A DNA stretch of 64,000 nt from Saccharibacillus endophyticus (GTDB lineage: Bacteria > Bacillota > Bacilli > Paenibacillales > Paenibacillaceae): NCBI RefSeq assembly GCF_013185185.1, contig NZ_JAAZWE010000002.1, positions 933,595 through 997,594 of the forward strand, read 5' to 3'. Shown here one piece after another: positions 1 to 64,000 of this stretch. Numbering within the stretch: position 1 is the first letter of the stretch; each line of letters opens with the position of its first letter. The position numbers and the translations under genes were made by a program. Below the pieces are notes generated by a model, which saw only the letters and a program-made list of their open reading frames with translations, was not told the DNA's origin and searched no databases.

Positions 1-414
1 CGTATCGTCGTTGATATGCTTCGCGACGACGGCTACGGCCGCGATCAGGGTACCGAAATCGTCCGTGTATCCGGCCACCGGAATAAAGTCCGGGATCAGG
101 TCGATCGGGGCGATGAAATAGGCCAGCGCGCCGACGATGACCGATTTCGCCCACGGCGGAACGTCCGCGTCTTTAAGCGTGTAGAACAGCAGAAGCGCCG
201 CGTACACGACTTTGACTCCTGCTTTTTTGCCGAACTTTTTGACTTTTTCCCAGAACGAATCTTCCGAATACTGATTGCCATAGCCTTTGATCCGTTCGTT
301 CAATTCGGACTCGTTGATCGGATCGCCTGCCGGGTCTTTGGCATTCACGCCGATTCCGAGTTTGTCGCGGCCGTAATCGGACACGCGGTCTTTCCAGCTT
401 TTTTTATCCGCCAT
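1..414 (-). CDS. DUF1232 (YkvA-like) membrane protein, C-terminus cut by window edge
   Basis: The first 138 codons of a small protein that runs off the left edge. The N-terminal ~70 residues are charged and rich in Lys, Asp and Gly. They are followed by a hydrophobic stretch with the motif PPWAKSVIVGALAYFIAPID and then LIPDFIPVAGYTDD, which is the DUF1232/YkvA signature: a short helix pair ending in the conserved IDLIPDFIP turn, usually membrane associated and of unknown function. The start was chosen because an AGGAGG lies ten bases before this ATG; a second ATG (GTCATGCC) just upstream is too close to the ribosome site. No partner gene is visible on this side, and the next gene on the strand has its own ribosome site. 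Confidence 0.85.
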   Translation of the reverse strand, partial: MADKKSWKDRVSDYGRDKLGIGVNAKDPAGDPINESELNERIKGYGNQYSEDSFWEKVKKFGKKAGVKVVYAALLLFYTLKDADVPPWAKSVIVGALAYFIAPIDLIPDFIPVAGYTDDFGTLIAAVAVVAKHINDDT

Positions 415-517
415 ATCGGCATGACCTCCTGTGTACGATTTTTCGAGCGGCTATCCCATGCAGATACGCTCGTTTCGCTTTCATAACCACATCGCGCTTG
501 CCAAACTTTTTTTTCGT

Positions 518-1237
518 TTAAGCCCGTATCTTGGATCGCCGCGAACCGCTGCTCGAACTGCGATTACTCGAACGTCCCTCATGCGTTTTCGCAAATAATC
601 GGATGCACCAGTTGGCGCACAGCAGCGAGAACGCGACGAACAGAATGGACCAGCCGATTGCCGGCACGAAGGTGTCCTGCGCCAGCAGCGCCGCATCGCC
701 CGCCGCTCGCGGAGACGTGACCGACACCCACGCCAGGTAGAAGGAACTCGTAATCGACTCCTCCAGCGTCAGGAAGCAGAGCAGCATATAGTAGAAATTA
801 CGCAGCGGCTCCCAAACGAAGTACATCAACGCATTCAATGCGATAAATCCGATCAGCCAGACCACGCCGAAGCCGTCATGCACGTACAGGATCAACATGA
901 TCAAAGCAACGGCCGTCATCAAGATCAAGCCCTGCTTTTGCTGCTTTTTGTAATAGCCGTAGAACAGCAGGACCGCAAATAACGAAGCGGACATGTATCC
1001 GGCCAAGGAGACCAGAATCGAACTCCAGGTCGAATACGTCATGACGTAGGTGGCTCCGCTGTGGTTCGCGTTCAGGTCGATCGAAGAGACATGACCCGAC
1101 GTGGCGAGCGCGACCACCGCGTGACCGAATTCATGGATCATCGTGTTCAGATTGCGAAATAACGATGAAAAAGGAATCAGTCGGGTCAGCACCGCCGCGA
1201 CCAGCAGATACAGCACCAGTTTTGCCCATTTTGGCAT
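518..1237 (-). CDS. M50-family (site-2-like) membrane metallopeptidase
   Basis: A 239-residue polytopic membrane protein. The N-terminal segment is a transmembrane helix, followed by HEFGH at residues 35-39, the HExxH zinc motif of M50B-type intramembrane proteases. Four or five more hydrophobic helices follow, and the C-terminus is a short cytoplasmic tail rich in Ser and Arg. In known families such proteins cut substrates inside the membrane. No second conserved Asp (LDG/NPDG type) motif is obvious, so activity is inferred from the zinc motif alone. The start was placed at the ATG following GGAGGTTGTTTC. The open frame continues upstream to 1303, but that part is Arg/Gly-rich and lacks a ribosome site. 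It is a single-gene unit. Confidence 0.8.
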   Translation of the reverse strand: MPKWAKLVLYLLVAAVLTRLIPFSSLFRNLNTMIHEFGHAVVALATSGHVSSIDLNANHSGATYVMTYSTWSSILVSLAGYMSASLFAVLLFYGYYKKQQKQGLILMTAVALIMLILYVHDGFGVVWLIGFIALNALMYFVWEPLRNFYYMLLCFLTLEESITSSFYLAWVSVTSPRAAGDAALLAQDTFVPAIGWSILFVAFSLLCANWCIRLFAKTHEGRSSNRSSSSGSRRSKIRA

Positions 1238-1430
1238 GAAACAACCTCCTCGAACGGATCGCGAACCGCCGCCTTCCCTGAACGGTTCGCGGTGACTTTC
1301 CAAAACTTCTGCATACCTTTATGCGTTCAACGTGTTCTCGTTATGTTACGACCAAGCGCAGGGCAAGGTTCCGGCTTCTCCGCTTTTTGCTTGAAAAAGG
1401 TTCAACCGACGCTTAAGCATACCCCGAATT

Positions 1431-3542
1431 TCAGCTCCCCGACACCTTTTCGATCACGATCAGGCAGGTGCTGTCCGGCAGCGGAAGTTCATGGCCTGCG
1501 TCGTCCGTTACCTTCACCCGGTCTTGCAGCGCCAGCGTATAGCCTTCCTGCAGAAAGTGACGGCTGACCACGATTCTCGCCTGCTCTCCGAACAACTCCG
1601 CGATGCACGACTCATATTGCGACGGCGTCATGTATCCGAACTGCTCCTGCACCTCGTGCACATACGCTTCCTCGCCCCACGTGTACGTGTATAAGAACTC
1701 CATCGCGTCGTTGACCGGCATTCGGACTTCGTTCGGGCCAACCTGCTCAAACTTGATCTCGCGCCCGACGAAATCCGCGGCGTAACGTTCCAACTTCTCC
1801 AGCGCTTCCGGGTCGGAGAACGTCAATCTTCGCATCTGCTCCGCAGGCTCCGTCATGATTCCGTCCCGGATCAGAATGCGCCCGCCGACGGGAATCAGTT
1901 GAAAAGCGCTTTGCAGCGCCGCACGAACGGTTGCCAGATTGAACTTTTTCCCGTTGAACGGAATATACGAATACAGCTCATGCAAAATAGAGGAAAATAC
2001 GACCGTATCGATACTGCCCGGCTCGATACTTTCGGTCAGATTCAACGCGTCGCCTTTAAGCACCCGCCAATTGCGGCGTTCCAATCTTCTGCGGCGCTCC
2101 AGCGCTTCCACCACGTTTTCGCTGATATCGACGCCGATCGCTTCTTTGTCCGGCAGTTCTTGTTCGATCAGGTCGAGCAGCACGCCGCCGCCCGGACCGA
2201 TATCGAGCACGCGCGAACCGGAAATGTACGACAGCAGCACTTTTTTATCGTCCGCCGAACTGTTCATCGACTCCAGATATTCGTCTTCGTTATGAAAACG
2301 GTCATACGCGTCGCGCCGGAGTCCGAACAGGTCCATCAGCATCAGCACGGCCCGTTCGTACAGCGGCGATTTCTCGGCTTCCACGCAGAAATCGATCAGC
2401 TTTTCCGCGGCCGGCGAAAACACGAAGCCGAAAAAGCACGTATCCGTATTGCCTTTTTCCCGGCTGACCCGATGGTGCAGATGGGGACTGTCCGCATGCT
2501 GCCCGCCTTCCAGTACCGCCGCCCAGTCCAGCTCGCGCAAAACCTTTTCGATGATCCGCTTTTTGTACAGATTGATCTTTTTGACGCCTTTGTAATCGTA
2601 GTACAAGCCGTGCATCAAACGTTCGAAGCTGATATGCCGCGCTCCAGTGCCTTCGTCTGCGCCGCGCAGCGCCAGCAGCATCATTTTGACGAACTCCTCC
2701 AACGAAAACTCGCTCAATGCCGCCTCGACGTACCAGAGCGTTTTATCGTTCAAGCGCGCAAAAGCCTGCTCCAACCCCTTTTCGACGCCGGCCTTTTTCA
2801 ACGCTTGCTCCACTTCCGCCAGTTCGCCGTCGAAGTCTTCGCCGCGCCGGATCGATTCCGTGCGCAACCGCCGTAACCGCCGCTGCAATCCGTCCCCCTC
2901 CGGCACCGTGCCCAGCGAGACATGCAGCACGCAAGCTTCGAGATCGGCAGCGACCGTTTCCCATAATTCCTCCGACACGGCTCCGATAACGCAGCGGTTG
3001 AGCGCCATGAGCAGCCGGGCCAGTTCAGTCTCTGTCAACAGCCCTTCGTCTACCGGGCCGTGCAGCGGCATATTCGCGGCAAAAGGCACTTCGCCCCGCA
3101 AATATTGGCCGAGCAGCCCGTGCGTGCGGATCAATAGCGAGGTCAAGCGGCGGCGGTCCCCGGCGCTATCCGTCGACTTTTGCAGATACAAATCCGCCGA
3201 ACCTTCATTATGTACAAATACGTTAATGCCCTGGCGCTGCCAGCCGATCCGATCCAGCCTGCTGCCGCCTTTTGCCGTTTCGCTCCAGGCCAGCACTTCT
3301 TCGAGCAGCTCTTTCATCCAAAAGGACATGGGCTCTCCTTGCAAAAGCTCCAGACTACGCTCCACGTAAGCCAGTACCGGATTCAACTGCTCCAGTTCCC
3401 CGATCGAGCCGATCCGTTCGTAATTGACGATGTATTCTTCGGCGGACGCCAAAATATTCAGCCACGCCGGAAGATCGACTCTGCGGGCTTCTTCCTCTTC
3501 CTTTTCCATATAGCTGCGGATCTGTTCCAGGGCGCTAGGCAT
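1431..3542 (-). CDS. Large class I SAM-dependent methyltransferase
   Basis: A protein of about 703 residues with a methyltransferase fold in its C-terminal third. Motif I, VLDIGPGGG, lies near residue 445, followed by an acidic VDIS (adenosine-binding) and a motif like GSIDTVVFSSILHELYSY. The preceding ~430 residues are alpha-helical, acidic and without a recognised domain; they probably form a substrate-recognition module. Family members of this size are usually annotated only as class I methyltransferases, and the substrate is unknown. The ATG was chosen because GGAGAGGAGC lies 9 bases upstream; the frame is open 17 codons further but without a ribosome site. The gene is transcribed divergently from the ECF sigma gene, with about 140 bp between them. 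Confidence 0.8.
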   Translation of the reverse strand: MPSALEQIRSYMEKEEEEARRVDLPAWLNILASAEEYIVNYERIGSIGELEQLNPVLAYVERSLELLQGEPMSFWMKELLEEVLAWSETAKGGSRLDRIGWQRQGINVFVHNEGSADLYLQKSTDSAGDRRRLTSLLIRTHGLLGQYLRGEVPFAANMPLHGPVDEGLLTETELARLLMALNRCVIGAVSEELWETVAADLEACVLHVSLGTVPEGDGLQRRLRRLRTESIRRGEDFDGELAEVEQALKKAGVEKGLEQAFARLNDKTLWYVEAALSEFSLEEFVKMMLLALRGADEGTGARHISFERLMHGLYYDYKGVKKINLYKKRIIEKVLRELDWAAVLEGGQHADSPHLHHRVSREKGNTDTCFFGFVFSPAAEKLIDFCVEAEKSPLYERAVLMLMDLFGLRRDAYDRFHNEDEYLESMNSSADDKKVLLSYISGSRVLDIGPGGGVLLDLIEQELPDKEAIGVDISENVVEALERRRRLERRNWRVLKGDALNLTESIEPGSIDTVVFSSILHELYSYIPFNGKKFNLATVRAALQSAFQLIPVGGRILIRDGIMTEPAEQMRRLTFSDPEALEKLERYAADFVGREIKFEQVGPNEVRMPVNDAMEFLYTYTWGEEAYVHEVQEQFGYMTPSQYESCIAELFGEQARIVVSRHFLQEGYTLALQDRVKVTDDAGHELPLPDSTCLIVIEKVSGS

Positions 3543-3684
3543 GATGTTCGCTCCTCTCCATTCTCCATTATAATCTCTATTATGATACCCCAAATCAGGG
3601 CGGTAAAAAAATCGGAAAACGAAGCGAGAGAACTTCGAAGCAGCATGCGTCTTAGCAGTAAATCATCACGGAGGAGGAGAATGC

Positions 3685-4278
3685 GTGGAAATACCGGATG
3701 ACCGGATCATCGTGGATGCCGTACTCGCGGGCGATAAACAGGCTTACGCGGGCATCGTGGATCGGTATAAAAATAAATTGTACGGATTGTTTCGGAAAAT
3801 GGGACTGGGTGAAGCGGATGCCCAGGATCTGACGCAGGAAACGCTGTTCAAGGCTTACCGAAAGCTGGACTCGCAGCGGACCGAACAAAGCTTTTCCGCC
3901 TGGATGCATACGATCGCGCTTAATTTGTTTCGGGATCGCGGGCGAAAGAAAGTTCCTGTTCCGCACGAACCGATCTTGGAGACTGCTGCTCCAAACATAG
4001 AAATGCCGGAAGAAAGCATGATTCGGGCCGAATTGCGCGAAGAATTGGATCGCTTGCTCGATACGCTGCCGGAGCATTATCGACTGGCGATGGTGCTGCG
4101 CTATACCGGGCAATTGAGTCACGACGAGATAGCGGAGCTTACGGGCATGAACGTCAGTCAGGTGAACAACGCGCTGTATCGGGCAAAATGCAGCTTACGC
4201 GGCAAGATCAAAGCGAAGGAGGGAATGCGCTATGAATTTCCGATCGCAGTCGACAACGGCAAAAGTTCCGCACGATAA
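3685..4278 (+). CDS. ECF-type RNA polymerase sigma factor
   Basis: A 197-residue sigma-70 family protein of the extracytoplasmic-function class. Region 2 (about residues 20-65) contains the DAQDLTQETLFKAYRKL helix that contacts the -10 element. Region 4 (about 120-180) has LPEHYRLAMVLRYTGQLSHD followed by an HTH, IAELTGMNVSQVNNALYRAK. There is no region 1 or 3, as expected. Translation starts at a GTG after GGAGGAGGAGAATGC. The 3' end overlaps the next gene by 47 bases in another frame, implying translational coupling with its presumed regulator, a DUF4179 membrane protein. Such pairs are usually autoregulated, but I could not assign an ECF promoter with confidence in the upstream 140 bp. Confidence 0.92.
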   Translation: MEIPDDRIIVDAVLAGDKQAYAGIVDRYKNKLYGLFRKMGLGEADAQDLTQETLFKAYRKLDSQRTEQSFSAWMHTIALNLFRDRGRKKVPVPHEPILETAAPNIEMPEESMIRAELREELDRLLDTLPEHYRLAMVLRYTGQLSHDEIAELTGMNVSQVNNALYRAKCSLRGKIKAKEGMRYEFPIAVDNGKSSAR

Positions 4279-5896
4279 ACGCAGTGCGGAAGGGTACGGA
4301 AGCGGGCGGGCCGACGGAGAGAATTCGAACGATCGTTTTTCGGAAAAGCATGAGGATGCGGTACGCGAGGACACACGGAACCATGAGGATCGCGCGACTC
4401 GCGAAGACGCGCAGTGGACATCGCTCTTCTCGCAGGAAAAGCTGCCTGATGATTTTACGGAGCGGTTTATGGCCGAACTGGAAGGGATCGGGATGGACTC
4501 GGTGTCGGAGGGCCCTGTCGAACGGAAAGTTCCAAAAAAACGAAAAAGTCGCAAACGTATATGGACGGCAGCGGCCGTCGTCGTATTCCTTGCCGGAGGC
4601 ATCCTGCTGTCTACCCATCCTACGATCGCCGAACATGTACGCTCTCTGTTCTCCAAAGACTCCATGGCCGATAAAGGGATGTCCGAAGCGAGAGACGCCG
4701 GATTTTTGACCCGCACCGACGTTTTTGCTACGGATGAAGCGAGCGGGTACACGGTCAAAGTCGAAGAGCTGATCGCGGATTCCACCCGGTTGGTTGTCGG
4801 GCTTACTGTATCGGACAAGCACGGTAATTCAGTTGCGGGTCAGTTGACCCAAGGACAGGGTAATCAATTTCGGATTCGGGACAGTCAGGGAGAGATCGCA
4901 TATACCAGCTCGATCGGCGGGAACTCGAGTCTTGACCAGATCGAATTCAGGTTCGGGCGTGCCGCTGTCGGCCAAAGCCTATCGTTGGAAATTGACGCAA
5001 GAGAACTTCTGATCAGCCCCGGCGAATTATTGAGCGATTCCAAACGACAGAAAGTCGGCGGCCTTTGGACGTTAAACGTCGACATCGACTTGATCAAGGC
5101 CGCAGACGTTTCCTTAATAACCCGTTTGAACGAATCTTACGAAACGCCTTCCGGCGTGAAAATCAATATGCTCGGAGCAGCTCGCACGCCCAGCGGAGGC
5201 GCGCTCGAATTCGAAACTTCATTGACGCCGGAAGCGCAAAAGCGAGGAACGGAAGGCATCCAAAGCAAGCATGAGGTTCTGTACCGAATCGAACGGACAG
5301 ACGGCGAAGAATTGCCTTGGAATTACGGCTCTTACGATTTCGCTTCTCCCGTTTTCGATCGTTGGACCGGCATCAATCGCTGGTTTTATCGGTTCAGCAA
5401 TTTCTCGTATGATACGGAACCGCTGCGCTTTGTACTGGAAGGTTATATGATTCGGGAAAAAAGCGACGCTTCGGTCACCTTTGACCCGTCTTCCCTTTCT
5501 GCACAAAATCCTGCGGTGTTCAAAGATTCCGGGGACGAGTTCGAACTGACCGGGATGACCGTCGGTCCCGACCCCAACTGGGAGGGTAGCGGAGCTTCCG
5601 ATATCCCTTCTGCCGGGATCATCACTTTCGGAGGAAGTTATAACAATCCTGGCTTCCCGACCGACGATTGGATCGCTTTGGACGATGCAGGAAACGAGTA
5701 TCATGTTCAATTCCGCGGAGCCTTAACCATAGGAGATCCGAAACTGGACGGCAGCCAGACGTTCATCGTCGAGGGTCTGGAGACCATGCCGAGCAAACTG
5801 ACGCTCAAGCGTACCGAGGTTCAACATCTGTACCGCGACGGCGAATGGTCTTTCGAGATTCCGCAGGACGGAACGCCGGGCGTAGTGCCGAAGTAG
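4232..5896 (+). CDS. DUF4179-domain membrane protein, anti-sigma-like partner
   Basis: A 554-residue bitopic protein. The first ~108 residues are hydrophilic and cytoplasmic and would be the sigma-binding part. They are followed by KKRKSRKR, one transmembrane helix (about residues 109-128, IWTAAAVVVFLAGGILLST) and an extracytoplasmic region of ~425 residues resembling DUF4179/DUF5643 beta-rich domains. This layout is typical of regulators encoded directly after ECF sigma genes in Bacillota. The gene begins inside the sigma gene, with GGAGGG eight bases before the ATG. A terminator follows at 5903-5950. Anti-sigma function is inferred from position and topology; no zinc-binding anti-sigma (HxxxCxxC) motif is present. 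Confidence 0.85.
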   Translation: MNFRSQSTTAKVPHDKRSAEGYGSGRADGENSNDRFSEKHEDAVREDTRNHEDRATREDAQWTSLFSQEKLPDDFTERFMAELEGIGMDSVSEGPVERKVPKKRKSRKRIWTAAAVVVFLAGGILLSTHPTIAEHVRSLFSKDSMADKGMSEARDAGFLTRTDVFATDEASGYTVKVEELIADSTRLVVGLTVSDKHGNSVAGQLTQGQGNQFRIRDSQGEIAYTSSIGGNSSLDQIEFRFGRAAVGQSLSLEIDARELLISPGELLSDSKRQKVGGLWTLNVDIDLIKAADVSLITRLNESYETPSGVKINMLGAARTPSGGALEFETSLTPEAQKRGTEGIQSKHEVLYRIERTDGEELPWNYGSYDFASPVFDRWTGINRWFYRFSNFSYDTEPLRFVLEGYMIREKSDASVTFDPSSLSAQNPAVFKDSGDEFELTGMTVGPDPNWEGSGASDIPSAGIITFGGSYNNPGFPTDDWIALDDAGNEYHVQFRGALTIGDPKLDGSQTFIVEGLETMPSKLTLKRTEVQHLYRDGEWSFEIPQDGTPGVVPK

Positions 5897-5902
5897 AACA
5901 CC

Positions 5903-5950
5903 AAAAGACGCAGGCAGCCGGATCAAAGCCGGATCGCCTGCGTCTTTCTT
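5903..5950. terminator. Bidirectional intrinsic terminator
   Basis: AAAGACGCAGGC pairs with GCCTGCGTCTTT around an inner GCCGGATC...GGATCGCC loop, and T-runs are present on both strands. It lies between the convergent ends of the DUF4179 gene and the Lrp-type gene and can serve both. Confidence 0.85.
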
Positions 5951-5963
5951 TTTCCTTTTTTAC

Positions 5964-6506
5964 TCAACCTTTCAATCTCCCCATCGACAGATTCACCCGA
6001 TAGTTCCCGTACTTCAACATATCCTGCAAAAATCCGTTCAGTTCCTCCATCGTACGTGTACGCGTCAACAACAAATAACACCCTTCGCCGTTCGTCCGAT
6101 CCATTCGCACAACGCGTTCATCCGCTTGAGCGAACGCGAGAAACGCGGCGTGAATCGTCCCCGCATCCAGAAAAACGGTCACGTACGCTTCGACCGCTAG
6201 CCCGACTTTCGCGGGATTCCAGCGCAGCGTATACCCTTCGATCACGCCGCTTTCGCGCATTCGCCTTACCCTTGCGCCAACCGCCTGTCCGGTTAAATGA
6301 ACCTCTTCCCCGATCTCTTTGTACGTACGGGTAGAGTCTTCGGTCAGCAAATCCAAAATCCGCAGATCCGTTTCGTCAAACGATGCGTCGGCACCCGAAG
6401 ACAGACGTTTTTCGCTCATCAATCTGTCACTATGCCGCACGCTTGCTTCTTTGCGTTCTTGCCGTATCCGTTCACGCTCCGTCTGCGGATTTTCATCGTT
6501 AATCAT
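5964..6506 (-). CDS. Lrp/AsnC-family transcriptional regulator
   Basis: About 180 residues. An N-terminal tail of ~45 charged residues precedes the Lrp HTH (LRILDLLTEDSTRTYKEIGE ... TGQAVGARVRRMRESGVIEGY), then the RAM/AsnC effector-binding alpha-beta domain. Ordinary Lrp proteins are ~150 residues, so the extra N-terminal tail is a little unusual. The start was chosen at the ATG preceded by AAGGAAGGAAGCGAC; an in-frame ATG 22 codons upstream (6572) has no good ribosome site. It is divergent from a metallo-beta-lactamase-fold gene with about 175 bp between them, so it may control that gene. The effector cannot be read from sequence. Confidence 0.87.
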   Translation of the reverse strand: MINDENPQTERERIRQERKEASVRHSDRLMSEKRLSSGADASFDETDLRILDLLTEDSTRTYKEIGEEVHLTGQAVGARVRRMRESGVIEGYTLRWNPAKVGLAVEAYVTVFLDAGTIHAAFLAFAQADERVVRMDRTNGEGCYLLLTRTRTMEELNGFLQDMLKYGNYRVNLSMGRLKG

Positions 6507-6682
6507 GTCGCTTCCTTCCTTTTCGTCATCTTTATTTTCACGCCGAAAACCGAAAGCTCCGGATCGTTTCACCGAAGCGTGTCCTGGCGGATTTGGCGTC
6601 TTTATAATGAAAAGTATATCACGGCCTACCGCTCTCGGCCTCTTTTGAGATCGCGAGACAAGCGGCCATCAGGAGGTTCATC

Positions 6683-7450
6683 ATGAAAATCACCCTTATC
6701 CGCAACGCCACATTATGGCTGGAATACGGCGGCCTGAATTGGCTCGTCGATCCCTCTTTCGCCGACCAAGGCTCTACTCCGGCAATTCCGCATGTTCCCG
6801 ATTCGCGTCCCAATCCGCTCGTCCCGCTTCCGGCGACGGCCGAAAGTCTTTCTTCGCCGGATATCCTGTTATTGACTCATCTGCATCCGGACCATTGGGA
6901 CGAACCTGCGGCCAAAGCTCTGCTTGCGGGACGCGGCGGTTCGGAGCTTCCGATTCTGGCCCAACCGGGCGACCGCGAACGCATCGCTTCATTCGGCTTC
7001 TCTGATGTGACCGAAATCGAAAAAACGCTGACTTATCGGGACGTTACGATCACGCGCACATCCGGTCAACACGGCATCGGCGAGATCGGTCAAAAGATGG
7101 GCCGGGTATCCGGGTTCGTGCTTCGCGCCCGGAATGAACCGACGCTGTACATCGCGGGCGATACGATCTGGTGCGACGACGCCGTTCAGGCGCTCGACAC
7201 GCATCGCCCCGACGTGACGGTCGTCAACGCGGGCGGCGCGCAATTCGGCGAAGGCGATCCGATCATCATGACGCCGGAGGACGTAGCGTCGCTCTGCCGC
7301 CATAATGCGGATACCGCGATCGTGGCCGTGCATTTGGAGGCGATCAACCACTGCCAGACGACGCGGGAGACGCTGGCAAGCGAAATGAAGCAGCAGGGAC
7401 TTCAAGATCGGGTACGCATCCCGGCTGACGGAGAAACGTTAGCTTTTTAA
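6683..7450 (+). CDS. Metallo-beta-lactamase-fold hydrolase
   Basis: A 255-residue protein with the THLHPDHWD metal motif near residues 73-81, a downstream Asp in AGDTIWCDD, and a late His in AVHLEAINHC. This is the UlaG/UPF0173-like branch, which includes lactonases and phosphodiesterases; substrate is unknown. The ATG follows AGGAGGTTCATC. The gene stands alone between a divergent Lrp regulator and a convergent SseB-like gene and ends in a hairpin at 7471-7512. Regulation by the neighbouring Lrp protein is plausible from the arrangement only. Confidence 0.85.
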   Translation: MKITLIRNATLWLEYGGLNWLVDPSFADQGSTPAIPHVPDSRPNPLVPLPATAESLSSPDILLLTHLHPDHWDEPAAKALLAGRGGSELPILAQPGDRERIASFGFSDVTEIEKTLTYRDVTITRTSGQHGIGEIGQKMGRVSGFVLRARNEPTLYIAGDTIWCDDAVQALDTHRPDVTVVNAGGAQFGEGDPIIMTPEDVASLCRHNADTAIVAVHLEAINHCQTTRETLASEMKQQGLQDRVRIPADGETLAF

Positions 7451-7470
7451 ACGAAACGTCAAAACATGCG

Positions 7471-7512
7471 AAAAGACGCGTACGGGAAGACTTCCCTGTA
7501 CGCGTCTTTTTT
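7471..7512. terminator. Intrinsic terminator
   Basis: AAAAGACGCGTACGGGAAG pairs with CTTCCCTGTACGCGTCTTTT, followed by T-rich sequence on the plus strand. It sits between the convergent metallo-hydrolase and SseB-like genes. Confidence 0.85.
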
Positions 7513-7574
7513 ACGGATTTTTTTCGCTTCACCGATCCGGCAGCTCGACCCGCCTTATTTTAACTGGAAGAGTA

Positions 7575-8045
7575 CTAGGATCTCCGCTGCTCCACGTATT
7601 CCTGCATGTCGCGCAAGTTGGAGATCGGCGAAAACCACCCTTGCTCGCCTTCGTTGAATCGCACGCCGTACAAGCCGGACTTTTCGATCTCTTGCAGCCA
7701 ATTGATCATCGGATCGACCTGCATTTTGGCAATAAGCACCTGTCCGCCCGGCGTCATCAACTGATTATTGCGCGCGAACACTTGGGCATGCATCGGATCG
7801 GTGAACAGGAACGCCCAGCCTTGTCCGTCAACGTTGCCGAAAAACGGCTCCGGCTGCTGCGGGTTATCGCTCGGCTGCATGAGAATCAACCAGCTGTCCA
7901 GCTTGAATGCCTCTCCCCAGATCAACGTCTGTCCTTCCGCGAACGGAAGCTCTCTCGCCTGCTCCACCGTTACGTCGAAATGCGCGGCCAGATCCGCAGC
8001 CTCGCGTACCTGCTGCTGTTGTTGCGGGTTTTGTTCTTGGGTCAT
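7575..8045 (-). CDS. SseB-like uncharacterised protein
   Basis: 156 residues, cytoplasmic, with a Gln-rich N-terminus (EQNPQQQQQ). The body resembles SseB-type domains: WLILMQP, a WAFLFTDPMHAQVFAR strand-helix unit and a GLYGVRFNEGEQGWFSPI region near the end. No catalytic motif was seen and the function is unknown. The start is supported by an AAAGGAG eight bases upstream. A second ATG codon lies directly before it (ATCATGACC), so the start could shift by one or two codons. No operon partners. Confidence 0.7.
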   Translation of the reverse strand: MTQEQNPQQQQQVREAADLAAHFDVTVEQARELPFAEGQTLIWGEAFKLDSWLILMQPSDNPQQPEPFFGNVDGQGWAFLFTDPMHAQVFARNNQLMTPGGQVLIAKMQVDPMINWLQEIEKSGLYGVRFNEGEQGWFSPISNLRDMQEYVEQRRS

Positions 8046-8298
8046 GATGAAAAACTCCTTTCGATACGGCTCGGTAATGAAAACTTCTATTCATTGTACC
8101 GAATCGAGGAGGAGAATGCGAAGCGGAAGTTAATTTCAAACAAATCGGTCTCGGTCGCTGACGGTGTCCTCTTTGCGAATGAACGACTAATAAATCTTTC
8201 TTGAAGATGCTTACTCTTCGCCTGACTCATGCTGATGTGCAGTTTTTTACAGTATCTACTTTAACTTTTCCTTCTATTAATAACAGCAAGCTGTTTAC

Positions 8299-8516
8299 TT
8301 ATAAAATATGCTCGAACATCTTCACGACTTCTTCCTTCGTCCGTTGGAACGGATTGCCCGGAGCGCAGGCATCCTTCCTCGCAAGCAGGAATGCGTCGGT
8401 GACAACGAGCGCCTTGCGGCCGCCGAGTTGGTAAAATGCAGGCCGGCCTCATTCAGACAACCTCGGCCCATCAGATTAACGGGAGGAACATAATAGACAT
8501 GCGTAGTCAAATTCAT
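8299..8516 (-). pseudogene. Iron-containing alcohol dehydrogenase, internally deleted and frameshifted remnant
   Basis: From the ATG at 8516 (after AAAGGAAG) the reading is MNLTTHVYYVPPVNLMGRG... and matches the extreme N-terminus of type-III Fe-ADHs. After about 30 codons a frameshift is needed to continue as LGGRKALVVTDAFLL, the next conserved block (the NAD-binding strand). Directly after it comes KDACAPGNPFQRTKEEVVK followed by a few residues and a stop, which is the family's conserved C-terminus. About 300 residues, including all the metal ligands, are therefore missing. Only ~70 codons survive. The deletion joins the first ~45 and last ~25 codons of a gene normally about 385 codons long. 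The promoter region is still recognisable upstream (see the Rex-like site). Confidence 0.8.
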
Positions 8517-8584
8517 CTTCCTTTCTCGTTCGCTTCTTTGGTTACGGCTTGAAAAGAGTCGTACTTCAATGTCTACATTATCAT

Positions 8585-8602
8585 TAGTGAATATTTTCAC
8601 TA
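8585..8602 (-). promoter_or_regulatory. Rex/Fnr-like operator upstream of the dead alcohol dehydrogenase gene
   Basis: TAGTGAATATTTTCACTA is an 18-base near-perfect palindrome. The core GTGAA-N4-TTCAC is identical to the core of the Rex consensus TTGTGAA-N4-TTCACAA, with one symmetric mismatch per arm; it also fits GTGA-N6-TCAC of Fnr/CRP-type sites. It lies about 70 bp before the start codon of the Fe-ADH remnant, next to a GATAAT -10-like sequence on the minus strand. Fermentative ADH genes are classic Rex/Fnr targets. Confidence 0.55.
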
Positions 8603-8828
8603 AATAATAAAAGCCACATTTATTTAAGGAGTTATTCCAATTAATAATTTTCAGTCCTGCCGCCAGATTTGCATCAAGGGTCATTTTTGGGTAACAATAT
8701 TGAAGAAAGGATTTTTTCGGAACGACGGATGCGGCTTTCGGTTTTTCGACCCCGTTGTTTCTAAAGGCTGCCGACTGTGTAACTTTTAATAAACTCAAGC
8801 GTATAACCTTTTGGAGGTGTTTGACTGT

Positions 8829-9485
8829 ATGAATAAAATGAAATCTTTATCCGTTTTGGCTCTTACCCTGATGCTGACCGGCGTGTTGGCCGCATGCGGC
8901 AACGATCAAGCGGCTTCGCCGTCTCCGTCGACGTCTTCGGATTCCCAGGCGGATAGCTCGGCGAACGACCAATCCAGAGAAGACAACGACGCGCACCCGA
9001 CAGACGAAGTGGACATCGACAAAGAAAACAGCACGGAGTCCCCTACCGATTCGGCGATCGGAGAAGCTCAGGAAGAAACGGACCTCGACGCGACCACAGG
9101 CGATCCTGTTCCTGCGGACGACGAGTCGAAGGATAACGCGGAAACCGACAGCACGCCTGCCGAAACGAAGCCGGACGAGTTCGCTTCCGATTCGGTAAGT
9201 TCGACGAACAGCGCAGCGACAGGAGGAACGACCGGAACCGCTCCCGCGACTACGCCTGCGGCGGACGAGCAAAGCGGCGAAGGATCGTACGTCGGCCTTG
9301 CCGACGCCCACAGCGCGGAGATCGAAGTGGACGGCGAGCCGGTCATGTACCAGTTGTCCGAAGAAGCCCAAGCGCAGCTCGGTCAAATTCCGGCGGATGC
9401 CCAAGTCACGTTCACGTATACGGAAGAAGACTTTGATTCCGAAACGAAGGTACTGACGATCACGGACATCAAAGAAGCCAAGTAA
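8829..9485 (+). CDS. Acidic-linker lipoprotein of unknown function
   Basis: 218 residues. A lipoprotein signal peptide with the lipobox LAAC (Cys near residue 22) is followed by ~125 residues of low-complexity Ser/Asp/Glu/Thr/Ala sequence. A compact C-terminal domain of ~65 residues (GSYVGLADAHSAEIEVDGEP ... VTFTYTEEDFDSETKVLTIT) looks like a small beta domain. It is probably tethered outside the membrane, with the linker spanning the wall. The start was chosen at the ATG 11 bases after GGAGG; a GTG/ATG upstream lacks a ribosome site. I do not recognise the C-terminal domain. Confidence 0.8.
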   Translation: MNKMKSLSVLALTLMLTGVLAACGNDQAASPSPSTSSDSQADSSANDQSREDNDAHPTDEVDIDKENSTESPTDSAIGEAQEETDLDATTGDPVPADDESKDNAETDSTPAETKPDEFASDSVSSTNSAATGGTTGTAPATTPAADEQSGEGSYVGLADAHSAEIEVDGEPVMYQLSEEAQAQLGQIPADAQVTFTYTEEDFDSETKVLTITDIKEAK

Positions 9486-9528
9486 CCGAACCTTTTACCT
9501 GACTCGAATAACACGCTTGCGTAAGCAC

Positions 9529-9571
9529 TGCTCCCTCTCTGCCCGGCTTCGGCCGGACAAGGGGGATTTTT
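9529..9571 (+). terminator. Probable intrinsic terminator
   Basis: CCCTCTCTGCCCGGC pairs imperfectly with GCCGGACAAGGGGG across a TTCG loop, followed by ATTTTT. It follows the lipoprotein gene. Confidence 0.65.
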
Positions 9572-9648
9572 AAGGTCTGCGGACCTGACGGTTCGCTGCA
9601 AGGGGCTTTTTGAACGATGCCGAATTTTTGCCAAAAGGAGATGCGGAT

Positions 9649-10398
9649 ATGTATCGGGTAGTGATGATCAGACACGGGCAAAGTGAATGGAATCAAAAGA
9701 ACCTGTTTACCGGATGGACGGACGTTAACCTGACCGAGAACGGAATCGAGGAAGCGAAAGACGCCGGACGCATTTTGCGGGAGTCGGATTACGGCTTCGA
9801 TATCGCGTTCGCTTCGGTGCTTCAACGCTCGATCAAGACGCTGCACTACGCGCTGGACGAGTTGGGGCTGTTATGGATTCCCGAAGAGAAGTCCTGGAAG
9901 CTGAACGAACGTCATTACGGAGCGCTTCAAGGACTGAGCAAACCCGAGACGACCGAAAAATACGGCGAGGAGCAGGTTCATTTATGGCGGCGCAGCCTTT
10001 CCGTACGCCCGCCGATGCTTGAACAAGACGACAAACGGCTTCCGAAGTTCGATCCCCGCTACGCCGATGTGCCGACCGAGCGGCTGCCCGCCGGCGAAAG
10101 CTTGCAGGATACGATCGAGCGCGTAGGCGAATTTTGGGACGAAAAAATCGTGCCGCTGGTGCAAGACGGTCATCATATCCTGATTGCCGCGCACGGCAAT
10201 ACGATTCGCGCGTTGATCAAATTCATGGAGGATCTTGAAGAACACGAGCTGTTGGATCTGAATATCCCGACCGGCGTTCCGCTCGTCTATGAACTGGACG
10301 ACGACGTGAAACCGATCCGCCGCTTCTATCTCGGCCATCCGACGCACGTCGAAGAGAAAAAACGTCAAGCCGCCGATCCGAACCACGATCCCGATTGA
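9649..10398 (+). CDS. gpmA: 2,3-bisphosphoglycerate-dependent phosphoglycerate mutase
   Basis: 249 residues, the usual length for the dPGM family. It interconverts 3- and 2-phosphoglycerate in glycolysis through a phosphohistidine. MIRHGQSEWN holds the phosphorylated His (residue 9); LTENGIEEA and ERHYGALQGL are the other family signatures; the second catalytic His is in LIAAHGNTIRAL. The C-terminus, rich in charged residues and ending HDPD, is typical of the flexible tail. The ATG is placed eight bases after AAAAGGAG. The gene is monocistronic or lightly coupled to the acetyltransferase 31 bases downstream. Paenibacilli often also carry a cofactor-independent enzyme; none is in this window. 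Confidence 0.95.
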   Translation: MYRVVMIRHGQSEWNQKNLFTGWTDVNLTENGIEEAKDAGRILRESDYGFDIAFASVLQRSIKTLHYALDELGLLWIPEEKSWKLNERHYGALQGLSKPETTEKYGEEQVHLWRRSLSVRPPMLEQDDKRLPKFDPRYADVPTERLPAGESLQDTIERVGEFWDEKIVPLVQDGHHILIAAHGNTIRALIKFMEDLEEHELLDLNIPTGVPLVYELDDDVKPIRRFYLGHPTHVEEKKRQAADPNHDPD

Positions 10399-10429
10399 TT
10401 ACTATCCGAGCCAAAAAGGAGTGTTTAAC

Positions 10430-11014
10430 ATGAACGGCAACTTTACCGTTCGCCCTGCCGTGCCGACCGATGCAAGAGCGGTCTCGCTGCTCATGTACGA
10501 AGCAATCGGCGATATCGCCCACACTATCGCGGGAACGACCGACCTTCCCGATACGCTGGAGGTACTGGAGGAACTATTTCAATTGCCGGACTGTCGACTC
10601 GGCTACGACAACGCTCTGGTCTGCGAAGACCAAGACGGCGGCATCGCGGGCTTCGTCCTGAGTTATCCCGGCGAACAAGCCATAGCGCTGGATATCCCTT
10701 TGCTGCGTCGCCTGCAAGAACGCGGCCTGCCGACGGACGGACTGGTTCCCGAAGCCAACCCCGGCGAATACTATTTGGACTCCGTAGCCGTAAGCGGCGC
10801 CTACCGCGGCGCAGGTCTCGGCACCCGACTGATCGAAGCCTTCGAACAACGCGCGGCAGACCTCGGCCAATCCCGAGCCATGCTCCTCGTCGAAAGCGAA
10901 AATACCAAAGCCAGAGCCCTCTACGAACGCCTGGGCTACCGCCCCGACGGCTGGCTCGAGCTGAGCGGCCATCGATACCAACGCATGATCAAACCGATCA
11001 GTTCTCACGCCTGA
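10430..11014 (+). CDS. GNAT-family N-acetyltransferase
   Basis: 194 residues with the acetyl-CoA-binding motif A as VAVSGAYRGAGLGTRLIEAF near residue 125. A preceding beta-strand (YYLDSVAV) and the closing ALYERLGYRPDG are typical of GNAT enzymes. The substrate cannot be inferred. The start ATG follows AAAAAGGAG; the frame also opens at a GTG at 10421, which overlaps the ribosome site and is unlikely. It lies 31 bp after gpmA with its own ribosome site and ends in a strong terminator. Confidence 0.87.
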   Translation: MNGNFTVRPAVPTDARAVSLLMYEAIGDIAHTIAGTTDLPDTLEVLEELFQLPDCRLGYDNALVCEDQDGGIAGFVLSYPGEQAIALDIPLLRRLQERGLPTDGLVPEANPGEYYLDSVAVSGAYRGAGLGTRLIEAFEQRAADLGQSRAMLLVESENTKARALYERLGYRPDGWLELSGHRYQRMIKPISSHA

Positions 11015-11068
11015 ACGCATCACTTTGGAAGCAACCACAACCACGTTCATACGCTCAACCTTTACACG

Positions 11069-11106
11069 AAAGGAATAAGCCCAGCAGAGCTAGGCTTATT
11101 CCTTTT
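11069..11106 (+). terminator. Intrinsic terminator
   Basis: AAAGGAATAAGCC pairs with GGCTTATTCCTTTT around CAGCAGAGCTA. It closes the acetyltransferase transcript. Confidence 0.85.
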
Positions 11107-11202
11107 CTACTTACTGGATGTTTTGATCACAATTATATCTTTTATGCTTTTATTCTTTTCCCCTTCCATCCACCCGGATGCCGGGAGCCTTTTCGGTGCA
11201 AG

Positions 11203-11378
11203 CGCCAAGCGGAGGGAGAAATTCAGTGAGATACAGGCTTTCGAAGAAAACCTGCGATAACATCTAGTGTCATGTTGACGCCTTTGAACTCGGAAAGCTA
11301 CTCCCTGATTCTTCATCCCGCGGCTTTACGAGTGAAACAGCGGCTCGAACGAATTTCTCCCGCAGCGCCCCTCGCTTA
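11203..11378. repeat. Dispersed hairpin repeat, copy R1
   Basis: It begins GCGGAGGGAGAAATTCAGTG and ends CGAATTTCTCCCGCAGCGCC, which are the two inverted ends shared by seven elements in the window. Inside it carries a module with TTTCGAAGAAAACCTGCG and CATGTTGACGCCTTTGAACTC, also seen in R3 and, reversed, in R6. It contains no ORF with a ribosome site. Confidence 0.8.
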
Positions 11379-11775
11379 CCCGCCGAACCCAGTCTCCCGT
11401 CATCCCCCCTATCCCCATTATCCCCGCCGTCCACAATCGACCGCGTTGAATTATCCCCGCCATCCACAGTTTGCGCCGCTCGATCCTACCGGTTTTCCAC
11501 GGCTTATCCCCATCCTTTTCCCGCACAACTAACTTTTTATCACTTTGTTCAAAAAAATTAATTTGCACTTCTTGTCGACTGAAGACCTTCTTTCTGTCTT
11601 GATCAATCCTCTACCCCGCACCATTGCGGCATTTCCGAAAAAGCCTCCTTACTCTTTTGTCCGTCAATCCCCGTTTAGGGAAAGTTCCGTCGTAAAAGCG
11701 CCTTTTTTCCCTTAATTGCTCCCGTTTTCGCCTTTTCTCCCACTTCCGACTCTTTTATTTTCTAAAATTTGTGCT
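11379..11775. other. Gene-free interval before the nrd promoter
   Basis: About 400 bases, C/T-rich on the plus strand, holding the DnaA-box-like array in its first third and then AT-rich sequence. No open frame has a ribosome site. Apart from the array no structure was seen. Confidence 0.6.
11408..11512. promoter_or_regulatory. Array of DnaA-box-like motifs upstream of the nrd genes
   Basis: Two near-identical 19-mers, ATTATCCCCGCCRTCCACA, start at 11417 and 11450 (33 bp apart). Each holds two DnaA-box-like 9-mers (TTATCCCCG and CCRTCCACA), and they are followed by TTTTCCACG and TTATCCCCA (11504-11512). Against TTATNCACA the best site has one mismatch and the others two or three. It is a pattern match only. 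Confidence 0.4.
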
Positions 11776-11804
11776 TTGACAAACCCCATATCTGGTTATA
11801 AAAT
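11776..11804 (+). promoter_or_regulatory. SigA-type promoter of the nrdI-nrdE operon
   Basis: TTGACA (11776-11781), a 17-base spacer and TAAAAT (11799-11804). The first NrdR-like box lies in the spacer, so NrdR binding would block RNA polymerase. Confidence 0.75.
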
Positions 11805-11841
11805 GAGTAACACTGACCCGGATAAAACTAGATATAGATTT
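11782..11841 (+). promoter_or_regulatory. Pair of NrdR-box-like sites
   Basis: AACCCCATATCTGGTT (11782-11797) and AACTAGATATAGATTT (11826-11841) both resemble the NrdR consensus ACACWATATMTWGTGT with a central ATATCT/AGATAT. Centre-to-centre distance is 44 bp, about four helical turns, compared with about three turns in the best-studied genes. One box overlaps the promoter spacer and the other is just downstream. Confidence 0.6.
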
Positions 11842-11870
11842 AACCGGGCAATCAAGGAGCGTGAAAGAAC

Positions 11871-12230
11871 ATGGTGATCGCTTACGATTCCAGAACAGGA
11901 AACGTGCGGAGATTTATCGAAAAACTGGATCTTCCCGCGGTTCAAATCGACGAAACGATGAAGCTGGAAGAGCCTTTCATCCTCGTCACTTATACAACGG
12001 GCTTCGGTCAAATACCGGACAAAGTCAATCAGTTTCTCCAGAACAACGGACAGCAGCTGCGCGGCGTATCCGCCAGCGGCAACCGCAACTGGGGACTTTC
12101 TTTTGCCAAAAGCGCAGACACGATTTCCCAAACTTACGGCGTACCGGTATTGTGCAAATTCGAATTATCGGGAACGAATAAAGACATTCTACATTTCAAA
12201 GAGGAGCTGAACACCCTTGCGGCATATTGA
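11871..12230 (+). CDS. nrdI: Class Ib ribonucleotide reductase flavodoxin NrdI
   Basis: 119 residues, the size of NrdI. It supplies an oxidant for assembling the Mn(III)2-tyrosyl radical of NrdF. The FMN phosphate-binding loop is YDSRTGNVRRFI near the start, with YTTGFGQIPDKV and SGNRNWGLSFAKSADTI as the later flavin contacts. It begins after GGAGCGTGAAAGAAC. Its 3' end overlaps the nrdE start by 14 bases, so nrdI and nrdE are translationally coupled. Expression is probably under NrdR through the boxes at 11782-11841. Confidence 0.95.
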   Translation: MVIAYDSRTGNVRRFIEKLDLPAVQIDETMKLEEPFILVTYTTGFGQIPDKVNQFLQNNGQQLRGVSASGNRNWGLSFAKSADTISQTYGVPVLCKFELSGTNKDILHFKEELNTLAAY

Positions 12231-14301
12231 ACTGAACAACCAACTGATGCTGAGAAACGCCGACGGATTTTTCCGTCTCGAGAAAGATAAAGAAGCGGTA
12301 GCCGCATTCATGGAAGAAGTACGGCAACGCAGCCTGACTTTCCCTGATTTCGGTTCCCAAGTGGACTATATGATCGAAAACGACTACTACGAGAACGTGT
12401 ACGCGAATTACACCCGCGAGGAAGTCGTCTCGGTATTCGAAACTTCGCACAACGTGCCGTTCGAATTCGCTTCGTACATGGCCGCTTCGAAGTTCTACAC
12501 GGACTACGCGATGAGAAGCAACGACAAAGCGCAGTACCTCGAGACGTACGCGGACCGTTCGGCGATCGTGGCCCTGCACCTGGGCGGCGGCAACGTGGAA
12601 ACGGCGAAGTCGCTCGTGACGGCAATCATGGAGCAGCGCGTGCAGCCTGCGACGCCGACATTCCTGAACGCGGGCAAAAGCCGCCGCGGCGAGCTGGTAT
12701 CGTGCTTCCTGCTGGAAATGGACGACGCGCTCAACTCGATCAACTATGTACTGTCGACCTGCATGCAGCTGTCGAAAATCGGCGGCGGCGTAGCCGTCAA
12801 CCTGTCGAAGCTGCGCGGACGCGGCGAGCCGATCAAAGGCGTCGAAGGCGCGGCCAAAGGCGTTATGCCGGTACTGAAATTGATGGAAGACGCTTTTTCG
12901 TATGCCGATCAAATGGGTCAGCGCAAAGGCTCCGGCGCGGCGTACTACAACATTTTCGGCTGGGACGTGCTTGAATTCCTGGACAGCAAAAAAATCAACG
13001 CCGACGAAAAATCGCGCCTCAAAACGCTGTCGATCGGCTTGATCGTTCCGAACCGCTTCTACAAGCTGGCGGAAGAGAACAAGCCGCTCGTGGTATTCGG
13101 ACCGTACTCCGTTTACAAAGAATACGGCAAGCACCTCGACGACCTCGACATCGACGAGATGTACGACGAACTGCTCGCCAACGACAAAATCAAGAAAAAA
13201 ACCGTGATGAGCGCGCGCGACATGCTGGTCAAGATCGCGATGGTTCAGCTTGAATCCGGTTATCCGTATATCATGAACAAGAGCAACGCCAACAACAATC
13301 ACGCGCTGAAAGATCTGGGCATGGTGAAAATGTCCAACCTGTGCACGGAGATCTACCAACTGCAAGAAACGTCGACGATCGGCGATTACGGACAAGCCAA
13401 CGATATCCGCCGCGACATCAGCTGCAACCTGGCTTCCCTGAACATCGCGAACGTGATGGATCACGGCAAGCTGCAGGAGTCGGTACACGAAGCGATGCTC
13501 GGACTTACGGCCGTCAGCGACATGACCGAAGTGCAAAACGCTCCGGGCGTAGCCAAAGCGAACCGCGAGATGCACTCCGTCGGCCTCGGCGCGATGAACC
13601 TGCACGGCTACCTGGCAAAAAACAAAATCGCTTACGAAAGCGACGAAGCGATCGACTTCGCGCGTACGTTCTTCATGATGATGAACTACTACTCGATCGA
13701 AAAAAGCATGGAAATCGCGCGCGATCGGGGCGAAACGTTCGCAGGCTTCGAGCAATCCGAATATGCAAAGGGTACATACTTCGACAAGTACGTACAGACC
13801 GATTACAGCCCGCGCACGGATAAAATCAAAGCGCTGTTCGGCGACATGCACATCCCGACGACTGCCGACTGGGCGCATCTGCGCACGCTTGTTCAAGCGA
13901 ACGGCCTGTACCATGCCTACCGTCTGGCGATCGCGCCGACGCAAAGCATCTCGTACATCCAAAACTCGACGTCGAGCGTGATGCCGATCGTCGACGCGAT
14001 CGAAACGCGTACGTACGCCAACTCGACGACGTACTTCCCGATGCCTTATCTGGCGCAGGATAACTTCTTCTACTACAAGTCCGCGTATCAAATGGACCAG
14101 TTCAAAGTCATCGACATGATCTCGGTCATTCAAGAGCATATCGACCAAGGCATCTCGGCGATCCTGCACGTCAACAGCAACGTGACGACGCGCGAACTGG
14201 CCCGTTACTACCTGTACGCGGCACGCAAAGGCCTGAAAGCTCTCTACTACACGCGTACCAACCACTTGAGCGTGGAAGAGTGCATCAGCTGCGCGATCTA
14301 A
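12217..14301 (+). CDS. nrdE: Class Ib ribonucleoside-diphosphate reductase, alpha subunit
   Basis: 694 residues, as expected for NrdE. It reduces ribonucleoside diphosphates to deoxy forms. The first redox Cys is in GELVSCFLLEMDD, the active-site region is NLCTEIYQLQ and DISCNLASLNIANV, and the C-terminal redox pair is EECISCAI. The N-terminus lacks a full ATP cone, a class Ib trait. Translation starts at TTG inside the end of nrdI, with GAGGAG about ten bases upstream. Electrons normally come from NrdH or thioredoxin; no nrdH lies here. The long open frame on the opposite strand is a codon-bias shadow. Confidence 0.97.
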   Translation: MRHIELNNQLMLRNADGFFRLEKDKEAVAAFMEEVRQRSLTFPDFGSQVDYMIENDYYENVYANYTREEVVSVFETSHNVPFEFASYMAASKFYTDYAMRSNDKAQYLETYADRSAIVALHLGGGNVETAKSLVTAIMEQRVQPATPTFLNAGKSRRGELVSCFLLEMDDALNSINYVLSTCMQLSKIGGGVAVNLSKLRGRGEPIKGVEGAAKGVMPVLKLMEDAFSYADQMGQRKGSGAAYYNIFGWDVLEFLDSKKINADEKSRLKTLSIGLIVPNRFYKLAEENKPLVVFGPYSVYKEYGKHLDDLDIDEMYDELLANDKIKKKTVMSARDMLVKIAMVQLESGYPYIMNKSNANNNHALKDLGMVKMSNLCTEIYQLQETSTIGDYGQANDIRRDISCNLASLNIANVMDHGKLQESVHEAMLGLTAVSDMTEVQNAPGVAKANREMHSVGLGAMNLHGYLAKNKIAYESDEAIDFARTFFMMMNYYSIEKSMEIARDRGETFAGFEQSEYAKGTYFDKYVQTDYSPRTDKIKALFGDMHIPTTADWAHLRTLVQANGLYHAYRLAIAPTQSISYIQNSTSSVMPIVDAIETRTYANSTTYFPMPYLAQDNFFYYKSAYQMDQFKVIDMISVIQEHIDQGISAILHVNSNVTTRELARYYLYAARKGLKALYYTRTNHLSVEECISCAI

Positions 14302-14375
14302 GTTTGTTCAAGCGGTAAGCTTCACCTTGAGCGTTACGGCTTCATGCCTGTTCGATCCACATGATCTTCAGAAAC

Positions 14376-14435
14376 TGCGGGGCGCCTTTCACGATCCGGA
14401 CTGCCGGTCTGAGTAAAACGCCCCGCTTTACTTTT
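14376..14435 (+). terminator. Hairpin between nrdE and nrdF
   Basis: GCGGGGCG pairs with CGCCCCGC followed by TTTACTTTT, with a ~36-base loop. It lies in the 274-base nrdE-nrdF spacer and could partially terminate or stabilise the upstream message. Confidence 0.55.
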
Positions 14436-14575
14436 GCTTATTTATCCGCCATAATAAGTAACTTGTGCGCCGTTCCAACGAGATCGGCTGCTGCTTATGA
14501 GCGATCCATCCAAAATCGTCCACTAATACCTTTATATATAAAATCATACTCCACGAGAGAAAGGGATGACCGAAC

Positions 14576-15568
14576 ATGATCAAAGCCGTTAACTGGAACC
14601 GTCCTGCCGACGACTTCACCCTGATGTTCTGGAACCAAAATATTATGCAATTCTGGACGGACGACGAAATCCCGCTGTCCGACGACAAAATGTCTTGGAT
14701 CACGCTGACGCCGGACGAGCAGGAAGCCTACATGCAGGTGCTGGGCGGCCTGACGCTGCTGGATACGGTACAAGGCGGAGTCGGCATGCCGCAAATCATG
14801 GAGCACGTCGAGAACCTTCAGCGCAAAGCCGTTCTGGCTTTCATGGGCATGATGGAGCAAATCCACGCCAAGTCTTACAGCAGCATTTTCACGACGCTCG
14901 CGTCTACCGAAGAGATCGACAAAGTCTTCCGTTGGGTCGAAGAAAATCCGCTGCTTCAGAAAAAAGCTTCGATCATCTCGAAGTATTACCAAAACATCGA
15001 GACGCAAAAAGACCTGTACCTGGCAATGGGCGCTTCGGTCATGCTGGAAAGCTACCTGTTCTACAGCGGCTTCTTCTACCCTCTCTACCTCGCCGGACAA
15101 GGCAAAATGACGAGCAGCGGCGAGATCATCGACTTGATCCTGCGCGACGAAAGCATCCACGGTCTGTACGTCGGCGTGCTGGCTCAAGAAATCCTGCGCG
15201 ACCTCCCGGCATCGGAAGCCGAAGCGGCGACGAAGGAACTGTACGAGCTGCTGCATACGCTGCAAGCGAACGAAGAACAGTACACCGAGCAGCTGTACAC
15301 GAAGATCGGCCTGACGGAAGAAGTGAACAAGTTCGTCCGCTACAATGCCAACAAAGCGATGATGAACCTCGGCCTCGAGCCGCAGTTCGAAGAAGACGAC
15401 GAAAGCATTAACCCGATCGTCCTCAACGGCCTGAAAACGCAAACCAAGCAGCACGACTTCTTCTCCAAAAAAGGCAACGGTTATGTGCGCACGGTACACG
15501 TGGAGCCGCTGCGCGACGAAGACTTCCTGTTCGACAGCGCGGAAGCGCCGGTAACGAGCGGACTGTAA
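14576..15568 (+). CDS. nrdF: Class Ib ribonucleoside-diphosphate reductase, beta subunit
   Basis: 330 residues. NrdF carries the di-metal (Mn) centre and the tyrosyl radical passed to NrdE. The metal-ligand blocks are in LLDTVQGG, MGMMEQIHAKSYS (Glu-x-x-His, with the radical Tyr after it), MLESYLFYSGFF and RDESIHGLYVG (second Glu-x-x-His). The C-terminus, EDFLFDSAEAPVTSGL, is the acidic tail that docks on NrdE. The start ATG follows GAGAAAGGGATGACCGAAC. The unusually long spacer after nrdE contains a GC hairpin, suggesting that nrdF may be partly uncoupled from nrdI-nrdE or have a weak own promoter. Confidence 0.97.
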   Translation: MIKAVNWNRPADDFTLMFWNQNIMQFWTDDEIPLSDDKMSWITLTPDEQEAYMQVLGGLTLLDTVQGGVGMPQIMEHVENLQRKAVLAFMGMMEQIHAKSYSSIFTTLASTEEIDKVFRWVEENPLLQKKASIISKYYQNIETQKDLYLAMGASVMLESYLFYSGFFYPLYLAGQGKMTSSGEIIDLILRDESIHGLYVGVLAQEILRDLPASEAEAATKELYELLHTLQANEEQYTEQLYTKIGLTEEVNKFVRYNANKAMMNLGLEPQFEEDDESINPIVLNGLKTQTKQHDFFSKKGNGYVRTVHVEPLRDEDFLFDSAEAPVTSGL

Positions 15569-15734
15569 GTTCGGCATTTCTTTTTTATCCCTTTCCTATC
15601 CAGAAGCTTTGCCTGCGGTCGGCATGCCGGTTTTTATCGGTGTTCCGGTCGCGAGCGAAGCTTCTTTTTTGATCGGAAAACGGGTATGATCGAGTCGTAC
15701 GCAGAAAGTCGACAGAAAGCGGGCGATTCCAACC

Positions 15735-16685
15735 ATGAAAGCAGCAGTGATCACCAAGTACGGCGGACCCGACGCTTTTCAGATCCAAGATCGACCGGAA
15801 CCCGTACTCCGCGCAGGCGAACTCAAAGTGCGCATGCAGGCTACCTCGATCAATCCGATTGATTTCAAGGTACGCAAAGGATATATGTTTTTCTTATCGG
15901 GCTTTCGCTTCCCCAAGATTCTGGGCTCCGACTTTTCCGGGATCGTGGAGGCGTGCGGCGAAGGGGTGAGCGGATTTGCAGCAGGCGATGAAATCTACGG
16001 ATTCACGAACGGCGCTTCGCAAGGCGGCGCATCGGCGGAGGTGCTGTGCTGCAAAGCTTCGGTCGCTTCGAAAAAGCCGGCTTCGCTCAGCTTCGAGGAA
16101 GCCGCTGCCGTCCCGCTGGCGGCCTCGACGGCTTACCAGGCACTGATGCGCGAAGGCGGCTTGAAGTCGGGCATGAAGGTGCTCGTGATCGGCGCAACGG
16201 GCGGCGTCGGTCATTATGCGGTGCAGCTGGCCGCGATCGCGGGAGCTCATGTGACGGGCGTTTGCCGGTCTTCCGGCGCATCGACGGCCAAAGCGCTCGG
16301 CTGCGACGCCGTAATTGCTTACGATCAAGAAGACTTTAGGCAGAGCGGACAGGCGTTTGACGTCATTTTCGACGCGGCGGGCAAATCCGGGTTCGGCGAG
16401 TGCCGGTCCCTTTTGAAAGAGCAAGGTACTTACGTCACGACGATACCGGGCCCTTCCGTGATGCTTCGGCGTGCACTGACCGGATCAAAAGGCCGCAAAG
16501 CCCGTTTCGTCATGGCGAACTCCAACGATACGGACCTGAGCCTGATGCGAAAATGGTGCGACGAGGGTCAACTGAAGCCGCTGATCGAAGCCGTTTTTTC
16601 ATTGGACGAAACGCGTCAGGCCTATGAGCTTGCGGAATCCGGGAAAACGCGCGGCAAAGTCGTGATTCGAACGACGAAGGAGTAA
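15735..16685 (+). CDS. Zinc-independent MDR-family oxidoreductase (quinone reductase type)
   Basis: 316 residues of the medium-chain dehydrogenase/reductase superfamily. The N-terminal GroES-like half has INPIDFKVRKG and GSDFSGIV. The Rossmann half has VLVIGATGGVGHYAVQLA, a phosphate-loop variant typical of NADPH-using quinone oxidoreductases. The catalytic and structural zinc Cys clusters of alcohol dehydrogenases are missing, so it should act on quinones or enones using NADPH; the exact substrate is unknown. The ribosome site before the ATG is poor. Single-gene unit, followed by a terminator at 16751. Confidence 0.85.
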   Translation: MKAAVITKYGGPDAFQIQDRPEPVLRAGELKVRMQATSINPIDFKVRKGYMFFLSGFRFPKILGSDFSGIVEACGEGVSGFAAGDEIYGFTNGASQGGASAEVLCCKASVASKKPASLSFEEAAAVPLAASTAYQALMREGGLKSGMKVLVIGATGGVGHYAVQLAAIAGAHVTGVCRSSGASTAKALGCDAVIAYDQEDFRQSGQAFDVIFDAAGKSGFGECRSLLKEQGTYVTTIPGPSVMLRRALTGSKGRKARFVMANSNDTDLSLMRKWCDEGQLKPLIEAVFSLDETRQAYELAESGKTRGKVVIRTTKE

Positions 16686-16750
16686 CGCTATAAGAATCAA
16701 GGCCGCTTGAGAGGCAGCTTTGTTCGATTCGTAATAGATGCAATGCAAAG

Positions 16751-16788
16751 AACCGACCCTATGCTGCGCGGCTTAGAGTCGGTTTTTT
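16751..16788. terminator. Intrinsic terminator
   Basis: AACCGACCCTA pairs with TAGAGTCGGTTTTTT around TGCTGCGCGGCT. It lies between the MDR oxidoreductase and a small convergent gene. Confidence 0.8.
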
Positions 16789-16793
16789 GTATG

Positions 16794-17036
16794 TCACGAT
16801 CGCTTCGCAAGTTCATGCCGTACGGCATCCAGCGTACGATTCGTCGTCGGCTGATCTTGCACGAAAAATACGCCTTCCGGAATCTTTCCGTTCTTTTCAT
16901 GATCGAATTGCTCGAACGTCACTCCTTTTTTGCGCAAATATACCGACTGACCCTCGATTTGTTCCCAATCGATCCGCGGGAATGCCGAAGCCGGATCAAA
17001 TCCTTTTCCTTCTATAATAAAATGAACGAAAAACAA
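16794..17036 (-). CDS. Small hypothetical protein
   Basis: 80 codons starting at a TTG with GAGGAAG nine bases upstream. The C-terminal part (GVTFEQFDHEKNGKIPEG and VFFVQDQPTTNRTLDAVR) reads like a real folded protein rather than a shadow. It is convergent with the oxidoreductase gene and lies downstream of the 17061 terminator, which on this strand ends the subtilase transcript. No recognised family. Confidence 0.5.
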   Translation of the reverse strand: MFFVHFIIEGKGFDPASAFPRIDWEQIEGQSVYLRKKGVTFEQFDHEKNGKIPEGVFFVQDQPTTNRTLDAVRHELAKRS

Positions 17037-17060
17037 CTCGACTTCCTCACTCTCCGCACA

Positions 17061-17099
17061 AAAGAAAAGCGCCTTTACGGATAATCCCGTAAAGGCGCC
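17061..17099 (-). terminator. Intrinsic terminator of the subtilase gene
   Basis: On the minus strand GGCGCCTTTACGGG pairs with CCGTAAAGGCGC and is followed by TTTTCTTTTG. It lies 19 bases after the protease stop. Confidence 0.85.
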
Positions 17100-17117
17100 C
17101 GAATCGTCGGCCGCCGC

Positions 17118-20100
17118 TTACTTCTTCGGCAGCAGCGTCACCGGTACAGTGAACGTCTCGTTGATCTTGGAATTTTTCTTGTAGGAAGCCGTAACCTCCA
17201 GGTTCACGACCGTCGGCTCATTCGGCAGGGCGCGCAATGCTCCCTTGCTGTTGATGAGGTTCGGATGGTCGCTGCCCGTGACTTGGAATTTGACTTCGCT
17301 TGTGGATTTCAATTCCAGCACGTTAGGTCCGATGCGCGTCGTGTTCACGACAGCGGCTTGCTTGTCGAATGCGGCAATCGCTTCGTCGACCAGCAGCTCT
17401 CTGCGATCCGCGATCCGGTAGCTGGAGTAAGCCAGGTATTGGATCTCGTCGACCACGTATCCGGCGTCATCCAATTGGGTAGCCAGAATTTCGAGCTGAT
17501 ACGTTCCCGGAGCGAGCTGGCCGACCTTGCCGGTATTCTCGTTCAGGTAATAATCATCCAGATCTTCGAACGTATAACGTCCCGGTTCAAGCAGCGCCAA
17601 GCTGCCGTTCGCGTCTTCGTTGTAAATCTGATCCAGCAGGCCGATATACTTGTCGTCGATGCCGTATACCGCGATCTGGATATAGTTCACGTCATCCGCC
17701 GACAGCGTGAAGGAGACATCGGTCGTATCGCGGTTGCCGTCGCCGTCAGGCGTAATAATGCGTTCCGACAGTTCGATATCCTGGATGCCGAAGCCGGTCG
17801 ACGGTTTCTCGTCGCCGATATGCACCGCGAACGGCAGATGCAGATCGGGTCCGTTTGCCGATTTCAGCAGCACTTCGCCTTCGTACACGCCTTGAGCCGC
17901 ATCGGATGCCGGATCAATCGCCAGTTCGAACGTTCCCGGCGCTCCCGCGGAAGCCGTAACCGTGTTTCCTGCTCCGAGCCCTGTCAGTTCGGCCGAAATC
18001 TTGCTCGTATCCGGCGTAGCGATCGGGTTCGTCGGATCGGAAGTTACGTCATCGTGCCATACGACGCTTGCCGAATAAGAAACAGGCGCTCCCGTCACGC
18101 TCTTCAATTGCAGTTCGCGGCTTACCTCTTCGCTGTCCGCGCCCAGTACGCCGAACGCTGTCGAGGAGGCATAGTTCGTCACCGGAACTTCAACCAAATC
18201 CGTGTTCAGAATCTTGATTTCTTCAATCGCTTGCAGCAGTGCAGGCGTATCCAGCGCATCCGCTACATAAGCGCGTCCCGCGCCTTGGGAATACACATCG
18301 TAAGGCGTTCCGTCTTCATCGGAAATGGTATCCGCCGTATTCGCCAGCGCCGCGCGAACATCGAACGGCGTCCACTCCGGATACTTTTGTTTCAGCAGCA
18401 CGGCAAGTCCCGCGACATGCGGCGAAGCCATGCTTGTGCCGCTGGAACGAGCATAAGCTTCATCATAGCTGACGCCGCTGTCGAATTTGCCGTATTCCGG
18501 ATAAGTCGACAACAGATTGACGCCCGGCGCTACCACGTCCGGCTTGATGCTCAGATCGTCGTCGCCGTTCGGGCCGCGCGAGCTGAAGCTTGCCATCCGG
18601 TCGCCTTCGACGACGGTCTTCGGATATTCGCTTCCGAATGTAATATCGAATTCAGGCGAACCCGATTCGACCAATTCGCGGGCCAACTTACGGCCCTCGA
18701 CGCCGCTCATATCGAAGTAAGGCACGTAATCGAAGCTGTCTCCCAGGAATGCGACCGAACCGACCGGTTCATCGCGTCCCGGAATGGACTCGGACAGGTC
18801 CGCTTGATTCGGATTGCCGGCTAGCGTGTTGCCGTTGAAGATGACGATCGCTTTGGCGCCGTGCGCCGCAGCTCCGCGCACTTTGGCGTCGAACGTCAAG
18901 TTGCCGCGGGAAACCACTACCACTTTGCCTGTTACGTCGATGCCGTCGGCAGCCAACTTGTCATAGTCGGCATCGGTGCCGAGATTTGCGTAGACCGCAT
19001 CATTCGGCTCCGTGCCGAGCAGCGACGCGAAGTCTTCCTGACCGAGTTTCCAAGCCAGAATGTCTTGCGTGTACGGACCGTATTCGCTGCCGTATACCGC
19101 TTGTGATACCGTATCGGCAGCAGGCTCTTGCGCTGCAGCCGGAGCCGGTTCTTCCGCGGCCGGAGCTTCGACGGCCGCGTCCTCTGCCGCCGATTCATCA
19201 GCCGCAGGTTGTTCGGATGCCGGAGCCGCTGCTTCTTCCGCGTTCTCTGCGTCTGCCGCCGGAGCTTCCGGTTCTACCGCTTCTTCCGGAGCCGGTACGG
19301 TATCCGGCGTTTCTTCCACAGGCGTCTCTTCCGCCAGCGCTTCGCCGACCGAAGCCGAGAACGTGCCCGTGTAGTGGCTGCTCTCGCTTGTCGTGGCACC
19401 GACCGAGATCGCCAATTGCGACGAGGCCGGGGAACCCATCGAATAATAGTAAGGACCCGAGTCGGCCGCATTGCCGTTGGCAATGACCGCCGTGACGCCG
19501 GATAATACCGCATTGTTGATCGCCACCGCATCCGGAGAGTTCGGATCTTTGTTCGAATCCGAGCCCAACGACAAGTTGATGACGTCCATGCCGTCTTTTA
19601 CCGCGTGCTCGATGCCGTCAATGACCTGGGCGGACGAACCGGAAGCGCGTCCCGTCTCGATATTGCGGCCGAGCACCTTGTACACGTACAGATCGGCTTC
19701 GTACGCGACGCCTTTTTGCACGAGTTCCGACGTCGAGTTCGTTCCGCGTCCGACGATCGTGCCGGAGACGTGCGTACCGTGGCTCGTTCCGGCGTAAGAC
19801 GTGCCGTTGATTTCGACCGGCGGCTCTTCGTACGGATCGTTATCCTGCTCGAAGGAGTCGTAACCGCCTTTGTAGGCGTCTTTCAGATCCGGGTGCAGAT
19901 AATCGACGCCGGTATCGATGACGCCGACCTTCAATCCTTTTCCGGTAAATCCGTCCGCCCATGCTTCATCCACGCCCATCTGTTTCAGCGGCTGAATCTC
20001 GAAATTATCCCCTGCGGAGGCTTCCGTCTCGTCGATCGGAATTTCGTAATACGTCTGGTTCTCGTCGATCGCGACCACGTTCGGAATCGATGCCAGCGTC

Positions 20101-20576
20101 AACAGATCTTTCGACGACACCGTCACCTCAAGTGCGTTCAGGACCGTATTATATTGATAGTTGACCTTCACGTTGATGCCCAGCGCCGCGGCTTGACTCA
20201 GGAAGTCGGCTTGCTCGCTGTCGACCAACTGCTCCGTCGTGGTTGCGGAAAAGCTTCGCAATCCGGCTTCGCTGGCGGAGGATTCCGCAGCAGCTACCGG
20301 TTCCCGGCTGAGCTGCACGATCGCACGCACGGTATGTAGGGACTTGGTGTCCAGTTTAGGCGAAATGATGGAAGCCGGGTCCCGGCCTTTGAGGGAAAAC
20401 GTGCTGATCGCGCCATCCGCGGCCCCGCTATTGATCGAATCTTTGGATAGATTGAACGGAACGAGCCCGCTCGGCGATTGCGCGGAGGCTGCGGTCGGGA
20501 GTGCTGCACCCAAAACCAAAGCCAGACTTAGCGATACTCCAGACAGTTTACGGAACAGATGCTGCTCTTTTTTCAA
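17118..20576 (-). CDS. Secreted Vpr-like S8 (subtilisin) peptidase with PA domain and an acidic Ala/Glu/Pro insert
   Basis: 1152 residues. A Sec signal peptide is followed by an inhibitor-I9-type propeptide (to about residue 200) and an S8 catalytic domain whose triad I place at Asp221 (GVIDTGVDY), His266 (SHGTHVSGT) and Ser715 (GTSMASPHVAG). Between His and Ser lie a low-complexity Ala/Glu/Pro-rich insert (~residues 410-490) and a protease-associated domain (~500-650). C-terminal beta-sandwich domains resemble the Fn3-like part of Vpr. The His-Ser distance is much longer than in Vpr because of the insert. Translation starts at TTG after AGAGGGGAAG. It probably degrades extracellular protein. 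Monocistronic, ending in a terminator at 17061. Confidence 0.92.
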   Translation of the reverse strand: MKKEQHLFRKLSGVSLSLALVLGAALPTAASAQSPSGLVPFNLSKDSINSGAADGAISTFSLKGRDPASIISPKLDTKSLHTVRAIVQLSREPVAAAESSASEAGLRSFSATTTEQLVDSEQADFLSQAAALGINVKVNYQYNTVLNALEVTVSSKDLLTLASIPNVVAIDENQTYYEIPIDETEASAGDNFEIQPLKQMGVDEAWADGFTGKGLKVGVIDTGVDYLHPDLKDAYKGGYDSFEQDNDPYEEPPVEINGTSYAGTSHGTHVSGTIVGRGTNSTSELVQKGVAYEADLYVYKVLGRNIETGRASGSSAQVIDGIEHAVKDGMDVINLSLGSDSNKDPNSPDAVAINNAVLSGVTAVIANGNAADSGPYYYSMGSPASSQLAISVGATTSESSHYTGTFSASVGEALAEETPVEETPDTVPAPEEAVEPEAPAADAENAEEAAAPASEQPAADESAAEDAAVEAPAAEEPAPAAAQEPAADTVSQAVYGSEYGPYTQDILAWKLGQEDFASLLGTEPNDAVYANLGTDADYDKLAADGIDVTGKVVVVSRGNLTFDAKVRGAAAHGAKAIVIFNGNTLAGNPNQADLSESIPGRDEPVGSVAFLGDSFDYVPYFDMSGVEGRKLARELVESGSPEFDITFGSEYPKTVVEGDRMASFSSRGPNGDDDLSIKPDVVAPGVNLLSTYPEYGKFDSGVSYDEAYARSSGTSMASPHVAGLAVLLKQKYPEWTPFDVRAALANTADTISDEDGTPYDVYSQGAGRAYVADALDTPALLQAIEEIKILNTDLVEVPVTNYASSTAFGVLGADSEEVSRELQLKSVTGAPVSYSASVVWHDDVTSDPTNPIATPDTSKISAELTGLGAGNTVTASAGAPGTFELAIDPASDAAQGVYEGEVLLKSANGPDLHLPFAVHIGDEKPSTGFGIQDIELSERIITPDGDGNRDTTDVSFTLSADDVNYIQIAVYGIDDKYIGLLDQIYNEDANGSLALLEPGRYTFEDLDDYYLNENTGKVGQLAPGTYQLEILATQLDDAGYVVDEIQYLAYSSYRIADRRELLVDEAIAAFDKQAAVVNTTRIGPNVLELKSTSEVKFQVTGSDHPNLINSKGALRALPNEPTVVNLEVTASYKKNSKINETFTVPVTLLPKK

Positions 20577-21130
20577 TGCAACTTCCCCTCTCTTATTCGT
20601 GAAATATAATCGCGTTCGTGGAGCTTAAGCACACTTCCTGTCAGCTATGTTTACAGGTCATCCAATAATACGTTTTAAAACGGTCCTCCTTCCTTCCCTC
20701 GTCAAAAAGCTTGCCACCTATGCTAGCATCAGCCAAAAGAGTTGACCACCTGTAAATTTTTAAGGAAAAGTGTTTCAAATGTTCCAATCGACAAAAATTG
20801 TCGAAAATTTAAAGTGTTTTTATCCTTTTTCTTGAACTGAATTCCTTTTACAGTAAGCAAAAGTCTCACTCGTGTTATGCATCTGTCAGATTCAAACAAA
20901 CTTGAATAAGACTTTTGGTTGCTATTGCTCTCTTGCTTATGAGTAAAAGGACTTAAAGTTTCGACAATGTGCAACCTTTTGGAATTTAGATATAACCAAA
21001 CCCTGTACATTTTGCTTTACATAAGGCTCAAAATTTCGTTTTTGGAATTTGATTGTGTTTTATTTCGCAGTTTTTTAGTCGGAATTAATTCTTTTTCCGT
21101 ATAATGCTTGATTGACTGCGGATGACATAG
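20577..21130. other. AT-rich gene-free interval upstream of the subtilase gene
   Basis: About 550 bases that are clearly AT-richer than their surroundings, especially 20730-21115. They must contain the subtilase promoter on the minus strand, but I could not single out one -35/-10 pair. A 93-codon open frame at 20729-21010 has no ribosome site and an unconvincing composition. Confidence 0.6.
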
Positions 21131-21165
21131 CAAAAAGCACGGCATCCGAGAAAGATGCCGTGCTC
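21131..21165 (-). terminator. Intrinsic terminator of the SLH-protein gene
   Basis: On the minus strand AGCACGGCATC pairs with GATGCCGTGCT across a seven-base loop and is followed by TTTTTG. It lies ~30 bases after the stop codon. Confidence 0.85.
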
Positions 21166-21197
21166 AAGCGTCAAGCAGTCGAGAAAGTCTTCTTGCT

Positions 21198-23495
21198 TTA
21201 CCACGAATTCCAATTCATGAACGTATCGGTCTTCCCCTGCAAGTCCGCAAGCTTCGTTAATACGACCGCAGCGTCCGCTTTAGTGACGGTTTCTTGAGGC
21301 AGGAAATAGCCGTCGACTGCCGGCAGCAGACCGAGCTTGATCGCCAGCGCGGCGTCGCCTTTGTGCGAGATGCCGGCAGCATCCGCGATTCCCGGCAGAT
21401 CGACCGTCGAATTGTAATAGGAGGCCAGCTTATCGTAATTCAATACCCCCATCAGGACATGCGCCATCTCGTCGCGAGTCAGCAGCGTATCCGGCAGGAA
21501 GTCGGCCGACTTGTCGGGTTTCAGCCAATTTTGACTTACGAGGAAGCCGATCGCCGCCTGATAAGGGCTATCCGCGCTTACATCCCGGAACAAAGACATC
21601 CCTGCATAAGCATTGTAGGTTGAGTAATCCGGCTGCATCGCGCGTGCTAACATATCGGCCCATTCTCCGCGCGTCAACCGGGCGTCCGGATTCACTTTAC
21701 CCGACTCGTCCGCCACAAGCACGGCATGATCCAACATCTCTTGCAATGCGGCCTGATGTTCATGTCCCGAAATATCCGTCGTCGCAGCAGACGGACGCTG
21801 CGGCGAGTTTGCCCCGTATAGAGTCTTCCATGTTCCATCGGAAGCATCCAATACGTTAAAGCCGTTTAATTGACCGCCTGTTTTGAGCATCGGCAGATAC
21901 GTTAATCCAATCTCCGACTCGCCCTTTTCGGACTCGTCCGTTGATTGGCGGTCAAAACGACTATAGTACAATTCCGGCGTTACGGCTTCCAGGAACTTCG
22001 CTTCGGCTTCGGCAGCCGTAAGCTTGACCGTATTGGCCGAAGGGAATCGGCCCGTCATCGAAACGGAAGGTTCGCTCGTATTGAATTCGGTCAGCATGCC
22101 TTCGTTATCGATCGTAACGCTAGCCGTGTCTCCCATGACCGGAATATCCGATTCATACCGCAAGAACGTATACGTCAGGTTCCAATCTCCTTCTTTCGGC
22201 GCGGAGATCAATCTCCACTCGCCTGCATTCGCAAGCAACTTGGAGGCCCAAGCTACAGCCCGCGATTGATCCGCTTCCGTCGGCTTCACGGGTTCTCCCG
22301 TCGGCGCATCCTGTTCGTATAAATAGTAATTGTACACTTGACCCGTCTGGGCATTCAGCTGCACGTTGATATTTCCGAGATTGCCTTTGACCGTACGGTT
22401 CAAATCCAGTACCCAAACTTTAGTGTTCTTCTGCGGATAGTCCTGCGTATACGTCTGCTGTCCCGTCAGCTTGTAACCGGAAGGAATCAAGTCCAGTTTT
22501 TTCAACTGAAGCTGTGCCGCCTCTTCCGTACGAAGAGCAGCCGGCGCCGGAGAATTCCCAACCTTGAGCGCGATCCCTTCCCGGGCAATCGATTCGGTAT
22601 AAGGCAGGCCGGTCAGCGAATTAAGCAGCTTGCCGCTATTCGCGTCGATCGGTGCTAACGAGGCATCGTAAGGGACGTAACCGAGGTAATAGCCGGATGA
22701 AGGCGCGCCCCAGCCGTTAATAGGCAGATAGGCCAGGTGCAGCGCAAACTCCGACTCGAAGATTTGCTTGGCTCGGGTCGCGGATAGCTTCGGCGTTGCC
22801 GACGGGTAAGGGAGCCGATTGATGCTTCGCGTATATCCGGTCACATCGCCGCTTTGACCCAACGACAGAAAGACCGTTTCGTTTTGCGACGGGACGCCGT
22901 TTACTTTGATTCGGAAGGAGAATGAATAACTCGGGCTGCCGAAAAGCGGAGTAACGGACGCGCCCTCATGATAGGCATAGGAAAGGTCTTCTTTGACAAA
23001 ATCAGAAGCTTTTTGCTCCGGCATCGCCCGCAGCAAGAACGCAATCGCCTGCTCTGACGCCTGGTCTGCGGTCAATTCGCGATCCGATTGTCCGGGAGCC
23101 GGCGTTGGCAGATAGGCATCCGTCACGATTCCGCTCACGGCATCAACCGACACCGACGCATTCGCGTTTTCCCGGTCGGATCCTACATATGTAAGTCTCC
23201 ATGCCTTGATCGGGCTGCTGTCCGCCTCGTAATAGGCGCTGTAATCCGCAGCGGTCACTTGAGCCGACGCGAGCGTCGGGAACAATTTCTGTACGGCCGC
23301 TGCCGCTTCGGCCGACGAGACTTTCGCGCCGTCAGGCACGGCCCGAGTCAACGCTGACGTCGTAAAGTTCATCGATTCGCCGGTTTCCGCCGCCGCTGCT
23401 TGAGTAGCAAGGACGGGCGAACACAACATGGCCGCTGCCAATACGGCAGCCGCCGTTTTTCTCGAAGCGGGGAATTCCCGTTTGATGGTCTTCAT
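21198..23495 (-). CDS. Secreted S-layer-homology protein with YcdB/YcdC-like repeats
   Basis: 765 residues. A Sec signal peptide ending near AAAAETGES is followed by ~550 residues of alternating PepSY-like/YcdB-like segments (for example AEAAAAVQKLFPTLASAQV ... IKAWRLTYVG ... VSVDAVSGIVTDAYLP, then a second and third such unit). The last ~185 residues form SLH-type repeats (RLTRGEWADMLARAM, FRDVSADSPYQAAIGFLV, LTRDEMAHVLMGVL, TKADAAVVLTKLADL) that bind pyruvylated wall polymer. The protein is therefore anchored at the cell surface. PepSY-like units often inhibit proteases, and the neighbour is a secreted protease, but a functional link is inference. Start ATG after GAGGAGAATCGATC. Confidence 0.85.
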   Translation of the reverse strand: MKTIKREFPASRKTAAAVLAAAMLCSPVLATQAAAAETGESMNFTTSALTRAVPDGAKVSSAEAAAAVQKLFPTLASAQVTAADYSAYYEADSSPIKAWRLTYVGSDRENANASVSVDAVSGIVTDAYLPTPAPGQSDRELTADQASEQAIAFLLRAMPEQKASDFVKEDLSYAYHEGASVTPLFGSPSYSFSFRIKVNGVPSQNETVFLSLGQSGDVTGYTRSINRLPYPSATPKLSATRAKQIFESEFALHLAYLPINGWGAPSSGYYLGYVPYDASLAPIDANSGKLLNSLTGLPYTESIAREGIALKVGNSPAPAALRTEEAAQLQLKKLDLIPSGYKLTGQQTYTQDYPQKNTKVWVLDLNRTVKGNLGNINVQLNAQTGQVYNYYLYEQDAPTGEPVKPTEADQSRAVAWASKLLANAGEWRLISAPKEGDWNLTYTFLRYESDIPVMGDTASVTIDNEGMLTEFNTSEPSVSMTGRFPSANTVKLTAAEAEAKFLEAVTPELYYSRFDRQSTDESEKGESEIGLTYLPMLKTGGQLNGFNVLDASDGTWKTLYGANSPQRPSAATTDISGHEHQAALQEMLDHAVLVADESGKVNPDARLTRGEWADMLARAMQPDYSTYNAYAGMSLFRDVSADSPYQAAIGFLVSQNWLKPDKSADFLPDTLLTRDEMAHVLMGVLNYDKLASYYNSTVDLPGIADAAGISHKGDAALAIKLGLLPAVDGYFLPQETVTKADAAVVLTKLADLQGKTDTFMNWNSW

Positions 23496-23659
23496 GATCG
23501 ATTCTCCTCTCGAAGATGGTTGTTAAGGAATGTCGAGTTCTCAAATAGCCGGTTTCCCGGCCTCGCCATCATCTTATCACCGGACATGCCAAGAGAAGTT
23601 ACGTATCGGATACGAAAATATGACAAAATAAGGGCATGGCCAATCCGGAGGATCAAACT

Positions 23660-23758
23660 ATGCGCAAGCAAAAACGGCGCCGATTCAAGTTAAGTCGAAT
23701 CGAACGCCCAAGCCTTCTTTTTCAATTCATGCAAGATCGTCAGCTTTCGCTTATGTAG
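23660..23758 (+). CDS. Possible 32-residue basic peptide
   Basis: ATG with CGGAGG eight bases upstream opens a short frame beginning MRKQKRRRFKLSRIER and ending at TAG. It lies in the ~300-base interval between the SLH gene and the AIM24-like gene, whose downstream end it overlaps in no frame. The ribosome site is good and the N-terminus strongly basic. Without homologues it could be chance. Confidence 0.3.
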   Translation: MRKQKRRRFKLSRIERPSLLFQFMQDRQLSLM

Positions 23759-23802
23759 GCTTCTGACGAACAACGACTCGTACCTTGTCAACGTCAGATA
23801 TA

Positions 23803-24486
23803 CTAGCTGCGTCCGCCCGGAATATAAGGTCTGATCCATTCGCCGAACGATTTCGGACTGCGAGTCTGGATCAACACGACGCCTTCGCCGCGGAAGCGAC
23901 AGACCAGACCCTCGCCGCTCGTAAAGCTGGATACCCAACCTTTGGACGCTTTTTCGATCTCGTAACGCATGTAATCCGGCCAAGCGACCAGATGCCCGTT
24001 ATCGACGACGACTTCTTGCCCCGCTTGCAGATTAATGGCGTGGATGCCTCCGTACGAAGACAGGAACACCGTACCTTTGCCGCTGATTTCGACGATGAAA
24101 AAGCCTTCGCCCGACATCAATCCCCGGCTCAAATTCTGCATTTTGGTATTGACTTGAATACCGGCGGTCCCCGCCAAAAATCCGTCCTTTTGTACAAGCA
24201 GACTATACGAACCGTCAAGCTCCACCGCTTCGATCGCGCCCGGGCTTGATGGAGCCAATGTGGCTTCGCCGTTACGTCCCATTGCCAACAACTCCTGGAA
24301 GAAAAACGACTCTCCGCTGAGCATCCGTCCCAAGCCGCGCATGATGCCGCCTTCCGTCGTGCCTTTCAACTCGATATTCGGCGACATCGATACCATCGCG
24401 CCGGACTCGGCCTTGATACTTTCGCCACTATCAAGCTGTACCTGAAGCAGCGGAAAAGCACCTTGATACAAAATTTGATATTGCAT
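23803..24486 (-). CDS. AIM24/TIGR00266-family protein
   Basis: 227 residues, the usual size. Repeated beta-strands with Gly-rich turns (ESGAMVSMSPNIELKGTTEG, GGIMRGLGRMLSGESFFFQE, FLAGTAGIQVNTKMQ, GEGFFIVEISGKGTVFLSSYG, GEGLVCRFRGEGVVLIQTR) make the characteristic triplicated barrel. Members occur in bacteria and mitochondria; their biochemical role is not established. The start codon follows GGAGGGGAGAGGGGG at a slightly long distance. Divergent from the cyclophilin gene (about 145 bp). Confidence 0.88.
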   Translation of the reverse strand: MQYQILYQGAFPLLQVQLDSGESIKAESGAMVSMSPNIELKGTTEGGIMRGLGRMLSGESFFFQELLAMGRNGEATLAPSSPGAIEAVELDGSYSLLVQKDGFLAGTAGIQVNTKMQNLSRGLMSGEGFFIVEISGKGTVFLSSYGGIHAINLQAGQEVVVDNGHLVAWPDYMRYEIEKASKGWVSSFTSGEGLVCRFRGEGVVLIQTRSPKSFGEWIRPYIPGGRS

Positions 24487-24631
24487 GTCTGATTGCCCCC
24501 TCTCCCCTCCATCTTAATGAGATTTTACCTACTGCGCAATGGAGTTCGTACAAGGCTGTGCTATAATCAGATGCAGCGATACGCAAAAAGGCGAAAGATC
24601 GCCGACAATTACAATCAAGGGGGCAACATCC

Positions 24632-25360
24632 ATGCACAAACACGGGAGAACCGGACGCAAATCCGCGCTGGTCGTACTCCTGATGCTGACCCTGCTTCTG
24701 CTGGCCGCTTGCGGCACCCGGACACCTCAGCAGCAAGCCGACCCGGCAACAGAAACGACCCAAACACCAACCCGGACCGAAGAAGGTTCGACAAGTACCA
24801 CCCCGGCAACCTCCGGCACTTCTGCCGACGGCACGCAAAATCCGGTTGTGACGATCGAAATGGACAACGGAGGCTTGATCAAGTTGGAGCTGTATCCGGA
24901 CGTCGCGCCGAATACCGTCAATAATTTCATCGCGCTGGTCAAATCCGGTTTTTATGACGGAGTAGGTTTCCACCGCATCATTCCGGGCTTCGTCATTCAA
25001 GGCGGCGATCCGGACGGCACCGGAGGCGGCGGGCCGGGTTACGCGATCAAAGGGGAATTCACGTCGAACGGCTTCACCAACGACCTGAAACACACCGAAG
25101 GCATACTGTCGATGGCGCGGACATCCGAACCGGATTCGGGCGGCTCGCAATTCTTCATCATGCTGGCCGAACAACCGAGTCTCGACGAGCAATACGCGGC
25201 ATTCGGCAAAGTGATCGAAGGGATGGACGTCGTTAACGCCATCGCGGCACTGCCGACGGACGGCGCCGATAAACCGACCTCTTCGGAAGGAGCGACTATG
25301 AAGACGGTAACGGTGGACACCTTCGGCAAAGAGTATCCGGAGCCGGAGAAAATCCAGTAA
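24632..25360 (+). CDS. Cyclophilin-type peptidyl-prolyl isomerase lipoprotein
   Basis: 242 residues. Signal peptide with lipobox LLLAAC (Cys near residue 27), a Thr/Pro/Ser linker of ~45 residues, then a cyclophilin domain: [71 protein letters not shown] and [17 protein letters not shown]. It catalyses proline isomerisation in exported proteins at the outer face of the membrane. The catalytic Arg of FHRIIPGF is present. Start ATG after AAGGGGGCAACATCC. The next gene begins one base after its stop, so the two are co-translated. Confidence 0.92.
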
Positions 25361-25361
25361 C

Positions 25362-25628
25362 ATGAGCACCGATTTCGAATGTCGCGAAAGCTGCGGAGCC
25401 TGCTGCACGGCCGTCTCGATCGCTTCGCCGATTCCCGGCATGCCGAACGGCAAGCCCGCCGGCGTGCCTTGCGTGCAGCTCAATGAGAAAAAACGCTGCA
25501 AGCTGTTCGGAAGTCCCGAACGCCCGGCGGTCTGCGGCGGCCTGCCGCCTTCGCTTGAAATGTGCGGAACGTCTACCGAGGAGGCTTTTGCTTACCTTGA
25601 ATGGCTGGAACGCGAAACGACGCCTTAG
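25362..25628 (+). CDS. YkgJ-like cysteine-cluster protein
   Basis: 88 residues with [20 protein letters not shown] and further cysteines in VPCVQL, KRCKLFG, AVCGGLP and EMCG. The CxxCC plus spaced-Cys pattern matches the YkgJ/UPF0153 zinc/iron-sulfur cluster family (function unknown). It begins one base after the cyclophilin stop, has no ribosome site of its own beyond the GGAG inside the end of that gene, and is probably translated by termination-reinitiation. Terminator at 25650. Confidence 0.88.
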
Positions 25629-25649
25629 TTCAACTCCGTCATTGCTGTG

Positions 25650-25678
25650 AAAACCGTCCGTTACCGGGCGGTTTTTCT
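25650..25678 (+). terminator. Intrinsic terminator
   Basis: AAAACCGTCCG pairs with CGGGCGGTTTTT across TTAC. It ends the cyclophilin-YkgJ transcript. Confidence 0.8.
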
Positions 25679-25838
25679 TTTGGAAAAGCAGGGATATTCG
25701 AGGGTAAATCTGCTTCGAACCGAATCTTCGTTTCCCGCTCCGAATTGTGTCCAGGTTTTGTAGGGGTGTGAACTATTTCGCGAAATCGGGTATAGTTAGA
25801 ACGTGAATTCGGATGAGGAAAAGGAAGTGGCGAGTTTG

Positions 25839-26591
25839 ATGAATCAATCGAAGCAGTCTGCAAGAAAAATTCGTGTTCGTTGGCCGATGCTGCTTCTGCC
25901 TTTGGCATTGGGAATTTTGTTGAGCGCGTGCGCGCAAGGAGAAATTGACGTGACGGTCAAGACGGACGGCACTGCTGATATTAAAATGAACGCGACGATC
26001 GATGACTCTGCATTGAACACGCTGGGACAAGGGGATTTGCCGGAGAAGATTGCTGCAAGTTTGCGGGAACAAGGTTTGGAGGCTCAGGCGATTCGGCAAG
26101 ACGGGCAATCCGGCATCAGTGCTTCGCGAACGGTAGAGTTTGACGGCGGGCCTCTTCCCGAGATGCCGGACGGGATTACGGTTGAAGATCGCAAGGAAGA
26201 GAAATTGTTTTCCACGACCCATCATTTCGTAATCGTAGCCGATCCGCCGGAGTTGATTCCGCGCGAATCTTCGTCGCTCACGGGATTTCTCGGATCGAAG
26301 CTGTTGGGAAGATTTGTTGAAAACGAATTCGATTTCCGTTTTAAACTGACATTGCCGATCAAGCCTGGCGAGAACAATGCGGATATCGTGTCGGATAACG
26401 GACGTACGTTGACTTGGAACCTTGCGGCTACCCGCGAGAATCGGATTGAGCTTACGCTGGATGTACCGAATGTTCGACGGATTATTTATGCGGCATCTGC
26501 GGGGTTGATTTTGGTAATCGGGGGAATCGTGTTCTGGCTGGTGCGTCGTAAACGGAAAAAGAAAGAATGGCCTTCCGCTCCGACTTCTTGA
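25839..26591 (+). CDS. LppM-like lipoprotein with C-terminal membrane anchor
   Basis: About 250 residues. A basic N-terminus leads into a hydrophobic segment ending LSAC (lipobox). The body has an LppM/DUF3153-like pattern (GEIDVTVKTDGTADIKMNAT, MPDGITVEDRKEEKLFSTTHHF and FDFRFKLTLPIKPGENNAD), and a transmembrane helix (IIYAASAGLILVIGGIVFWL) is followed by RRKRKKK. The protein is thus held at the outside of the membrane at both ends. Function unknown. Start chosen at ATG; AAGGAA is ~12 bases upstream, so the GTG at 25803 or a TTG one codon before remain possible. Terminator at 26641. Confidence 0.78.
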   Translation: MNQSKQSARKIRVRWPMLLLPLALGILLSACAQGEIDVTVKTDGTADIKMNATIDDSALNTLGQGDLPEKIAASLREQGLEAQAIRQDGQSGISASRTVEFDGGPLPEMPDGITVEDRKEEKLFSTTHHFVIVADPPELIPRESSSLTGFLGSKLLGRFVENEFDFRFKLTLPIKPGENNADIVSDNGRTLTWNLAATRENRIELTLDVPNVRRIIYAASAGLILVIGGIVFWLVRRKRKKKEWPSAPTS

Positions 26592-26640
26592 GCTGGGATG
26601 TTCACTTGTTCATGAGTGGGAATTTTCAAGTTCAGAACGG

Positions 26641-26693
26641 AAAAGAAACAGGGACCATTGTCAGTAGACAAACCGTCCCTGTTTCTTTTTTGC
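26641..26693. terminator. Intrinsic terminator
   Basis: AAAAGAAACAGGGAC pairs with GTCCCTGTTTCTTTTTT. It lies between the LppM-like gene and the convergent phosphoesterase gene. Confidence 0.85.
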
Positions 26694-26788
26694 AATCAGA
26701 AGTCGGCAAAGTCGTACTCTATCTGTTCCGTTAAAAATCAAAAAGATGCAAAAAAGGGGCTCTAAAGGATATGCGTTCCGTTACCGTT

Positions 26789-27505
26789 TTAAGATAGGCT
26801 TCTCCGCCACGTCCGCCGCGTCATCTCCCGGCTGCCGCAGTTATACACCGCATACTCCCCGCCCGTCAGATCTACGAGCGCAAGTCCGCGCGACTCCGCG
26901 ATCGCATACGTATGCGATCCCAGGTCACAGTTCAACCTCGCCCCGTCGAAGCAAATGAATTCGCACGGCGTATGGCCATGCACGACGGTCTTCCCGCCCG
27001 TCGCGTTCAGCACATCTTCGACTCCGTACGCATAAAACTCGTTTTCCGACATCCATAAAATATCCCGGCTTTGCGTATACAGCGGCTGATCCGGTACGAA
27101 TCCCGCGTGAACATACACATATTCTTCATCTTCCGCCACCATCGGCAGCGTCAGCAGCCAATCCAGATTCTCGCGGCTCTCCGCGTCGTCCGCAAAAGTA
27201 TGCTCGAAGCTTTTCAAAGCCTCCGCTCCGCCATGGATCAGCCACATATCCGATTGATTCTGCCGGTACCAGCGCAGCATCTCCTCATGATTCCCGGTCA
27301 ATACCACCACGTTATCCGGGTGCATCCGCTGAAGCGTGCGCAGATAACGAATGACCAGCGCACTGTCCGGTCCTCGATCGATCAGATCGCCGCCCACGAC
27401 AAGCTGATCCGTGAAGGCGTCATAATCCATTTCCCGCAGCAGCTCGATCAGCCCTTGATATTCGCCGTGAATGTCCGTAATAAATAACTTTCTGCCTTCG
27501 TTCAT
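26789..27505 (-). CDS. Calcineurin-like metallophosphoesterase (protein-phosphatase type)
   Basis: 238 residues with the full di-metal motif series of the PPP group: FITDIHGEY (DxH), VVGGDLIDRGPDS (GDxxDRG), VVLTGNHEEM (GNHE), then YVYVHAGFVP and VVHGHTP. These are related to lambda-type Ser/Thr phosphatases and to diadenosine-tetraphosphatase-like enzymes such as PrpE; substrate not determinable. Start ATG after GGAAAGGGGAAAGCG. Single-gene unit. Confidence 0.9.
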   Translation of the reverse strand: MNEGRKLFITDIHGEYQGLIELLREMDYDAFTDQLVVGGDLIDRGPDSALVIRYLRTLQRMHPDNVVVLTGNHEEMLRWYRQNQSDMWLIHGGAEALKSFEHTFADDAESRENLDWLLTLPMVAEDEEYVYVHAGFVPDQPLYTQSRDILWMSENEFYAYGVEDVLNATGGKTVVHGHTPCEFICFDGARLNCDLGSHTYAIAESRGLALVDLTGGEYAVYNCGSREMTRRTWRRSLS

Positions 27506-27640
27506 CGCTTTCCCCTTTCCAGAAACCGCTAAAGAACCGCTACCCCTTTATTCTCATTTTACCGTGACTAAGCAGACGCGTCCAAGCCCCGAATCTTCCT
27601 ATAAAAGCACGTCCGATAACGACCCCATTAAGCGATCCCC

Positions 27641-27686
27641 GAAATGATGTACTTCCATCAAAATTCAAACGAACAAGCCATCATTT
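27641..27686 (+). promoter_or_regulatory. Putative autoregulatory operator of the LacI-type gene
   Basis: AAATGATGTAC (27642-27652) repeats exactly the left arm of the palindrome found before the GH31 gene. An inverted half-site CATCATTT (27679-27686) abuts the -35 of the regulator promoter. Likely autoregulation by looping or direct blocking; pattern-based. Confidence 0.5.
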
Positions 27687-27689
27687 CGA

Positions 27690-27718
27690 TTGACAGCTTT
27701 CACTGCGTAGTCTATCAT
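27690..27718 (+). promoter_or_regulatory. Promoter of the LacI-type regulator gene
   Basis: TTGACA (27690-27695), 17-base spacer, TATCAT (27713-27718). Transcription would begin about 70 bases before the chosen start codon. Confidence 0.7.
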
Positions 27719-27797
27719 CTTCACCAACCGATACATGGATTTCGTTCCCTCTCTATTGCCGATTCCGGCCAATTTTACATGCAAAGGACTCGATGCC

Positions 27798-28832
27798 ATG
27801 AAACCGAAGAAACGCTTAACCGTCAAAGAAATCGCCGAAGAAGTCGGACTCTCCGTCGCTACCGTGGATCGCGTGCTCAACAATCGGGGAAACGTCAAGC
27901 CGAAGACCGCGGAACTTGTCATGAACAAGGTTCGCGAGATGGAGTACACCCCCAACCTCTCCGCGAGCTTTCTATCGAAGGGCCGCAGCATTTCTTTAGC
28001 CGTCGCCTATCCGGAACTGCCGGCATATTTCTGGAATCAAGTGGAGACGGGCATCGATGCAGCGGTAAGCGAATTTCGCGATTTCGGTCTTCAGGTCCAC
28101 ACGATTCGCTCCAAAGACTATGATCTCACGGATCAAAAAAAGACGATGCTCCAACTTGTCGATTCCGGCGAATACGATGCCATTGCGATATCTCCCAATG
28201 ATCCGCAAGAAATGACCGACGTAATCGATCATGCGGTAAGCCGCAATCTGACCGTGGGCACCTTCAATAGTGATTCCCCGCTTAGTTCACGCATGTTCTA
28301 TGTCGGCTGCGATTATCGGGTGGCTGGCCGTCTCGCCGCGGATACGCTTTGCAGACTTGCCGGACGCCGCGGTCGGATCGGTCTGATCATGTCCTACACC
28401 AACTTTCAGATGCAGCAAAAGGTGACCGGATTCCGCGAGGTGATCGGCAGCTACCCGGAAATCCGACTGCGCGCGCCGCTGAAAGTCGATCAGGAGGAAT
28501 ACACGTCGTTCGAGACGTTTGCCGAATATTTCGAAGGATTGGACGGCGTTTATGTGGCAAGCGCCAAGCTGCACATTATTGCGCAGCATTTGGAAACGGC
28601 AGGACTTGCGGGCAGCGTCGCTTTGATCGGGCATGACATGAACGAAGAGATTTACGACGGTCTTCAACGCGACATCGTCACCGCCACGATTTGCCAAGAC
28701 CCTTTTAACCAAGGCTATCTGATCGTAAAGTCGCTGTTCGAGTATCTATCTTCAAGAAAGCTGCCTGATACACGCGAAAACATCACGAAATTAGAACTGG
28801 TTACCAAGGAAAACGCACGCTACTACATCTGA
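27798..28832 (+). CDS. LacI-family transcriptional regulator
   Basis: 344 residues. The N-terminal HTH, RLTVKEIAEEVGLSVATVDR, is followed by the hinge VLNNRGNVKPKT and a periplasmic-binding-protein-like effector domain (ISLAVAYPELPAYFWNQVE ... SPNDPQEMTDVIDHAV ... VALIGHDMNEEIYDGLQ). This type senses a sugar, often a released oligosaccharide. The start was chosen at the ATG after GCAAAGGACTCG; 21 codons upstream is another ATG without a ribosome site. The gene is followed by a terminator and then by an alpha-xylosidase gene, which it probably controls through a shared palindromic site. Confidence 0.9.
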   Translation: MKPKKRLTVKEIAEEVGLSVATVDRVLNNRGNVKPKTAELVMNKVREMEYTPNLSASFLSKGRSISLAVAYPELPAYFWNQVETGIDAAVSEFRDFGLQVHTIRSKDYDLTDQKKTMLQLVDSGEYDAIAISPNDPQEMTDVIDHAVSRNLTVGTFNSDSPLSSRMFYVGCDYRVAGRLAADTLCRLAGRRGRIGLIMSYTNFQMQQKVTGFREVIGSYPEIRLRAPLKVDQEEYTSFETFAEYFEGLDGVYVASAKLHIIAQHLETAGLAGSVALIGHDMNEEIYDGLQRDIVTATICQDPFNQGYLIVKSLFEYLSSRKLPDTRENITKLELVTKENARYYI

Positions 28833-28864
28833 ACGCTCACCCAGGCCAGCCAAAACCCTCTCTT

Positions 28865-28897
28865 GGAGTTCCGTACCCGACGGACACTCCTCCTTTT
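28865..28897 (+). terminator. Intrinsic terminator after the LacI-type gene
   Basis: GGAGTTCCGT pairs imperfectly with ACGGACACTCC and is followed by TCCTTTTT. It separates the regulator transcript from the GH31 transcript. Confidence 0.65.
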
Positions 28898-28902
28898 TAG
28901 AA

Positions 28903-28926
28903 AAAATGATGTACGTACGTCATTTT
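28903..28926. promoter_or_regulatory. 24-bp palindromic operator before the GH31 gene
   Basis: Left arm AAAATGATGTAC, right arm GTACGTCATTTT: perfect dyad symmetry except for one base pair. It touches a TTGATA -35-like sequence (28925-28930) and recurs as a half-site before the LacI gene. It is a strong candidate for the LacI-type binding site. Confidence 0.65.
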
Positions 28927-29018
28927 GATAAACAGTCTCTCTTTTACTTATTTGAAGCAGCACGGGCAGTCCGTTTTTATTTTTCTCTACTATTATATAT
29001 AGGATGGTGTATAGCCCG

Positions 29019-31439
29019 ATGAAGTTCACCGACGGTTACTGGCATGTCCGCCCGGGCATGACGCTTAACATCGCTACAGAAGTTCGTGATTTGCACGCCC
29101 ATGAGGAAGACATCGAAGTTTTTGCCGCCTCCAAAAAGATCGTCTCCCGCGGCGATACGCTCAACAATGCCATTCTCACTTTCCGCTATTCCTCTCCTCT
29201 CCCCGATGTAATCTGCGTGGAGTCTGTGCATCACGAAGGCAAGCGGGTACTCGGTCCTCATTTTGAAAAAGCAACCGATCCGACGACTCAAGTCCGCATT
29301 GCAGAAAATGAGTCTTTTGCAACCTTAACTAGCGGCAATTTAAGCGTGCGCATCGATAAAAATAACGGCTGGAGCACGCATTTCGACTACAAAGGCAAAC
29401 GACTGACCGGAAGCGGGTACAAAGGTCCTGCGCATGTTCGGACTCCCGACGGCGACGTCTACATGCGCGACCAGCTTGATCTCGGCGTCGGCGAACGGAT
29501 TTACGGCCTGGGCGAACGCTTCACGCCTTTCGTGAAAAACGGACAGGTCGTCGATCTCTGGAACGAAGACGGCGGGACGTGCAGCGAGCAGGCGTACAAA
29601 AACGTCCCTTTTTACCTATCCAGCTTCGGCTACGGAGTCTTTGTCGATCATCCGGAAAAAGTCTCGTACGAGGTCGGTTCGGAACAGGTGGAAAAGGTAC
29701 AGTTCAGCGTGCCGGGCGAGCGGCTGCGTTACTATATCGTCGGCGGCGAAACGCTGAAGGACGTACTGAAAAACTATACCGCGCTCACCGGACGCTCCGC
29801 GCTGCCTCCGGCCTGGTCGTACGGACTGTGGCTCAGCACTTCGTTTACCACCTCTTATGACGAGCAAACAGTAAACAGCTTCGTGGACGGCATGTTCGAA
29901 CGCGGCATTCCGGTGCACGTGTTCCACTTCGACTGCTTCTGGATGAAGGAATTCCAATGGTGCGATTTCCGTTGGGACGAGTCGCAGTTCCCGGACCCGC
30001 AAGGCATGCTGGATCGGCTCAAAGCCAAAGGACTGAACATCTGCGTTTGGATCAATTCGTATATCGGACAAAAGTCTTACCTGTTCCGGGAAGGCATGGA
30101 GCACGGGTATCTGGTCAAAACGCCTGATGGAGACGTATGGCAGTGGGACCGTTGGCAGGGCGGCATGGGGCTGGTGGACTTCACGAACCCCGATGCGGCG
30201 GAATGGTTCAAGTCCAAGCTTCGTCCGCTGATCCGCATGGGCGTCGATTGCTTCAAAACCGACTTCGGCGAGCGGATTCCGACGACGGGCGTGGTGTATC
30301 ACGACGGTTCGGACCCGGTCAAGATGCACAATTATTACACGTTCTTGTACAACAAAGCCGTGTTCGAAGTGCTGGAAGAAATCAAAGGCCCGGACCAGGC
30401 GTTGGTGTTCGCACGCTCCTCGACAACGGGAGGCCAGCAGTTCCCGGTACACTGGGGCGGCGACTGCACGGCGTCTTACGTCTCGATGGCCGAAAGTTTG
30501 CGGGGCGGGTTGTCGCTGGGGCTGTGCGGATTCGGATTTTGGAGTCACGATATCGGAGGGTTTGAAAACACGGCTTCGCCGGACATCTATAAGCGCTGGA
30601 GCGCATTCGGCCTGCTCTCTTCGCATAGTCGCCTGCACGGCAGCCAGTCGTACCGCGTGCCGTGGTTGTTCGACGACGAGGCGAGCGACGTGCTGCGGCA
30701 TTTTACCCGGCTCAAAATGCGGCTGATGCCGTATCTGTTCGCCGCTTCGATCGAGGCTGTCCAAGGCGGACTGCCCATGATGCGGGCGATGCTGCTGGAA
30801 TTCGGCGAAGATCCGGCGGTCGAGGAACTGGATCGCCAGTATATGCTCGGCGGATCGCTTCTGGTTGCGCCGATCTTCAACGAACGCGGCGAAGGTCTGT
30901 ATTATTTACCGGAAGGACGCTGGACGCATCTGCTTACCGGCGAAGAGGTATTTGGAGGTCGCTGGCGGCGCGAGCAATACGACTACTTCGGACTGCCTCT
31001 GTTCGTGCGTCCGAATACGCTGCTTGCCCTCGGCAGCGAAGAATCGCGTCCGGATTACGATTATCTCGACGGTGCGCAGCTGCACTTGTTCGCGCTGGAA
31101 GACGGATGCGAAGCAGCCGCGACGATCTACCAAGAGGCCGGCGACGGCAAAGCCGAACATAAGACGGCGGATTTCGACGAACTCGTCCGGACCGGCGCGA
31201 AGCGTACGCCGGAACTGACCGTGTCGGCAAGACGCGAAGGGCGTCGGTTGATCGTAAACGCCGAAGCGGCACGGCCGCGCGAAAGCGTCGGGTCGCGCAG
31301 GCCTTGGGAATTGATTTTGCGCGGAATCGACGGGATCGAATCGGTCGAAGGGGCCGAATACGTTCCCGGCGAGCACGGCATTCGGATCACGCCTTCGTCC
31401 GATGACGGAATATTCAAAGTGCTGCTGCACGAAGTTTAG
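29019..31439 (+). CDS. GH31 alpha-xylosidase (YicI-like)
   Basis: 806 residues. It removes non-reducing alpha-xylose from xyloglucan oligosaccharides such as isoprimeverose, inside the cell (no signal peptide). The catalytic nucleophile is in KTDFGERIP (Asp415 by my count) and the acid/base in HWGGDCTASY (Asp482); the E. coli YicI residues are 416 and 482, so alignment is nearly gap-free. Other GH31 blocks are FHFDCFWMKEFQWCDFRWD and GFWSHDIGGFE. The start ATG has only GGATGG upstream; an ORF start 5 codons earlier is also possible. Probably controlled by the adjacent LacI-type repressor. Confidence 0.92.
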   Translation: MKFTDGYWHVRPGMTLNIATEVRDLHAHEEDIEVFAASKKIVSRGDTLNNAILTFRYSSPLPDVICVESVHHEGKRVLGPHFEKATDPTTQVRIAENESFATLTSGNLSVRIDKNNGWSTHFDYKGKRLTGSGYKGPAHVRTPDGDVYMRDQLDLGVGERIYGLGERFTPFVKNGQVVDLWNEDGGTCSEQAYKNVPFYLSSFGYGVFVDHPEKVSYEVGSEQVEKVQFSVPGERLRYYIVGGETLKDVLKNYTALTGRSALPPAWSYGLWLSTSFTTSYDEQTVNSFVDGMFERGIPVHVFHFDCFWMKEFQWCDFRWDESQFPDPQGMLDRLKAKGLNICVWINSYIGQKSYLFREGMEHGYLVKTPDGDVWQWDRWQGGMGLVDFTNPDAAEWFKSKLRPLIRMGVDCFKTDFGERIPTTGVVYHDGSDPVKMHNYYTFLYNKAVFEVLEEIKGPDQALVFARSSTTGGQQFPVHWGGDCTASYVSMAESLRGGLSLGLCGFGFWSHDIGGFENTASPDIYKRWSAFGLLSSHSRLHGSQSYRVPWLFDDEASDVLRHFTRLKMRLMPYLFAASIEAVQGGLPMMRAMLLEFGEDPAVEELDRQYMLGGSLLVAPIFNERGEGLYYLPEGRWTHLLTGEEVFGGRWRREQYDYFGLPLFVRPNTLLALGSEESRPDYDYLDGAQLHLFALEDGCEAAATIYQEAGDGKAEHKTADFDELVRTGAKRTPELTVSARREGRRLIVNAEAARPRESVGSRRPWELILRGIDGIESVEGAEYVPGEHGIRITPSSDDGIFKVLLHEV

Positions 31440-31459
31440 AAATTCGGAGGATGCGGAGC

Positions 31460-31508
31460 AAACAGAAGACGAACTCACGGCAGCATGAATTCGTCCTCTG
31501 TTTGTTTG
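31460..31508 (+). terminator. Intrinsic terminator after the GH31 gene
   Basis: AACAGAAGACGAACTC pairs with GAATTCGTCCTCTGTTTG and is followed by T-rich sequence. Confidence 0.7.
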
Positions 31509-31608
31509 AAGAGAAGGAAATCATAGCTTTATGCATAAACCTGTTTTAAAATAGACACAATTGAAGGTTTTTTCATGCTGCGTCCTTCCCTAAGAAAGGA
31601 GAACCCTG

Positions 31609-31755
31609 ATGCCGAACCGCAACAAAAATAAATGGATGGTCGTTCTGGCTGCCGGACTGCTGCTGATCAGCGCATGGTCGTGGAGCAATGAAGCCGCTTC
31701 GCTGGCCGTCCAAGTCCCTTCTTCGCCGTCTTCCGTTTTGACGTTCAACGATTGA
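31609..31755 (+). CDS. 48-residue membrane or exported peptide
   Basis: ATG seven bases after AAAGGAG. The sequence is MPNRNKNKWMVVLAAGLLLI then SAWSWSNEAASLAVQ and a Ser/Pro-rich end, finishing FND. It has a basic N-terminus, one hydrophobic helix and a possible signal-peptidase site after the ...NEA region. There are no homologues I recognise. It lies alone between the GH31 terminator and the terminator of the RpiR gene. The ribosome site and the coherent signal-like structure make it more likely real than not. Confidence 0.55.
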   Translation: MPNRNKNKWMVVLAAGLLLISAWSWSNEAASLAVQVPSSPSSVLTFND

Positions 31756-31857
31756 GCGCAAGATCGGGCAAATCTGCCGCAGCCTTTTCTTCCTTTACAT
31801 AACCCGCCTTCCGGCTGCGCCGTTTTTCTCGGAGATCTTATCCCTTATTGCGCGAGC

Positions 31858-31892
31858 CGCAAAAAAAGACCCCGCAGCGTCATGGGGTCTAA
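31858..31892 (-). terminator. Intrinsic terminator of the RpiR-operon
   Basis: On the minus strand GACCCCATGACG pairs with CTGCGGGGTC and is followed by TTTTTTTGC. Confidence 0.8.
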
Positions 31893-31923
31893 ACGGCCGA
31901 GCCTGGTAGATGGTCTCGAATAT

Positions 31924-32781
31924 TCAGTAATAATCGCTCAAGCGCGGGCGATTGGAGATCAGCCCTTCGCTATCCAGTTTCTTTTTCAAATAAGTCTTGT
32001 CCGAAGAAATCAACAAGCTCATCACGGCGTCCACCACGAACAAAAACGTGATATGGTTGGACATCATGGCGCTGCTGCTTACCGATTTTTTATCCGGCAC
32101 GATCAGGTTGATCGCCGCCGATTCGGTTACGGGCGAGGAGTGGTAACAGGTAATCGCCGCAGTCTGTGCGTGATTGGCTCGCGCCGTAGCGATGGACTCC
32201 ACGATTTCTTCCGTCGTTCCCGAACGGGTAAAAGCGATCACTGCGTCTTCTTCCGTGCACTGCGAAGCGACGATCTTCATCGCCCGGCTGTCGTTGACCG
32301 CCTCGGCATGGATGCCGAGCAGCAGCAGGCGGTTTTTTAGCGCCGTCGCGGCCAGAAACGAATCGAATATGCCGAACAAATGGACGCGACGGGCATTCTT
32401 GAGCAGATCGGCCAAACGGCGGAGCTCCTGTTCGTCCACCATCGCTGCCGTACTGACGATCAACTCGTTGTAATCCAGCGCCAGGCCGTCGACGAGCGTC
32501 ACTTCCCGACGTTCTTTTTTTCGCGTCTGCATTTCCCGGTAAAACGAATCTTGGGCAACCGCGATTTTGAAATCGTTGAACCCTTTGAACCCTATTTTTT
32601 TGCAAAAGCGGTTGATGCTCGTTTCGGATACTCCGATTTCGTTTGCCAGCGCGGTGATCGTATGCCGGGTAATGAAGTCGGCGTGTTCGATAACGAAGTT
32701 GGCGATCTGGTTCTCGCCGTAAGTGAATTTTTGCTGTAGCGATACGATTTTCGCGATGACAGCCGGTACTTCCTGAGCCAT
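31924..32781 (-). CDS. MurR/RpiR-family transcriptional regulator
   Basis: 285 residues. N-terminal HTH_6 (GENQIANFVIEHADFITRHT, then ANEIGVSETSINRFCKKIGF), C-terminal SIS sugar-phosphate isomerase fold (RRVHLFGIFDSFLAATALKN ... EEDAVIAFTRSGTTEEIVES). Members sense phosphosugars such as MurNAc-6P or ManNAc-6P. The start ATG follows GGAGGACAAAAC; the frame remains open further upstream but without a ribosome site. It is the last gene of a five-gene minus-strand operon. With nanE and a ROK kinase divergent at the far end, an amino-sugar 6-phosphate is the likely ligand. Confidence 0.9.
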   Translation of the reverse strand: MAQEVPAVIAKIVSLQQKFTYGENQIANFVIEHADFITRHTITALANEIGVSETSINRFCKKIGFKGFNDFKIAVAQDSFYREMQTRKKERREVTLVDGLALDYNELIVSTAAMVDEQELRRLADLLKNARRVHLFGIFDSFLAATALKNRLLLLGIHAEAVNDSRAMKIVASQCTEEDAVIAFTRSGTTEEIVESIATARANHAQTAAITCYHSSPVTESAAINLIVPDKKSVSSSAMMSNHITFLFVVDAVMSLLISSDKTYLKKKLDSEGLISNRPRLSDYY

Positions 32782-32876
32782 GTTTTGTCCTCCTGCACAG
32801 CGCGAAGCGCCCGCTGCTTCCCTTGTCCGTAACGGACAGGGCGCGAATCGCGCTTGCGACATCAACGATTGCCCCA

Positions 32877-33590
32877 TTATACCATATGCCGACGTTCGAC
32901 GCCCAAAGCCTCCCTGCATTTTTCCATTTCCCGCTCGAACGTTCGCCATTCCCATTCGCCCTGCCGAAGAAGATACAAATAATCGAGCAGATTCGGCATA
33001 TGCGGCAAATCGAGCAGGCTTTGCGCGAAAGCATGGGCCGCTACCTCTCCGCTTTGACGAACAGACGCTTTCAGGCTAAACGGGCCCCAGCGAAGCTTCT
33101 CGACGGATTCGAGCCGATCCGCCGTGAACCGGCCGCTTCGATATTCGAGCCAATGGTAATATTCGTGTGCCAGATGAATATCTTCCGCCGTCCCGGGCTT
33201 CAGCGTGCCGAATGCTTCCGGGTACGCCGAAGCGGCTTCCGCCAACTGGTTCATGGAATCGCGGTACACGCGGATGCGGGGTACCGTTCCCGTCCAGTCG
33301 ATCTGGGCACGAAGAACCGTCCCGAACATGCTGCCCGACGATTCGTCCGTCTCGACCGAAATGCCTTCTTGTTCCAGCCAGTACCGGATCGGACGATGTT
33401 TTTTTTCGGCCGCTTCGCTTTTTCCGAACGTGAGCGACCGATCCACGTACTCGCGCACGCGATCTTTCGGAATCCGGCGAAATAACGGATCCCGCTTAAG
33501 TTCCATCAGACCGAGAATCGAATCGGAGCAGCCGCCGTCGCCGAGCTGCCGCCAAAACGCGCTTTCGTCTTCATCATGGCTGCTTTTCAT
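32877..33590 (-). CDS. Uncharacterised protein with an HEYYH zinc-peptidase-like motif
   Basis: About 237 residues, without signal peptide or membrane helix. Residues in the middle read DIHLAHEYYHWLEYRSGR, an HExxH motif in a helix, as in zincin-type metallopeptidases. A possible third ligand is not obvious. The N-terminal ~80 residues are charged (LFRRIPKDRVREYVDRSLTF). The start was chosen because a perfect AAGGAGG is eight bases before this ATG. It lies between hydantoinase-like and RpiR genes (33 and 95 bp gaps), so it belongs to the same operon. I do not recognise the family. Confidence 0.75.
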   Translation of the reverse strand: MKSSHDEDESAFWRQLGDGGCSDSILGLMELKRDPLFRRIPKDRVREYVDRSLTFGKSEAAEKKHRPIRYWLEQEGISVETDESSGSMFGTVLRAQIDWTGTVPRIRVYRDSMNQLAEAASAYPEAFGTLKPGTAEDIHLAHEYYHWLEYRSGRFTADRLESVEKLRWGPFSLKASVRQSGEVAAHAFAQSLLDLPHMPNLLDYLYLLRQGEWEWRTFEREMEKCREALGVERRHMV

Positions 33591-33623
33591 CCTCCGCTCC
33601 TCCTTGTCCGGCATTTCGCCTTT

Positions 33624-35768
33624 TTAATGATAAGCCACCGCGATCCATTGTTCTTCCCCGTCCAGACGCTCCGTCTCCAGCTCTATCATGGACATCAACT
33701 GATCTTTCGTCTGCATGCCCGTCAGATCCAGCATTTTCTCCCGATAAAACAAAAACACTTTCGGAATCGTCGCGTTCGCGTCGGAGTAAATCGTGCTGTC
33801 GTCGAGGAATTCCGCAAACCTGCCGTCTTTTTCGCTTTTCCGGAACAATCCGTACTGGGCATTTGCTTGTTTGAAGCGCACGACCCCTTCGCGGTCCAAC
33901 ACGCTGACGGACGACCGTCGTTTTTTCAAAAGGCCGAAAAAGCTTTTGCGAATCTCCTCGGCCACGAACAAACTCCATCTTCCCGTTTTGGCGTTCAACC
34001 GCGTGAGTTCCTTCGAAGCGTCCACCGAAGCGGCGGCGATCTCCAGCATCTGCGGCTCGCCGAGTTCGGCCTGCGCCAAATCTTTCGAACGAAGCTCCGT
34101 CGAACCGGTAGCCACGGCTCGGAGCACGTTTTTTTGCGCGTCGATCTCGACCGAGACTTCGACCGTTTCTTCATTCGCTCCGGAACGGACGATCTTATCC
34201 ATGACGTCGCTGCGAATCCGCTTGATATCCTCTTCCGTCGGATTGACGACCGTGCGTTCGATCTGTTCTTTGACCATGGCCAGCGCGACCCCGATCGTGG
34301 AAATGTAAGGCGCGTTATCGGCGATTTTCCATTTCAGGCTTTCTTTCTCCGCCATGGCCGGCACCAGCACCGACCCGCTTCCGCCTCCTCCCACCAACGT
34401 GATGAAGGAACGGTCCAGCTCATAATCGGCGATCATTTCGTTTACCGTTTTCATCGTTTTGGCGATCGCCAGATCCAGCACCCGTCGCGCGGCTTCTTCC
34501 ATGCTTATGCCCAGATATTCGCCGAACGCACGCCAAGCCGCAGCCGCGCTTTCGCGGCCCGCATGCGCGTAATCGCCTTCCGGCACGTAACCGAGCAAAT
34601 TCGCGGCCCCGGCCAGCGTATACGAATAATGCTCTCCCGCTCCCGACTTCGCGATCGCGTATTCCTGGGGATCGCCCGGACGGGGGCTGACGAATGTGAC
34701 TTCGCAGCGTTCCAACGAGGCCGTATCCGCGAAGCATTCGTAAGCCAATCCGGCGATATGCGCGCTGCGCGGCCCCACGTCGACGATTTGCCCATCCTTT
34801 ACCCGGATCATGCTGCCGCCGGCAATGCCCAGCGTGCGTACGTCTAGCGACTGCAAATACGTGCGGTGACCGCCGACTTGAGCGTTCTGGATCATGACTT
34901 TGCCGTTTTTGATCACGGAAATATCGACGCTGGTTCCGCCGACTTCGAAGAAAATGCCGTCCGAAATTTTTTCGTACATCAGCGCGCCGGCGACGCCCGC
35001 GGCCAGTCCCGACAGCATGGTGAGGATCGGACGCTTGCGTACTTCTTCGATGCTCATAACCCCGCCGTCGCAGCGCATAATCATAAGCTGCGATACGATA
35101 TTCGCGTCTTTGACGGACTTTTCGGTCATGTTGGCGGTTTCCATCATTTTCGGAATCAGGCTGGCGTTGACCACCGCGGTTCGGGTTCGGGTCTTCAACC
35201 CGTACAGCTGCGAAATTTCGTGACCGCCCGTCGCGAACGCGCCTTTGCCGTTTGCCGCCGCGATGACTTTCAGTTCCGCTCCGGGGTCGTCGACGCCGTA
35301 CGCTTCGGAAGCAACGATGACCTCGGCGCCTTGTCCCAGCAGCTCGTCGACCGCCGCCGCCGCCCGTTCCTCCGTCAGATTTTTGGAATCCAGATACGTA
35401 TGGCGCGTCTCCAGCAGCTTGCCGGGCGCAAGTTCGATCCGTCCGGGATTCGATTCTCCGCGCGCGCTGATTTTGTCCACTCCGGTGCCCATGCCGACGA
35501 CGCCAACCGAAGCCACATCCCCTTCAAGCAGAGCGTTAGTGGCTTGGGTCGTACCGTGCGCAATAAAAGCAACGTCTTCGGGAGAGACCCCGCATTTGCC
35601 CAAAACGGCCTGCAAAATATCGACGATTCCCCGCGCTACCCCTTCTTCTTCATGGTGGGTCGTCGGAATTTTCATTTGTTCCAAGATTTCGAATGTTTCG
35701 TTATCGAGCACAACGGCGTCGGTAAACGTGCCGCCGACGTCGATTCCGACCCTCACTTTCCGGGACAT
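33624..35768 (-). CDS. Hydantoinase/oxoprolinase-family protein (HyuA-like)
   Basis: 714 residues. HyuA proteins are ASKHA-fold ATPases that open cyclic amides (hydantoins, 5-oxoproline) using ATP. The N-terminal phosphate-1 loop GIDVGGTFTDAVVLD, the HGTTQATNALLEG signature, and VGGTSVDISVIKNGK plus LVGGGGSGSVLVPAM as the later phosphate and adenosine loops are all present. Usually a HyuB partner lies next door; there is none here. The C-terminal ~100 residues do not match the core enzyme. Start ATG after AGGAGTC. The gene sits between a permease and an HEYYH protein with gaps of 39 and 33 bp. Confidence 0.87.
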   Translation of the reverse strand: MSRKVRVGIDVGGTFTDAVVLDNETFEILEQMKIPTTHHEEEGVARGIVDILQAVLGKCGVSPEDVAFIAHGTTQATNALLEGDVASVGVVGMGTGVDKISARGESNPGRIELAPGKLLETRHTYLDSKNLTEERAAAAVDELLGQGAEVIVASEAYGVDDPGAELKVIAAANGKGAFATGGHEISQLYGLKTRTRTAVVNASLIPKMMETANMTEKSVKDANIVSQLMIMRCDGGVMSIEEVRKRPILTMLSGLAAGVAGALMYEKISDGIFFEVGGTSVDISVIKNGKVMIQNAQVGGHRTYLQSLDVRTLGIAGGSMIRVKDGQIVDVGPRSAHIAGLAYECFADTASLERCEVTFVSPRPGDPQEYAIAKSGAGEHYSYTLAGAANLLGYVPEGDYAHAGRESAAAAWRAFGEYLGISMEEAARRVLDLAIAKTMKTVNEMIADYELDRSFITLVGGGGSGSVLVPAMAEKESLKWKIADNAPYISTIGVALAMVKEQIERTVVNPTEEDIKRIRSDVMDKIVRSGANEETVEVSVEIDAQKNVLRAVATGSTELRSKDLAQAELGEPQMLEIAAASVDASKELTRLNAKTGRWSLFVAEEIRKSFFGLLKKRRSSVSVLDREGVVRFKQANAQYGLFRKSEKDGRFAEFLDDSTIYSDANATIPKVFLFYREKMLDLTGMQTKDQLMSMIELETERLDGEEQWIAVAYH

Positions 35769-35807
35769 GACTCCACTCCTTTCATCGGCTTGCTTTTCAG
35801 ACGACTT

Positions 35808-37103
35808 TTAAAATACCATGAATGCTCCCCACAGCATGGACAGCAACACCGATGCCATCATCCAAGGCAGCGTTTTTTTGAGGATTTCATTGATATCGCT
35901 TTTAGTGAAGTCGGCCACCCATACGTTGTGGGAGTTGGTCGGGTCGGACACGGCTTGCACGTTGCTGACGACCCGAAGCGCAAGCATGGCCGCGACCGGG
36001 GTCATGCCGGCTCCGACGAACAAAGCGGCGATTCCGCTTCCGAGTCCCCACACGTTAAGAGGCCCGCGATAGATCGCAAGCGGGGAAAGGATGGTGAAGA
36101 ACAGGATATACGTCCAGGGGCTGCCCGGAAGCACGCTTTCGATCAAGGGAGAAATAACGGCCGTGACCTGCGGGGCCATAACCGAATTCAGCAGAATGCC
36201 GATCCCGATCATCAGCGCAAGGGCGCCGGCCACGTCCTGGATTCCTTCCACGAGCGCGCTCGACAAAATATGGATCGGACGCTTCGGCAGCGACAAAATC
36301 AAAGTCGCGAGCGCTCCGATAATGACGGCGGGCACGATATCCATTTTAAAAATGAAGACCATAAGCACCGGCACGATCGGACTGATCAGCGCCACGGTCG
36401 GAACTTTGCGGCCTTCGCCCGAAGACGACCCGTTAGGCATCGCCCATGCCCGGCGTCCCTGTCCTCCGCGCTTAATATGAAACACGATCATCGCCACGCT
36501 GACTACGAATAACGGCACGGCGGCGATCAACGTGTAATCGGCGATCGTGGATACCGGCAGTCCCAGCACGTCGACGTAAACGGCCCAGGTTGAAACGTTG
36601 AATAGCGCCCCGATTCCGACGGCGGCCAATACGACGATGGATGCGACGAATTGGGAAATGCCTGCGGTCAGCATGATCGGAATCACGATCGTGCCGACCA
36701 GGATCACCATGCCCAGGCCGTTCGCGGCCGAAAAGATGATCGAGGCGGTGACGAAAAAGAGCAGCGCGATCAGAATCGGCTTGTCTCCGGCCAGTTCCGC
36801 CGCTTTGCGAATAATCGCTTTGGTAATGCCGACTTTATTCAAGATCTGACCGAACCAGGCGCCGAAGATCAAGCCGGCGATCGCCGTAGACAGCCTCATC
36901 GCTCCCTGCGCCAGCACCGTACCGCTGATGGTTGCCGTTTCGGGATCGGCGGAGGTCCACGGAACGCCCGCGATCAGCGCGAACAGAATAGCCATGCTCG
37001 GCAGGGCAAGAATGGTAGGCATCTTGCGCGCCATCATTAAGCCGACGAACAGCAGAAAAACGAGCAGAATCCCGACGGCCTGTACCCACATCCATGTAGT
37101 CAT
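35808..37103 (-). CDS. Ion-transporter-superfamily permease
   Basis: 431 residues with about eleven hydrophobic helices. Features resemble the GntP/CitM/DctM-like ion-transporter group: two similar halves, each with a Gly/Ala-rich re-entrant region, and a central hydrophilic loop (RGGQGRRAWAMPNGSSSGEG). The last part, SDPTNSHNVWVADFTKSDIN, is a conserved hydrophilic block. It presumably imports the compound metabolised by the adjacent FAD and hydantoinase-like enzymes; probably Na+- or H+-coupled. Start ATG after AAGGGGAAAATTCA. Confidence 0.85.
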   Translation of the reverse strand: MTTWMWVQAVGILLVFLLFVGLMMARKMPTILALPSMAILFALIAGVPWTSADPETATISGTVLAQGAMRLSTAIAGLIFGAWFGQILNKVGITKAIIRKAAELAGDKPILIALLFFVTASIIFSAANGLGMVILVGTIVIPIMLTAGISQFVASIVVLAAVGIGALFNVSTWAVYVDVLGLPVSTIADYTLIAAVPLFVVSVAMIVFHIKRGGQGRRAWAMPNGSSSGEGRKVPTVALISPIVPVLMVFIFKMDIVPAVIIGALATLILSLPKRPIHILSSALVEGIQDVAGALALMIGIGILLNSVMAPQVTAVISPLIESVLPGSPWTYILFFTILSPLAIYRGPLNVWGLGSGIAALFVGAGMTPVAAMLALRVVSNVQAVSDPTNSHNVWVADFTKSDINEILKKTLPWMMASVLLSMLWGAFMVF

Positions 37104-37179
37104 TGAATTTTCCCCTTTGCTTGTTCAGGTGAACTGCATATGTTTCGTTCGGAGCATCCCGTATTCGCCGCCGGAGCTT

Positions 37180-38529
37180 TTACACTTCCAGATAAGCGCC
37201 CTGTTTCTTAAGCAGCTCCTGCACGTCAGAAACGTTCACGCTTCGCACATCGCCGTCTCCGGCCGCCGCCAATGCGGCGGCAACGCCGCCCGCATGTCCG
37301 ATCGCTCCCGTGGTCGGCGTCGTTCGGACAGCCGCCTGCGCTTCGAACGTGGCGGAAAGGCAGCGGCCGATCACGATCAGATTGGACAATCCGTCCGTTA
37401 CGAGGCTCCGGTAAGGAATGCTGTACATGCCTCCCCATTCCAGCTTGCGGCTGTTCGTTCCTTCGCCGTCGGGGCTGTGAATATCGATCGGGTACCCGGA
37501 ATGCGCGATCGCGTCCTCGAATTTCGTCTGATTCAGGATATCGTCGGCATTCAACGTATACAGGCCCTTGATTTGGCGGGAGCCCCGCACGCCGATCGAA
37601 GGTCCCGTCGAGACGACGACGGCGCTTTCGAATCCGGGAATATACGTTTTAACGAAACGTTCCAGTTCCCGGCACTGCTTGCGTCCTTCGATCTCGGCGC
37701 GGCTCAGACTCCATGCATCCGTGCCGTCATGTCCCAGAATGCGCGTGGTGTTGAATATGACTTCGCCGGGCGTATTCGTTTCGAAAAACAGCACGTCTTC
37801 GCGCGGAATATGGATTTCCCCCCGGGCTTTGGCCGCGCGGAAAGGTCCCACGAATCCCGCCGTCGACAACCGGGGCGACTTCTCGATGATCGACGTGTCG
37901 CCTTTGTAGATCGGAAAGTCTTCCGGGTGGGCGTGAATGTAAGCTTTCACTTTCGCGATATCGACGCCGCTCATCTTCATGTTGAGCGTCATCGGCTGCG
38001 CCGCTCCGTCCGACTCGCGTCCTTTAGTGAATTCCGCTCCCGAGCGAACCGACAGGTCGCCGTCTCCGGTCGCGTCGATGAACACCTTCGCTTCGAGTTG
38101 TTCGATTCCCGACTTGTTGCAAACCTCGATTCCGACGATCTTTCCGTTTTCCGTTTTCGGTTTCGCCAGCATCGTATGGTACAAAATTTCGCCGCCGCTT
38201 TCCGATACCATGGATTCCAATTCCACCTTCATCGCTTCCGCGTCGAACGGCGTGACCGAGTAGGTGTAACCCACGGTATCGAAAATATGCCCCGGAGATT
38301 TGCCGACGGCTTTAAGCCGCTCGATCAGCTCGTCCGTTACCCCTTGAACCGCCTGTTTGTCTCCCGCATGAAAGGTCATCATCGGGCCGACCCCGTTCGC
38401 CGTCAGCGTCCCTCCCAGATAACCTTGCGATTCGATGATCAGGGTGCTTGCTCCGCTTCTGGCCGCCGCGCAGGCTGCCATGGCTCCCGACACGCCTCCG
38501 CCCATGACGATTACGTCGTACGATTTCAT
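37180..38529 (-). CDS. FAD-dependent oxidoreductase (FAD_oxidored family)
   Basis: 449 residues. N-terminal dinucleotide fold YDVIVMGGGVSGAMAACAAA with an acidic strand end (LIIESQGYLGGT), the flavin-binding FIDATGDGDLSVRSGAEF and a C-terminal GRCLSATFEAQAAVRTTPTT followed by GAIGHAGGVAAALAA. This family is present in many carbohydrate and amino-acid clusters, but biochemical roles are mostly unknown. It is the first gene of the operon; the promoter must lie in the 215-bp interval shared with nanE. Start ATG after TAAGGAGGGATTCGCGA. Confidence 0.88.
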   Translation of the reverse strand: MKSYDVIVMGGGVSGAMAACAAARSGASTLIIESQGYLGGTLTANGVGPMMTFHAGDKQAVQGVTDELIERLKAVGKSPGHIFDTVGYTYSVTPFDAEAMKVELESMVSESGGEILYHTMLAKPKTENGKIVGIEVCNKSGIEQLEAKVFIDATGDGDLSVRSGAEFTKGRESDGAAQPMTLNMKMSGVDIAKVKAYIHAHPEDFPIYKGDTSIIEKSPRLSTAGFVGPFRAAKARGEIHIPREDVLFFETNTPGEVIFNTTRILGHDGTDAWSLSRAEIEGRKQCRELERFVKTYIPGFESAVVVSTGPSIGVRGSRQIKGLYTLNADDILNQTKFEDAIAHSGYPIDIHSPDGEGTNSRKLEWGGMYSIPYRSLVTDGLSNLIVIGRCLSATFEAQAAVRTTPTTGAIGHAGGVAAALAAAGDGDVRSVNVSDVQELLKKQGAYLEV

Positions 38530-38619
38530 TCGCGAATCCCTCCTTAGCCGACTGAGTTTTGTAAGGCTTATCCAGGATCTTGAAAATCCATGCCTCTAAA
38601 TTAGCAGAGCGACAGAAGA

Positions 38620-38635
38620 ATGTAAACGCTTTTCG
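38620..38635. promoter_or_regulatory. cre-like site in the shared nanE/FAD-oxidoreductase control region
   Basis: ATGTAAACGCTTTTCG matches the CcpA consensus TGWAANCGNTNWCA at 12 of 14 positions. An AT-rich dyad GAAAATATTTTTC follows at 38666-38678 and could be the RpiR operator. Confidence 0.4.
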
Positions 38636-38678
38636 TTTATTTTTTTCTTTTTATCCGTTTTTTTAGAAAATATTTTTC

Positions 38679-38708
38679 TTTACACGTTAGGTTTATGAAA
38701 TTTATACT
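38679..38708 (+). promoter_or_regulatory. Promoter of nanE-ROK
   Basis: TTTACA (38679-38684), 18-base spacer, TATACT (38703-38708). It lies directly after the GAAAATATTTTTC dyad. Confidence 0.6.
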
Positions 38709-38744
38709 GGATTCATCTTTTCCCATCCCAAGGAGGAATCCCTT

Positions 38745-39476
38745 ATGCATGAACTGTTGGCTAAATTGCGGGGCGGCTTGATCGTTTCCTGCCAGGCTTA
38801 TCCCGGCGAAGCCATGTACGGCAGCCATCACATGGCGGCCATGGCACGGGCGGCCCGAGACGGGGGAGCCGTCGCGATCCGCGCCAATTCGCCGCAGGAT
38901 ACGGCCGCGATTCGCGAACAAAGCGGACTTCCGGTCATCGGTATCTGGAAAAAAACGTTTCCGGATTCCGAGGTCTACATTACGCCTTCCGCGGAAGACG
39001 TCATGGCTTTATTCGCCGCGGGAGCGGATATCGTCGCCCTCGACGCCACTTCGCGTCCGCGGCCGAACGGCGGCACGCTGAAAAGTCTGTTGGAAAAAGT
39101 ACGAGCTTTTTCGGGCGAAATCCGGCGGGCCGAATTCATGAACGATCCGCCTCAAGCTGCGCTCCCCCTGCTGATGGCCGACATATCGACGCTCGAAGAA
39201 GGCATCGCCGCCGAAGCTTTGGGATTTGATTTGTTGTCTACGACTTTATCGGGATATACCTCCTACAGCCGCCAAGAATCCGGGCCGGATCTGGAATTGG
39301 TCGCGAAGCTCTCCGAACGCTGCCGGCTTCCGGTGATTGCCGAAGGACGCTACGATACGCCGGAACTCGCGTCCGAGGCGCTGTCGGCGGGAGCGCATGC
39401 CGTCGTCGTCGGAACGGCGATCACCCGGCCGCACACGTTGACGCGAATATTCGCGCAAAAACTGTCAGAACGTTAA
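38745..39476 (+). CDS. nanE: N-acetylmannosamine-6-phosphate 2-epimerase
   Basis: 243 residues, family length. It converts ManNAc-6P to GlcNAc-6P. Characteristic blocks: LRGGLIVSCQAYPGEAMYG, AVAIRANSP, LPVIGIWKK, VALDATSRPRP, LMADISTLEEGIAAEALGFD, LLSTTLSGYT, LPVIAEGRYDTPELASEAL and AVVVGTAITRP; the catalytic Lys and Glu are in IWKK and AEGR. The start ATG follows AAGGAGGAATCCCTT. It is followed 29 bases later by a ROK kinase that likely provides the 6-phosphate. No nanA aldolase is in the window, so the ManNAc must come from another source. Confidence 0.95.
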   Translation: MHELLAKLRGGLIVSCQAYPGEAMYGSHHMAAMARAARDGGAVAIRANSPQDTAAIREQSGLPVIGIWKKTFPDSEVYITPSAEDVMALFAAGADIVALDATSRPRPNGGTLKSLLEKVRAFSGEIRRAEFMNDPPQAALPLLMADISTLEEGIAAEALGFDLLSTTLSGYTSYSRQESGPDLELVAKLSERCRLPVIAEGRYDTPELASEALSAGAHAVVVGTAITRPHTLTRIFAQKLSER

Positions 39477-39505
39477 AGCGGAACCTGTATAAAAGGAGGA
39501 TCTTC

Positions 39506-40513
39506 ATGAACGAAAACGACTCGAAGGAAACCGTGATCGGCGTGGACCTGGGCGGCACCCGAATCAAAACGGGCCTTGTGGACCGTTCGGGAAAAGTATC
39601 GGCTTTTCGATCGTTTCCCACGGAAAGCGAAAAAGGCCCGGGGTACCTGCTTGAGAAACTCAAGCGAAGCTGCGAACAAGCCGTCGGCGAAGCAAGACTG
39701 CTCGGTCTTCTTCCGATCGGCATCGGGATCGGAACAGCCGGATTCGTCGATACCGACGGACATATCGCCTACGCGACCGACAATCTGCGGGGATGGACGG
39801 GAACCAGGCTTCGTTCGGAACTTGAACAGGCATCCGATCTGCCGGTCTCCGTATTGAACGACGTCCATGCGGCGGCGCTGGGGGAAGCTTGGAAAGGCGG
39901 GCCGGCTTTGCTCGGCCTGCGCGATTTCGTGTGCATTACTTTGGGGACCGGAATCGGGGGATGCTTGATCGAAGACGGCCGCATCGTACGCGGACGCGAC
40001 GGTTACGCCGGAGGATTCGGTCACCAGATCGTGCAAAGCGAAGGCGGTCTTGCTTGCGGATGCGGAGCCTCCGGCTGCTGGGAAATGTACGCTTCCGTCA
40101 ATGCGTTAAAAAGACTTATGGTCGAACGCGCCGGCCGGACGTACGAGGGCTTGCCGATAAAAGGATCCAGCCGGACCGGAATTGCCGCGATCGAGTATTC
40201 CGCCGTCGATCCGAGACGCCTGTTCGATTCGGCCAGGTCAGGCGACCGGCAGGCCGTCGCGATCGTCGACGAATACGCCGCCCGCGTCGCTACGGGGCTG
40301 GTCAACCTGATTCATGCACTGAATCCGGGAGACTTCGTGATCGGCGGAGCGATCGCCGCGCAGGGCCGGTTTCTGCTGGATCGGATCGCCGCCGAAACCG
40401 AACGCAGGATCATGCCGGTATATCGGGGCGACGGCATCCGTTTTCATGCGGCGACGCTGGGAGAATACGCCGGAGTGGTCGGCGCGGCGCAAAGTTTGCT
40501 GCAGCGGTTATAA
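39506..40513 (+). CDS. nanK: ROK-family sugar kinase, likely N-acetylmannosamine kinase
   Basis: 335 residues. Phosphate-1 loop GVDLGGTRIKTGLVDRSG, catalytic Asp in VLNDVHAAALGE, ITLGTGIGGCLIEDGRI, the ROK zinc motif CGCGASGCWEMYASVNAL (Cys ligands with the preceding His in GFGHQIV) and NPGDFVIGGAIAAQGR. Sequence alone does not separate glucokinase, NagK and NanK; the tandem with nanE suggests ManNAc as substrate. Start ATG after AAAGGAGGATCTTC. It converges on thiD, with a terminator between. Confidence 0.85.
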   Translation: MNENDSKETVIGVDLGGTRIKTGLVDRSGKVSAFRSFPTESEKGPGYLLEKLKRSCEQAVGEARLLGLLPIGIGIGTAGFVDTDGHIAYATDNLRGWTGTRLRSELEQASDLPVSVLNDVHAAALGEAWKGGPALLGLRDFVCITLGTGIGGCLIEDGRIVRGRDGYAGGFGHQIVQSEGGLACGCGASGCWEMYASVNALKRLMVERAGRTYEGLPIKGSSRTGIAAIEYSAVDPRRLFDSARSGDRQAVAIVDEYAARVATGLVNLIHALNPGDFVIGGAIAAQGRFLLDRIAAETERRIMPVYRGDGIRFHAATLGEYAGVVGAAQSLLQRL

Positions 40514-40539
40514 CATCGAAGAAATTGGCGCGCGCATGC

Positions 40540-40566
40540 AAAAAGACGGACCCGTCAGGTCCGCCT
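40540..40566 (-). terminator. Intrinsic terminator of the thi operon
   Basis: On the minus strand GGCGGACC pairs with GGGTCCGTC across TGAC and is followed by TTTTTG. Confidence 0.75.
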
Positions 40567-40631
40567 CGCGGAAAACATATTCGATCGGCCGAAGGCGAAA
40601 GCGGCGGAACGATTCGCCCGATCGCTTCGAA

Positions 40632-41465
40632 TCAAAGCTTGCGGGATCTTCGGTAAGCCGCGTGATCGGTAGGGCCGTGCCCGCTTCCCAAAGCCAAAGC
40701 CGGGGCACCTTCGATTGCGGCCTGAATAAAGCGCCGCCCCGTCCGTACCGCCTCGCGCGTATCCGAACCGGCAGCCAGCCGTGCCGCTACGGCGGCGGAA
40801 AAAGTGCAGCCCGTTCCGTGCGTATGCCGGGTATCTATCCGTTCGCCGACCAACTCTTCGAATTCGGAACCGTCATAAACGAGATCAACGACCTGAAGCT
40901 GTTTTTCCCGCTTTTGGGTTTCGACAACCGCGTGACCGCCTTTAATCACGACCATGGCGGCTCCGAAATCGGCAATTCGCCGCGCGGCTTCCCGACGATC
41001 GTTCATCGTTGCAATCTTCATCCCGGTCAATGCTTCGGCTTCCGGGATATTCGGCGTGACCACGAGCGCCAGCGGCAGCAAGTGCTTTTTCAACGCTTCC
41101 ACCGCTTCGGCGCGCAGCAGCTCGGCTCCGCCTTTGGCGATCATGACGGGATCGACCACCAGCCGATTCCAGCCGAAAGATTGGATTCGTTCGGCAACGG
41201 CTTCGATGATTGCCGCGTCGAACAGCATGCCCGTCTTCAGCGCATCGACGCCCAGATCCTGACCGACCGCGTCAATCTGCGCCGCGACGGCCTGCGGCGT
41301 CATCGGGTATACGCCGTGCACGCCGAGCGTATTTTGCGCCGTAACCGCCGTGATGGCCGACATGCCGAACACGTCCAATTCTTGAAAAGTCTTCAAATCG
41401 GCTTGAATGCCCGCACCCCCGCCGCTATCCGAGCCTGCGATCGTCAGCGCGCGCGGGGCCGTCAT
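40632..41465 (-). CDS. thiD: Hydroxymethylpyrimidine/phosphomethylpyrimidine kinase
   Basis: 277 residues. ThiD phosphorylates HMP and HMP-P on the way to thiamin phosphate. Blocks: [69 protein letters not shown] and [17 protein letters not shown] (anion hole and catalytic Cys/Asp region). The ATG overlaps the thiM stop (ATGA), so the two are translationally coupled. Last gene of tenA-thiM-thiD, which salvages both thiamin halves. thiE, needed to join them, is not in the window. Confidence 0.95.
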
Positions 41466-42298
41466 CTGGCGCCTCCGCCCGTCACCGGAGAGATATGCAG
41501 CGTGCGCACGACTCCCTTAGGCACGTTAGCCTCGCCCAGACCCGCCAGAGCATCCAGCAGAGCGACTTGGAAGCTGCCGGGACCTCGGCCTCCCGCCGCG
41601 GAAGCCGCTATTTCGCCTGCCGCTCCATACCAAGCCAAGGCGGCCGCCCCCGCTTGAAGCGGATCCTTTTCCACAGCAGCAAACGCGCCCATGACCGAGG
41701 TGAGCAGGCATCCGCTGCCCGTGACTCTCGTCAGCAGTTCATCGCCGCCCGTCACGATAAACCCTTTTTTGCCGTCCGTAATGACGTCTTCGCGCCCGGT
41801 CACCGCCACCACCGTTCCCAGCTTATCCGCAGCTCTCACCGCCAGTTCCACCGACGCTTCCCCGCTGCCGTCTCCGGCATCCACGCCTTTGATCTCGCGA
41901 ACTTCTCCCGCCAAATGCGCGATCTCCGCCGCGTTGCCGCGTACGATCGCCACTTTCACTTCGCGCAGGATACGCAAAGAAGACTCCGTTCGATAAGGCG
42001 TCGCTCCGGCTCCGACCGGATCGAGCAGCACCGGCACGCCCGCTTCGTTCGCCGCTTTTCCGGCAATGATGCAAGCTTCGACCAACTCGGCCGTCAACGT
42101 TCCGATATTGAGTACCAAGGCGCCCGCAACCTTCGCCATATCGGCAACTTCCTCGCGCGCATAAGCCATAACGGGGGATGCGCCCAGCGCAAGCAATCCG
42201 TTCGCCGTAAAGTTGGTAACGACCGTATTCGTGATGTTATGTACCAAAGGCCGCTCTTTCCTCAATTTTCCCAACCGTTCGCCCAGTTCTTTTTCCAT
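41462..42298 (-). CDS. thiM: Hydroxyethylthiazole kinase
   Basis: 278 residues. ThiM phosphorylates 4-methyl-5-(2-hydroxyethyl)thiazole for thiamin salvage. Blocks: [54 protein letters not shown]-like [31 protein letters not shown] and [17 protein letters not shown] (catalytic Cys in GSGC). The ATG follows GGGAGGTTGAATCGT; the frame is open 41 codons further into the end of tenA but with no ribosome site. There is a 55-base gap after tenA and a 4-base overlap with thiD. Confidence 0.95.
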
Positions 42299-42353
42299 AC
42301 GATTCAACCTCCCGCTTCCGTTGTTTGTCGGTTGTCGATGCTCCTTCAAGCTT

Positions 42354-43019
42354 CTAAACCGGCCAATCCTCCAACTTATACGCCATGTCCCAGAACATGT
42401 ACTCCAAGCGGCAGCTGGCATCGAACTGCTCTTTCAGCTTGCGCTTGCGCGCCTCGCTGAGCGGTTCTGCCCATTCATCGAGCAGCGCGCGCATTTTGTC
42501 CGTTACGCCTGCTTCACGATCCCCGTAGAAATGAATCCACTCGTAAAAAGGATGCTCCGGCCCCGGCTTCACTTCATCCAGCAGCCGCTGCCCGATCTCC
42601 ATGTACGTCCACGGACAAGGCAGCAGCGCGGCCAAAATATCTTCAAGCGTGCCTTCGTAAGCCGCGTTCAGCATATGCCGGGTATAATGATGGGCCGACG
42701 GCGCAAGCGGATACCCCTGCAATTCCTCGTACGTCACGCCCGCACGATCGCAAAAGTTCTGATGAGGATGGATTTCGCTGTTCAAAATAAAACCGATCTG
42801 CTCGTTGAACATCTGAATATGCTCCCGCTGCTCGCATCTGGAGATAGCGATGCCGTAAATCCGCATATAGGCGTTCAGATATTCGAAATCCTGCTTCACG
42901 TAGTGGATCAACTGCTCCTTCGCCAGCGTACCGTCCGCGATCCCGCGCACGAACGGATGCTTGAAGATCGCTTCGTAAATAGGGTCCGCCCCGCGGCGAA
43001 GTTCTTCTGTAAAAGACAT
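42354..43019 (-). CDS. tenA: Thiaminase II / aminopyrimidine aminohydrolase
   Basis: 221 residues, TenA/HOP all-helical family. It hydrolyses amino-HMP from degraded thiamin to HMP, feeding ThiD. The catalytic Cys is in [13 protein letters not shown], with the conserved [12 protein letters not shown] and [12 protein letters not shown]; the final Glu region is [15 protein letters not shown]. Start ATG has GAGAGGTGC at slightly long spacing. First gene after the TPP riboswitch and a terminator, so expression is expected only when TPP is low. Confidence 0.93.
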
Positions 43020-43083
43020 AAAAGTCACGCACCTCTCAAAAATAAGTTTATCGTTCGAATACGGCTCACCGGAAGAGCGCACG

Positions 43084-43115
43084 CAAAAAAACCGCTCCGA
43101 AATGGAGCGGTTCCC
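43084..43115 (-). terminator. Terminator in the tenA leader (riboswitch-controlled)
   Basis: On the minus strand GAACCGCTCC pairs with GGAGCGGTTTTTTT across ATTTC. It lies ~65 bases before tenA and ~140 bases after the TPP aptamer and is a probable expression-platform terminator. Confidence 0.75.
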
Positions 43116-43256
43116 GTCAAAGTCGAAAGCCCGCGTTATCACGCACCGATCGATTCCCCGGCTGCGCGTTATTTCCCGATCAGGAATAAACGAGCACCTA
43201 AGGCAATCCGGTGGGACCACGCTCAAGCGAATGGATGTTTTGAAAAAGGACCTGCT

Positions 43257-43353
43257 CCACTTCCCTACGCCGGTACGAGCCGGATCAGGTTCTAAGGGTC
43301 CAAGAACAGTTCTTGTCTCAGCCGCAGTGCGGCCCCCCCAGTGGAATACGCTA
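43257..43353 (-). ncRNA. TPP (thiamin pyrophosphate) riboswitch
   Basis: Read on the minus strand it has the THI-box pieces in order: a CACTGGGGGGGCC start, CGGCTGAGACAAGAA, ACCCTTAGAACCTGATC and CCGGCGTAGGGAAGTGG. The CTGAGA and ACCTGAT pyrimidine-pocket segments and the closing P1 stem are intact. It controls tenA-thiM-thiD, probably by transcription termination at 43084-43115. Confidence 0.93.
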
Positions 43354-43395
43354 TTCGATTGAAGACACGCCCTAGGCGGTCGACGTTACGTGTCT

Positions 43396-43424
43396 ACTCT
43401 AGCGTTCACGTCCGCTCTTGTCAA
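43396..43424 (-). promoter_or_regulatory. Promoter of the thi operon
   Basis: On the minus strand TTGACA (43419-43424), 17-base spacer, TAGAGT (43396-43401). The -35 overlaps the last codons of the preceding membrane-protein gene. The aptamer begins ~40 bases downstream. Confidence 0.75.
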
Positions 43425-43720
43425 TGCTGCCGATAACGCAAATAATAATCGATCAACGGCGAACACATAAAAGCCGCAAGGCTGGCCAACCCGACCGCCA
43501 CGCTCATGCCGCTCATCGTCAAGCCGTCGATCCGATTCAGATCAAAACTTATAAAAATCATCAGAAAGCTTACCAGTAACGCTATCCCCGACGGAATATA
43601 CACCAGTTGCTGCTGATAAGGATGCCTTTTATAGATCAAGTATGAAGCGCCCATCAGGATGATAAACGTCGTGACTGACAACAATACGATGCCGCTCAGC
43701 TTGAACACCTCCTTGCCCAC
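43421..43720 (-). CDS. Small YesK-like membrane protein
   Basis: About 99 codons with three hydrophobic helices (SGIVLLSVTTFIILMGASYL, QQLVYIPSGIALLVSFLMIF and MSVAVGLASLAAFM). Similar in size and topology to YesK-type proteins of unknown function. The start is uncertain: GTG at 43720, or a CTG just after AAGGAGGTGTTCAAG; the frame opens upstream without ribosome sites. It is upstream of the thi promoter and on the same strand. Confidence 0.6.
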   Translation of the reverse strand: MGKEVFKLSGIVLLSVTTFIILMGASYLIYKRHPYQQQLVYIPSGIALLVSFLMIFISFDLNRIDGLTMSGMSVAVGLASLAAFMCSPLIDYYLRYRQH

Positions 43721-43840
43721 GAGAATAGCATATTCGATCTTTGCAAAAGTAAAAATATTGTTAATTTTACATTTTATTTTAGACGTCCGATTCACGCGCA
43801 ATTCGTTTTCCAGATTAAACAAAAAAACAATTGCAGTCAA

Positions 43841-44191
43841 CCAATCAAGCAGCCACTTACATCCCCATTAACCCGACTTTTTTTCAACGACGCAACTTGC
43901 TTCTTTCAAATTTTAAAGCGCTTACAAAATTAAAAAGCAATGATATGCTTCCTATCAATCTGGTTAAAAGTGGAACTATTATGGATAGAGAGATCGCCAA
44001 AATCGCAATAACAACGGGCATTTCGTTCGATTTCTCCACGACTTGCGTCAGATAATCTGACCGCTGTTTTATTAAACTTCTTTACGAAACAAGCTTTTGT
44101 GTGCAAAATAGAAGCTAAGCAAACAGCATTCACTCATTAAAGCGAAACAGCTAAAAAGCAGAAACGCAAAAAAGCACAAGGAGGCTTACTA
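43841..44191. other. AT-rich gene-free interval
   Basis: About 350 bases between two small genes. It includes TTAAAGCGCTTACA (43913-43926), a 13-of-14 match to the CcpA cre consensus. It may be a remnant of a regulated promoter. No convincing coding frame was seen. Confidence 0.5.
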
Positions 44192-44497
44192 ATGATCAAA
44201 TCCCCCGAATTGGAATCGGAAGTGATTGCGGCACATTTAAAAGAGGCATTGGAGAAAAATCGGCTGCTTCTCACAGAACGTGCGGAACGAGACATGGAAC
44301 GCGCCCATTTCGACGACGAGATGCTGGGTGAGTTCCTCCGTGCGCCGCGCCGGATCGACAAGTACGAAGGAAGGCGCGACAACGGCTGCTCGTACATTTT
44401 GTACGGCGTTCGCACGACCCGCGCCGTCGTATCCGTCCATGACGGTTACGTCACGCTCGTCTGCTTGAAACACAACCCTTTCCCTGCCGTAGGCTGA
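44192..44497 (+). CDS. Hypothetical 101-residue protein
   Basis: Start ATG seven bases after AAGGAGG. Charged helical N-terminus (ELESEVIAAHLKEALEKNRL, then RAERDMERAHFDDEMLGEFL), followed by a small beta part (SYILYGVRTTRAVVSVHDGY, VTLVCLKHNP). The layout faintly recalls DUF4258/RelE-like domains, but the match is weak and no antitoxin neighbour is present. Followed by a terminator, so it is a single-gene unit. Confidence 0.7.
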   Translation: MIKSPELESEVIAAHLKEALEKNRLLLTERAERDMERAHFDDEMLGEFLRAPRRIDKYEGRRDNGCSYILYGVRTTRAVVSVHDGYVTLVCLKHNPFPAVG

Positions 44498-44568
44498 CCT
44501 CCAAACGGATGACGGACGCGAAGCAGCCTGTTACGTCATGCCATCAGCCACTTCCTTTATGAACGATC

Positions 44569-44607
44569 AAAACCCCGAATCCGCCCTGTCGGAATTCGGG
44601 GTTTTTG
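44569..44607 (+). terminator. Intrinsic terminator
   Basis: AAACCCCGAAT pairs with ATTCGGGGTTTTTG. Confidence 0.8.
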
Positions 44608-44759
44608 CTGTACGTTGAAAACCTGTAGGCTTCGCATAAGAGATTCAAGCTTGCTTACATGTAATTTTAATTAATATTTTTGTTATCCTTTAAAAAGAAT
44701 TTTCTCTGATTACTGAAATAAACACTTGTAAAAAGGTAGATTCTGTGTTTATTATTTCT

Positions 44760-44773
44760 TGTAAGCGATATCA
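44760..44773 (+). promoter_or_regulatory. cre (CcpA) site before the arabinanase gene
   Basis: TGTAAGCGATATCA fits TGWAANCGNTNWCA at every position. It lies ~85 bases before the start codon inside AT-rich promoter DNA. Carbon catabolite repression of an arabinan-degrading gene is expected. Confidence 0.7.
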
Positions 44774-44856
44774 AAGTTTCTTTTTTAATAAATCAACTTA
44801 GACATAACTACAATTAAATTAACAAAAAAATTAATTTAAATGAAAAGGAGATTCTA

Positions 44857-47268
44857 ATGACTCGAACACTTTGGACCAAAACCGGAATTACGGCCGTGAC
44901 GGCTGCCCTGCTGCTGCCTCTATCTGCCGGAGCGGCTCCGTTACCCGGCCATGCAGCTTCGACTTCCGCTTCGGTTATACAAAAAGCCGTAACCCTGCCG
45001 ACTTTTAACGCGCAATCCCCTACCTTCCGCGAAGCGTCCGTCCACGATCCTTCCGTTATTAAAGTGGGCGATACCTTCTACGTGTTCGGCTCTCACCTTG
45101 CAGCGGCCAAGTCGAAGGATCTCATGAACTGGGACCTGATCGCTTCCGGCGTGACCGATTCGAATCCGATCATTCCGAACGTAACCACCGAGCTGAAGGA
45201 AACGCTGGAGTGGGCACAGACCGACACGCTTTGGGCGGCAGACGTCATCCAATTGGCGGACGGTAAATTCTACATGTACTACAACGCTTGTAAAGGCGAC
45301 TCCCCCCGTTCGGCAATGGGCATCGCGGTCGCGGATAACGTCGAAGGCCCTTATAAAGATACCGGCATCTTTTTGAAATCGGGCATGTGGGATCAGATCA
45401 GCGAGGACGGCACGATCTACGACGCGACCAAACATCCGAACGCGGTCGATCCCGATGTCTTTTTCGATAAAGACGGCAAGCTGTGGATGGTCTACGGTTC
45501 GTATTCCGGCGGAATCTTCATTATGGAAATGGACCCGACCACCGGCAAACCGCTCCCCAACCAAGGCTACGGCAAAAAGGTAATGGGCGGCAACCACAGT
45601 CGCATTGAAGGGCCTTACATGCTGTACAGCCCGGAAACGGACTACTACTACATGTACCTGTCGTTCGGCGGTCTTGATGCGGTCGGCGGTTACAATGTGC
45701 GCGTGGCACGCTCCAAAACGCCGGACGGTCCGTTCCTCGATGCGCAGGGCAACGACATGGCCAATGTAAAAGCAGATCCGACCAAACCGATTTTCGACGA
45801 TAAGTCGATCGAACCGTACGGCGTCAAGCTGATCGGCAACTATTTGTTCGAGCGCCAATTGGGCGATCCGGGCACGGGTCTCGGTATCGGCGCCGTATCG
45901 CCGGGGCATAACTCCGCCTACTACGACGAAGCAACCGGCAAACAGTTCCTGATCTTCCACTCGCGTTTCCCGGGACGCGGCGAGCAACACGAGATTCGGG
46001 TACACGAAATGTTCATGAACGCGGACGGCTGGCCGGTTGTCGCACCTTATCGGTATGCGGGCGAGAGCGATGCGGATGCAGCCGTTCAGGCTTCGGAGAT
46101 TCCGGGGGATTATCGCTGGATCGCGCAGGGCAAAGAAATCAGCGCCGACATCGTCACCGACGTATCCGTTACGCTGAACGCGAACGGAACGCTGAGCGGC
46201 GCGGCAGCGGGTACATGGCAGCTCAGCGGCAGCAACGACGTGACGATCACGACAGGCGGCAAAACGTATAAAGGCGTCTTTTTACGCGAAACGAATCCCG
46301 TGTCCGGCGACAAAACGTTGACTCTGACGGCACTGTCCGCGGAAGGGACCAGCGTCTGGGGCACGAAAGCAACCGCAAGCAACGCCAAGGAAACGGTGGC
46401 CGCTGTCGAAAAAGCACTCAGTCTGAGCAAATCCGGCGACGTGTACTATGATGTGACGCTTCCGGTATCCGGCACGCAGGGCACCAAGATTGCTTGGTCT
46501 TCTTCGCAGCCATCCGTCATCTCGGGCACAGGTACGGTGACTCGGCCGGCTGCGGGCAAAGGCGATGCCAAAGTGACGCTGACCGCCACGATCACGAACG
46601 GCAGCGCCAAAAAAACCAAGTCATTCAAACTCAACGTAGCCGAAAAAGCGCAAAGCCCGCTGATCGCCTCCTACGGATTTGAAGACGCGTCGAAAAACCG
46701 CCTCAAGGACGCTTCCCCGAACGGGTATAACGGCACGCTGGAAAAAGGCGCTTCGTACGTAAAAGGCGGCAAAAACGGCAAAGCGGTTCAGCTCGACGGC
46801 AAAGACGGATACGTCCAGCTGCCCGGCTCGGTAACGGACGCTTCGGATTACACGTTCGCGACTTGGGTCAAATGGGACGGCGGAGCCGCTTGGCAGCGCG
46901 TCTTCGACTTCGGCAACGACATGACCCGCCATATGTTCCTTACCCCTTCGCAAGGGCAGGGCGCGCAATTCACGATCCACAGCGAAGGCAAAGATCAGAG
47001 CATTCTGACCTCTTCCCCGCTGCCGACGGGCAAATGGGTTCATGTAGCCGTGACGCTTGCAGGCGACACGGGAACGCTGTATATCGACGGAAAAGCGGCA
47101 GGCACGAACGCGGCGATGACGTATAATCCGCGCGATCTGCAAACGAGCGAAGCCTGGCTCGGCAAAAGCCGATTCGCGGCAGACGCTTACTTCAAAGGGA
47201 GCCTCGACGAAGTGCGGATTTACGATAAAGCGCTGAGCGCGGCGGAAATCGCGGCGTTGGCGAAGTAG
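44857..47268 (+). CDS. Secreted GH43 endo-arabinanase with arabinanase C-terminal, Ig-like and LamG domains
   Basis: 803 residues. Sec signal peptide (cleavage near PGHAAS). A five-bladed GH43 propeller (~45-415) with catalytic Asp64 (VHDPSVI, base), Asp198 (VDPDVFFD) and Glu251 (SRIEGPYM, acid). A beta-barrel arabinanase C-terminal domain (~425-505), an atrophied Ig-like domain (~520-600) and a concanavalin/LamG carbohydrate-binding-like domain (~610-800; ends VRIYDKALSAAEIAALAK) follow. It cleaves alpha-1,5-arabinan outside the cell. The extra C-terminal domains make it much longer than the B. subtilis enzymes. ATG after AAAAGGAG; a cre lies upstream. Confidence 0.92.
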   Translation: MTRTLWTKTGITAVTAALLLPLSAGAAPLPGHAASTSASVIQKAVTLPTFNAQSPTFREASVHDPSVIKVGDTFYVFGSHLAAAKSKDLMNWDLIASGVTDSNPIIPNVTTELKETLEWAQTDTLWAADVIQLADGKFYMYYNACKGDSPRSAMGIAVADNVEGPYKDTGIFLKSGMWDQISEDGTIYDATKHPNAVDPDVFFDKDGKLWMVYGSYSGGIFIMEMDPTTGKPLPNQGYGKKVMGGNHSRIEGPYMLYSPETDYYYMYLSFGGLDAVGGYNVRVARSKTPDGPFLDAQGNDMANVKADPTKPIFDDKSIEPYGVKLIGNYLFERQLGDPGTGLGIGAVSPGHNSAYYDEATGKQFLIFHSRFPGRGEQHEIRVHEMFMNADGWPVVAPYRYAGESDADAAVQASEIPGDYRWIAQGKEISADIVTDVSVTLNANGTLSGAAAGTWQLSGSNDVTITTGGKTYKGVFLRETNPVSGDKTLTLTALSAEGTSVWGTKATASNAKETVAAVEKALSLSKSGDVYYDVTLPVSGTQGTKIAWSSSQPSVISGTGTVTRPAAGKGDAKVTLTATITNGSAKKTKSFKLNVAEKAQSPLIASYGFEDASKNRLKDASPNGYNGTLEKGASYVKGGKNGKAVQLDGKDGYVQLPGSVTDASDYTFATWVKWDGGAAWQRVFDFGNDMTRHMFLTPSQGQGAQFTIHSEGKDQSILTSSPLPTGKWVHVAVTLAGDTGTLYIDGKAAGTNAAMTYNPRDLQTSEAWLGKSRFAADAYFKGSLDEVRIYDKALSAAEIAALAK

Positions 47269-47278
47269 GGGGAGAAGT

Positions 47279-47428
47279 TCCTATTCGGGAGGGAAGCTGG
47301 GGCGGCTGCGGGAGAAATTCGTTCAAGGCGCTGTCTCACTCGGAAAACTGGAATGAAATTTAAGTGGAAGTTTTCCGAGTTCAAAGGCGCCTATCACTGA
47401 ATTTCTCCCTCCGCCTATTGCTTCGCTC
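47279..47428. repeat. Dispersed hairpin repeat, copy R2
   Basis: Starts CTATTCGGGAGGGAAG (shared with R5), GGCTGCGGGAGAAATTCGTT and ends CACTGAATTTCTCCCTCCGC. The arms AAGGCGCTGTCTCACTCGGA and TTCCGAGTTCAAAGGCGCC pair imperfectly to make one long hairpin. It is directly downstream of the arabinanase gene. Confidence 0.85.
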
Positions 47429-47523
47429 AGGCATATGAACTTTTCTCCTACTTTAGGGTAGGGTGAAGAGACTGGTTTCGGGGTATTAGCCCTCAACCGG
47501 ATTTTGTATATAAGAACTATTAG

Positions 47524-47560
47524 AAGGCCTTACCCTCTATGCTATAGAGGGTAAGGCCTT
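47524..47560. repeat. Perfect 17-bp palindrome
   Basis: AAGGCCTTACCCTCTAT, a GCT loop, then the exact reverse complement. There is no T-run afterwards, so it is not a standard terminator. It sits between repeats R2 and R3. Confidence 0.85.
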
Positions 47561-47570
47561 AAACGTATCT

Positions 47571-47830
47571 GGAAAGCCCAACGTAACTGGAAGCGAGGAG
47601 ACGGAGAGAGAAATTCAGTGAAATACAGGATTTCGAAGAAAACCTGCGGTAACATTCAGTGCGATGTTGACGCCTTTGAACTCGGAAAATTCCTTATTTA
47701 AATCCAATCCATTTTCCGAGTGAGGCAGCGGCTTGTGAAGCATTTCGAAGAAATGCACTTCGGAAGCCTATGCTGGCAATTTTTCTCGCAGTCTTCTCGC
47801 TTCCCCCGCCTACGTAAATTTTTCGATAGC
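47571..47830. repeat. Dispersed hairpin repeat, copy R3 (long form)
   Basis: The long form, shared only with R7. Outer arms: CCAACGTAACTGGAAGCGAG, then GAGACGGAGAGAGAAATTCAG, against CTCGCAGTCTTCTCGCTTCC. It carries internally the CAGGATTTCGAAGAAAACCT module (as R1) and a GCATTTCGAAGAAATGCACT module (as R5 reversed and R7). It ends ~10 bases before the DUF2357 stop codon. Confidence 0.85.
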
Positions 47831-47839
47831 CTGAAAACC

Positions 47840-49720
47840 TTAGGGCCGACTTAATAGGTCATCGAGCCAGCGTTCGGCTAATCGGGTAGAGCCCGGGAGA
47901 AACGGCAGGGCGCCGACGCCGACTTTGGACAGGCTTTGATAGAAATGGTGGCCGGAATATTCGCGTTCGTCCGCGTACGGGAACAGCACGCAGGCGGAGG
48001 ATACGCTGCGCTCGTAACCGGACGCGCCGGGTTTGACGATCGCGTCGCGGTAGCGGTGCATGACGTTGATGTCTTCTTCCAGCGGGCCGGGCGTTCCGTA
48101 GAGCGAAGCGTAGGAGCTGCCCGGAACGGCCGGGTCGATTCGGTATTTGGCGTCGAGCACATAAGAAACTTCCCGGCTATCCGAGCGAAGCGTCAGCAGA
48201 AGATCGGGCTTTTGTTCGGTCGTGGGACGCGCCCGGCCCAGCATGGACGGGTTGTAGACCAGCGACAGCTGCGCGCTGCGTTCCGGGTCTTCGTATTCGA
48301 TTCGCGAAGCGCCGCCGCGGATCAGGGACGGGAACAATCCGGCTCGGTCAACGGATGCGCCTTCGCGGCGGATCACCCGGCAGCGGCGGGACAAGAGTCG
48401 GTGCAGCTTCAGGAAGCACCAATATTCGTAGAGCTGCGCCATGTCTTTGAGCGACAAACGCATCATGCCTTCGCGCAGCGACAGGCCTTTGAGCAGGAGC
48501 AGATGCAACTTGTACATCTCGCGGTATCCCGGTGCCATCTGGAGAACCAGGCTGACGTTTACCCGCTGCATCGGTCCGACGTCCCGCAAAAAGTCCATGT
48601 TCAGCATGATGCCGATCCGGCGTCCGATTCGCTCCAGCTCCCGGTCGAGCAGCGGATCGCGGCCGGGTCGGGTTTCTTTCAACTCGCGCCGCAGCGCATC
48701 GACGCGGCCCGCCGTACGTTCCAGCATCCAGCGCAGGAACCGGTTTTCGTCCGTATCGGTCGAAATGACCCGGCGGGCTTCCAGCAGGCGGGTCGGCATG
48801 AAACGGCTTAACGATTCGCCGATGCTTCTTCCGTCGCCGATCCCCGGCAAATACGTCCGATCTCGCTCTCCCGCTCCCTCGATCTGCAACCATCCTTGTC
48901 GATCCGCCTGCAAGCGCTGCGGATGGCGTCGCAAGTCGGCCAACGTTCGGCGATCCGCGCGGCGGGCTTTTCCGGCGTCGACCAATCGGTGCTCGTTGTC
49001 CAGCCGTTGATGCGGATTGGCTTCGATGCGCCGCATCGCATTCTCCAAGCGTTCGAACACCCGCCGCAAAATCGTATGAAACTCGGTCAGACTCTGGCGC
49101 GAGGTCTCCCGCTCTTCGGCGGGCCGGTACGTTCGGCGCAGAAAGTCGAAGGTCAGATCATACCCTTCCTCGCTGACCTCCTCCATCAACCGCATGTAAT
49201 CCCGGCGATAATCCAGCTTCGCGGGAAAAATCTCGATCCCGATCGTCAGCAGCGGACGATCGTTCAGCCGAATCTCCAGCTCCGTCTCTCCGATCTCGTT
49301 TCCGAAATCGAGCGTTCCCGACAACACGCGGCTGCCTCTCGGCTTAATCCGGCGGCGCAGATTGACGTTCTCGTGATAGAAAGTGAGGTTTAACGCGGGA
49401 TCGGCTTTAACTAGCGTCAACTCGTAAGCTTTTGTCTCATAAAAACACGGAAACACCAGCGTTCCAGGCTCCCATCGTTCAGCTTTTCCCGTTTCCGGCG
49501 AGAACAAACTAATGCGGCATTCCGTCAAGCGCAGTGATCGCACTTCCGCATCAAAATGAGCGCTCAACCGCTCTCCCGTCTCGGAATCGCGATGCAGCCC
49601 AAGCTGCTCCGCCGTCTCGTGCAGCGGTTCTCCGGCAATATACAGTTCAAACAGATTGCTTTCGATCCGAAGCAGTTCGGTGCTGGAGTCGAAAGACGCC
49701 GGCAATATCGACATGCTCAT
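47840..49720 (-). CDS. DUF2357 / PD-(D/E)XK nuclease-like protein (McrC-type role)
   Basis: 626 residues. N-terminal ~250 residues fit DUF2357 (all beta then helical; LNLTFYHENVNLRRRI, LDYRRDYMRLMEEVSEEGYD). The C-terminal part is a PD-(D/E)XK nuclease: KPDLLLTL (Pro505-Asp506 by my count), then YVLDAKYRID (Asp523-Ala-Lys525), and INVMHRYRDAIV, a block conserved in this family. In known systems DUF2357 nucleases are encoded next to a McrB-like AAA+ GTPase/ATPase and form predicted type-IV-like restriction or RNA-targeting defence modules. Here the only McrB-like gene is at 57254-59296, same strand, seven to eight kb upstream. Start TTG/ATG region has a weak ribosome site. Confidence 0.85.
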   Translation of the reverse strand: MSMSILPASFDSSTELLRIESNLFELYIAGEPLHETAEQLGLHRDSETGERLSAHFDAEVRSLRLTECRISLFSPETGKAERWEPGTLVFPCFYETKAYELTLVKADPALNLTFYHENVNLRRRIKPRGSRVLSGTLDFGNEIGETELEIRLNDRPLLTIGIEIFPAKLDYRRDYMRLMEEVSEEGYDLTFDFLRRTYRPAEERETSRQSLTEFHTILRRVFERLENAMRRIEANPHQRLDNEHRLVDAGKARRADRRTLADLRRHPQRLQADRQGWLQIEGAGERDRTYLPGIGDGRSIGESLSRFMPTRLLEARRVISTDTDENRFLRWMLERTAGRVDALRRELKETRPGRDPLLDRELERIGRRIGIMLNMDFLRDVGPMQRVNVSLVLQMAPGYREMYKLHLLLLKGLSLREGMMRLSLKDMAQLYEYWCFLKLHRLLSRRCRVIRREGASVDRAGLFPSLIRGGASRIEYEDPERSAQLSLVYNPSMLGRARPTTEQKPDLLLTLRSDSREVSYVLDAKYRIDPAVPGSSYASLYGTPGPLEEDINVMHRYRDAIVKPGASGYERSVSSACVLFPYADEREYSGHHFYQSLSKVGVGALPFLPGSTRLAERWLDDLLSRP

Positions 49721-49823
49721 CCATCCTTTAAATCATTTTGCTTGCTTATTTATACATAATATGGAAAAATAAAAAAAGGAAATTTCTTATACTCGTCAAA
49801 AAGCGCAAAGGAGAACAGTATTC

Positions 49824-50429
49824 ATGCGTAATAAGTTCATTTTATCATTATTGGGCGCCGTATGGCTCGGAACTTCCTTAGCCTCATTAGCCCCGTTGCC
49901 GTCGGCTTCCGCCTCCCAAAGTTCAGACCTCAAGGCTCAAGCCGTTCAAGCCAGAAAAGCACTTGCGAAAAAGTACCCCCATGAACATATCTATTCGATT
50001 CGTACAGCAGATTTGAATAATGACAAAAAATATGAATCGTTCATGCTGACCGAGACCGGCAATTTCTTTCTTTATAATTCCAAGGGCTACCTGATTCCGA
50101 TCGCAACCGAAATTCTGAGCAATGAAGGATTTGAAAATCCGACCCTGCAAGTTTTCGCGGTGAGTCCGACCGAAAAGCAAATCGCCACGTTTCATTCCTT
50201 CGGCCCTTCTAACACTTGGACAAAAGTCTATCGTCTTCAAGGCGGCACTTTGGTAAAAACCTTGGATGTCATGGGGGACCAAGGTGTGGAAATAGACAGC
50301 AAGGGCCGTATTCATCAGCATTGGAAAAAATACCGGGAATGGGAAGTCGGAGGTTGGTATCCTGTCGAAGCGGTTTATACTTGGAACGCTGCCAAACATA
50401 AATACACGGGAACCGGAATGATTCCTTGA
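49824..50429 (+). CDS. Exported protein of unknown function
   Basis: 201 residues with a Sec signal peptide (MRNKFILSLLGAVWLG ... SASASQS). The mature part (KKYPHEHIYSIRTADLNNDK and GWYPVEAVYTWNAAKHKYTG) resembles the small beta-barrel or seven-bladed-like repeats of secreted paenibacillus proteins, but I recognise no family. Start ATG after AAAGGAGAACAGTATTC. Single-gene unit ending in the 50447 terminator. Confidence 0.75.
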   Translation: MRNKFILSLLGAVWLGTSLASLAPLPSASASQSSDLKAQAVQARKALAKKYPHEHIYSIRTADLNNDKKYESFMLTETGNFFLYNSKGYLIPIATEILSNEGFENPTLQVFAVSPTEKQIATFHSFGPSNTWTKVYRLQGGTLVKTLDVMGDQGVEIDSKGRIHQHWKKYREWEVGGWYPVEAVYTWNAAKHKYTGTGMIP

Positions 50430-50446
50430 AACTTTATCCCTAAACA

Positions 50447-50494
50447 AAACACGTCCGTTATCGAGAAGAGTTCTCCTCGTTACGGACGTGTTTT
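50447..50494. terminator. Bidirectional intrinsic terminator
   Basis: AAACACGTCCGTTA pairs with TTACGGACGTGTTTT; T/A runs flank both sides. It serves the convergent exported-protein and stalk-domain genes. Confidence 0.8.
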
Positions 50495-50502
50495 CGGTTG
50501 TA

Positions 50503-51852
50503 TTATTTCAAATGGAAGCTTCGACCGCCGATCTGGACGTAGACCACGCCTTCTTTGTCGGGAGGAAGCTTGTAGAAGACATAGCTTTCCGTTTTGCCGT
50601 CGCTGTATTTCAGCGTAATCGTATTTTGGGAAATGGTGTAGGTTCCGTTGAGCGTCTTGGCCGAAGAACTACTGTCCGTCCGCGCTGCTCCTGTATCCAA
50701 AGCGGCAATAGTCAGGGTATCACTCGTAAATCGTCCATCCGAGTAGAAGGTGAGATAATCGGTCCAAGACGTCGAGAACGGAGTAATGCCCACTAGACCG
50801 TAGTACCCTCGGGAAATGTATTCACCGTTCAACTTGGTCCCTGCCGCAGCAGGCTTTACGGAGTCGAGAGAAACTTCATCAATCACTAACCGGCCTTCCT
50901 TGCTGATCGAGATCGGCAGCGTCTCACCGCCTTGAATCTTCAACTGCCCGCCGCTGACCGAATAGGTTCGGCACTGATCTTTGGAACAATTGACGGTTTC
51001 CGGGCCTCCGCCGACGGGTTCGCCCACCACGATTTTATTATCGGGGAGGAACGTATAGAACTTCCAGCAGATTCCGCCGCATTCGTACCCGGCATAATCG
51101 TATTCGGCGCCATAGTACATGCCGGATAGTTTGCTCACATTGACCGGAGTCGTGCCGGCACTGCCGAAAGCCGCTTTGTCGGCCTCTGCCTTTTTGTCCG
51201 CTTCCGCTTTCTCGGATGCCTTGGCTTCCGCATGCTTGGCATTGGCATCCGCTTGCAGTTTCGCCAGCTCTTCTTTGACCTGAGCAGGCGTCACGCCGTT
51301 CTCCTGCATCCATTCTGTCGTAACGACCAGAATTTGCCGCCCGGCACCGTTCCAGTGCACGATAGCCCCTGTCGCTTCACCGACAAATCGCAGCGGAACC
51401 AGCGTATTGCCGTTGATGCTAGTTGCCGGATAATCCAACGCAACGTTCTTGCCGTTAACCGTAGCGGTTTTGGAGCCCAACTTCAATGTCAATTCCGTTC
51501 CGCTTTTAACAGCCTTGACCGTTCCCGTTGCTTGGTTCCAAGTTAGCTCCATGCCCAGCCTTTCAAACAGCGGTCGCATCTGAACCAATGTGGTTCCCTG
51601 CCGACTGATCGGATCGACCGTAAAGGATAACGGCGTTGTCTCCTCGTTGAGCATCACCCGAATCGGCGACGTTTCTGCTGCTTCTACCTGCGAATTTCCG
51701 ACGGCTACCCCGACAAAAAGAATCATCATCATGCATCGGAACATCCAGCTTGCACGGCCAAAAGGCCCTGCCGAAGATCCGGCTGAGCCTCTGCTTTCTA
51801 TTCTCCACCTTCGCCTCGCCACTTGCTTTTCTTCCGTTCTCGTTGCTTTCAT
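50503..51852 (-). CDS. Copper-amine-oxidase-N-terminal (stalk) domain protein
   Basis: About 449 residues. The N-terminus has ~35 basic residues before an export signal (MFRCMMMILFVGVAVGNSQVEAA). A stalk domain follows (RVMLNEETTPLSFTVDPISR, TLVQMRPLFERLGMELTWNQ, NGNTLVPLRFVGEATGAIVH), then a coiled-coil Ala/Lys/Glu linker (KLQADANAKHAEAKASEKAE) and ~220 residues of two beta domains (GMYYGAEYDYAG; GEYISRGYYGLVG) with a C-terminal PPDKEGVVYVQIGGRSF. Stalk domains are common in exported paenibacillus proteins. Function unknown. Start chosen at ATG after GGAAGGAGCGATCAA. Confidence 0.83.
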   Translation of the reverse strand: MKATRTEEKQVARRRWRIESRGSAGSSAGPFGRASWMFRCMMMILFVGVAVGNSQVEAAETSPIRVMLNEETTPLSFTVDPISRQGTTLVQMRPLFERLGMELTWNQATGTVKAVKSGTELTLKLGSKTATVNGKNVALDYPATSINGNTLVPLRFVGEATGAIVHWNGAGRQILVVTTEWMQENGVTPAQVKEELAKLQADANAKHAEAKASEKAEADKKAEADKAAFGSAGTTPVNVSKLSGMYYGAEYDYAGYECGGICWKFYTFLPDNKIVVGEPVGGGPETVNCSKDQCRTYSVSGGQLKIQGGETLPISISKEGRLVIDEVSLDSVKPAAAGTKLNGEYISRGYYGLVGITPFSTSWTDYLTFYSDGRFTSDTLTIAALDTGAARTDSSSSAKTLNGTYTISQNTITLKYSDGKTESYVFYKLPPDKEGVVYVQIGGRSFHLK

Positions 51853-51936
51853 TTGATCGCTCCTTCCTGTTTTCAGGGAATAAATCAATGAAAAGGTAAC
51901 GCTTACGTTGAAGTTTAGCAAAGTCGGACGTCTATG

Positions 51937-52887
51937 TTAAGAATTTAAATTTATTTCCGCCGTATACCGCACAAAGTTATCGAATGCGAATCCGCGCACC
52001 TGCTCCTCGCTGTAGTGCTTCAGCAGCTCGCTAATCAAACGTTGGCTTTTACCCGCATGCTCCAATCCTTCGACCGTCAGCGTGATTCCGTCGAAGTCCG
52101 AGCCGAAGCCGATATGATGCTCCCCACCCAGCCCGCACATATGATCGATATGGCGAATCAGATCGGCAATCGTCGCAGGACCGGAGCTCCGCGCATCAAT
52201 AACGAATTCCGGATAGTACACGACATGAACCGGAGCTCCGCGACGAAACATTGCCGTCAACTGCTCGTCGGTGAGATTGCGCGGATGATCGCACAGCGCT
52301 CTCGCATTGGAATGACTGGCGATCGGATAGCTCGCCAGCTCCATGACTTCCCAGAACCCGCGCTCATTCAGATGGCTAACATCCGTCAATATGCCATAGC
52401 GGTTATGGAGCGCAATCATTTCTTTGCCCAGCGACGTCAGTCCCGCGCCGCGCGGCTCCAGTACGCCGTCTCCGGCTTGATTGCCGTAATTCCATGTTAA
52501 TCCGACTGAACGAACACCCAGGCGGTACAGCAAATGCAGCCTTTTCAGGTCATTCTCGATCGGGTCTACGCCTTCCAACGTCAGCAGCGCCCCTATCGTT
52601 CCTTCAGGCAACTTCCCGATTTGCGACCATTCGGTAATCAGCTGCATATCGTCATGCTTCTCCAGAATCTCCGCGTAAAAATAATGAATCTGATCCAGGC
52701 ACGATTGCCAACGCATCGAGCCCGGCAATGCCGGATCGACGAACACCGCAAAACCCTGAACGGCCACGCCGCCTTCCTTCAATCGATCCCGATTACTCGC
52801 AAGCTCCGGTGCATTCGTATAGGATAACGCGCCGCGGGACGCTTCGATCTTAGCCAACGCGTCGCAGTGCAAATCGATGATCCGCAT
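51937..52887 (-). CDS. M19 membrane-dipeptidase-family peptidase
   Basis: 316 residues. Zinc-binding HxD is in DLHCDALAKI; the bridging Glu is in TLEGVDP, further His ligands in TDVSHLNERGFWEV and PIASHSNARAL, and the late Asp in GFGSDFDGI. Cytoplasmic (no signal peptide). It hydrolyses dipeptides, sometimes with D-residues. Start ATG after GAAGGAGGCTTAAGTC. Ends 48 bases before the photolyase stop side; both are on the minus strand, with separate ribosome sites. Confidence 0.92.
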   Translation of the reverse strand: MRIIDLHCDALAKIEASRGALSYTNAPELASNRDRLKEGGVAVQGFAVFVDPALPGSMRWQSCLDQIHYFYAEILEKHDDMQLITEWSQIGKLPEGTIGALLTLEGVDPIENDLKRLHLLYRLGVRSVGLTWNYGNQAGDGVLEPRGAGLTSLGKEMIALHNRYGILTDVSHLNERGFWEVMELASYPIASHSNARALCDHPRNLTDEQLTAMFRRGAPVHVVYYPEFVIDARSSGPATIADLIRHIDHMCGLGGEHHIGFGSDFDGITLTVEGLEHAGKSQRLISELLKHYSEEQVRGFAFDNFVRYTAEINLNS

Positions 52888-52934
52888 GACTTAAGCCTCC
52901 TTCTTTTTGCGTGTTGAACGAAAAGGTTCGTCGT

Positions 52935-54278
52935 CTATTTACCGTTCACGATGCCTTTATACGTCTCGATCGCCGCCGCCCGCGAAGCCTTCAGATCGAC
53001 GATGGCGTCTTTGCGCGGCTTGTGCACCGTTTTGACGTCCTCGTCCGCAAGCTCCGGCAGCCATTCGCGGATATGTTCGCCGTTCGGATCATATTTCTCG
53101 GACTGGGTGACCGGGTTGACGACGCGGAAATACGGAGCCGAGTTGGCGCCCAGCGACGCGCACCACAGCCAATTGCCGCGGTTTTGGATATTATCGTAAT
53201 CGAGCAGCTTGCGGCGGAAATAGTTCTCTCCCAGCGTGAACGGACATTGCAGGTTTTTGGTCAAAAACATGGCGCACAGAATCCGCAGCCGGTTCGGCAT
53301 CAATCCCGTTTCGTTCAACTGCCGCATAGCGGCGTCGATTACCGGCATGCCAGTCTGCCCTTTGGCCCATTTTTCGAAATGCTCGTCGGTCAGCGCGGAC
53401 AGATCGTATTTTTTCTCGTAGGAAAAATAGTTCTCGTCGTAGATCGCCAGATAATAATAGAAGTCGCGGAAAGACAGCTGGCGGACCCATTCGTCATGCT
53501 CTTTGCGGCGTTTTGCCCGGGCATACAGTTCCCGCAGCGACACCGCTCCGGCGTTCACGTGCGGATTGACGCCGCTCGCCGGAAGTTCCGGATAATAATC
53601 GCGCTTGTCGCCGTATTCGCGGATATTGTGTTCCAAAAAGTCGGCAACCTTGTCTTCCCATTCGTCGGCCGGTTCGATCTCGTCGAGATTTAGTGAAGGC
53701 TGATACTTTTTCGGCAGTTCGAACTCCGCTTCGCTTTTCGGCAGATCGTCGAGAGATACCGAGGAAGGCTGATTCGGCGAATGCGCCAAATACTCCAGCC
53801 ATTTTTTATGAAACGCCGCGAACACTTTGTAGTATCCGTCTTTGCCCGTGAATTCGGCGAAACGGTCCAGATCGATCATCAACGTATCCATCAGCGGCGT
53901 GAACGCGACGTCGTGCTTCTCCGCCGCCTTTTTCAAATTGCGGTCGCGCTCGCGCGCGTACGGCGTGAAGTCGCGGTGCACCACCACTTCGTCGATCTCG
54001 TGCTCGCCGCCTTTTTGCTGATCGAGCAGCCATTCCAGCACTTCCGCCGGATCGCCGTGCGCGATATGCAGCATGCGCCCGGTTTGGTCGTACAGCTTGC
54101 GCAAACGGACGACGTGACGGAGAAAGTTGACGCCGCTGTGCTCTTGATCCCGGCCTTTTTGCAGCAAAAAAGGATCGAGAATCAGCAGATGCAGCACGGG
54201 ATCGCCGGCTTCCTTCAAATAATCGAAAGCGACCAAATCCTCGGTGCGCAGGTCTTTGCGGTGAATGAACAGTTTCAA
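52935..54278 (-). CDS. phrB: Deoxyribodipyrimidine photolyase
   Basis: 447 residues of the photolyase/cryptochrome family, which repairs UV-made pyrimidine dimers with FAD and light. Starts MKLFIHRKDLRTEDLVAFDY (antenna domain). FAD/DNA-binding blocks: GQTGMPVIDAAMRQLNETGL, MPNRLRILCAMFLTKNL, NIQNRGNWLWCASLGANSAP and YFRVVNPVTQSEKYDPNG. The last block is the class I photolyase end. Translation starts at TTG with GGAAAGGGGAAC upstream. On the same strand as the M19 peptidase. Confidence 0.95.
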   Translation of the reverse strand: MKLFIHRKDLRTEDLVAFDYLKEAGDPVLHLLILDPFLLQKGRDQEHSGVNFLRHVVRLRKLYDQTGRMLHIAHGDPAEVLEWLLDQQKGGEHEIDEVVVHRDFTPYARERDRNLKKAAEKHDVAFTPLMDTLMIDLDRFAEFTGKDGYYKVFAAFHKKWLEYLAHSPNQPSSVSLDDLPKSEAEFELPKKYQPSLNLDEIEPADEWEDKVADFLEHNIREYGDKRDYYPELPASGVNPHVNAGAVSLRELYARAKRRKEHDEWVRQLSFRDFYYYLAIYDENYFSYEKKYDLSALTDEHFEKWAKGQTGMPVIDAAMRQLNETGLMPNRLRILCAMFLTKNLQCPFTLGENYFRRKLLDYDNIQNRGNWLWCASLGANSAPYFRVVNPVTQSEKYDPNGEHIREWLPELADEDVKTVHKPRKDAIVDLKASRAAAIETYKGIVNGK

Positions 54279-54472
54279 ATGCGGCGTTCCCCTTTCCGTT
54301 GCTCGGTTAATATGGATTCCTCTATATTACCCGAGAGCGGCGCATAACGAAAACGGGACGACGATGATTCAAATTGCCCGATTCCGTCCAAAACCATACT
54401 GTAACGCCGACCTGACAAAGCTGCACATTATTCGACATTCGATAATTACAGCAATCACTGGAGGGATTTACG

Positions 54473-55003
54473 ATGAAAAACGCATGGAGAAAGAAAACAA
54501 CCGCTTTGGCAACGACTAGCTTGCTGGCCGCCGCGATCGCCGTCCCGGTATCCGCCGCTCCAGCTTCCATATCCGCTTCCGGCTCGGCATCCGCCGTCTC
54601 GGCAGCCGCTTCATCCAAAGCCTCGACCGTCGAGAACAGCCTGGTAAACGTCGCCGGCTTCAAAAGTGCTTCGAACTTCAAAGCCTTTTACGCCAACTTG
54701 CAGCGCGCCGTCGCCAAAGGCGACAAAGCCGCAGTAGCCGCGCGCGTCCACTACCCGCTCACCGTATTCATGGATGACGACGATGACGACAACAACAAAA
54801 AACTGGTGATCAAAACCAAAGCCCAGTTCCTGAATAATTACAACCGAATCTTCACCGACGACGTCCGCGAAAACCTGGCCGAAACCTCGTTCTCCGAACT
54901 GCTCGTCAACTGGAAAGGCGCCTCCGTCGACGACGGCGACATCTGGTTCACCCCATCCAAATCCGGCATGCCCGGCATCTCGACCGTAAACGCGGACGAT
55001 TAA
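54473..55003 (+). CDS. Exported protein, NTF2-like fold suspected
   Basis: 176 residues. Signal peptide (AWRKKTTALATTSLLAAAIA ... VSAAP), a Ser/Ala-rich linker (SISASGSASAVSAAASSKAS) and a folded part: FYANLQRAVAKGDKAAVAAR, VHYPLTVFM, an unusual run of six Asp, then IKTKAQFLNNYNRIFTDDVR. The helix-strand order fits NTF2-like proteins. Start ATG after TGGAGGGATTTACG. Function unknown. Confidence 0.75.
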   Translation: MKNAWRKKTTALATTSLLAAAIAVPVSAAPASISASGSASAVSAAASSKASTVENSLVNVAGFKSASNFKAFYANLQRAVAKGDKAAVAARVHYPLTVFMDDDDDDNNKKLVIKTKAQFLNNYNRIFTDDVRENLAETSFSELLVNWKGASVDDGDIWFTPSKSGMPGISTVNADD

Positions 55004-55054
55004 AAAGTTGTGGTTTAAGGTAATAAATGAACTGCATCAAATCCATTGCGCAGC

Positions 55055-55096
55055 AAAAAGCCGATCTCCCAAAAAAGGAGATCGGCTTTCTTTTAT
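55055..55096 (+). terminator. Intrinsic terminator
   Basis: AAAAAGCCGATCTCC pairs with GGAGATCGGCTTTCTTTT. It follows the NTF2-like gene. Confidence 0.8.
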
Positions 55097-55116
55097 AACC
55101 CCTTCATCTGAGCAGC

Positions 55117-55224
55117 AAGCCCAGCGGAGGGAGAAATTCAGGTCAAGACGCCTTTGAACGAGGAAAGCTGAAAGCTTTCTTCGTGAGACAGCGTCTTGAC
55201 CGAATTTCTCCCGCAGCGCCTCCT
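55117..55224. repeat. Dispersed hairpin repeat, copy R4 (minimal form)
   Basis: The shortest copy and the clearest hairpin: GGAGGGAGAAATTC, GGTCAAGACGCC, GAGGAAAGCT against AGCTTTCTTCGTGAGACAGC, GTCTTGACCGAATTTCTCCC. No internal module. It lies just after the terminator of the preceding gene and ends 12 bases before the namA stop. Confidence 0.85.
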
Positions 55225-55235
55225 GAGTAGCGCAA

Positions 55236-56258
55236 TCAGAACCCCCCCGCATACTGTTTAGGCGCAGTAGAAGGCTGACGCAGAATGCTCTCCGCTTCGA
55301 TCGCCCAATACGGATTCCGCAGCATCCCGCGCCCGACTGCGACCAAATCCGCATCTTCGTTGCCCACGACCGCATTCGCCAACACCGCATCGTCCAAACG
55401 GCCGACCGCCATTACCGGAATATCCAGCGTGTCGCGGATCTCGCGAGCGAGCGGAACCTGATAGCCTGCATGCGTGCCCGGTTTGCCGGATGCGCCGATC
55501 GGGCCTTCGCCGCCGGACGAGACATCGAACATGTCCACGCCTTCTTCGCGATAAGCACGAACAAACTCCAGGCTTTCCTTGATTCCGTAACCGCCTTCCA
55601 CATACTCCTTCGCGGAAACGCGCATGATCAACGGCATGTCCGCCGGCATATTGGCGCGAGCGGCGCGAATGATTTCACGGCCGAACAACGTACGATCTTG
55701 ACCGTATTCGTCTTCGCGCTTGTTGGTCAGCGGAGAATGGAATTGATGGATCAAGTAGCCGTGCGCCCCGTGCAGCTCAATCGTATCGAACCCGGCACGA
55801 ACGGCGCGTTCAACGGAACGACCGAATTTGGCGACCATTTCTTTGACTTCTTCGGTAGTCAACGCGCGCGGCGTTTTCCAGCCTTCGTCGAATGCGATCG
55901 CCGACGGCGCGACCGGAACTTCGGCATCTTCGGCTTTGCGTCCGGCATGAGCGATCTGGATTCCGATCTTCGCGCCGTGAGCATGGACGGCGTCGACGAT
56001 TTTTTTCAAAGCCGGGATCTGTTCGTCCGACCACAAGCCCAGATCATTGTCGCTGATCCGACCGTCCGGCTCGACGTCGGTCATCTCCACGATGATCAGG
56101 CCCGTGCCTCCGATGGCGCGGCTGACGTAATGCACATAATGCCAGTCTGTCGCGATTCCGTCTTTCAGGTCGACAGAATATTGGCACATCGGAGGCATGA
56201 CTACGCGGTTTTTCAGTTCCAGGTTTTTCAAACGATACGGGATGAAGAGATTATTCAT
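55236..56258 (-). CDS. namA: NADPH dehydrogenase, old yellow enzyme family
   Basis: 340 residues, YqjM/NamA type. FMN-dependent reduction of enones, nitro-esters and quinone-like compounds. Blocks: FIPYRLKNLELKNRVVMPPM, CQYSVDLKDG (with the flavin-tuning Cys), GIQIAHAGRKAED, FDTIELHGAHGYLIHQFHSP, NKREDEYG, MRVSAKEYVEGGYG and VGRGMLRNPYWAIEAE. The start ATG follows GAGGCGAGTTCTCC. The repeat R5 and a MarR gene lie upstream on the same strand; control of namA by that regulator is plausible, as many MarR-type regulators act on OYE genes. Confidence 0.94.
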   Translation of the reverse strand: MNNLFIPYRLKNLELKNRVVMPPMCQYSVDLKDGIATDWHYVHYVSRAIGGTGLIIVEMTDVEPDGRISDNDLGLWSDEQIPALKKIVDAVHAHGAKIGIQIAHAGRKAEDAEVPVAPSAIAFDEGWKTPRALTTEEVKEMVAKFGRSVERAVRAGFDTIELHGAHGYLIHQFHSPLTNKREDEYGQDRTLFGREIIRAARANMPADMPLIMRVSAKEYVEGGYGIKESLEFVRAYREEGVDMFDVSSGGEGPIGASGKPGTHAGYQVPLAREIRDTLDIPVMAVGRLDDAVLANAVVGNEDADLVAVGRGMLRNPYWAIEAESILRQPSTAPKQYAGGF

Positions 56259-56355
56259 GGAGAACTCGCCTCGGTTTCTTTTGGATTAAATAAAATGCAT
56301 GCGCCTGCATGTATATTAGCATTTAGTTTTTCGTGTTGTCAACTCAAAGGGAGGT

Positions 56356-56516
56356 CCTATTCGGGGAGAATCGGCAGGGCGGCTGCGGGAAAAATTGCAA
56401 GCATAAGCTTCCGAAGTGCATTTCTTCGAAATGCTTCACAAGACGCTGTCTCACGCAGAAAGCTTTCCTCGTTCAAAGGCGTCTTTCACTGAATTTCTCC
56501 CTTCGCCTAGCTTCGC
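56356..56516. repeat. Dispersed hairpin repeat, copy R5
   Basis: Starts CCTATTCGGG (as R2) and GGCTGCGGGA. Carries GCATAAGCTTCCGAAGTGCA and TTTCTTCGAAATGCTTC (reverse of the R3/R7 module), then AAGACGCTGTCTCACGCAGA and ends CACTGAATTTCTCCCTTCG. Confidence 0.85.
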
Positions 56517-56535
56517 TGTCAGCATTTGGGGGAAG

Positions 56536-56570
56536 TAAAAAAAGAGACCGGTAGGGTTCCGGTCTCTTAA
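56536..56570 (-). terminator. Intrinsic terminator of the MarR gene
   Basis: On the minus strand TAAGAGACCGG pairs with CCGGTCTCTTTTTTTAC. Confidence 0.8.
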
Positions 56571-56576
56571 GTGGTT

Positions 56577-57020
56577 TTATTCGACTGTGCTTGCGGCTCG
56601 GACAAGGAAAGCATTTAGTTCGGGCGGCAGTTCGCCAGGGGTGCTTAGGGATTGAAGAACGGTTTTTACGGCTTCCGTTCCGCGTTTGAGTTTGTCTTCG
56701 CCGAGGGCGGTCATTTCGGTGTAAATCCCGCGGCGGTCGTCTTCGCAGATATGGCGGCGCAGCGCGCCGCATTTGGGCGCTTCCATCCGAAGCACCAACC
56801 GCGACATCGCGCTTTGGCTCAGGCCGACGCGTTCTTGAAGCTGCTGAAGGCGAAGCTTTTTATCCTCGTTCAAGGACAAAAAGTGCAGCACGTAAAACTC
56901 GTTGAGCGACAGGCGGGCCTCTTCGTCAAGAGCTTGTTCCAAACGCTGCGAGATCTTGGCTTGAAGGTTCGCCAGCTCCAACCAATTATTCAAAAGTCCG
57001 TTCGACTCGTTGGCATTCAT
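56577..57020 (-). CDS. MarR-family transcriptional regulator
   Basis: About 147 residues. Winged HTH: LSLNEFYVLHFLSLNEDKKL, LRLQQLQERVGLSQSAMSRL and a wing with CEDDRRGIYTEMTALGEDKL (the conserved DxRR). It has two Cys near the wing (KCGALRRHICEDD), which could make it redox responsive like OhrR/YodB, though that is speculative. The start ATG has AGGTG six bases upstream; a GTG three codons earlier is possible. Upstream of namA on the same strand, separated by a terminator and repeat R5. Confidence 0.87.
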   Translation of the reverse strand: MNANESNGLLNNWLELANLQAKISQRLEQALDEEARLSLNEFYVLHFLSLNEDKKLRLQQLQERVGLSQSAMSRLVLRMEAPKCGALRRHICEDDRRGIYTEMTALGEDKLKRGTEAVKTVLQSLSTPGELPPELNAFLVRAASTVE

Positions 57021-57253
57021 GGGATTCACCTGTTTCTTGGCATAGGATAACTTGGGAGCGCGAGGCGCTCGCGCCCCGGCGTGTTCCTGTATTATATCGC
57101 CTATTTCGATACCTTGCCAGCGATAAGGCGACGGGGCGAGGGAGCGGTACTTTGTTACAAGTGAACGTAGGGGTGCGTAGTGTTCGTAGCTTGTTCCAGG
57201 CTAATGTAAGGTTAAGTTTGACTGAAGCCTACCATTTAAAGTGGGACAAGCTA

Positions 57254-59296
57254 TTAACTCAGCCAATACGAAGTAAACCCGTCCTCGTCCAATCGCCGCA
57301 GCATATACGCGATTTTGCGAGCGCTTTGCGGATAACGGGCGGCGGCCAGCGCTTCTCGGCTGCGCCGTCCGGAGTAGACGCTTTCCGCCGAATCCTCCAA
57401 CTCGCGCCAATCGAACGCTTTTTCCGCTTCGCTTCCGAGGCAATGGCGCAGCAAATCCAGCAGCACTCTTTTGACCAAAAAACGACTTCCCTGAATCCGC
57501 GGCAAAATCTTCTGCATGAGCTGGGCATCGAAGGCTTCCGCGCGGGTCATCAGGCCGAAGCGTTCGTTATAGATCAGGTAAAAGCACACCGCGTCCCGCA
57601 CCCGAAACCCGACATGCGCCTGAATTTCTTCCAGGATGCCGTTGATCCGAGCCAACTCTTCGGCAGTTCGTTCGATCAGCTTGGAGTGGTTCTCCATCGC
57701 GTCCACCAGCTGCAAATAATCGCTGCCCAGCAGATGGCGGTCGGCCGACAGCACTTCCGCTTCTTGTTCGACTTCGGCAAAAAGCTGCGGCAGCCGCATC
57801 AGGTCGATATGATTGAACTCGATCGTTCCGGCGCGGTCGAGCACTTTTTTGCTGAACGGATAGGTCGTCTCGTCCATGTTGACGGTACCGACCACGTACA
57901 CGTTGCCCGGAATGGCCAGATTGCCGTACAACGCCCGATCCTGCACCCGTTCGAGCGAAGCTTCCGGCAGCAGCGGTTGGGTGACGATGCTGCCGACTTG
58001 AGATACATCCAGTGCGCCGTCTCTTTCTTGTAAAACGTACCGCCGACGCGTCTCCATCAGGCTGAGTACATCGCTGAAGTAATGCTCGACGCGCGCCAGA
58101 TTCATCTCGTCCAGCACGATAAAATACGGGTACTCCGCATTTTCCGGGCGCGAGGCTTCTTTGAGCGCCAGCGTCAGCGGACCGGGCTTGAACGCGCCGG
58201 ACAGGTCTTTGTAGCCGATCAGGTCGGCCGGATCGTTCCAGTCGGGCCGCACCGGAATCAGCGTGAAGCGGCCGTTGTCCGGCGTCGAACCGAGCGCTTC
58301 GGCGAACAGGCGCGCAAGCTGCGTTTTTCCCGTGCCGGAGATGCCTGCGAGGATGACGAACGGACGGGTTTTGAGCGACAAATAAAAATGCTCCACCAGT
58401 CCGTCCGGAAACGAAAAGCCGCGCTGCCGAATGTAGGCGGATACGCCTGCGATAGCGCCTCGAACCTCTTTGTCGGGAATATGCGGCAAAGGCCGAGGAA
58501 CAGGAATCGCGTTCAAAGTCGAAGCTTCGGCCGCTTCACCCTCTGCCTTTTCCCCTTCAACCGAATATTCGGCCCCGGCTTCCGCGATATGAAAATGAGC
58601 CCGGCTCAACTCGCGTCCGCCGAGCGTTCGCAGTTCGATCCGGTAAGTGAACGGCGTATCCGTCTCGTAGATATACAGATACTCCGCTCGTTCTTCCCGC
58701 GGCAAATAAGCATCCGGCGTATCGAAAGGATTCCGCACGGCCGCGATCTCGACCGATCCGCGCGGCGGAATCCGGCGTGCACCGGACGAACCGCCGCGTT
58801 CTGCGGAACCGGAAGAGTTTTCAGTCGAAGCCGAAGATCGAGCGGACGCGTTGTCGACTGCCGTCTGCTGAGTTGTATGTTCCGCAGACGAGCCCGTTTC
58901 CTTCCCGTCGCCGTCTCCTCCCTGCTGCCTCGCAAATCGAGCGGCCCACTCCTCCACTTCCCGATAGGTCATTTGAAAAGCGGACCGCAAAAAATCTTTG
59001 AATTCTTTATTGGAATCGTAACGAATCTCTAATGAAGACTTCCCGCTCGGCACGGCAATTCGCCAATGCTCCAGTCTTGCTTCGTAAGTGGCAATCGTAT
59101 CTCCGCTTTGGTGCAGCAGACGAACCGGACGGCTTTCTCCGACCGCGGGCAGCGAGCCTCCTTCTTCCGCAAAATCCGCACGAAAGTCCGGAGGAATCTC
59201 GAAGCCGTGCCCGAACAGAAATCCATCCACTTGTTTGCGCGCGATCAGGCCGGGGATGCGATCGTCTTTCCACCAGCTTCCGTTTTGTTTAATCAT
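57254..59296 (-). CDS. McrB-like AAA+ NTPase
   Basis: 680 residues. An N-terminal domain (~1-115, GLIARKQVDGFLFGHGFEIP ... LEIRYDSNKEFKDFLRSA) of unassigned fold, a Ser/Ala/Gly-rich linker (~120-165), a middle region, then an AAA+ domain of McrB type: FVILAGISGTGKTQLARLFA (Walker A), FIVLDEMNLARVEHYFSDVL (Walker B with the McrB-type MNLxRVE), VVGTVNMDETTYPFSKKVLD and RAGTIEFNHIDL (Arg finger). The MNLxRVE and VGTVNMDE motifs are McrB-clade traits. Such proteins drive a partner nuclease; the DUF2357 nuclease at 47840-49720 is the probable partner but is not adjacent. ATG after GGAGGAGCCTC. Confidence 0.87.
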   Translation of the reverse strand: MIKQNGSWWKDDRIPGLIARKQVDGFLFGHGFEIPPDFRADFAEEGGSLPAVGESRPVRLLHQSGDTIATYEARLEHWRIAVPSGKSSLEIRYDSNKEFKDFLRSAFQMTYREVEEWAARFARQQGGDGDGKETGSSAEHTTQQTAVDNASARSSASTENSSGSAERGGSSGARRIPPRGSVEIAAVRNPFDTPDAYLPREERAEYLYIYETDTPFTYRIELRTLGGRELSRAHFHIAEAGAEYSVEGEKAEGEAAEASTLNAIPVPRPLPHIPDKEVRGAIAGVSAYIRQRGFSFPDGLVEHFYLSLKTRPFVILAGISGTGKTQLARLFAEALGSTPDNGRFTLIPVRPDWNDPADLIGYKDLSGAFKPGPLTLALKEASRPENAEYPYFIVLDEMNLARVEHYFSDVLSLMETRRRYVLQERDGALDVSQVGSIVTQPLLPEASLERVQDRALYGNLAIPGNVYVVGTVNMDETTYPFSKKVLDRAGTIEFNHIDLMRLPQLFAEVEQEAEVLSADRHLLGSDYLQLVDAMENHSKLIERTAEELARINGILEEIQAHVGFRVRDAVCFYLIYNERFGLMTRAEAFDAQLMQKILPRIQGSRFLVKRVLLDLLRHCLGSEAEKAFDWRELEDSAESVYSGRRSREALAAARYPQSARKIAYMLRRLDEDGFTSYWLS

Positions 59297-59437
59297 GAGG
59301 CTCCTCCGTTACCGATTGTCGGGTCGAAACCCGAAGGTCTTTTCTATAACCCGTATTATATACAAAATGACCCCCAAAAAGCTGTATACGCAACAAGCAT
59401 TATAGAAGTTATACCCAAACGGCAGCGGCGAACCGAC

Positions 59438-60595
59438 TCAGGACGATCGCGAATTCCGGAACGGACCGTAGGACAGCTTGCGCCATAACAACTCCAGCGG
59501 CCCCGCCTGCCACCTGCGCACAAACAGGTTGGCGGCGATGGCGATCAATACGGCAATGACGACGAACATGCCGAGCGTCAGCCACACGCTGTAGCGTTCG
59601 CCCAGTCCCAATCCCCAGCCGTAGAAAAAGACCGACGCCAGAACGTTTTGCAGCACGTAGCAGCTGAGCGCCGCTTTTCCGATATCCGCAAAACGGTCGT
59701 TGAGACCGCGCAGTTGTTTCTTTTCCGCCAGCCAGCCCAGCAATCCGATATAGCCGACCGACAGCAGCGGAGCGAAAATATAACGCAGGGCCAGATCCAG
59801 ATAGCCGCCTGCGAACAACGGAACGATATTGAGCACAAGCGCGATCGGCAGCACGACTTTGAGCAGCATGCCGCGCGTCCGGCGTCCTTTGTCGGTGTTT
59901 TGGAACGCCTCGCCGCGCAGCAGCTTGATCCCGCCGATATACAGCCCGATATTCATCAGACCGATCATCACGCCTTCGGCCCGCAGCGAAAGGAAATTGT
60001 TCAGGCGATACAAGATTTGCTGCATATAGCTGCCGTCTGCGTAAAGAACTTTCGTTTCCTGACCGAGCGCCAATAACTCCTTTTGAAAACCGGCATCCTG
60101 CATGATCCAGCCGAGTCCGAGCGACAGCGGCAGCATCAGAAGAGCGTGCAGCGAGAGGCAGACGATCATGATGACGGTAAGCTTACGTTCGGATAATCCG
60201 ATCAGCATCGCCACGATCATGCCGGTTACGGCATAGCTCATCAGCACGTCGTATTCGAACACGAACACGTAATGCAGCAGGCCGTCGAGCAGAAGCAGCA
60301 GCATCGTCCACAGGATGAATCGCCGCCAGGGCATCCCGGTGCGCTGAGCTTTACGGTAGCGCATTTCCAGGCCGACGCCGAACAGAATGGTCAGCAGGCC
60401 GAGCATTTTGCCGTTGACGAAAACGGACTGAAGCGCGGTCACGATGCCTTCGGCCGATGCGCTCCAGTCGGTCAGGTCGAGGAAGGTCGTGAGGTCCGAA
60501 TAGGTGGCGAACAGCCAGATGTTGGTGCCCAGCGTGCCGAGAATCGCGAAGCCGCGCAGGATGTCGAGTAGTTCGATGCGTTTTGAGTTTTGCAT
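59438..60595 (-). CDS. DUF418-family membrane protein
   Basis: 385 residues with about ten membrane helices. Starts RIELLDILRGFAILGTLGTN, a DUF418/YeiB-like hallmark (LDxLRGxAxxG), and ends with the C-terminal FVRRWQAGPLELLWRKLSYG, the family's conserved PxE-W-R motif. Acyltransferase-like membrane topology; function unknown. Start ATG after AAAAAAGGAGGCATC. On the same strand as the McrB-like gene, 141 bases upstream, so they could be co-transcribed. Confidence 0.9.
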   Translation of the reverse strand: MQNSKRIELLDILRGFAILGTLGTNIWLFATYSDLTTFLDLTDWSASAEGIVTALQSVFVNGKMLGLLTILFGVGLEMRYRKAQRTGMPWRRFILWTMLLLLLDGLLHYVFVFEYDVLMSYAVTGMIVAMLIGLSERKLTVIMIVCLSLHALLMLPLSLGLGWIMQDAGFQKELLALGQETKVLYADGSYMQQILYRLNNFLSLRAEGVMIGLMNIGLYIGGIKLLRGEAFQNTDKGRRTRGMLLKVVLPIALVLNIVPLFAGGYLDLALRYIFAPLLSVGYIGLLGWLAEKKQLRGLNDRFADIGKAALSCYVLQNVLASVFFYGWGLGLGERYSVWLTLGMFVVIAVLIAIAANLFVRRWQAGPLELLWRKLSYGPFRNSRSS

Positions 60596-60660
60596 GATGC
60601 CTCCTTTTTTAATACGAATGTGTTATAAAAGGATTGTACGGGAGTTGTTGTCAACGTGCA

Positions 60661-60815
60661 AGGGGAGGCGCTGCGGGAGAAATTCGTTCAAGTCGCTGTC
60701 TCACGCAGAAAACTTTCAGTTTTCCGCGTTCAAAGGCCAACGTGCTGTCGGACGTTACCGCAGGCTTTCTTCGAAATCCTGTATTTCACTGAATTTCTCC
60801 CTTCGCTTACCGCTT
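60661..60815. repeat. Dispersed hairpin repeat, copy R6
   Basis: GGCGCTGCGGGAGAAATTCG, TCAAGTCGCTGTCTCACGCA, then GCTGTCGGACGTTACCGCAG and TTTCTTCGAAATCCTGTATT (reverse of the R1/R3 module), ending CACTGAATTTCTCCCTTCGC. Confidence 0.85.
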
Positions 60816-60836
60816 GCATGGAGGGGGTTAAAAAGC

Positions 60837-60874
60837 ATTGAACCGCCCTTTGGGAAGGGCGGTTCAATTTTTTA
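60837..60874. terminator. Strong hairpin, probable terminator
   Basis: ATTGAACCGCCCTT pairs with AAGGGCGGTTCAATTTTTT across TGGG. The minus strand also has TTTTT after GC. It could end minus-strand read-through from the ABC-transporter operon. Confidence 0.65.
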
Positions 60875-60901
60875 GATATGACTGCTGCTTGCTGCTTGAT
60901 T

Positions 60902-61038
60902 AATGTTGACGTTTCGTTCAAATGTTTCAGAGAAAAGAGGTATTATGACGTTTTTCGAGCAAAAATGTGAGCGTAATGTCAGCATTTTTGCTCAGAAAAC
61001 AGGATTGGAGCACTATTTGCTGACATCGCGTCAACATT
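60902..61038. other. Nested inverted repeats in a gene-free interval
   Basis: Outer arms AATGTTGACG (60902-60911) and CGTCAACATT (61029-61038); inner hairpin GAGCAAAAATG (60957-60967) with CATTTTTGCTC (60983-60993). No open frame here has a ribosome site. It could be a structured RNA or regulatory DNA; unknown. Confidence 0.4.
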
Positions 61039-61183
61039 TGATATTGGGATGGAGGCAATCGGCTGTTGACTTCAAGCGAGGTCGACTTACAGATCGATTA
61101 AGCTGACCTCTGCCCTTGTGACTCGAGTCTGCATAGCTATTGTAAGACGTTGACTAGAGAACTTTAAAAAAACGCTCTACGTG

Positions 61184-61414
61184 TCGAGAAAATCCAACGT
61201 AACTGGAAGCGAGAAGACGGAGAGAGAAATTCAGTGAAGGAATGAAATGTTCGCCTTTGAAATCGGGAAAATACAAATAAAAGTTCAATCCTATTTTCCC
61301 GGTTTCAACACGCGACCTGAAGCATTTCGAAGAAATGCACTTCGGAAGCTTATGCTGACAATTTCTCTCGGAGTCTTCTCGCTTCCCCCACCAACGAAAC
61401 TTTCGAGAAGATCC
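61184..61414. repeat. Dispersed hairpin repeat, copy R7 (long form)
   Basis: Outer arms AATCCAACGTAACTGGAAGC, GAGAAGACGGAGAGAGAAATTC and CTCTCGGAGTCTTCTCGCTTCC; inner module GCATTTCGAAGAAATGCACT as in R3. It differs from R3 mainly in the central piece. It ends 9 bases before the dppC stop. Confidence 0.85.
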
Positions 61415-61422
61415 TGAATCGT

Positions 61423-62331
61423 TTATCTCCCCTTCATCTTCGGATCGAACGTGTCTCGCAGGCCGTCGCCCATCAGGTTGAAGCCGAGCGAGGTCAGCAG
61501 GATACACAAGCCCGGGAAGATAACGGTCCACGGGGCGGTTTGGATGAATTGTCGGGAATCGGACAGCATTTTGCCCCATTCGGGATCGGGCGGTTGGGCG
61601 CCGAGACCGAGGAAGCCCAGGCCGGCTGCCTCGATGATCGCGGTGGCGACGCCGAGTGTGCCCTGCACGATGATCGGGGTCAAGCTGTTGGGCAGGATGT
61701 GCTTGAACAGGATGCGGCCGTCGTTGGCTCCCAAAGCGCGGGCGGCGGTGATGAATTCCTCCTGCCGCAGCGATAGAACGCGGGAGCGGACCAAGCGGCC
61801 GTAGGTCGGGACGTTGACGATCGCGATCGCGTACAACGCGTTTTGCAGCGAAGGGCCGAGAATCGCGACGATCGCGATCGCCAGCAGGATGCCGGGGAAC
61901 GCGAGCAGGATATCGAACACGCGCGAGATAAGCATGTCTACCCATTTGCCGTAAAAGCCCGCGATAATCCCGAGCAGCGTGCCGATCACGATCGAGCCGA
62001 CGACGGAGAGCAGGCCGACCCAGAGCGAGATGCGCGCGCCGTAGATCACGCGGCTGAAGATATCGCGGCCGAGGTCGTCGGTGCCGAACCAGTGCTCGCC
62101 GGACGGCGGCTTGAGCCGGTCGGACAGCACTTGCGCTTTGTAATCGAACGGCGCGATTAACGGTGCGACCAAAGCCAGCAGGACGAAGAAGATCACCAGG
62201 CACAGACCGACCAGCGCCGTTTTGTTTTTCGCGAACGATCGGGCCGCATCCCGCCAGGGGCCATGCTGCACGTTACTCTGTTTGGAGTCGGCGTTCGGCC
62301 GGACGTCGGCCTTCAAGAATGCGTCGCTCAT
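61423..62331 (-). CDS. Oligo/dipeptide ABC transporter permease, DppC/OppC type
   Basis: 302 residues with an N-terminal cytoplasmic tail and six membrane helices. Conserved EAA-type loop (TAARALGANDGRILFKHILP), HWFGTDDLGRDIFSRVIYGA and the C-terminal GDGLRDTFDPKMKGR, which are DppC/OppC traits. Forms the membrane channel with the DppB-like protein encoded 11 bases upstream. Substrate could be peptides or oligosaccharides. Start ATG after AGGGGGACTCAC. Last gene before repeat R7; no ATPase gene follows on this side. Confidence 0.92.
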   Translation of the reverse strand: MSDAFLKADVRPNADSKQSNVQHGPWRDAARSFAKNKTALVGLCLVIFFVLLALVAPLIAPFDYKAQVLSDRLKPPSGEHWFGTDDLGRDIFSRVIYGARISLWVGLLSVVGSIVIGTLLGIIAGFYGKWVDMLISRVFDILLAFPGILLAIAIVAILGPSLQNALYAIAIVNVPTYGRLVRSRVLSLRQEEFITAARALGANDGRILFKHILPNSLTPIIVQGTLGVATAIIEAAGLGFLGLGAQPPDPEWGKMLSDSRQFIQTAPWTVIFPGLCILLTSLGFNLMGDGLRDTFDPKMKGR

Positions 62332-62341
62332 GTGAGTCCCC

Positions 62342-63346
62342 CTATTTGTACTGGATGCGCGGATCGAACACGACGTACAGCAGATCCACCAGCAGATTGA
62401 TAAGCACGAAAATGACGGCGACGATCAGGATGCCGGATTGGATCACCGGATAATCCCGGTTGCTGATCGCTTCGAAGATGTAGCGCCCTACTCCCGGCCA
62501 AGCGAAGATCGTTTCGGTCAGCACCGCGCCGCCGAGCAAAGCGCCCGTTTGGATGCCGATCACCGTCAGCACGGGGATAAACGAATTTTTGAGCGCGTGC
62601 CGATACACGACCGCGAACTGAGACAGTCCCTTGGCCCGCGCCGTGCGCACGTAATCGAGCTGCATCACTTCCAGCATGCTGGAACGCGTCATGCGGGCGA
62701 TGACCGCCATCGGAATAGTCCCGAGCGCGATCGCCGGCAGGATCAGGTGCTTGAATACCGTCCACAGCTGCGCGAACTGTCCTTGAATGATCGCGTCGAG
62801 CACGTAGAACCCGGTCACCGCGTCGAGCGGATCGCGCGCGTTCATCCGCCCGCTCGACGGCAGCCAATGCAGCTCGTTGGCGAAGATCCACTGCTCCATC
62901 AAGCCGAGCCAGAAGACCGGCATCGACACGCCGAGCAGCGCGATCAGCATGCAGATATAGTCGAACCACGAATTATGCTTCCAGGCGCTGATGATGCCCG
63001 CGTTAACGCCGAAAAACACCGCGAACAGCATGCTGGCAACCGTAAGCTCGAATGTCGCGGCCAGATAAGGCACGATCTCTTCCGAGATCGGCGCGCGTGT
63101 TCGAATCGAATTGCCGAGATCTCCCGTGAGCAAATCTCCAAGATAACTGAAATACTGCTGAAGCCAGGGCTTGTCCAGTCCGAGTTGGTCTCGCAGCGCC
63201 TGCTTGGACTGCTCGGTCGCTTTTTCGCCCAGGATCGTATCGGCCGGATCGCCCGGAATCGCGTGAATGATCGAAAAGACAATGATCGTCATGCCCAGCA
63301 GTACCGGAATCAGTACGGCCAACCGTTTGAATATGTAGGAAGTCAT
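62342..63346 (-). CDS. Oligo/dipeptide ABC transporter permease, DppB/OppB type
   Basis: 334 residues, six helices. Begins YIFKRLAVLIPVLLGMTIIV, contains the OppB block SIIHAIPGDPADTILGEKAT and the EAA loop (YVRTARAKGLSQFAVVYRHA). C-terminus NLLVDLLYVVFDPRIQY is the DppB/OppB ending. Partner of the DppC-like gene. Ribosome site GGGTGA before the ATG is moderate. Between this gene and the substrate-binding gene is a GC-rich hairpin. Confidence 0.93.
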   Translation of the reverse strand: MTSYIFKRLAVLIPVLLGMTIIVFSIIHAIPGDPADTILGEKATEQSKQALRDQLGLDKPWLQQYFSYLGDLLTGDLGNSIRTRAPISEEIVPYLAATFELTVASMLFAVFFGVNAGIISAWKHNSWFDYICMLIALLGVSMPVFWLGLMEQWIFANELHWLPSSGRMNARDPLDAVTGFYVLDAIIQGQFAQLWTVFKHLILPAIALGTIPMAVIARMTRSSMLEVMQLDYVRTARAKGLSQFAVVYRHALKNSFIPVLTVIGIQTGALLGGAVLTETIFAWPGVGRYIFEAISNRDYPVIQSGILIVAVIFVLINLLVDLLYVVFDPRIQYK

Positions 63347-63419
63347 TGTGCGTCACCCGCTGTCGGTTTGGTATGAATCGGGAATCGGTGCAAGGTCGAT
63401 ACCGGATCAACAGATCAAT

Positions 63420-63468
63420 TACGGCCCGGGAAGCCTGCCGCTGTGAGCGGCGCACCTCGCGGGCCGTA
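63420..63468 (-). other. GC-rich intercistronic hairpin
   Basis: ACGGCCCGGGAAGCCTGCCGCT pairs imperfectly with AGCGGCGCACCTCGCGGGCCGT around GTG. There is no T-run. It lies between the substrate-binding-protein gene and the permease genes; such hairpins usually stabilise the upstream message and lower downstream expression. Confidence 0.65.
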
Positions 63469-63492
63469 GCTGATATTCAGAAACGATACGGT

Positions 63493-64000
63493 TTACTGCG
63501 TGATCGAAATTTCCGCGTACGGCTCGGAGCCGGTCGGCGAAGGCACGTAGCCTTGGACGTTATTCGAAGCGGCCAAGAGCGGCGTGGAGTGTACCAGCGG
63601 TACCCACGGCGCGTCGTCATGCACGATGACCTGCGCTTCTTCGTACAACTTGGCGCGCTCGTCTTGATTCGTTTCCTGCTGCGCCTTCACCAGCACTTCG
63701 TGCAGCGGATCGCTGGCGTATTGGCTGTAGTTGTTGCCGCCGATGGAATCTTTGTCGAGCAGCGGGTAGAAGAAGTTGTCCGGGTCGCCGTTGTCGCCGG
63801 TCCAACCTATGATGAACAGATCGTCTTTTTCGCCCTTGCTCAGGTCGTCAAGGTATGTGGCCCATTCCGGCGACTCGATATTGACCGTCACGCCGATCTG
63901 CGCGAAGCTGGCTTGAATGACTTCCGCCACTTTGCGGCCGTCCGGCATGTACGGGCGGGATACCGGCATCGCGTAGAAAGTCAGCGGCTGCTCGATTCCG
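63493..64000 (-). CDS. Peptide ABC transporter substrate-binding protein, N-terminus beyond window
   Basis: The last ~168 codons of an SBP family 5 (DppE/OppA-like) extracellular lipoprotein. Visible: SRPYMPDGRKVAEVIQASFA, IGWTGDNGDPDNFFYPLLDK, SNNVQGYVPSPTGSEPYAEI. These match the C-terminal ligand-binding lobe. It binds peptides for the DppB/DppC-like channel. First gene of the visible operon; its start lies to the right of the window. Confidence 0.92.
   Translation of the reverse strand, partial: GIEQPLTFYAMPVSRPYMPDGRKVAEVIQASFAQIGVTVNIESPEWATYLDDLSKGEKDDLFIIGWTGDNGDPDNFFYPLLDKDSIGGNNYSQYASDPLHEVLVKAQQETNQDERAKLYEEAQVIVHDDAPWVPLVHSTPLLAASNNVQGYVPSPTGSEPYAEISITQ

Follow-up and report, generated by a model that had tools for sequence, protein, structure and literature searches.

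The locus considered here raises the question of what kind of alcohol dehydrogenase (ADH) gene has been lost from it, how recently, and whether the palindrome left upstream is an operator that has outlived the gene it served. The DNA analysed (hereafter the window) is a stretch of 64,000 nucleotides, G000:C11:933595-997594, from a genome of 5.94 Mb in 18 contigs. An initial annotation had described the site as the remnant of a fermentative alcohol dehydrogenase with its redox operator still in place. What remains is probably a group III Fe-ADH gene that became a pseudogene not long ago; its product most likely served rhamnose fermentation as a lactaldehyde reductase, and the case is one of ordinary gene decay.

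The first and last codons of the gene (about 45 and 25, respectively) had been described as fused with a frameshift after the deletion of some 300 codons, and alignment to the intact gene of a relative bears out most of this description. When window:8230-8830 (minus strand) was searched against 16 genomes of the genus, the closest genome at the locus was that of Saccharibacillus sacchari DSM 19268 (G011; NZ_KK073875.1; L024/L101), which matches in two blocks, with 85% identity over positions 1-448 of the query and 93% over positions 449-600. Between the blocks lie 939 further bases, completing a 385-codon frame with the same start and stop. The S. sacchari orthologue shares its flanking gene order, its promoter block and 92-93% DNA identity (query 206-600) with the window copy, but is an open frame and has the 939 bp, one base and 30-bp promoter piece that the window copy lacks (Table 1). 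The 5' fragment comprises codons 1-45 in 134 nt (45 codons minus one base), starting with the ATG at 8516-8514, and the 3' fragment comprises 84 nt, i.e. the last 27 codons and the stop codon TAA at 8301-8299; the 313 codons in between (46-358) are absent. The frameshift likewise stands, but not as a property of the junction: the 939-bp deletion is in frame and, taken alone, keeps the reading frame, and the shift stems from the separate loss of a single base at codon 28 (between 8436 and 8435). A frameshift belonging to the large deletion is rejected, since 939 is divisible by three and 53 nt separate the one-base loss from the junction. The third lesion, 30 bp gone from the promoter, is a loss in the window rather than an insertion in G011, because two further genus genomes, G001 and G012, also have bases there. 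No direct repeat was seen by eye at the break points of the 939-bp deletion in the alignment, with G011 as proxy for the ancestor. Homology to PF00465, the group III Fe-ADH family, is present over both ends, which align with the G011 protein at residues 1-42 and 359-385, in agreement with the proposed Fe-ADH origin of the fragments. The catalytic middle of PF00465, in which the metal ligands presumably lie (codons 46-358), is absent, so that the window copy is a pseudogene and no working member of the family; its disabling lesions are defined against an intact orthologue at the same place.

Table 1. Features of the ADH pseudogene locus, in coordinates of the window.
Feature	Position	Strand	Basis
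ADH pseudogene, 5' fragment	8383..8516	-	BLASTN and global alignment to intact G011 gene; protein query 1-42
ADH pseudogene, 3' fragment	8299..8382	-	DNA identity 93% (query 449-600); protein query 359-385, 93%; alignment
Deletion junction	8382..8383	-	Global alignment to G011 gene
Likely -10 GATAAT of dead promoter	8577..8582	-	Inferred by alignment with TAGGAT/TACGAT of relatives
18-bp palindrome TAGTGAATATTTTCACTA	8585..8602	.	Motif scans, alignment, shuffles
Half site TGTGG CTTTTATTATT	8603..8618	-	Promoter alignment, distance and mismatch scoring
Site of 30-bp promoter loss (between 8626 and 8625)	8625..8626	-	Alignment with G011
Divergent small lipoprotein gene, LytA-like	8829..9485	+	NCBIfam NF058647, below cut-off
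Conserved 156-aa protein gene, downstream of pseudogene	7575..8045	-	Genus comparison

The loss looks recent, since the fragments have changed mostly at synonymous sites, i.e. much of their divergence was apparently accumulated under constraint. Compared with G011, there are 8 synonymous and 4 nonsynonymous changes in 69 comparable codons (dN/dS 0.14); these counts are small. The corresponding dN/dS values are 0.03-0.17 for six neighbouring genes and 0.05-0.08 for pairs of intact ADH genes among G011, G001 and G012. Together, the intact G011 orthologue, the absent middle and the low dN/dS of the fragments support the suggested loss as real and probably recent. Full-length relatives with at least 66% identity occur in six of the 16 genus genomes (G001, G004, G006, G011, G012 and G014), and an ADH relative of 54% identity is also found in G002 and G004. 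In G011, G001 and G012 the lipoprotein and 156-aa genes flank the ADH; G003, G005, G010 and G013 have both neighbour genes and gave no ADH match below E 0.1. A 40-nt match in G008 was discarded, there being no ADH gene at that place and just a 63-residue match (27% identical, E 0.015). The ADH is an accessory gene, and the locus is one case in which Saccharibacillus has recently lost such a fermentation enzyme, with little meaning beyond the genome itself. Literature searches on Saccharibacillus alcohol dehydrogenase or Fnr, and on Fnr-adhE sites in Paenibacillus, gave nothing about this locus among the papers listed.

The flanking genes show features of their own. The dS of the lipoprotein gene relative to G011 is 0.07, far below that of five other neighbours (0.19-0.46), and the gene is poorly conserved across the genus, with 46-63% identity in six other genomes. 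The 156-aa protein is 97% identical in G011 and 78-92% identical in six other genus genomes; it has no Pfam or NCBIfam match, and an 'SseB-like' label for it was not confirmed by searches of these two libraries.

Two accounts would remove the need for a dead gene or for a dead promoter. According to one, the strain itself carries a complete gene, the middle of which went missing in assembly, and the comparison does consist of assemblies alone, with one genome per species. However, there are three separate lesions (939 bp, one base and 30 bp upstream) and four nonsynonymous changes, with no repeat seen at the junction, and the middle is found on none of the 18 contigs of a genome rated 100% complete. 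A protein search of the own genome with the G011 ADH returned only residues 1-42 and 359-385, together with three other matches of 28-36% identity, which belong to other Fe-ADHs, including adhE; on this search, the idea that misassembly had put the middle elsewhere was rejected as well. An assembly artefact is therefore very improbable. According to the other account, the residue is still useful, its promoter or palindrome driving or repressing the 156-aa gene or the divergent lipoprotein gene. In its favour, no terminator-like site was found in 8050-8850, and both neighbour genes are intact and conserved. Against this, the promoter elements are decaying, and the neighbours stand side by side without an ADH or a detectable remnant of one in the four genomes named above, from which it follows that they do not need the ADH promoter; a function of this kind is hardly to be expected.

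With regard to the enzyme itself, 'fermentative alcohol dehydrogenase' is replaced here by lactaldehyde reductase as the better guess, given that relatives lie in rhamnose operons. The best NCBIfam model of the intact relative is lactaldehyde reductase (TIGR02638), with 452.8 bits against a cut-off of 523.15, i.e. below it. The intact G011 protein matches ADH chains of solved structure over residues 4-383, the closest being an NAD-dependent methanol dehydrogenase, alcohol dehydrogenase 2 and 1,3-propanediol dehydrogenases, with lactaldehyde reductase after these. The lactaldehyde reductase chains 1rrm and 2bi4, which we take to be E. coli FucO, are likewise Fe-ADHs (E 1.2e-88 over residues 16-381), and by analogy the pathway role of the lost enzyme may have been the same, although methanol dehydrogenase 8zrl and alcohol dehydrogenase 2 3owo score better than these chains and the window copy is dead. 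With a TIGR02638 score below cut-off and a methanol dehydrogenase as closest solved chain, the substrate is a guess.

Gene order is the more informative evidence and points in the same direction in part of the family. Related loci were compared for 80 of the 591 confirmed, and rhaA, rhaB and rhaD were called at E 1e-15 within the stretch around each locus. At least one of these genes accompanies the ADH at 28 of the 80 loci (all three at 16, two at 1 and one at 11), and the remaining 52 have none in the stretch examined. In the congener G014, the ADH adjoins rhaB, rhaA and rhaD, and the ADH of Paenibacillus albidus (L103) precedes genes for rhamnulokinase, rhamnose isomerase and rhamnulose-1-phosphate aldolase (rhaB-rhaA-rhaD), each above its curated cut-off, with a divergent DeoR-family gene beside the cluster. 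The Paenibacillus rha-linked ADHs (e.g. P. albidus L103 and P. helianthi L105) are 76-77% identical to the intact relative but, unlike the pseudogene, lie within a rha cluster with the DeoR-family gene diverging from it. The S. sacchari ADH is not linked to rha genes, which lie elsewhere in that genome, and the own rhaB, rhaA and rhaD are likewise present at another place in the genome. Across the genus, rhaD is found in 15 of 16 genomes (own included) as against six with an ADH of at least 66% identity, and rhamnose use thus does not need the ADH. In Listeria, rhamnose fermentation leads from lactaldehyde to 1,2-propanediol, according to the available text of PMC8386454. The enzyme is best read as of the lactaldehyde-reductase type of rhamnose fermentation; through it, a cell living on rhamnose by fermentation would have shed reducing power in the form of 1,2-propanediol, and it would have been dispensable because the cell keeps rhaB, rhaA and rhaD.

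The promoter was aligned for the own genome (G000), G011, G001 and G012 with eight Paenibacillus rha-linked orthologues and G014, in a comparison that rests on alignment between short A-rich stretches. The four Saccharibacillus promoters fall in line with a layout of an A-rich element, TTGACA and TACGAT/TAGGAT, and the Paenibacillus rha-linked promoters, with their A-rich element, TTGACA and TACGAT, align with that of the pseudogene. The likely -10 of the dead promoter was not found by a consensus promoter scan. The 30 bp lost from the window hold AATAAACAAAAAACCAC in G011, resembling the rha-operon element, with similar bases in G001 and G012; they include the A-rich element, which is the best conserved element of the promoter and is common to the rhamnose operon. 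The own rha operon has this layout upstream, as do the rha operons of G011 and G012. With up to 3 mismatches allowed, the element matches two places in the own genome (none in the control), and the better of these is the rha-operon site at C10:396116. By consensus score, the pseudogene promoter and that of G014 are equal at 7 mismatches, giving no separation. From the alignment we infer a promoter of rhamnose-regulon type, and the ADH would have belonged to the rhamnose regulon, as suggested also by the operon position of its relatives.

A tree of 35 proteins, drawn from 31 of the 80 related loci and four genus genomes, adds a second strand to this history. The Saccharibacillus clade falls outside the rha-linked clade and is sister to a stand-alone P. 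amylolyticus group (96/83), and both lie beside the rha-linked clade (97/94; nine of ten rows Paenibacillus or G014). Like the Saccharibacillus gene, the ADHs of the P. amylolyticus group (L110, L111, L112, L115 and L117) have no rha genes beside them. Unlike the pseudogene, their promoters carry a GTGA-N6-TCAC box 22 nt before TACAAT, i.e. at class II distance, and the A-rich element was absent from them by eye. Orthologues of one ADH thus carry different promoter elements, either of rha type or GTGA-N6-TCAC at class II distance. A redox-type box at a conserved position in the P. amylolyticus group, G004 and G006 makes redox control before the loss possible, and a mixed promoter history is plausible, which counts against a simple rhamnose-only account.

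The palindrome on which the proposal of redox control was based had been placed about 70 bp upstream, with one change from Rex per arm and a GTGA-N6-TCAC core, and this description is accurate. The sequence TAGTGAATATTTTCACTA occurs once in the window, 68 nt from the ATG, forms an 8+4+8 palindrome when extended to 8584-8603, differs at two positions from the Rex consensus TTGTGAA-N4-TTCACAA and overlaps the likely -35 region and spacer of the dead promoter. It holds the sole GTGA-N6-TCAC core in the 64 kb, where 0.71 are expected and at least one is found in 48 of 100 shuffles. Among 5000 dinucleotide shuffles of the 312-bp intergenic stretch, a Rex-like site with up to 2 mismatches appeared in 15, a GTGA-N6-TCAC core in 8, a perfect 8+4+8 palindrome in 43 and a perfect palindrome with any spacer of 0-10 in 346; the motif match therefore appears to exceed chance for this stretch, uncorrected for the number of places inspected, and the bare palindrome only mildly so. 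The S. aureus Rex operator is TTGTGAAW4TTCACAA, and Rex sites there overlap promoters, as far as the available text of PMC2883068 describes them. The palindrome is likewise 18 bp long with equal arm and spacer lengths, has an A/T-only spacer and overlaps the likely promoter, but it has one change per arm, at the second position, and is weaker in the nearest intact relatives. By its position, and by analogy with S. aureus, it is possibly a Rex-like repressor site, though with its best match in a dead gene. S. pneumoniae adhB2 was rejected as precedent for a Rex-controlled orthologue, as its product is described as zinc-containing in the available text of PMC6018154.

If the palindrome were a functional operator for Rex or Fnr, the gene would have been under oxygen/NADH control and the operator would have survived it. 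Besides its rarity in shuffles and its promoter overlap, this idea can draw on the regulators of the own genome, which encodes a Rex-family protein and Crp/Fnr-family genes, one of them divergent to adhE (L078, G000:C10:1203426-1204498). The product of the latter matches NCBIfam Crp/Fnr models, none above cut-off, and has a cysteine-rich C-terminus, a cluster that presumably marks the Bacillus-type Fnr. Two GTGA-N6-TCAC sites lie within 450 nt upstream of the own adhE, and the core is found at -79 to -82 in all seven readable adhE regions of the 12 fetched, those of G001, G012, G014, G005 and G010 being left aside. The arms GTGAA-N4-TTCAC are kept in three of the seven, and a search demanding these arms added three further adhE sites. 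Six adhE sites were scored, all of them 0-1 mismatch from FNR and 2-3 from Rex, and sequence alone thus cannot separate Rex from Fnr sites. The own adhE site is 2 mismatches from Rex, no better than the palindrome; this intact own ADH gene has a site alike in core and Rex mismatches but with 31 nt from site centre to -10, as against 12 nt here. The orthologue sites of G004 and G006 are 1 mismatch from Rex and 0 from FNR, at another, conserved promoter position, and those of the P. amylolyticus group, also at a conserved promoter position, are 2 (four sites) or 3 (one site) from Rex and, in all five, 1 from FNR. The GTGA-N6-TCAC core is kept at the place of the palindrome in G011 and G012, and relative to the FNR consensus TGTGA-N6-TCACA (available text of PMC8151001) there are 2 mismatches in the window, G011 and G012.

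Nevertheless, parts of the comparison with relatives speak against a working operator. At the homologous place, 2 positions differ from the Rex consensus in the dead copy, as against 3 in G011, 4 in G012 and 7 in G001; the core is missing there in G014, and the agreement between G000 and G011 is no independent evidence, the two being so closely related. No core was found in nine of the 14 Paenibacillus loci examined, within 330 nt upstream of the Paenibacillus rha-linked ADHs (e.g. L103 and L105), or within 250 nt upstream of the Streptococcus and Abiotrophia orthologues (7/7 loci, a subset of those among the 80). A class II Fnr site has its centre some 41.5 upstream of the start, which puts it 30-31 nt from the -10. 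The palindrome, with its centre 12 nt from the likely -10 in the window (12-14 nt across G000, G011 and G012), does not lie at this position and is no class II activator site, as against 30 nt in G004, G006 and L110. The adjoining half site (Table 1) reads TGTGA in G011, G001 and G012, at 29-31 nt from the -10 and hence at approximately class II distance, and is changed by one base in the window copy; with 4 FNR mismatches here and 3 in G011 and G001 it is weak. With the best Rex match in the dead copy, a centre at 12 rather than 31 nt and a promoter element lost, it is doubtful that the palindrome is a redox operator still in place. Rex or Fnr control of the lost ADH is possible, the palindrome being a putative site only, and a working operator is on balance rather unlikely. 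A composite history, in which the gene left the rhamnose operon, its promoter was being rebuilt to redox control and the gene died with the operator at its best match, is more doubtful again; as part of this joint reading, the Rex/Fnr-type palindrome would have arisen where the -35 region and spacer had been, and the locus, if this were true, would be a snapshot of a promoter outliving its gene. If, as is preferred here, the locus is a decayed lactaldehyde reductase gene of the rhamnose regulon, the palindrome would be a leftover inside a dead core promoter.

Several observations made along the way concern other sites. The own genome has 19 places with up to 2 mismatches to the Rex consensus, compared with 7 for a reversed control. 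Two Rex-like sites lie 34 nt apart (L073/L074, G000:C14:17558 and 17592) before a pyridine-nucleotide oxidoreductase gene, which we take to be nox-like, and Rex-like pairs or single sites precede the same gene in G002, G003, G005 and G007. GTGA-N6-TCAC near TATNAT was found at five places in the genome (control, 0), namely L098, L099, adhE and two ambiguous ones; at L098 (G000:C11:417363) and L099 (G000:C14:228915) it lies at class II distance from TATNAT, presumably preceding a nirB-like gene and two near-identical tandem DoxX-like genes, respectively. As a by-product, a candidate rhamnose-regulon promoter element common to Saccharibacillus and Paenibacillus emerges: TTAAACAAACATAAAACCACAT ... 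TTGACT ... TAGGAT precedes rhaB in Saccharibacillus (L226, about 3610-3726; L229, 3914), and the element is also found at Paenibacillus rha loci.
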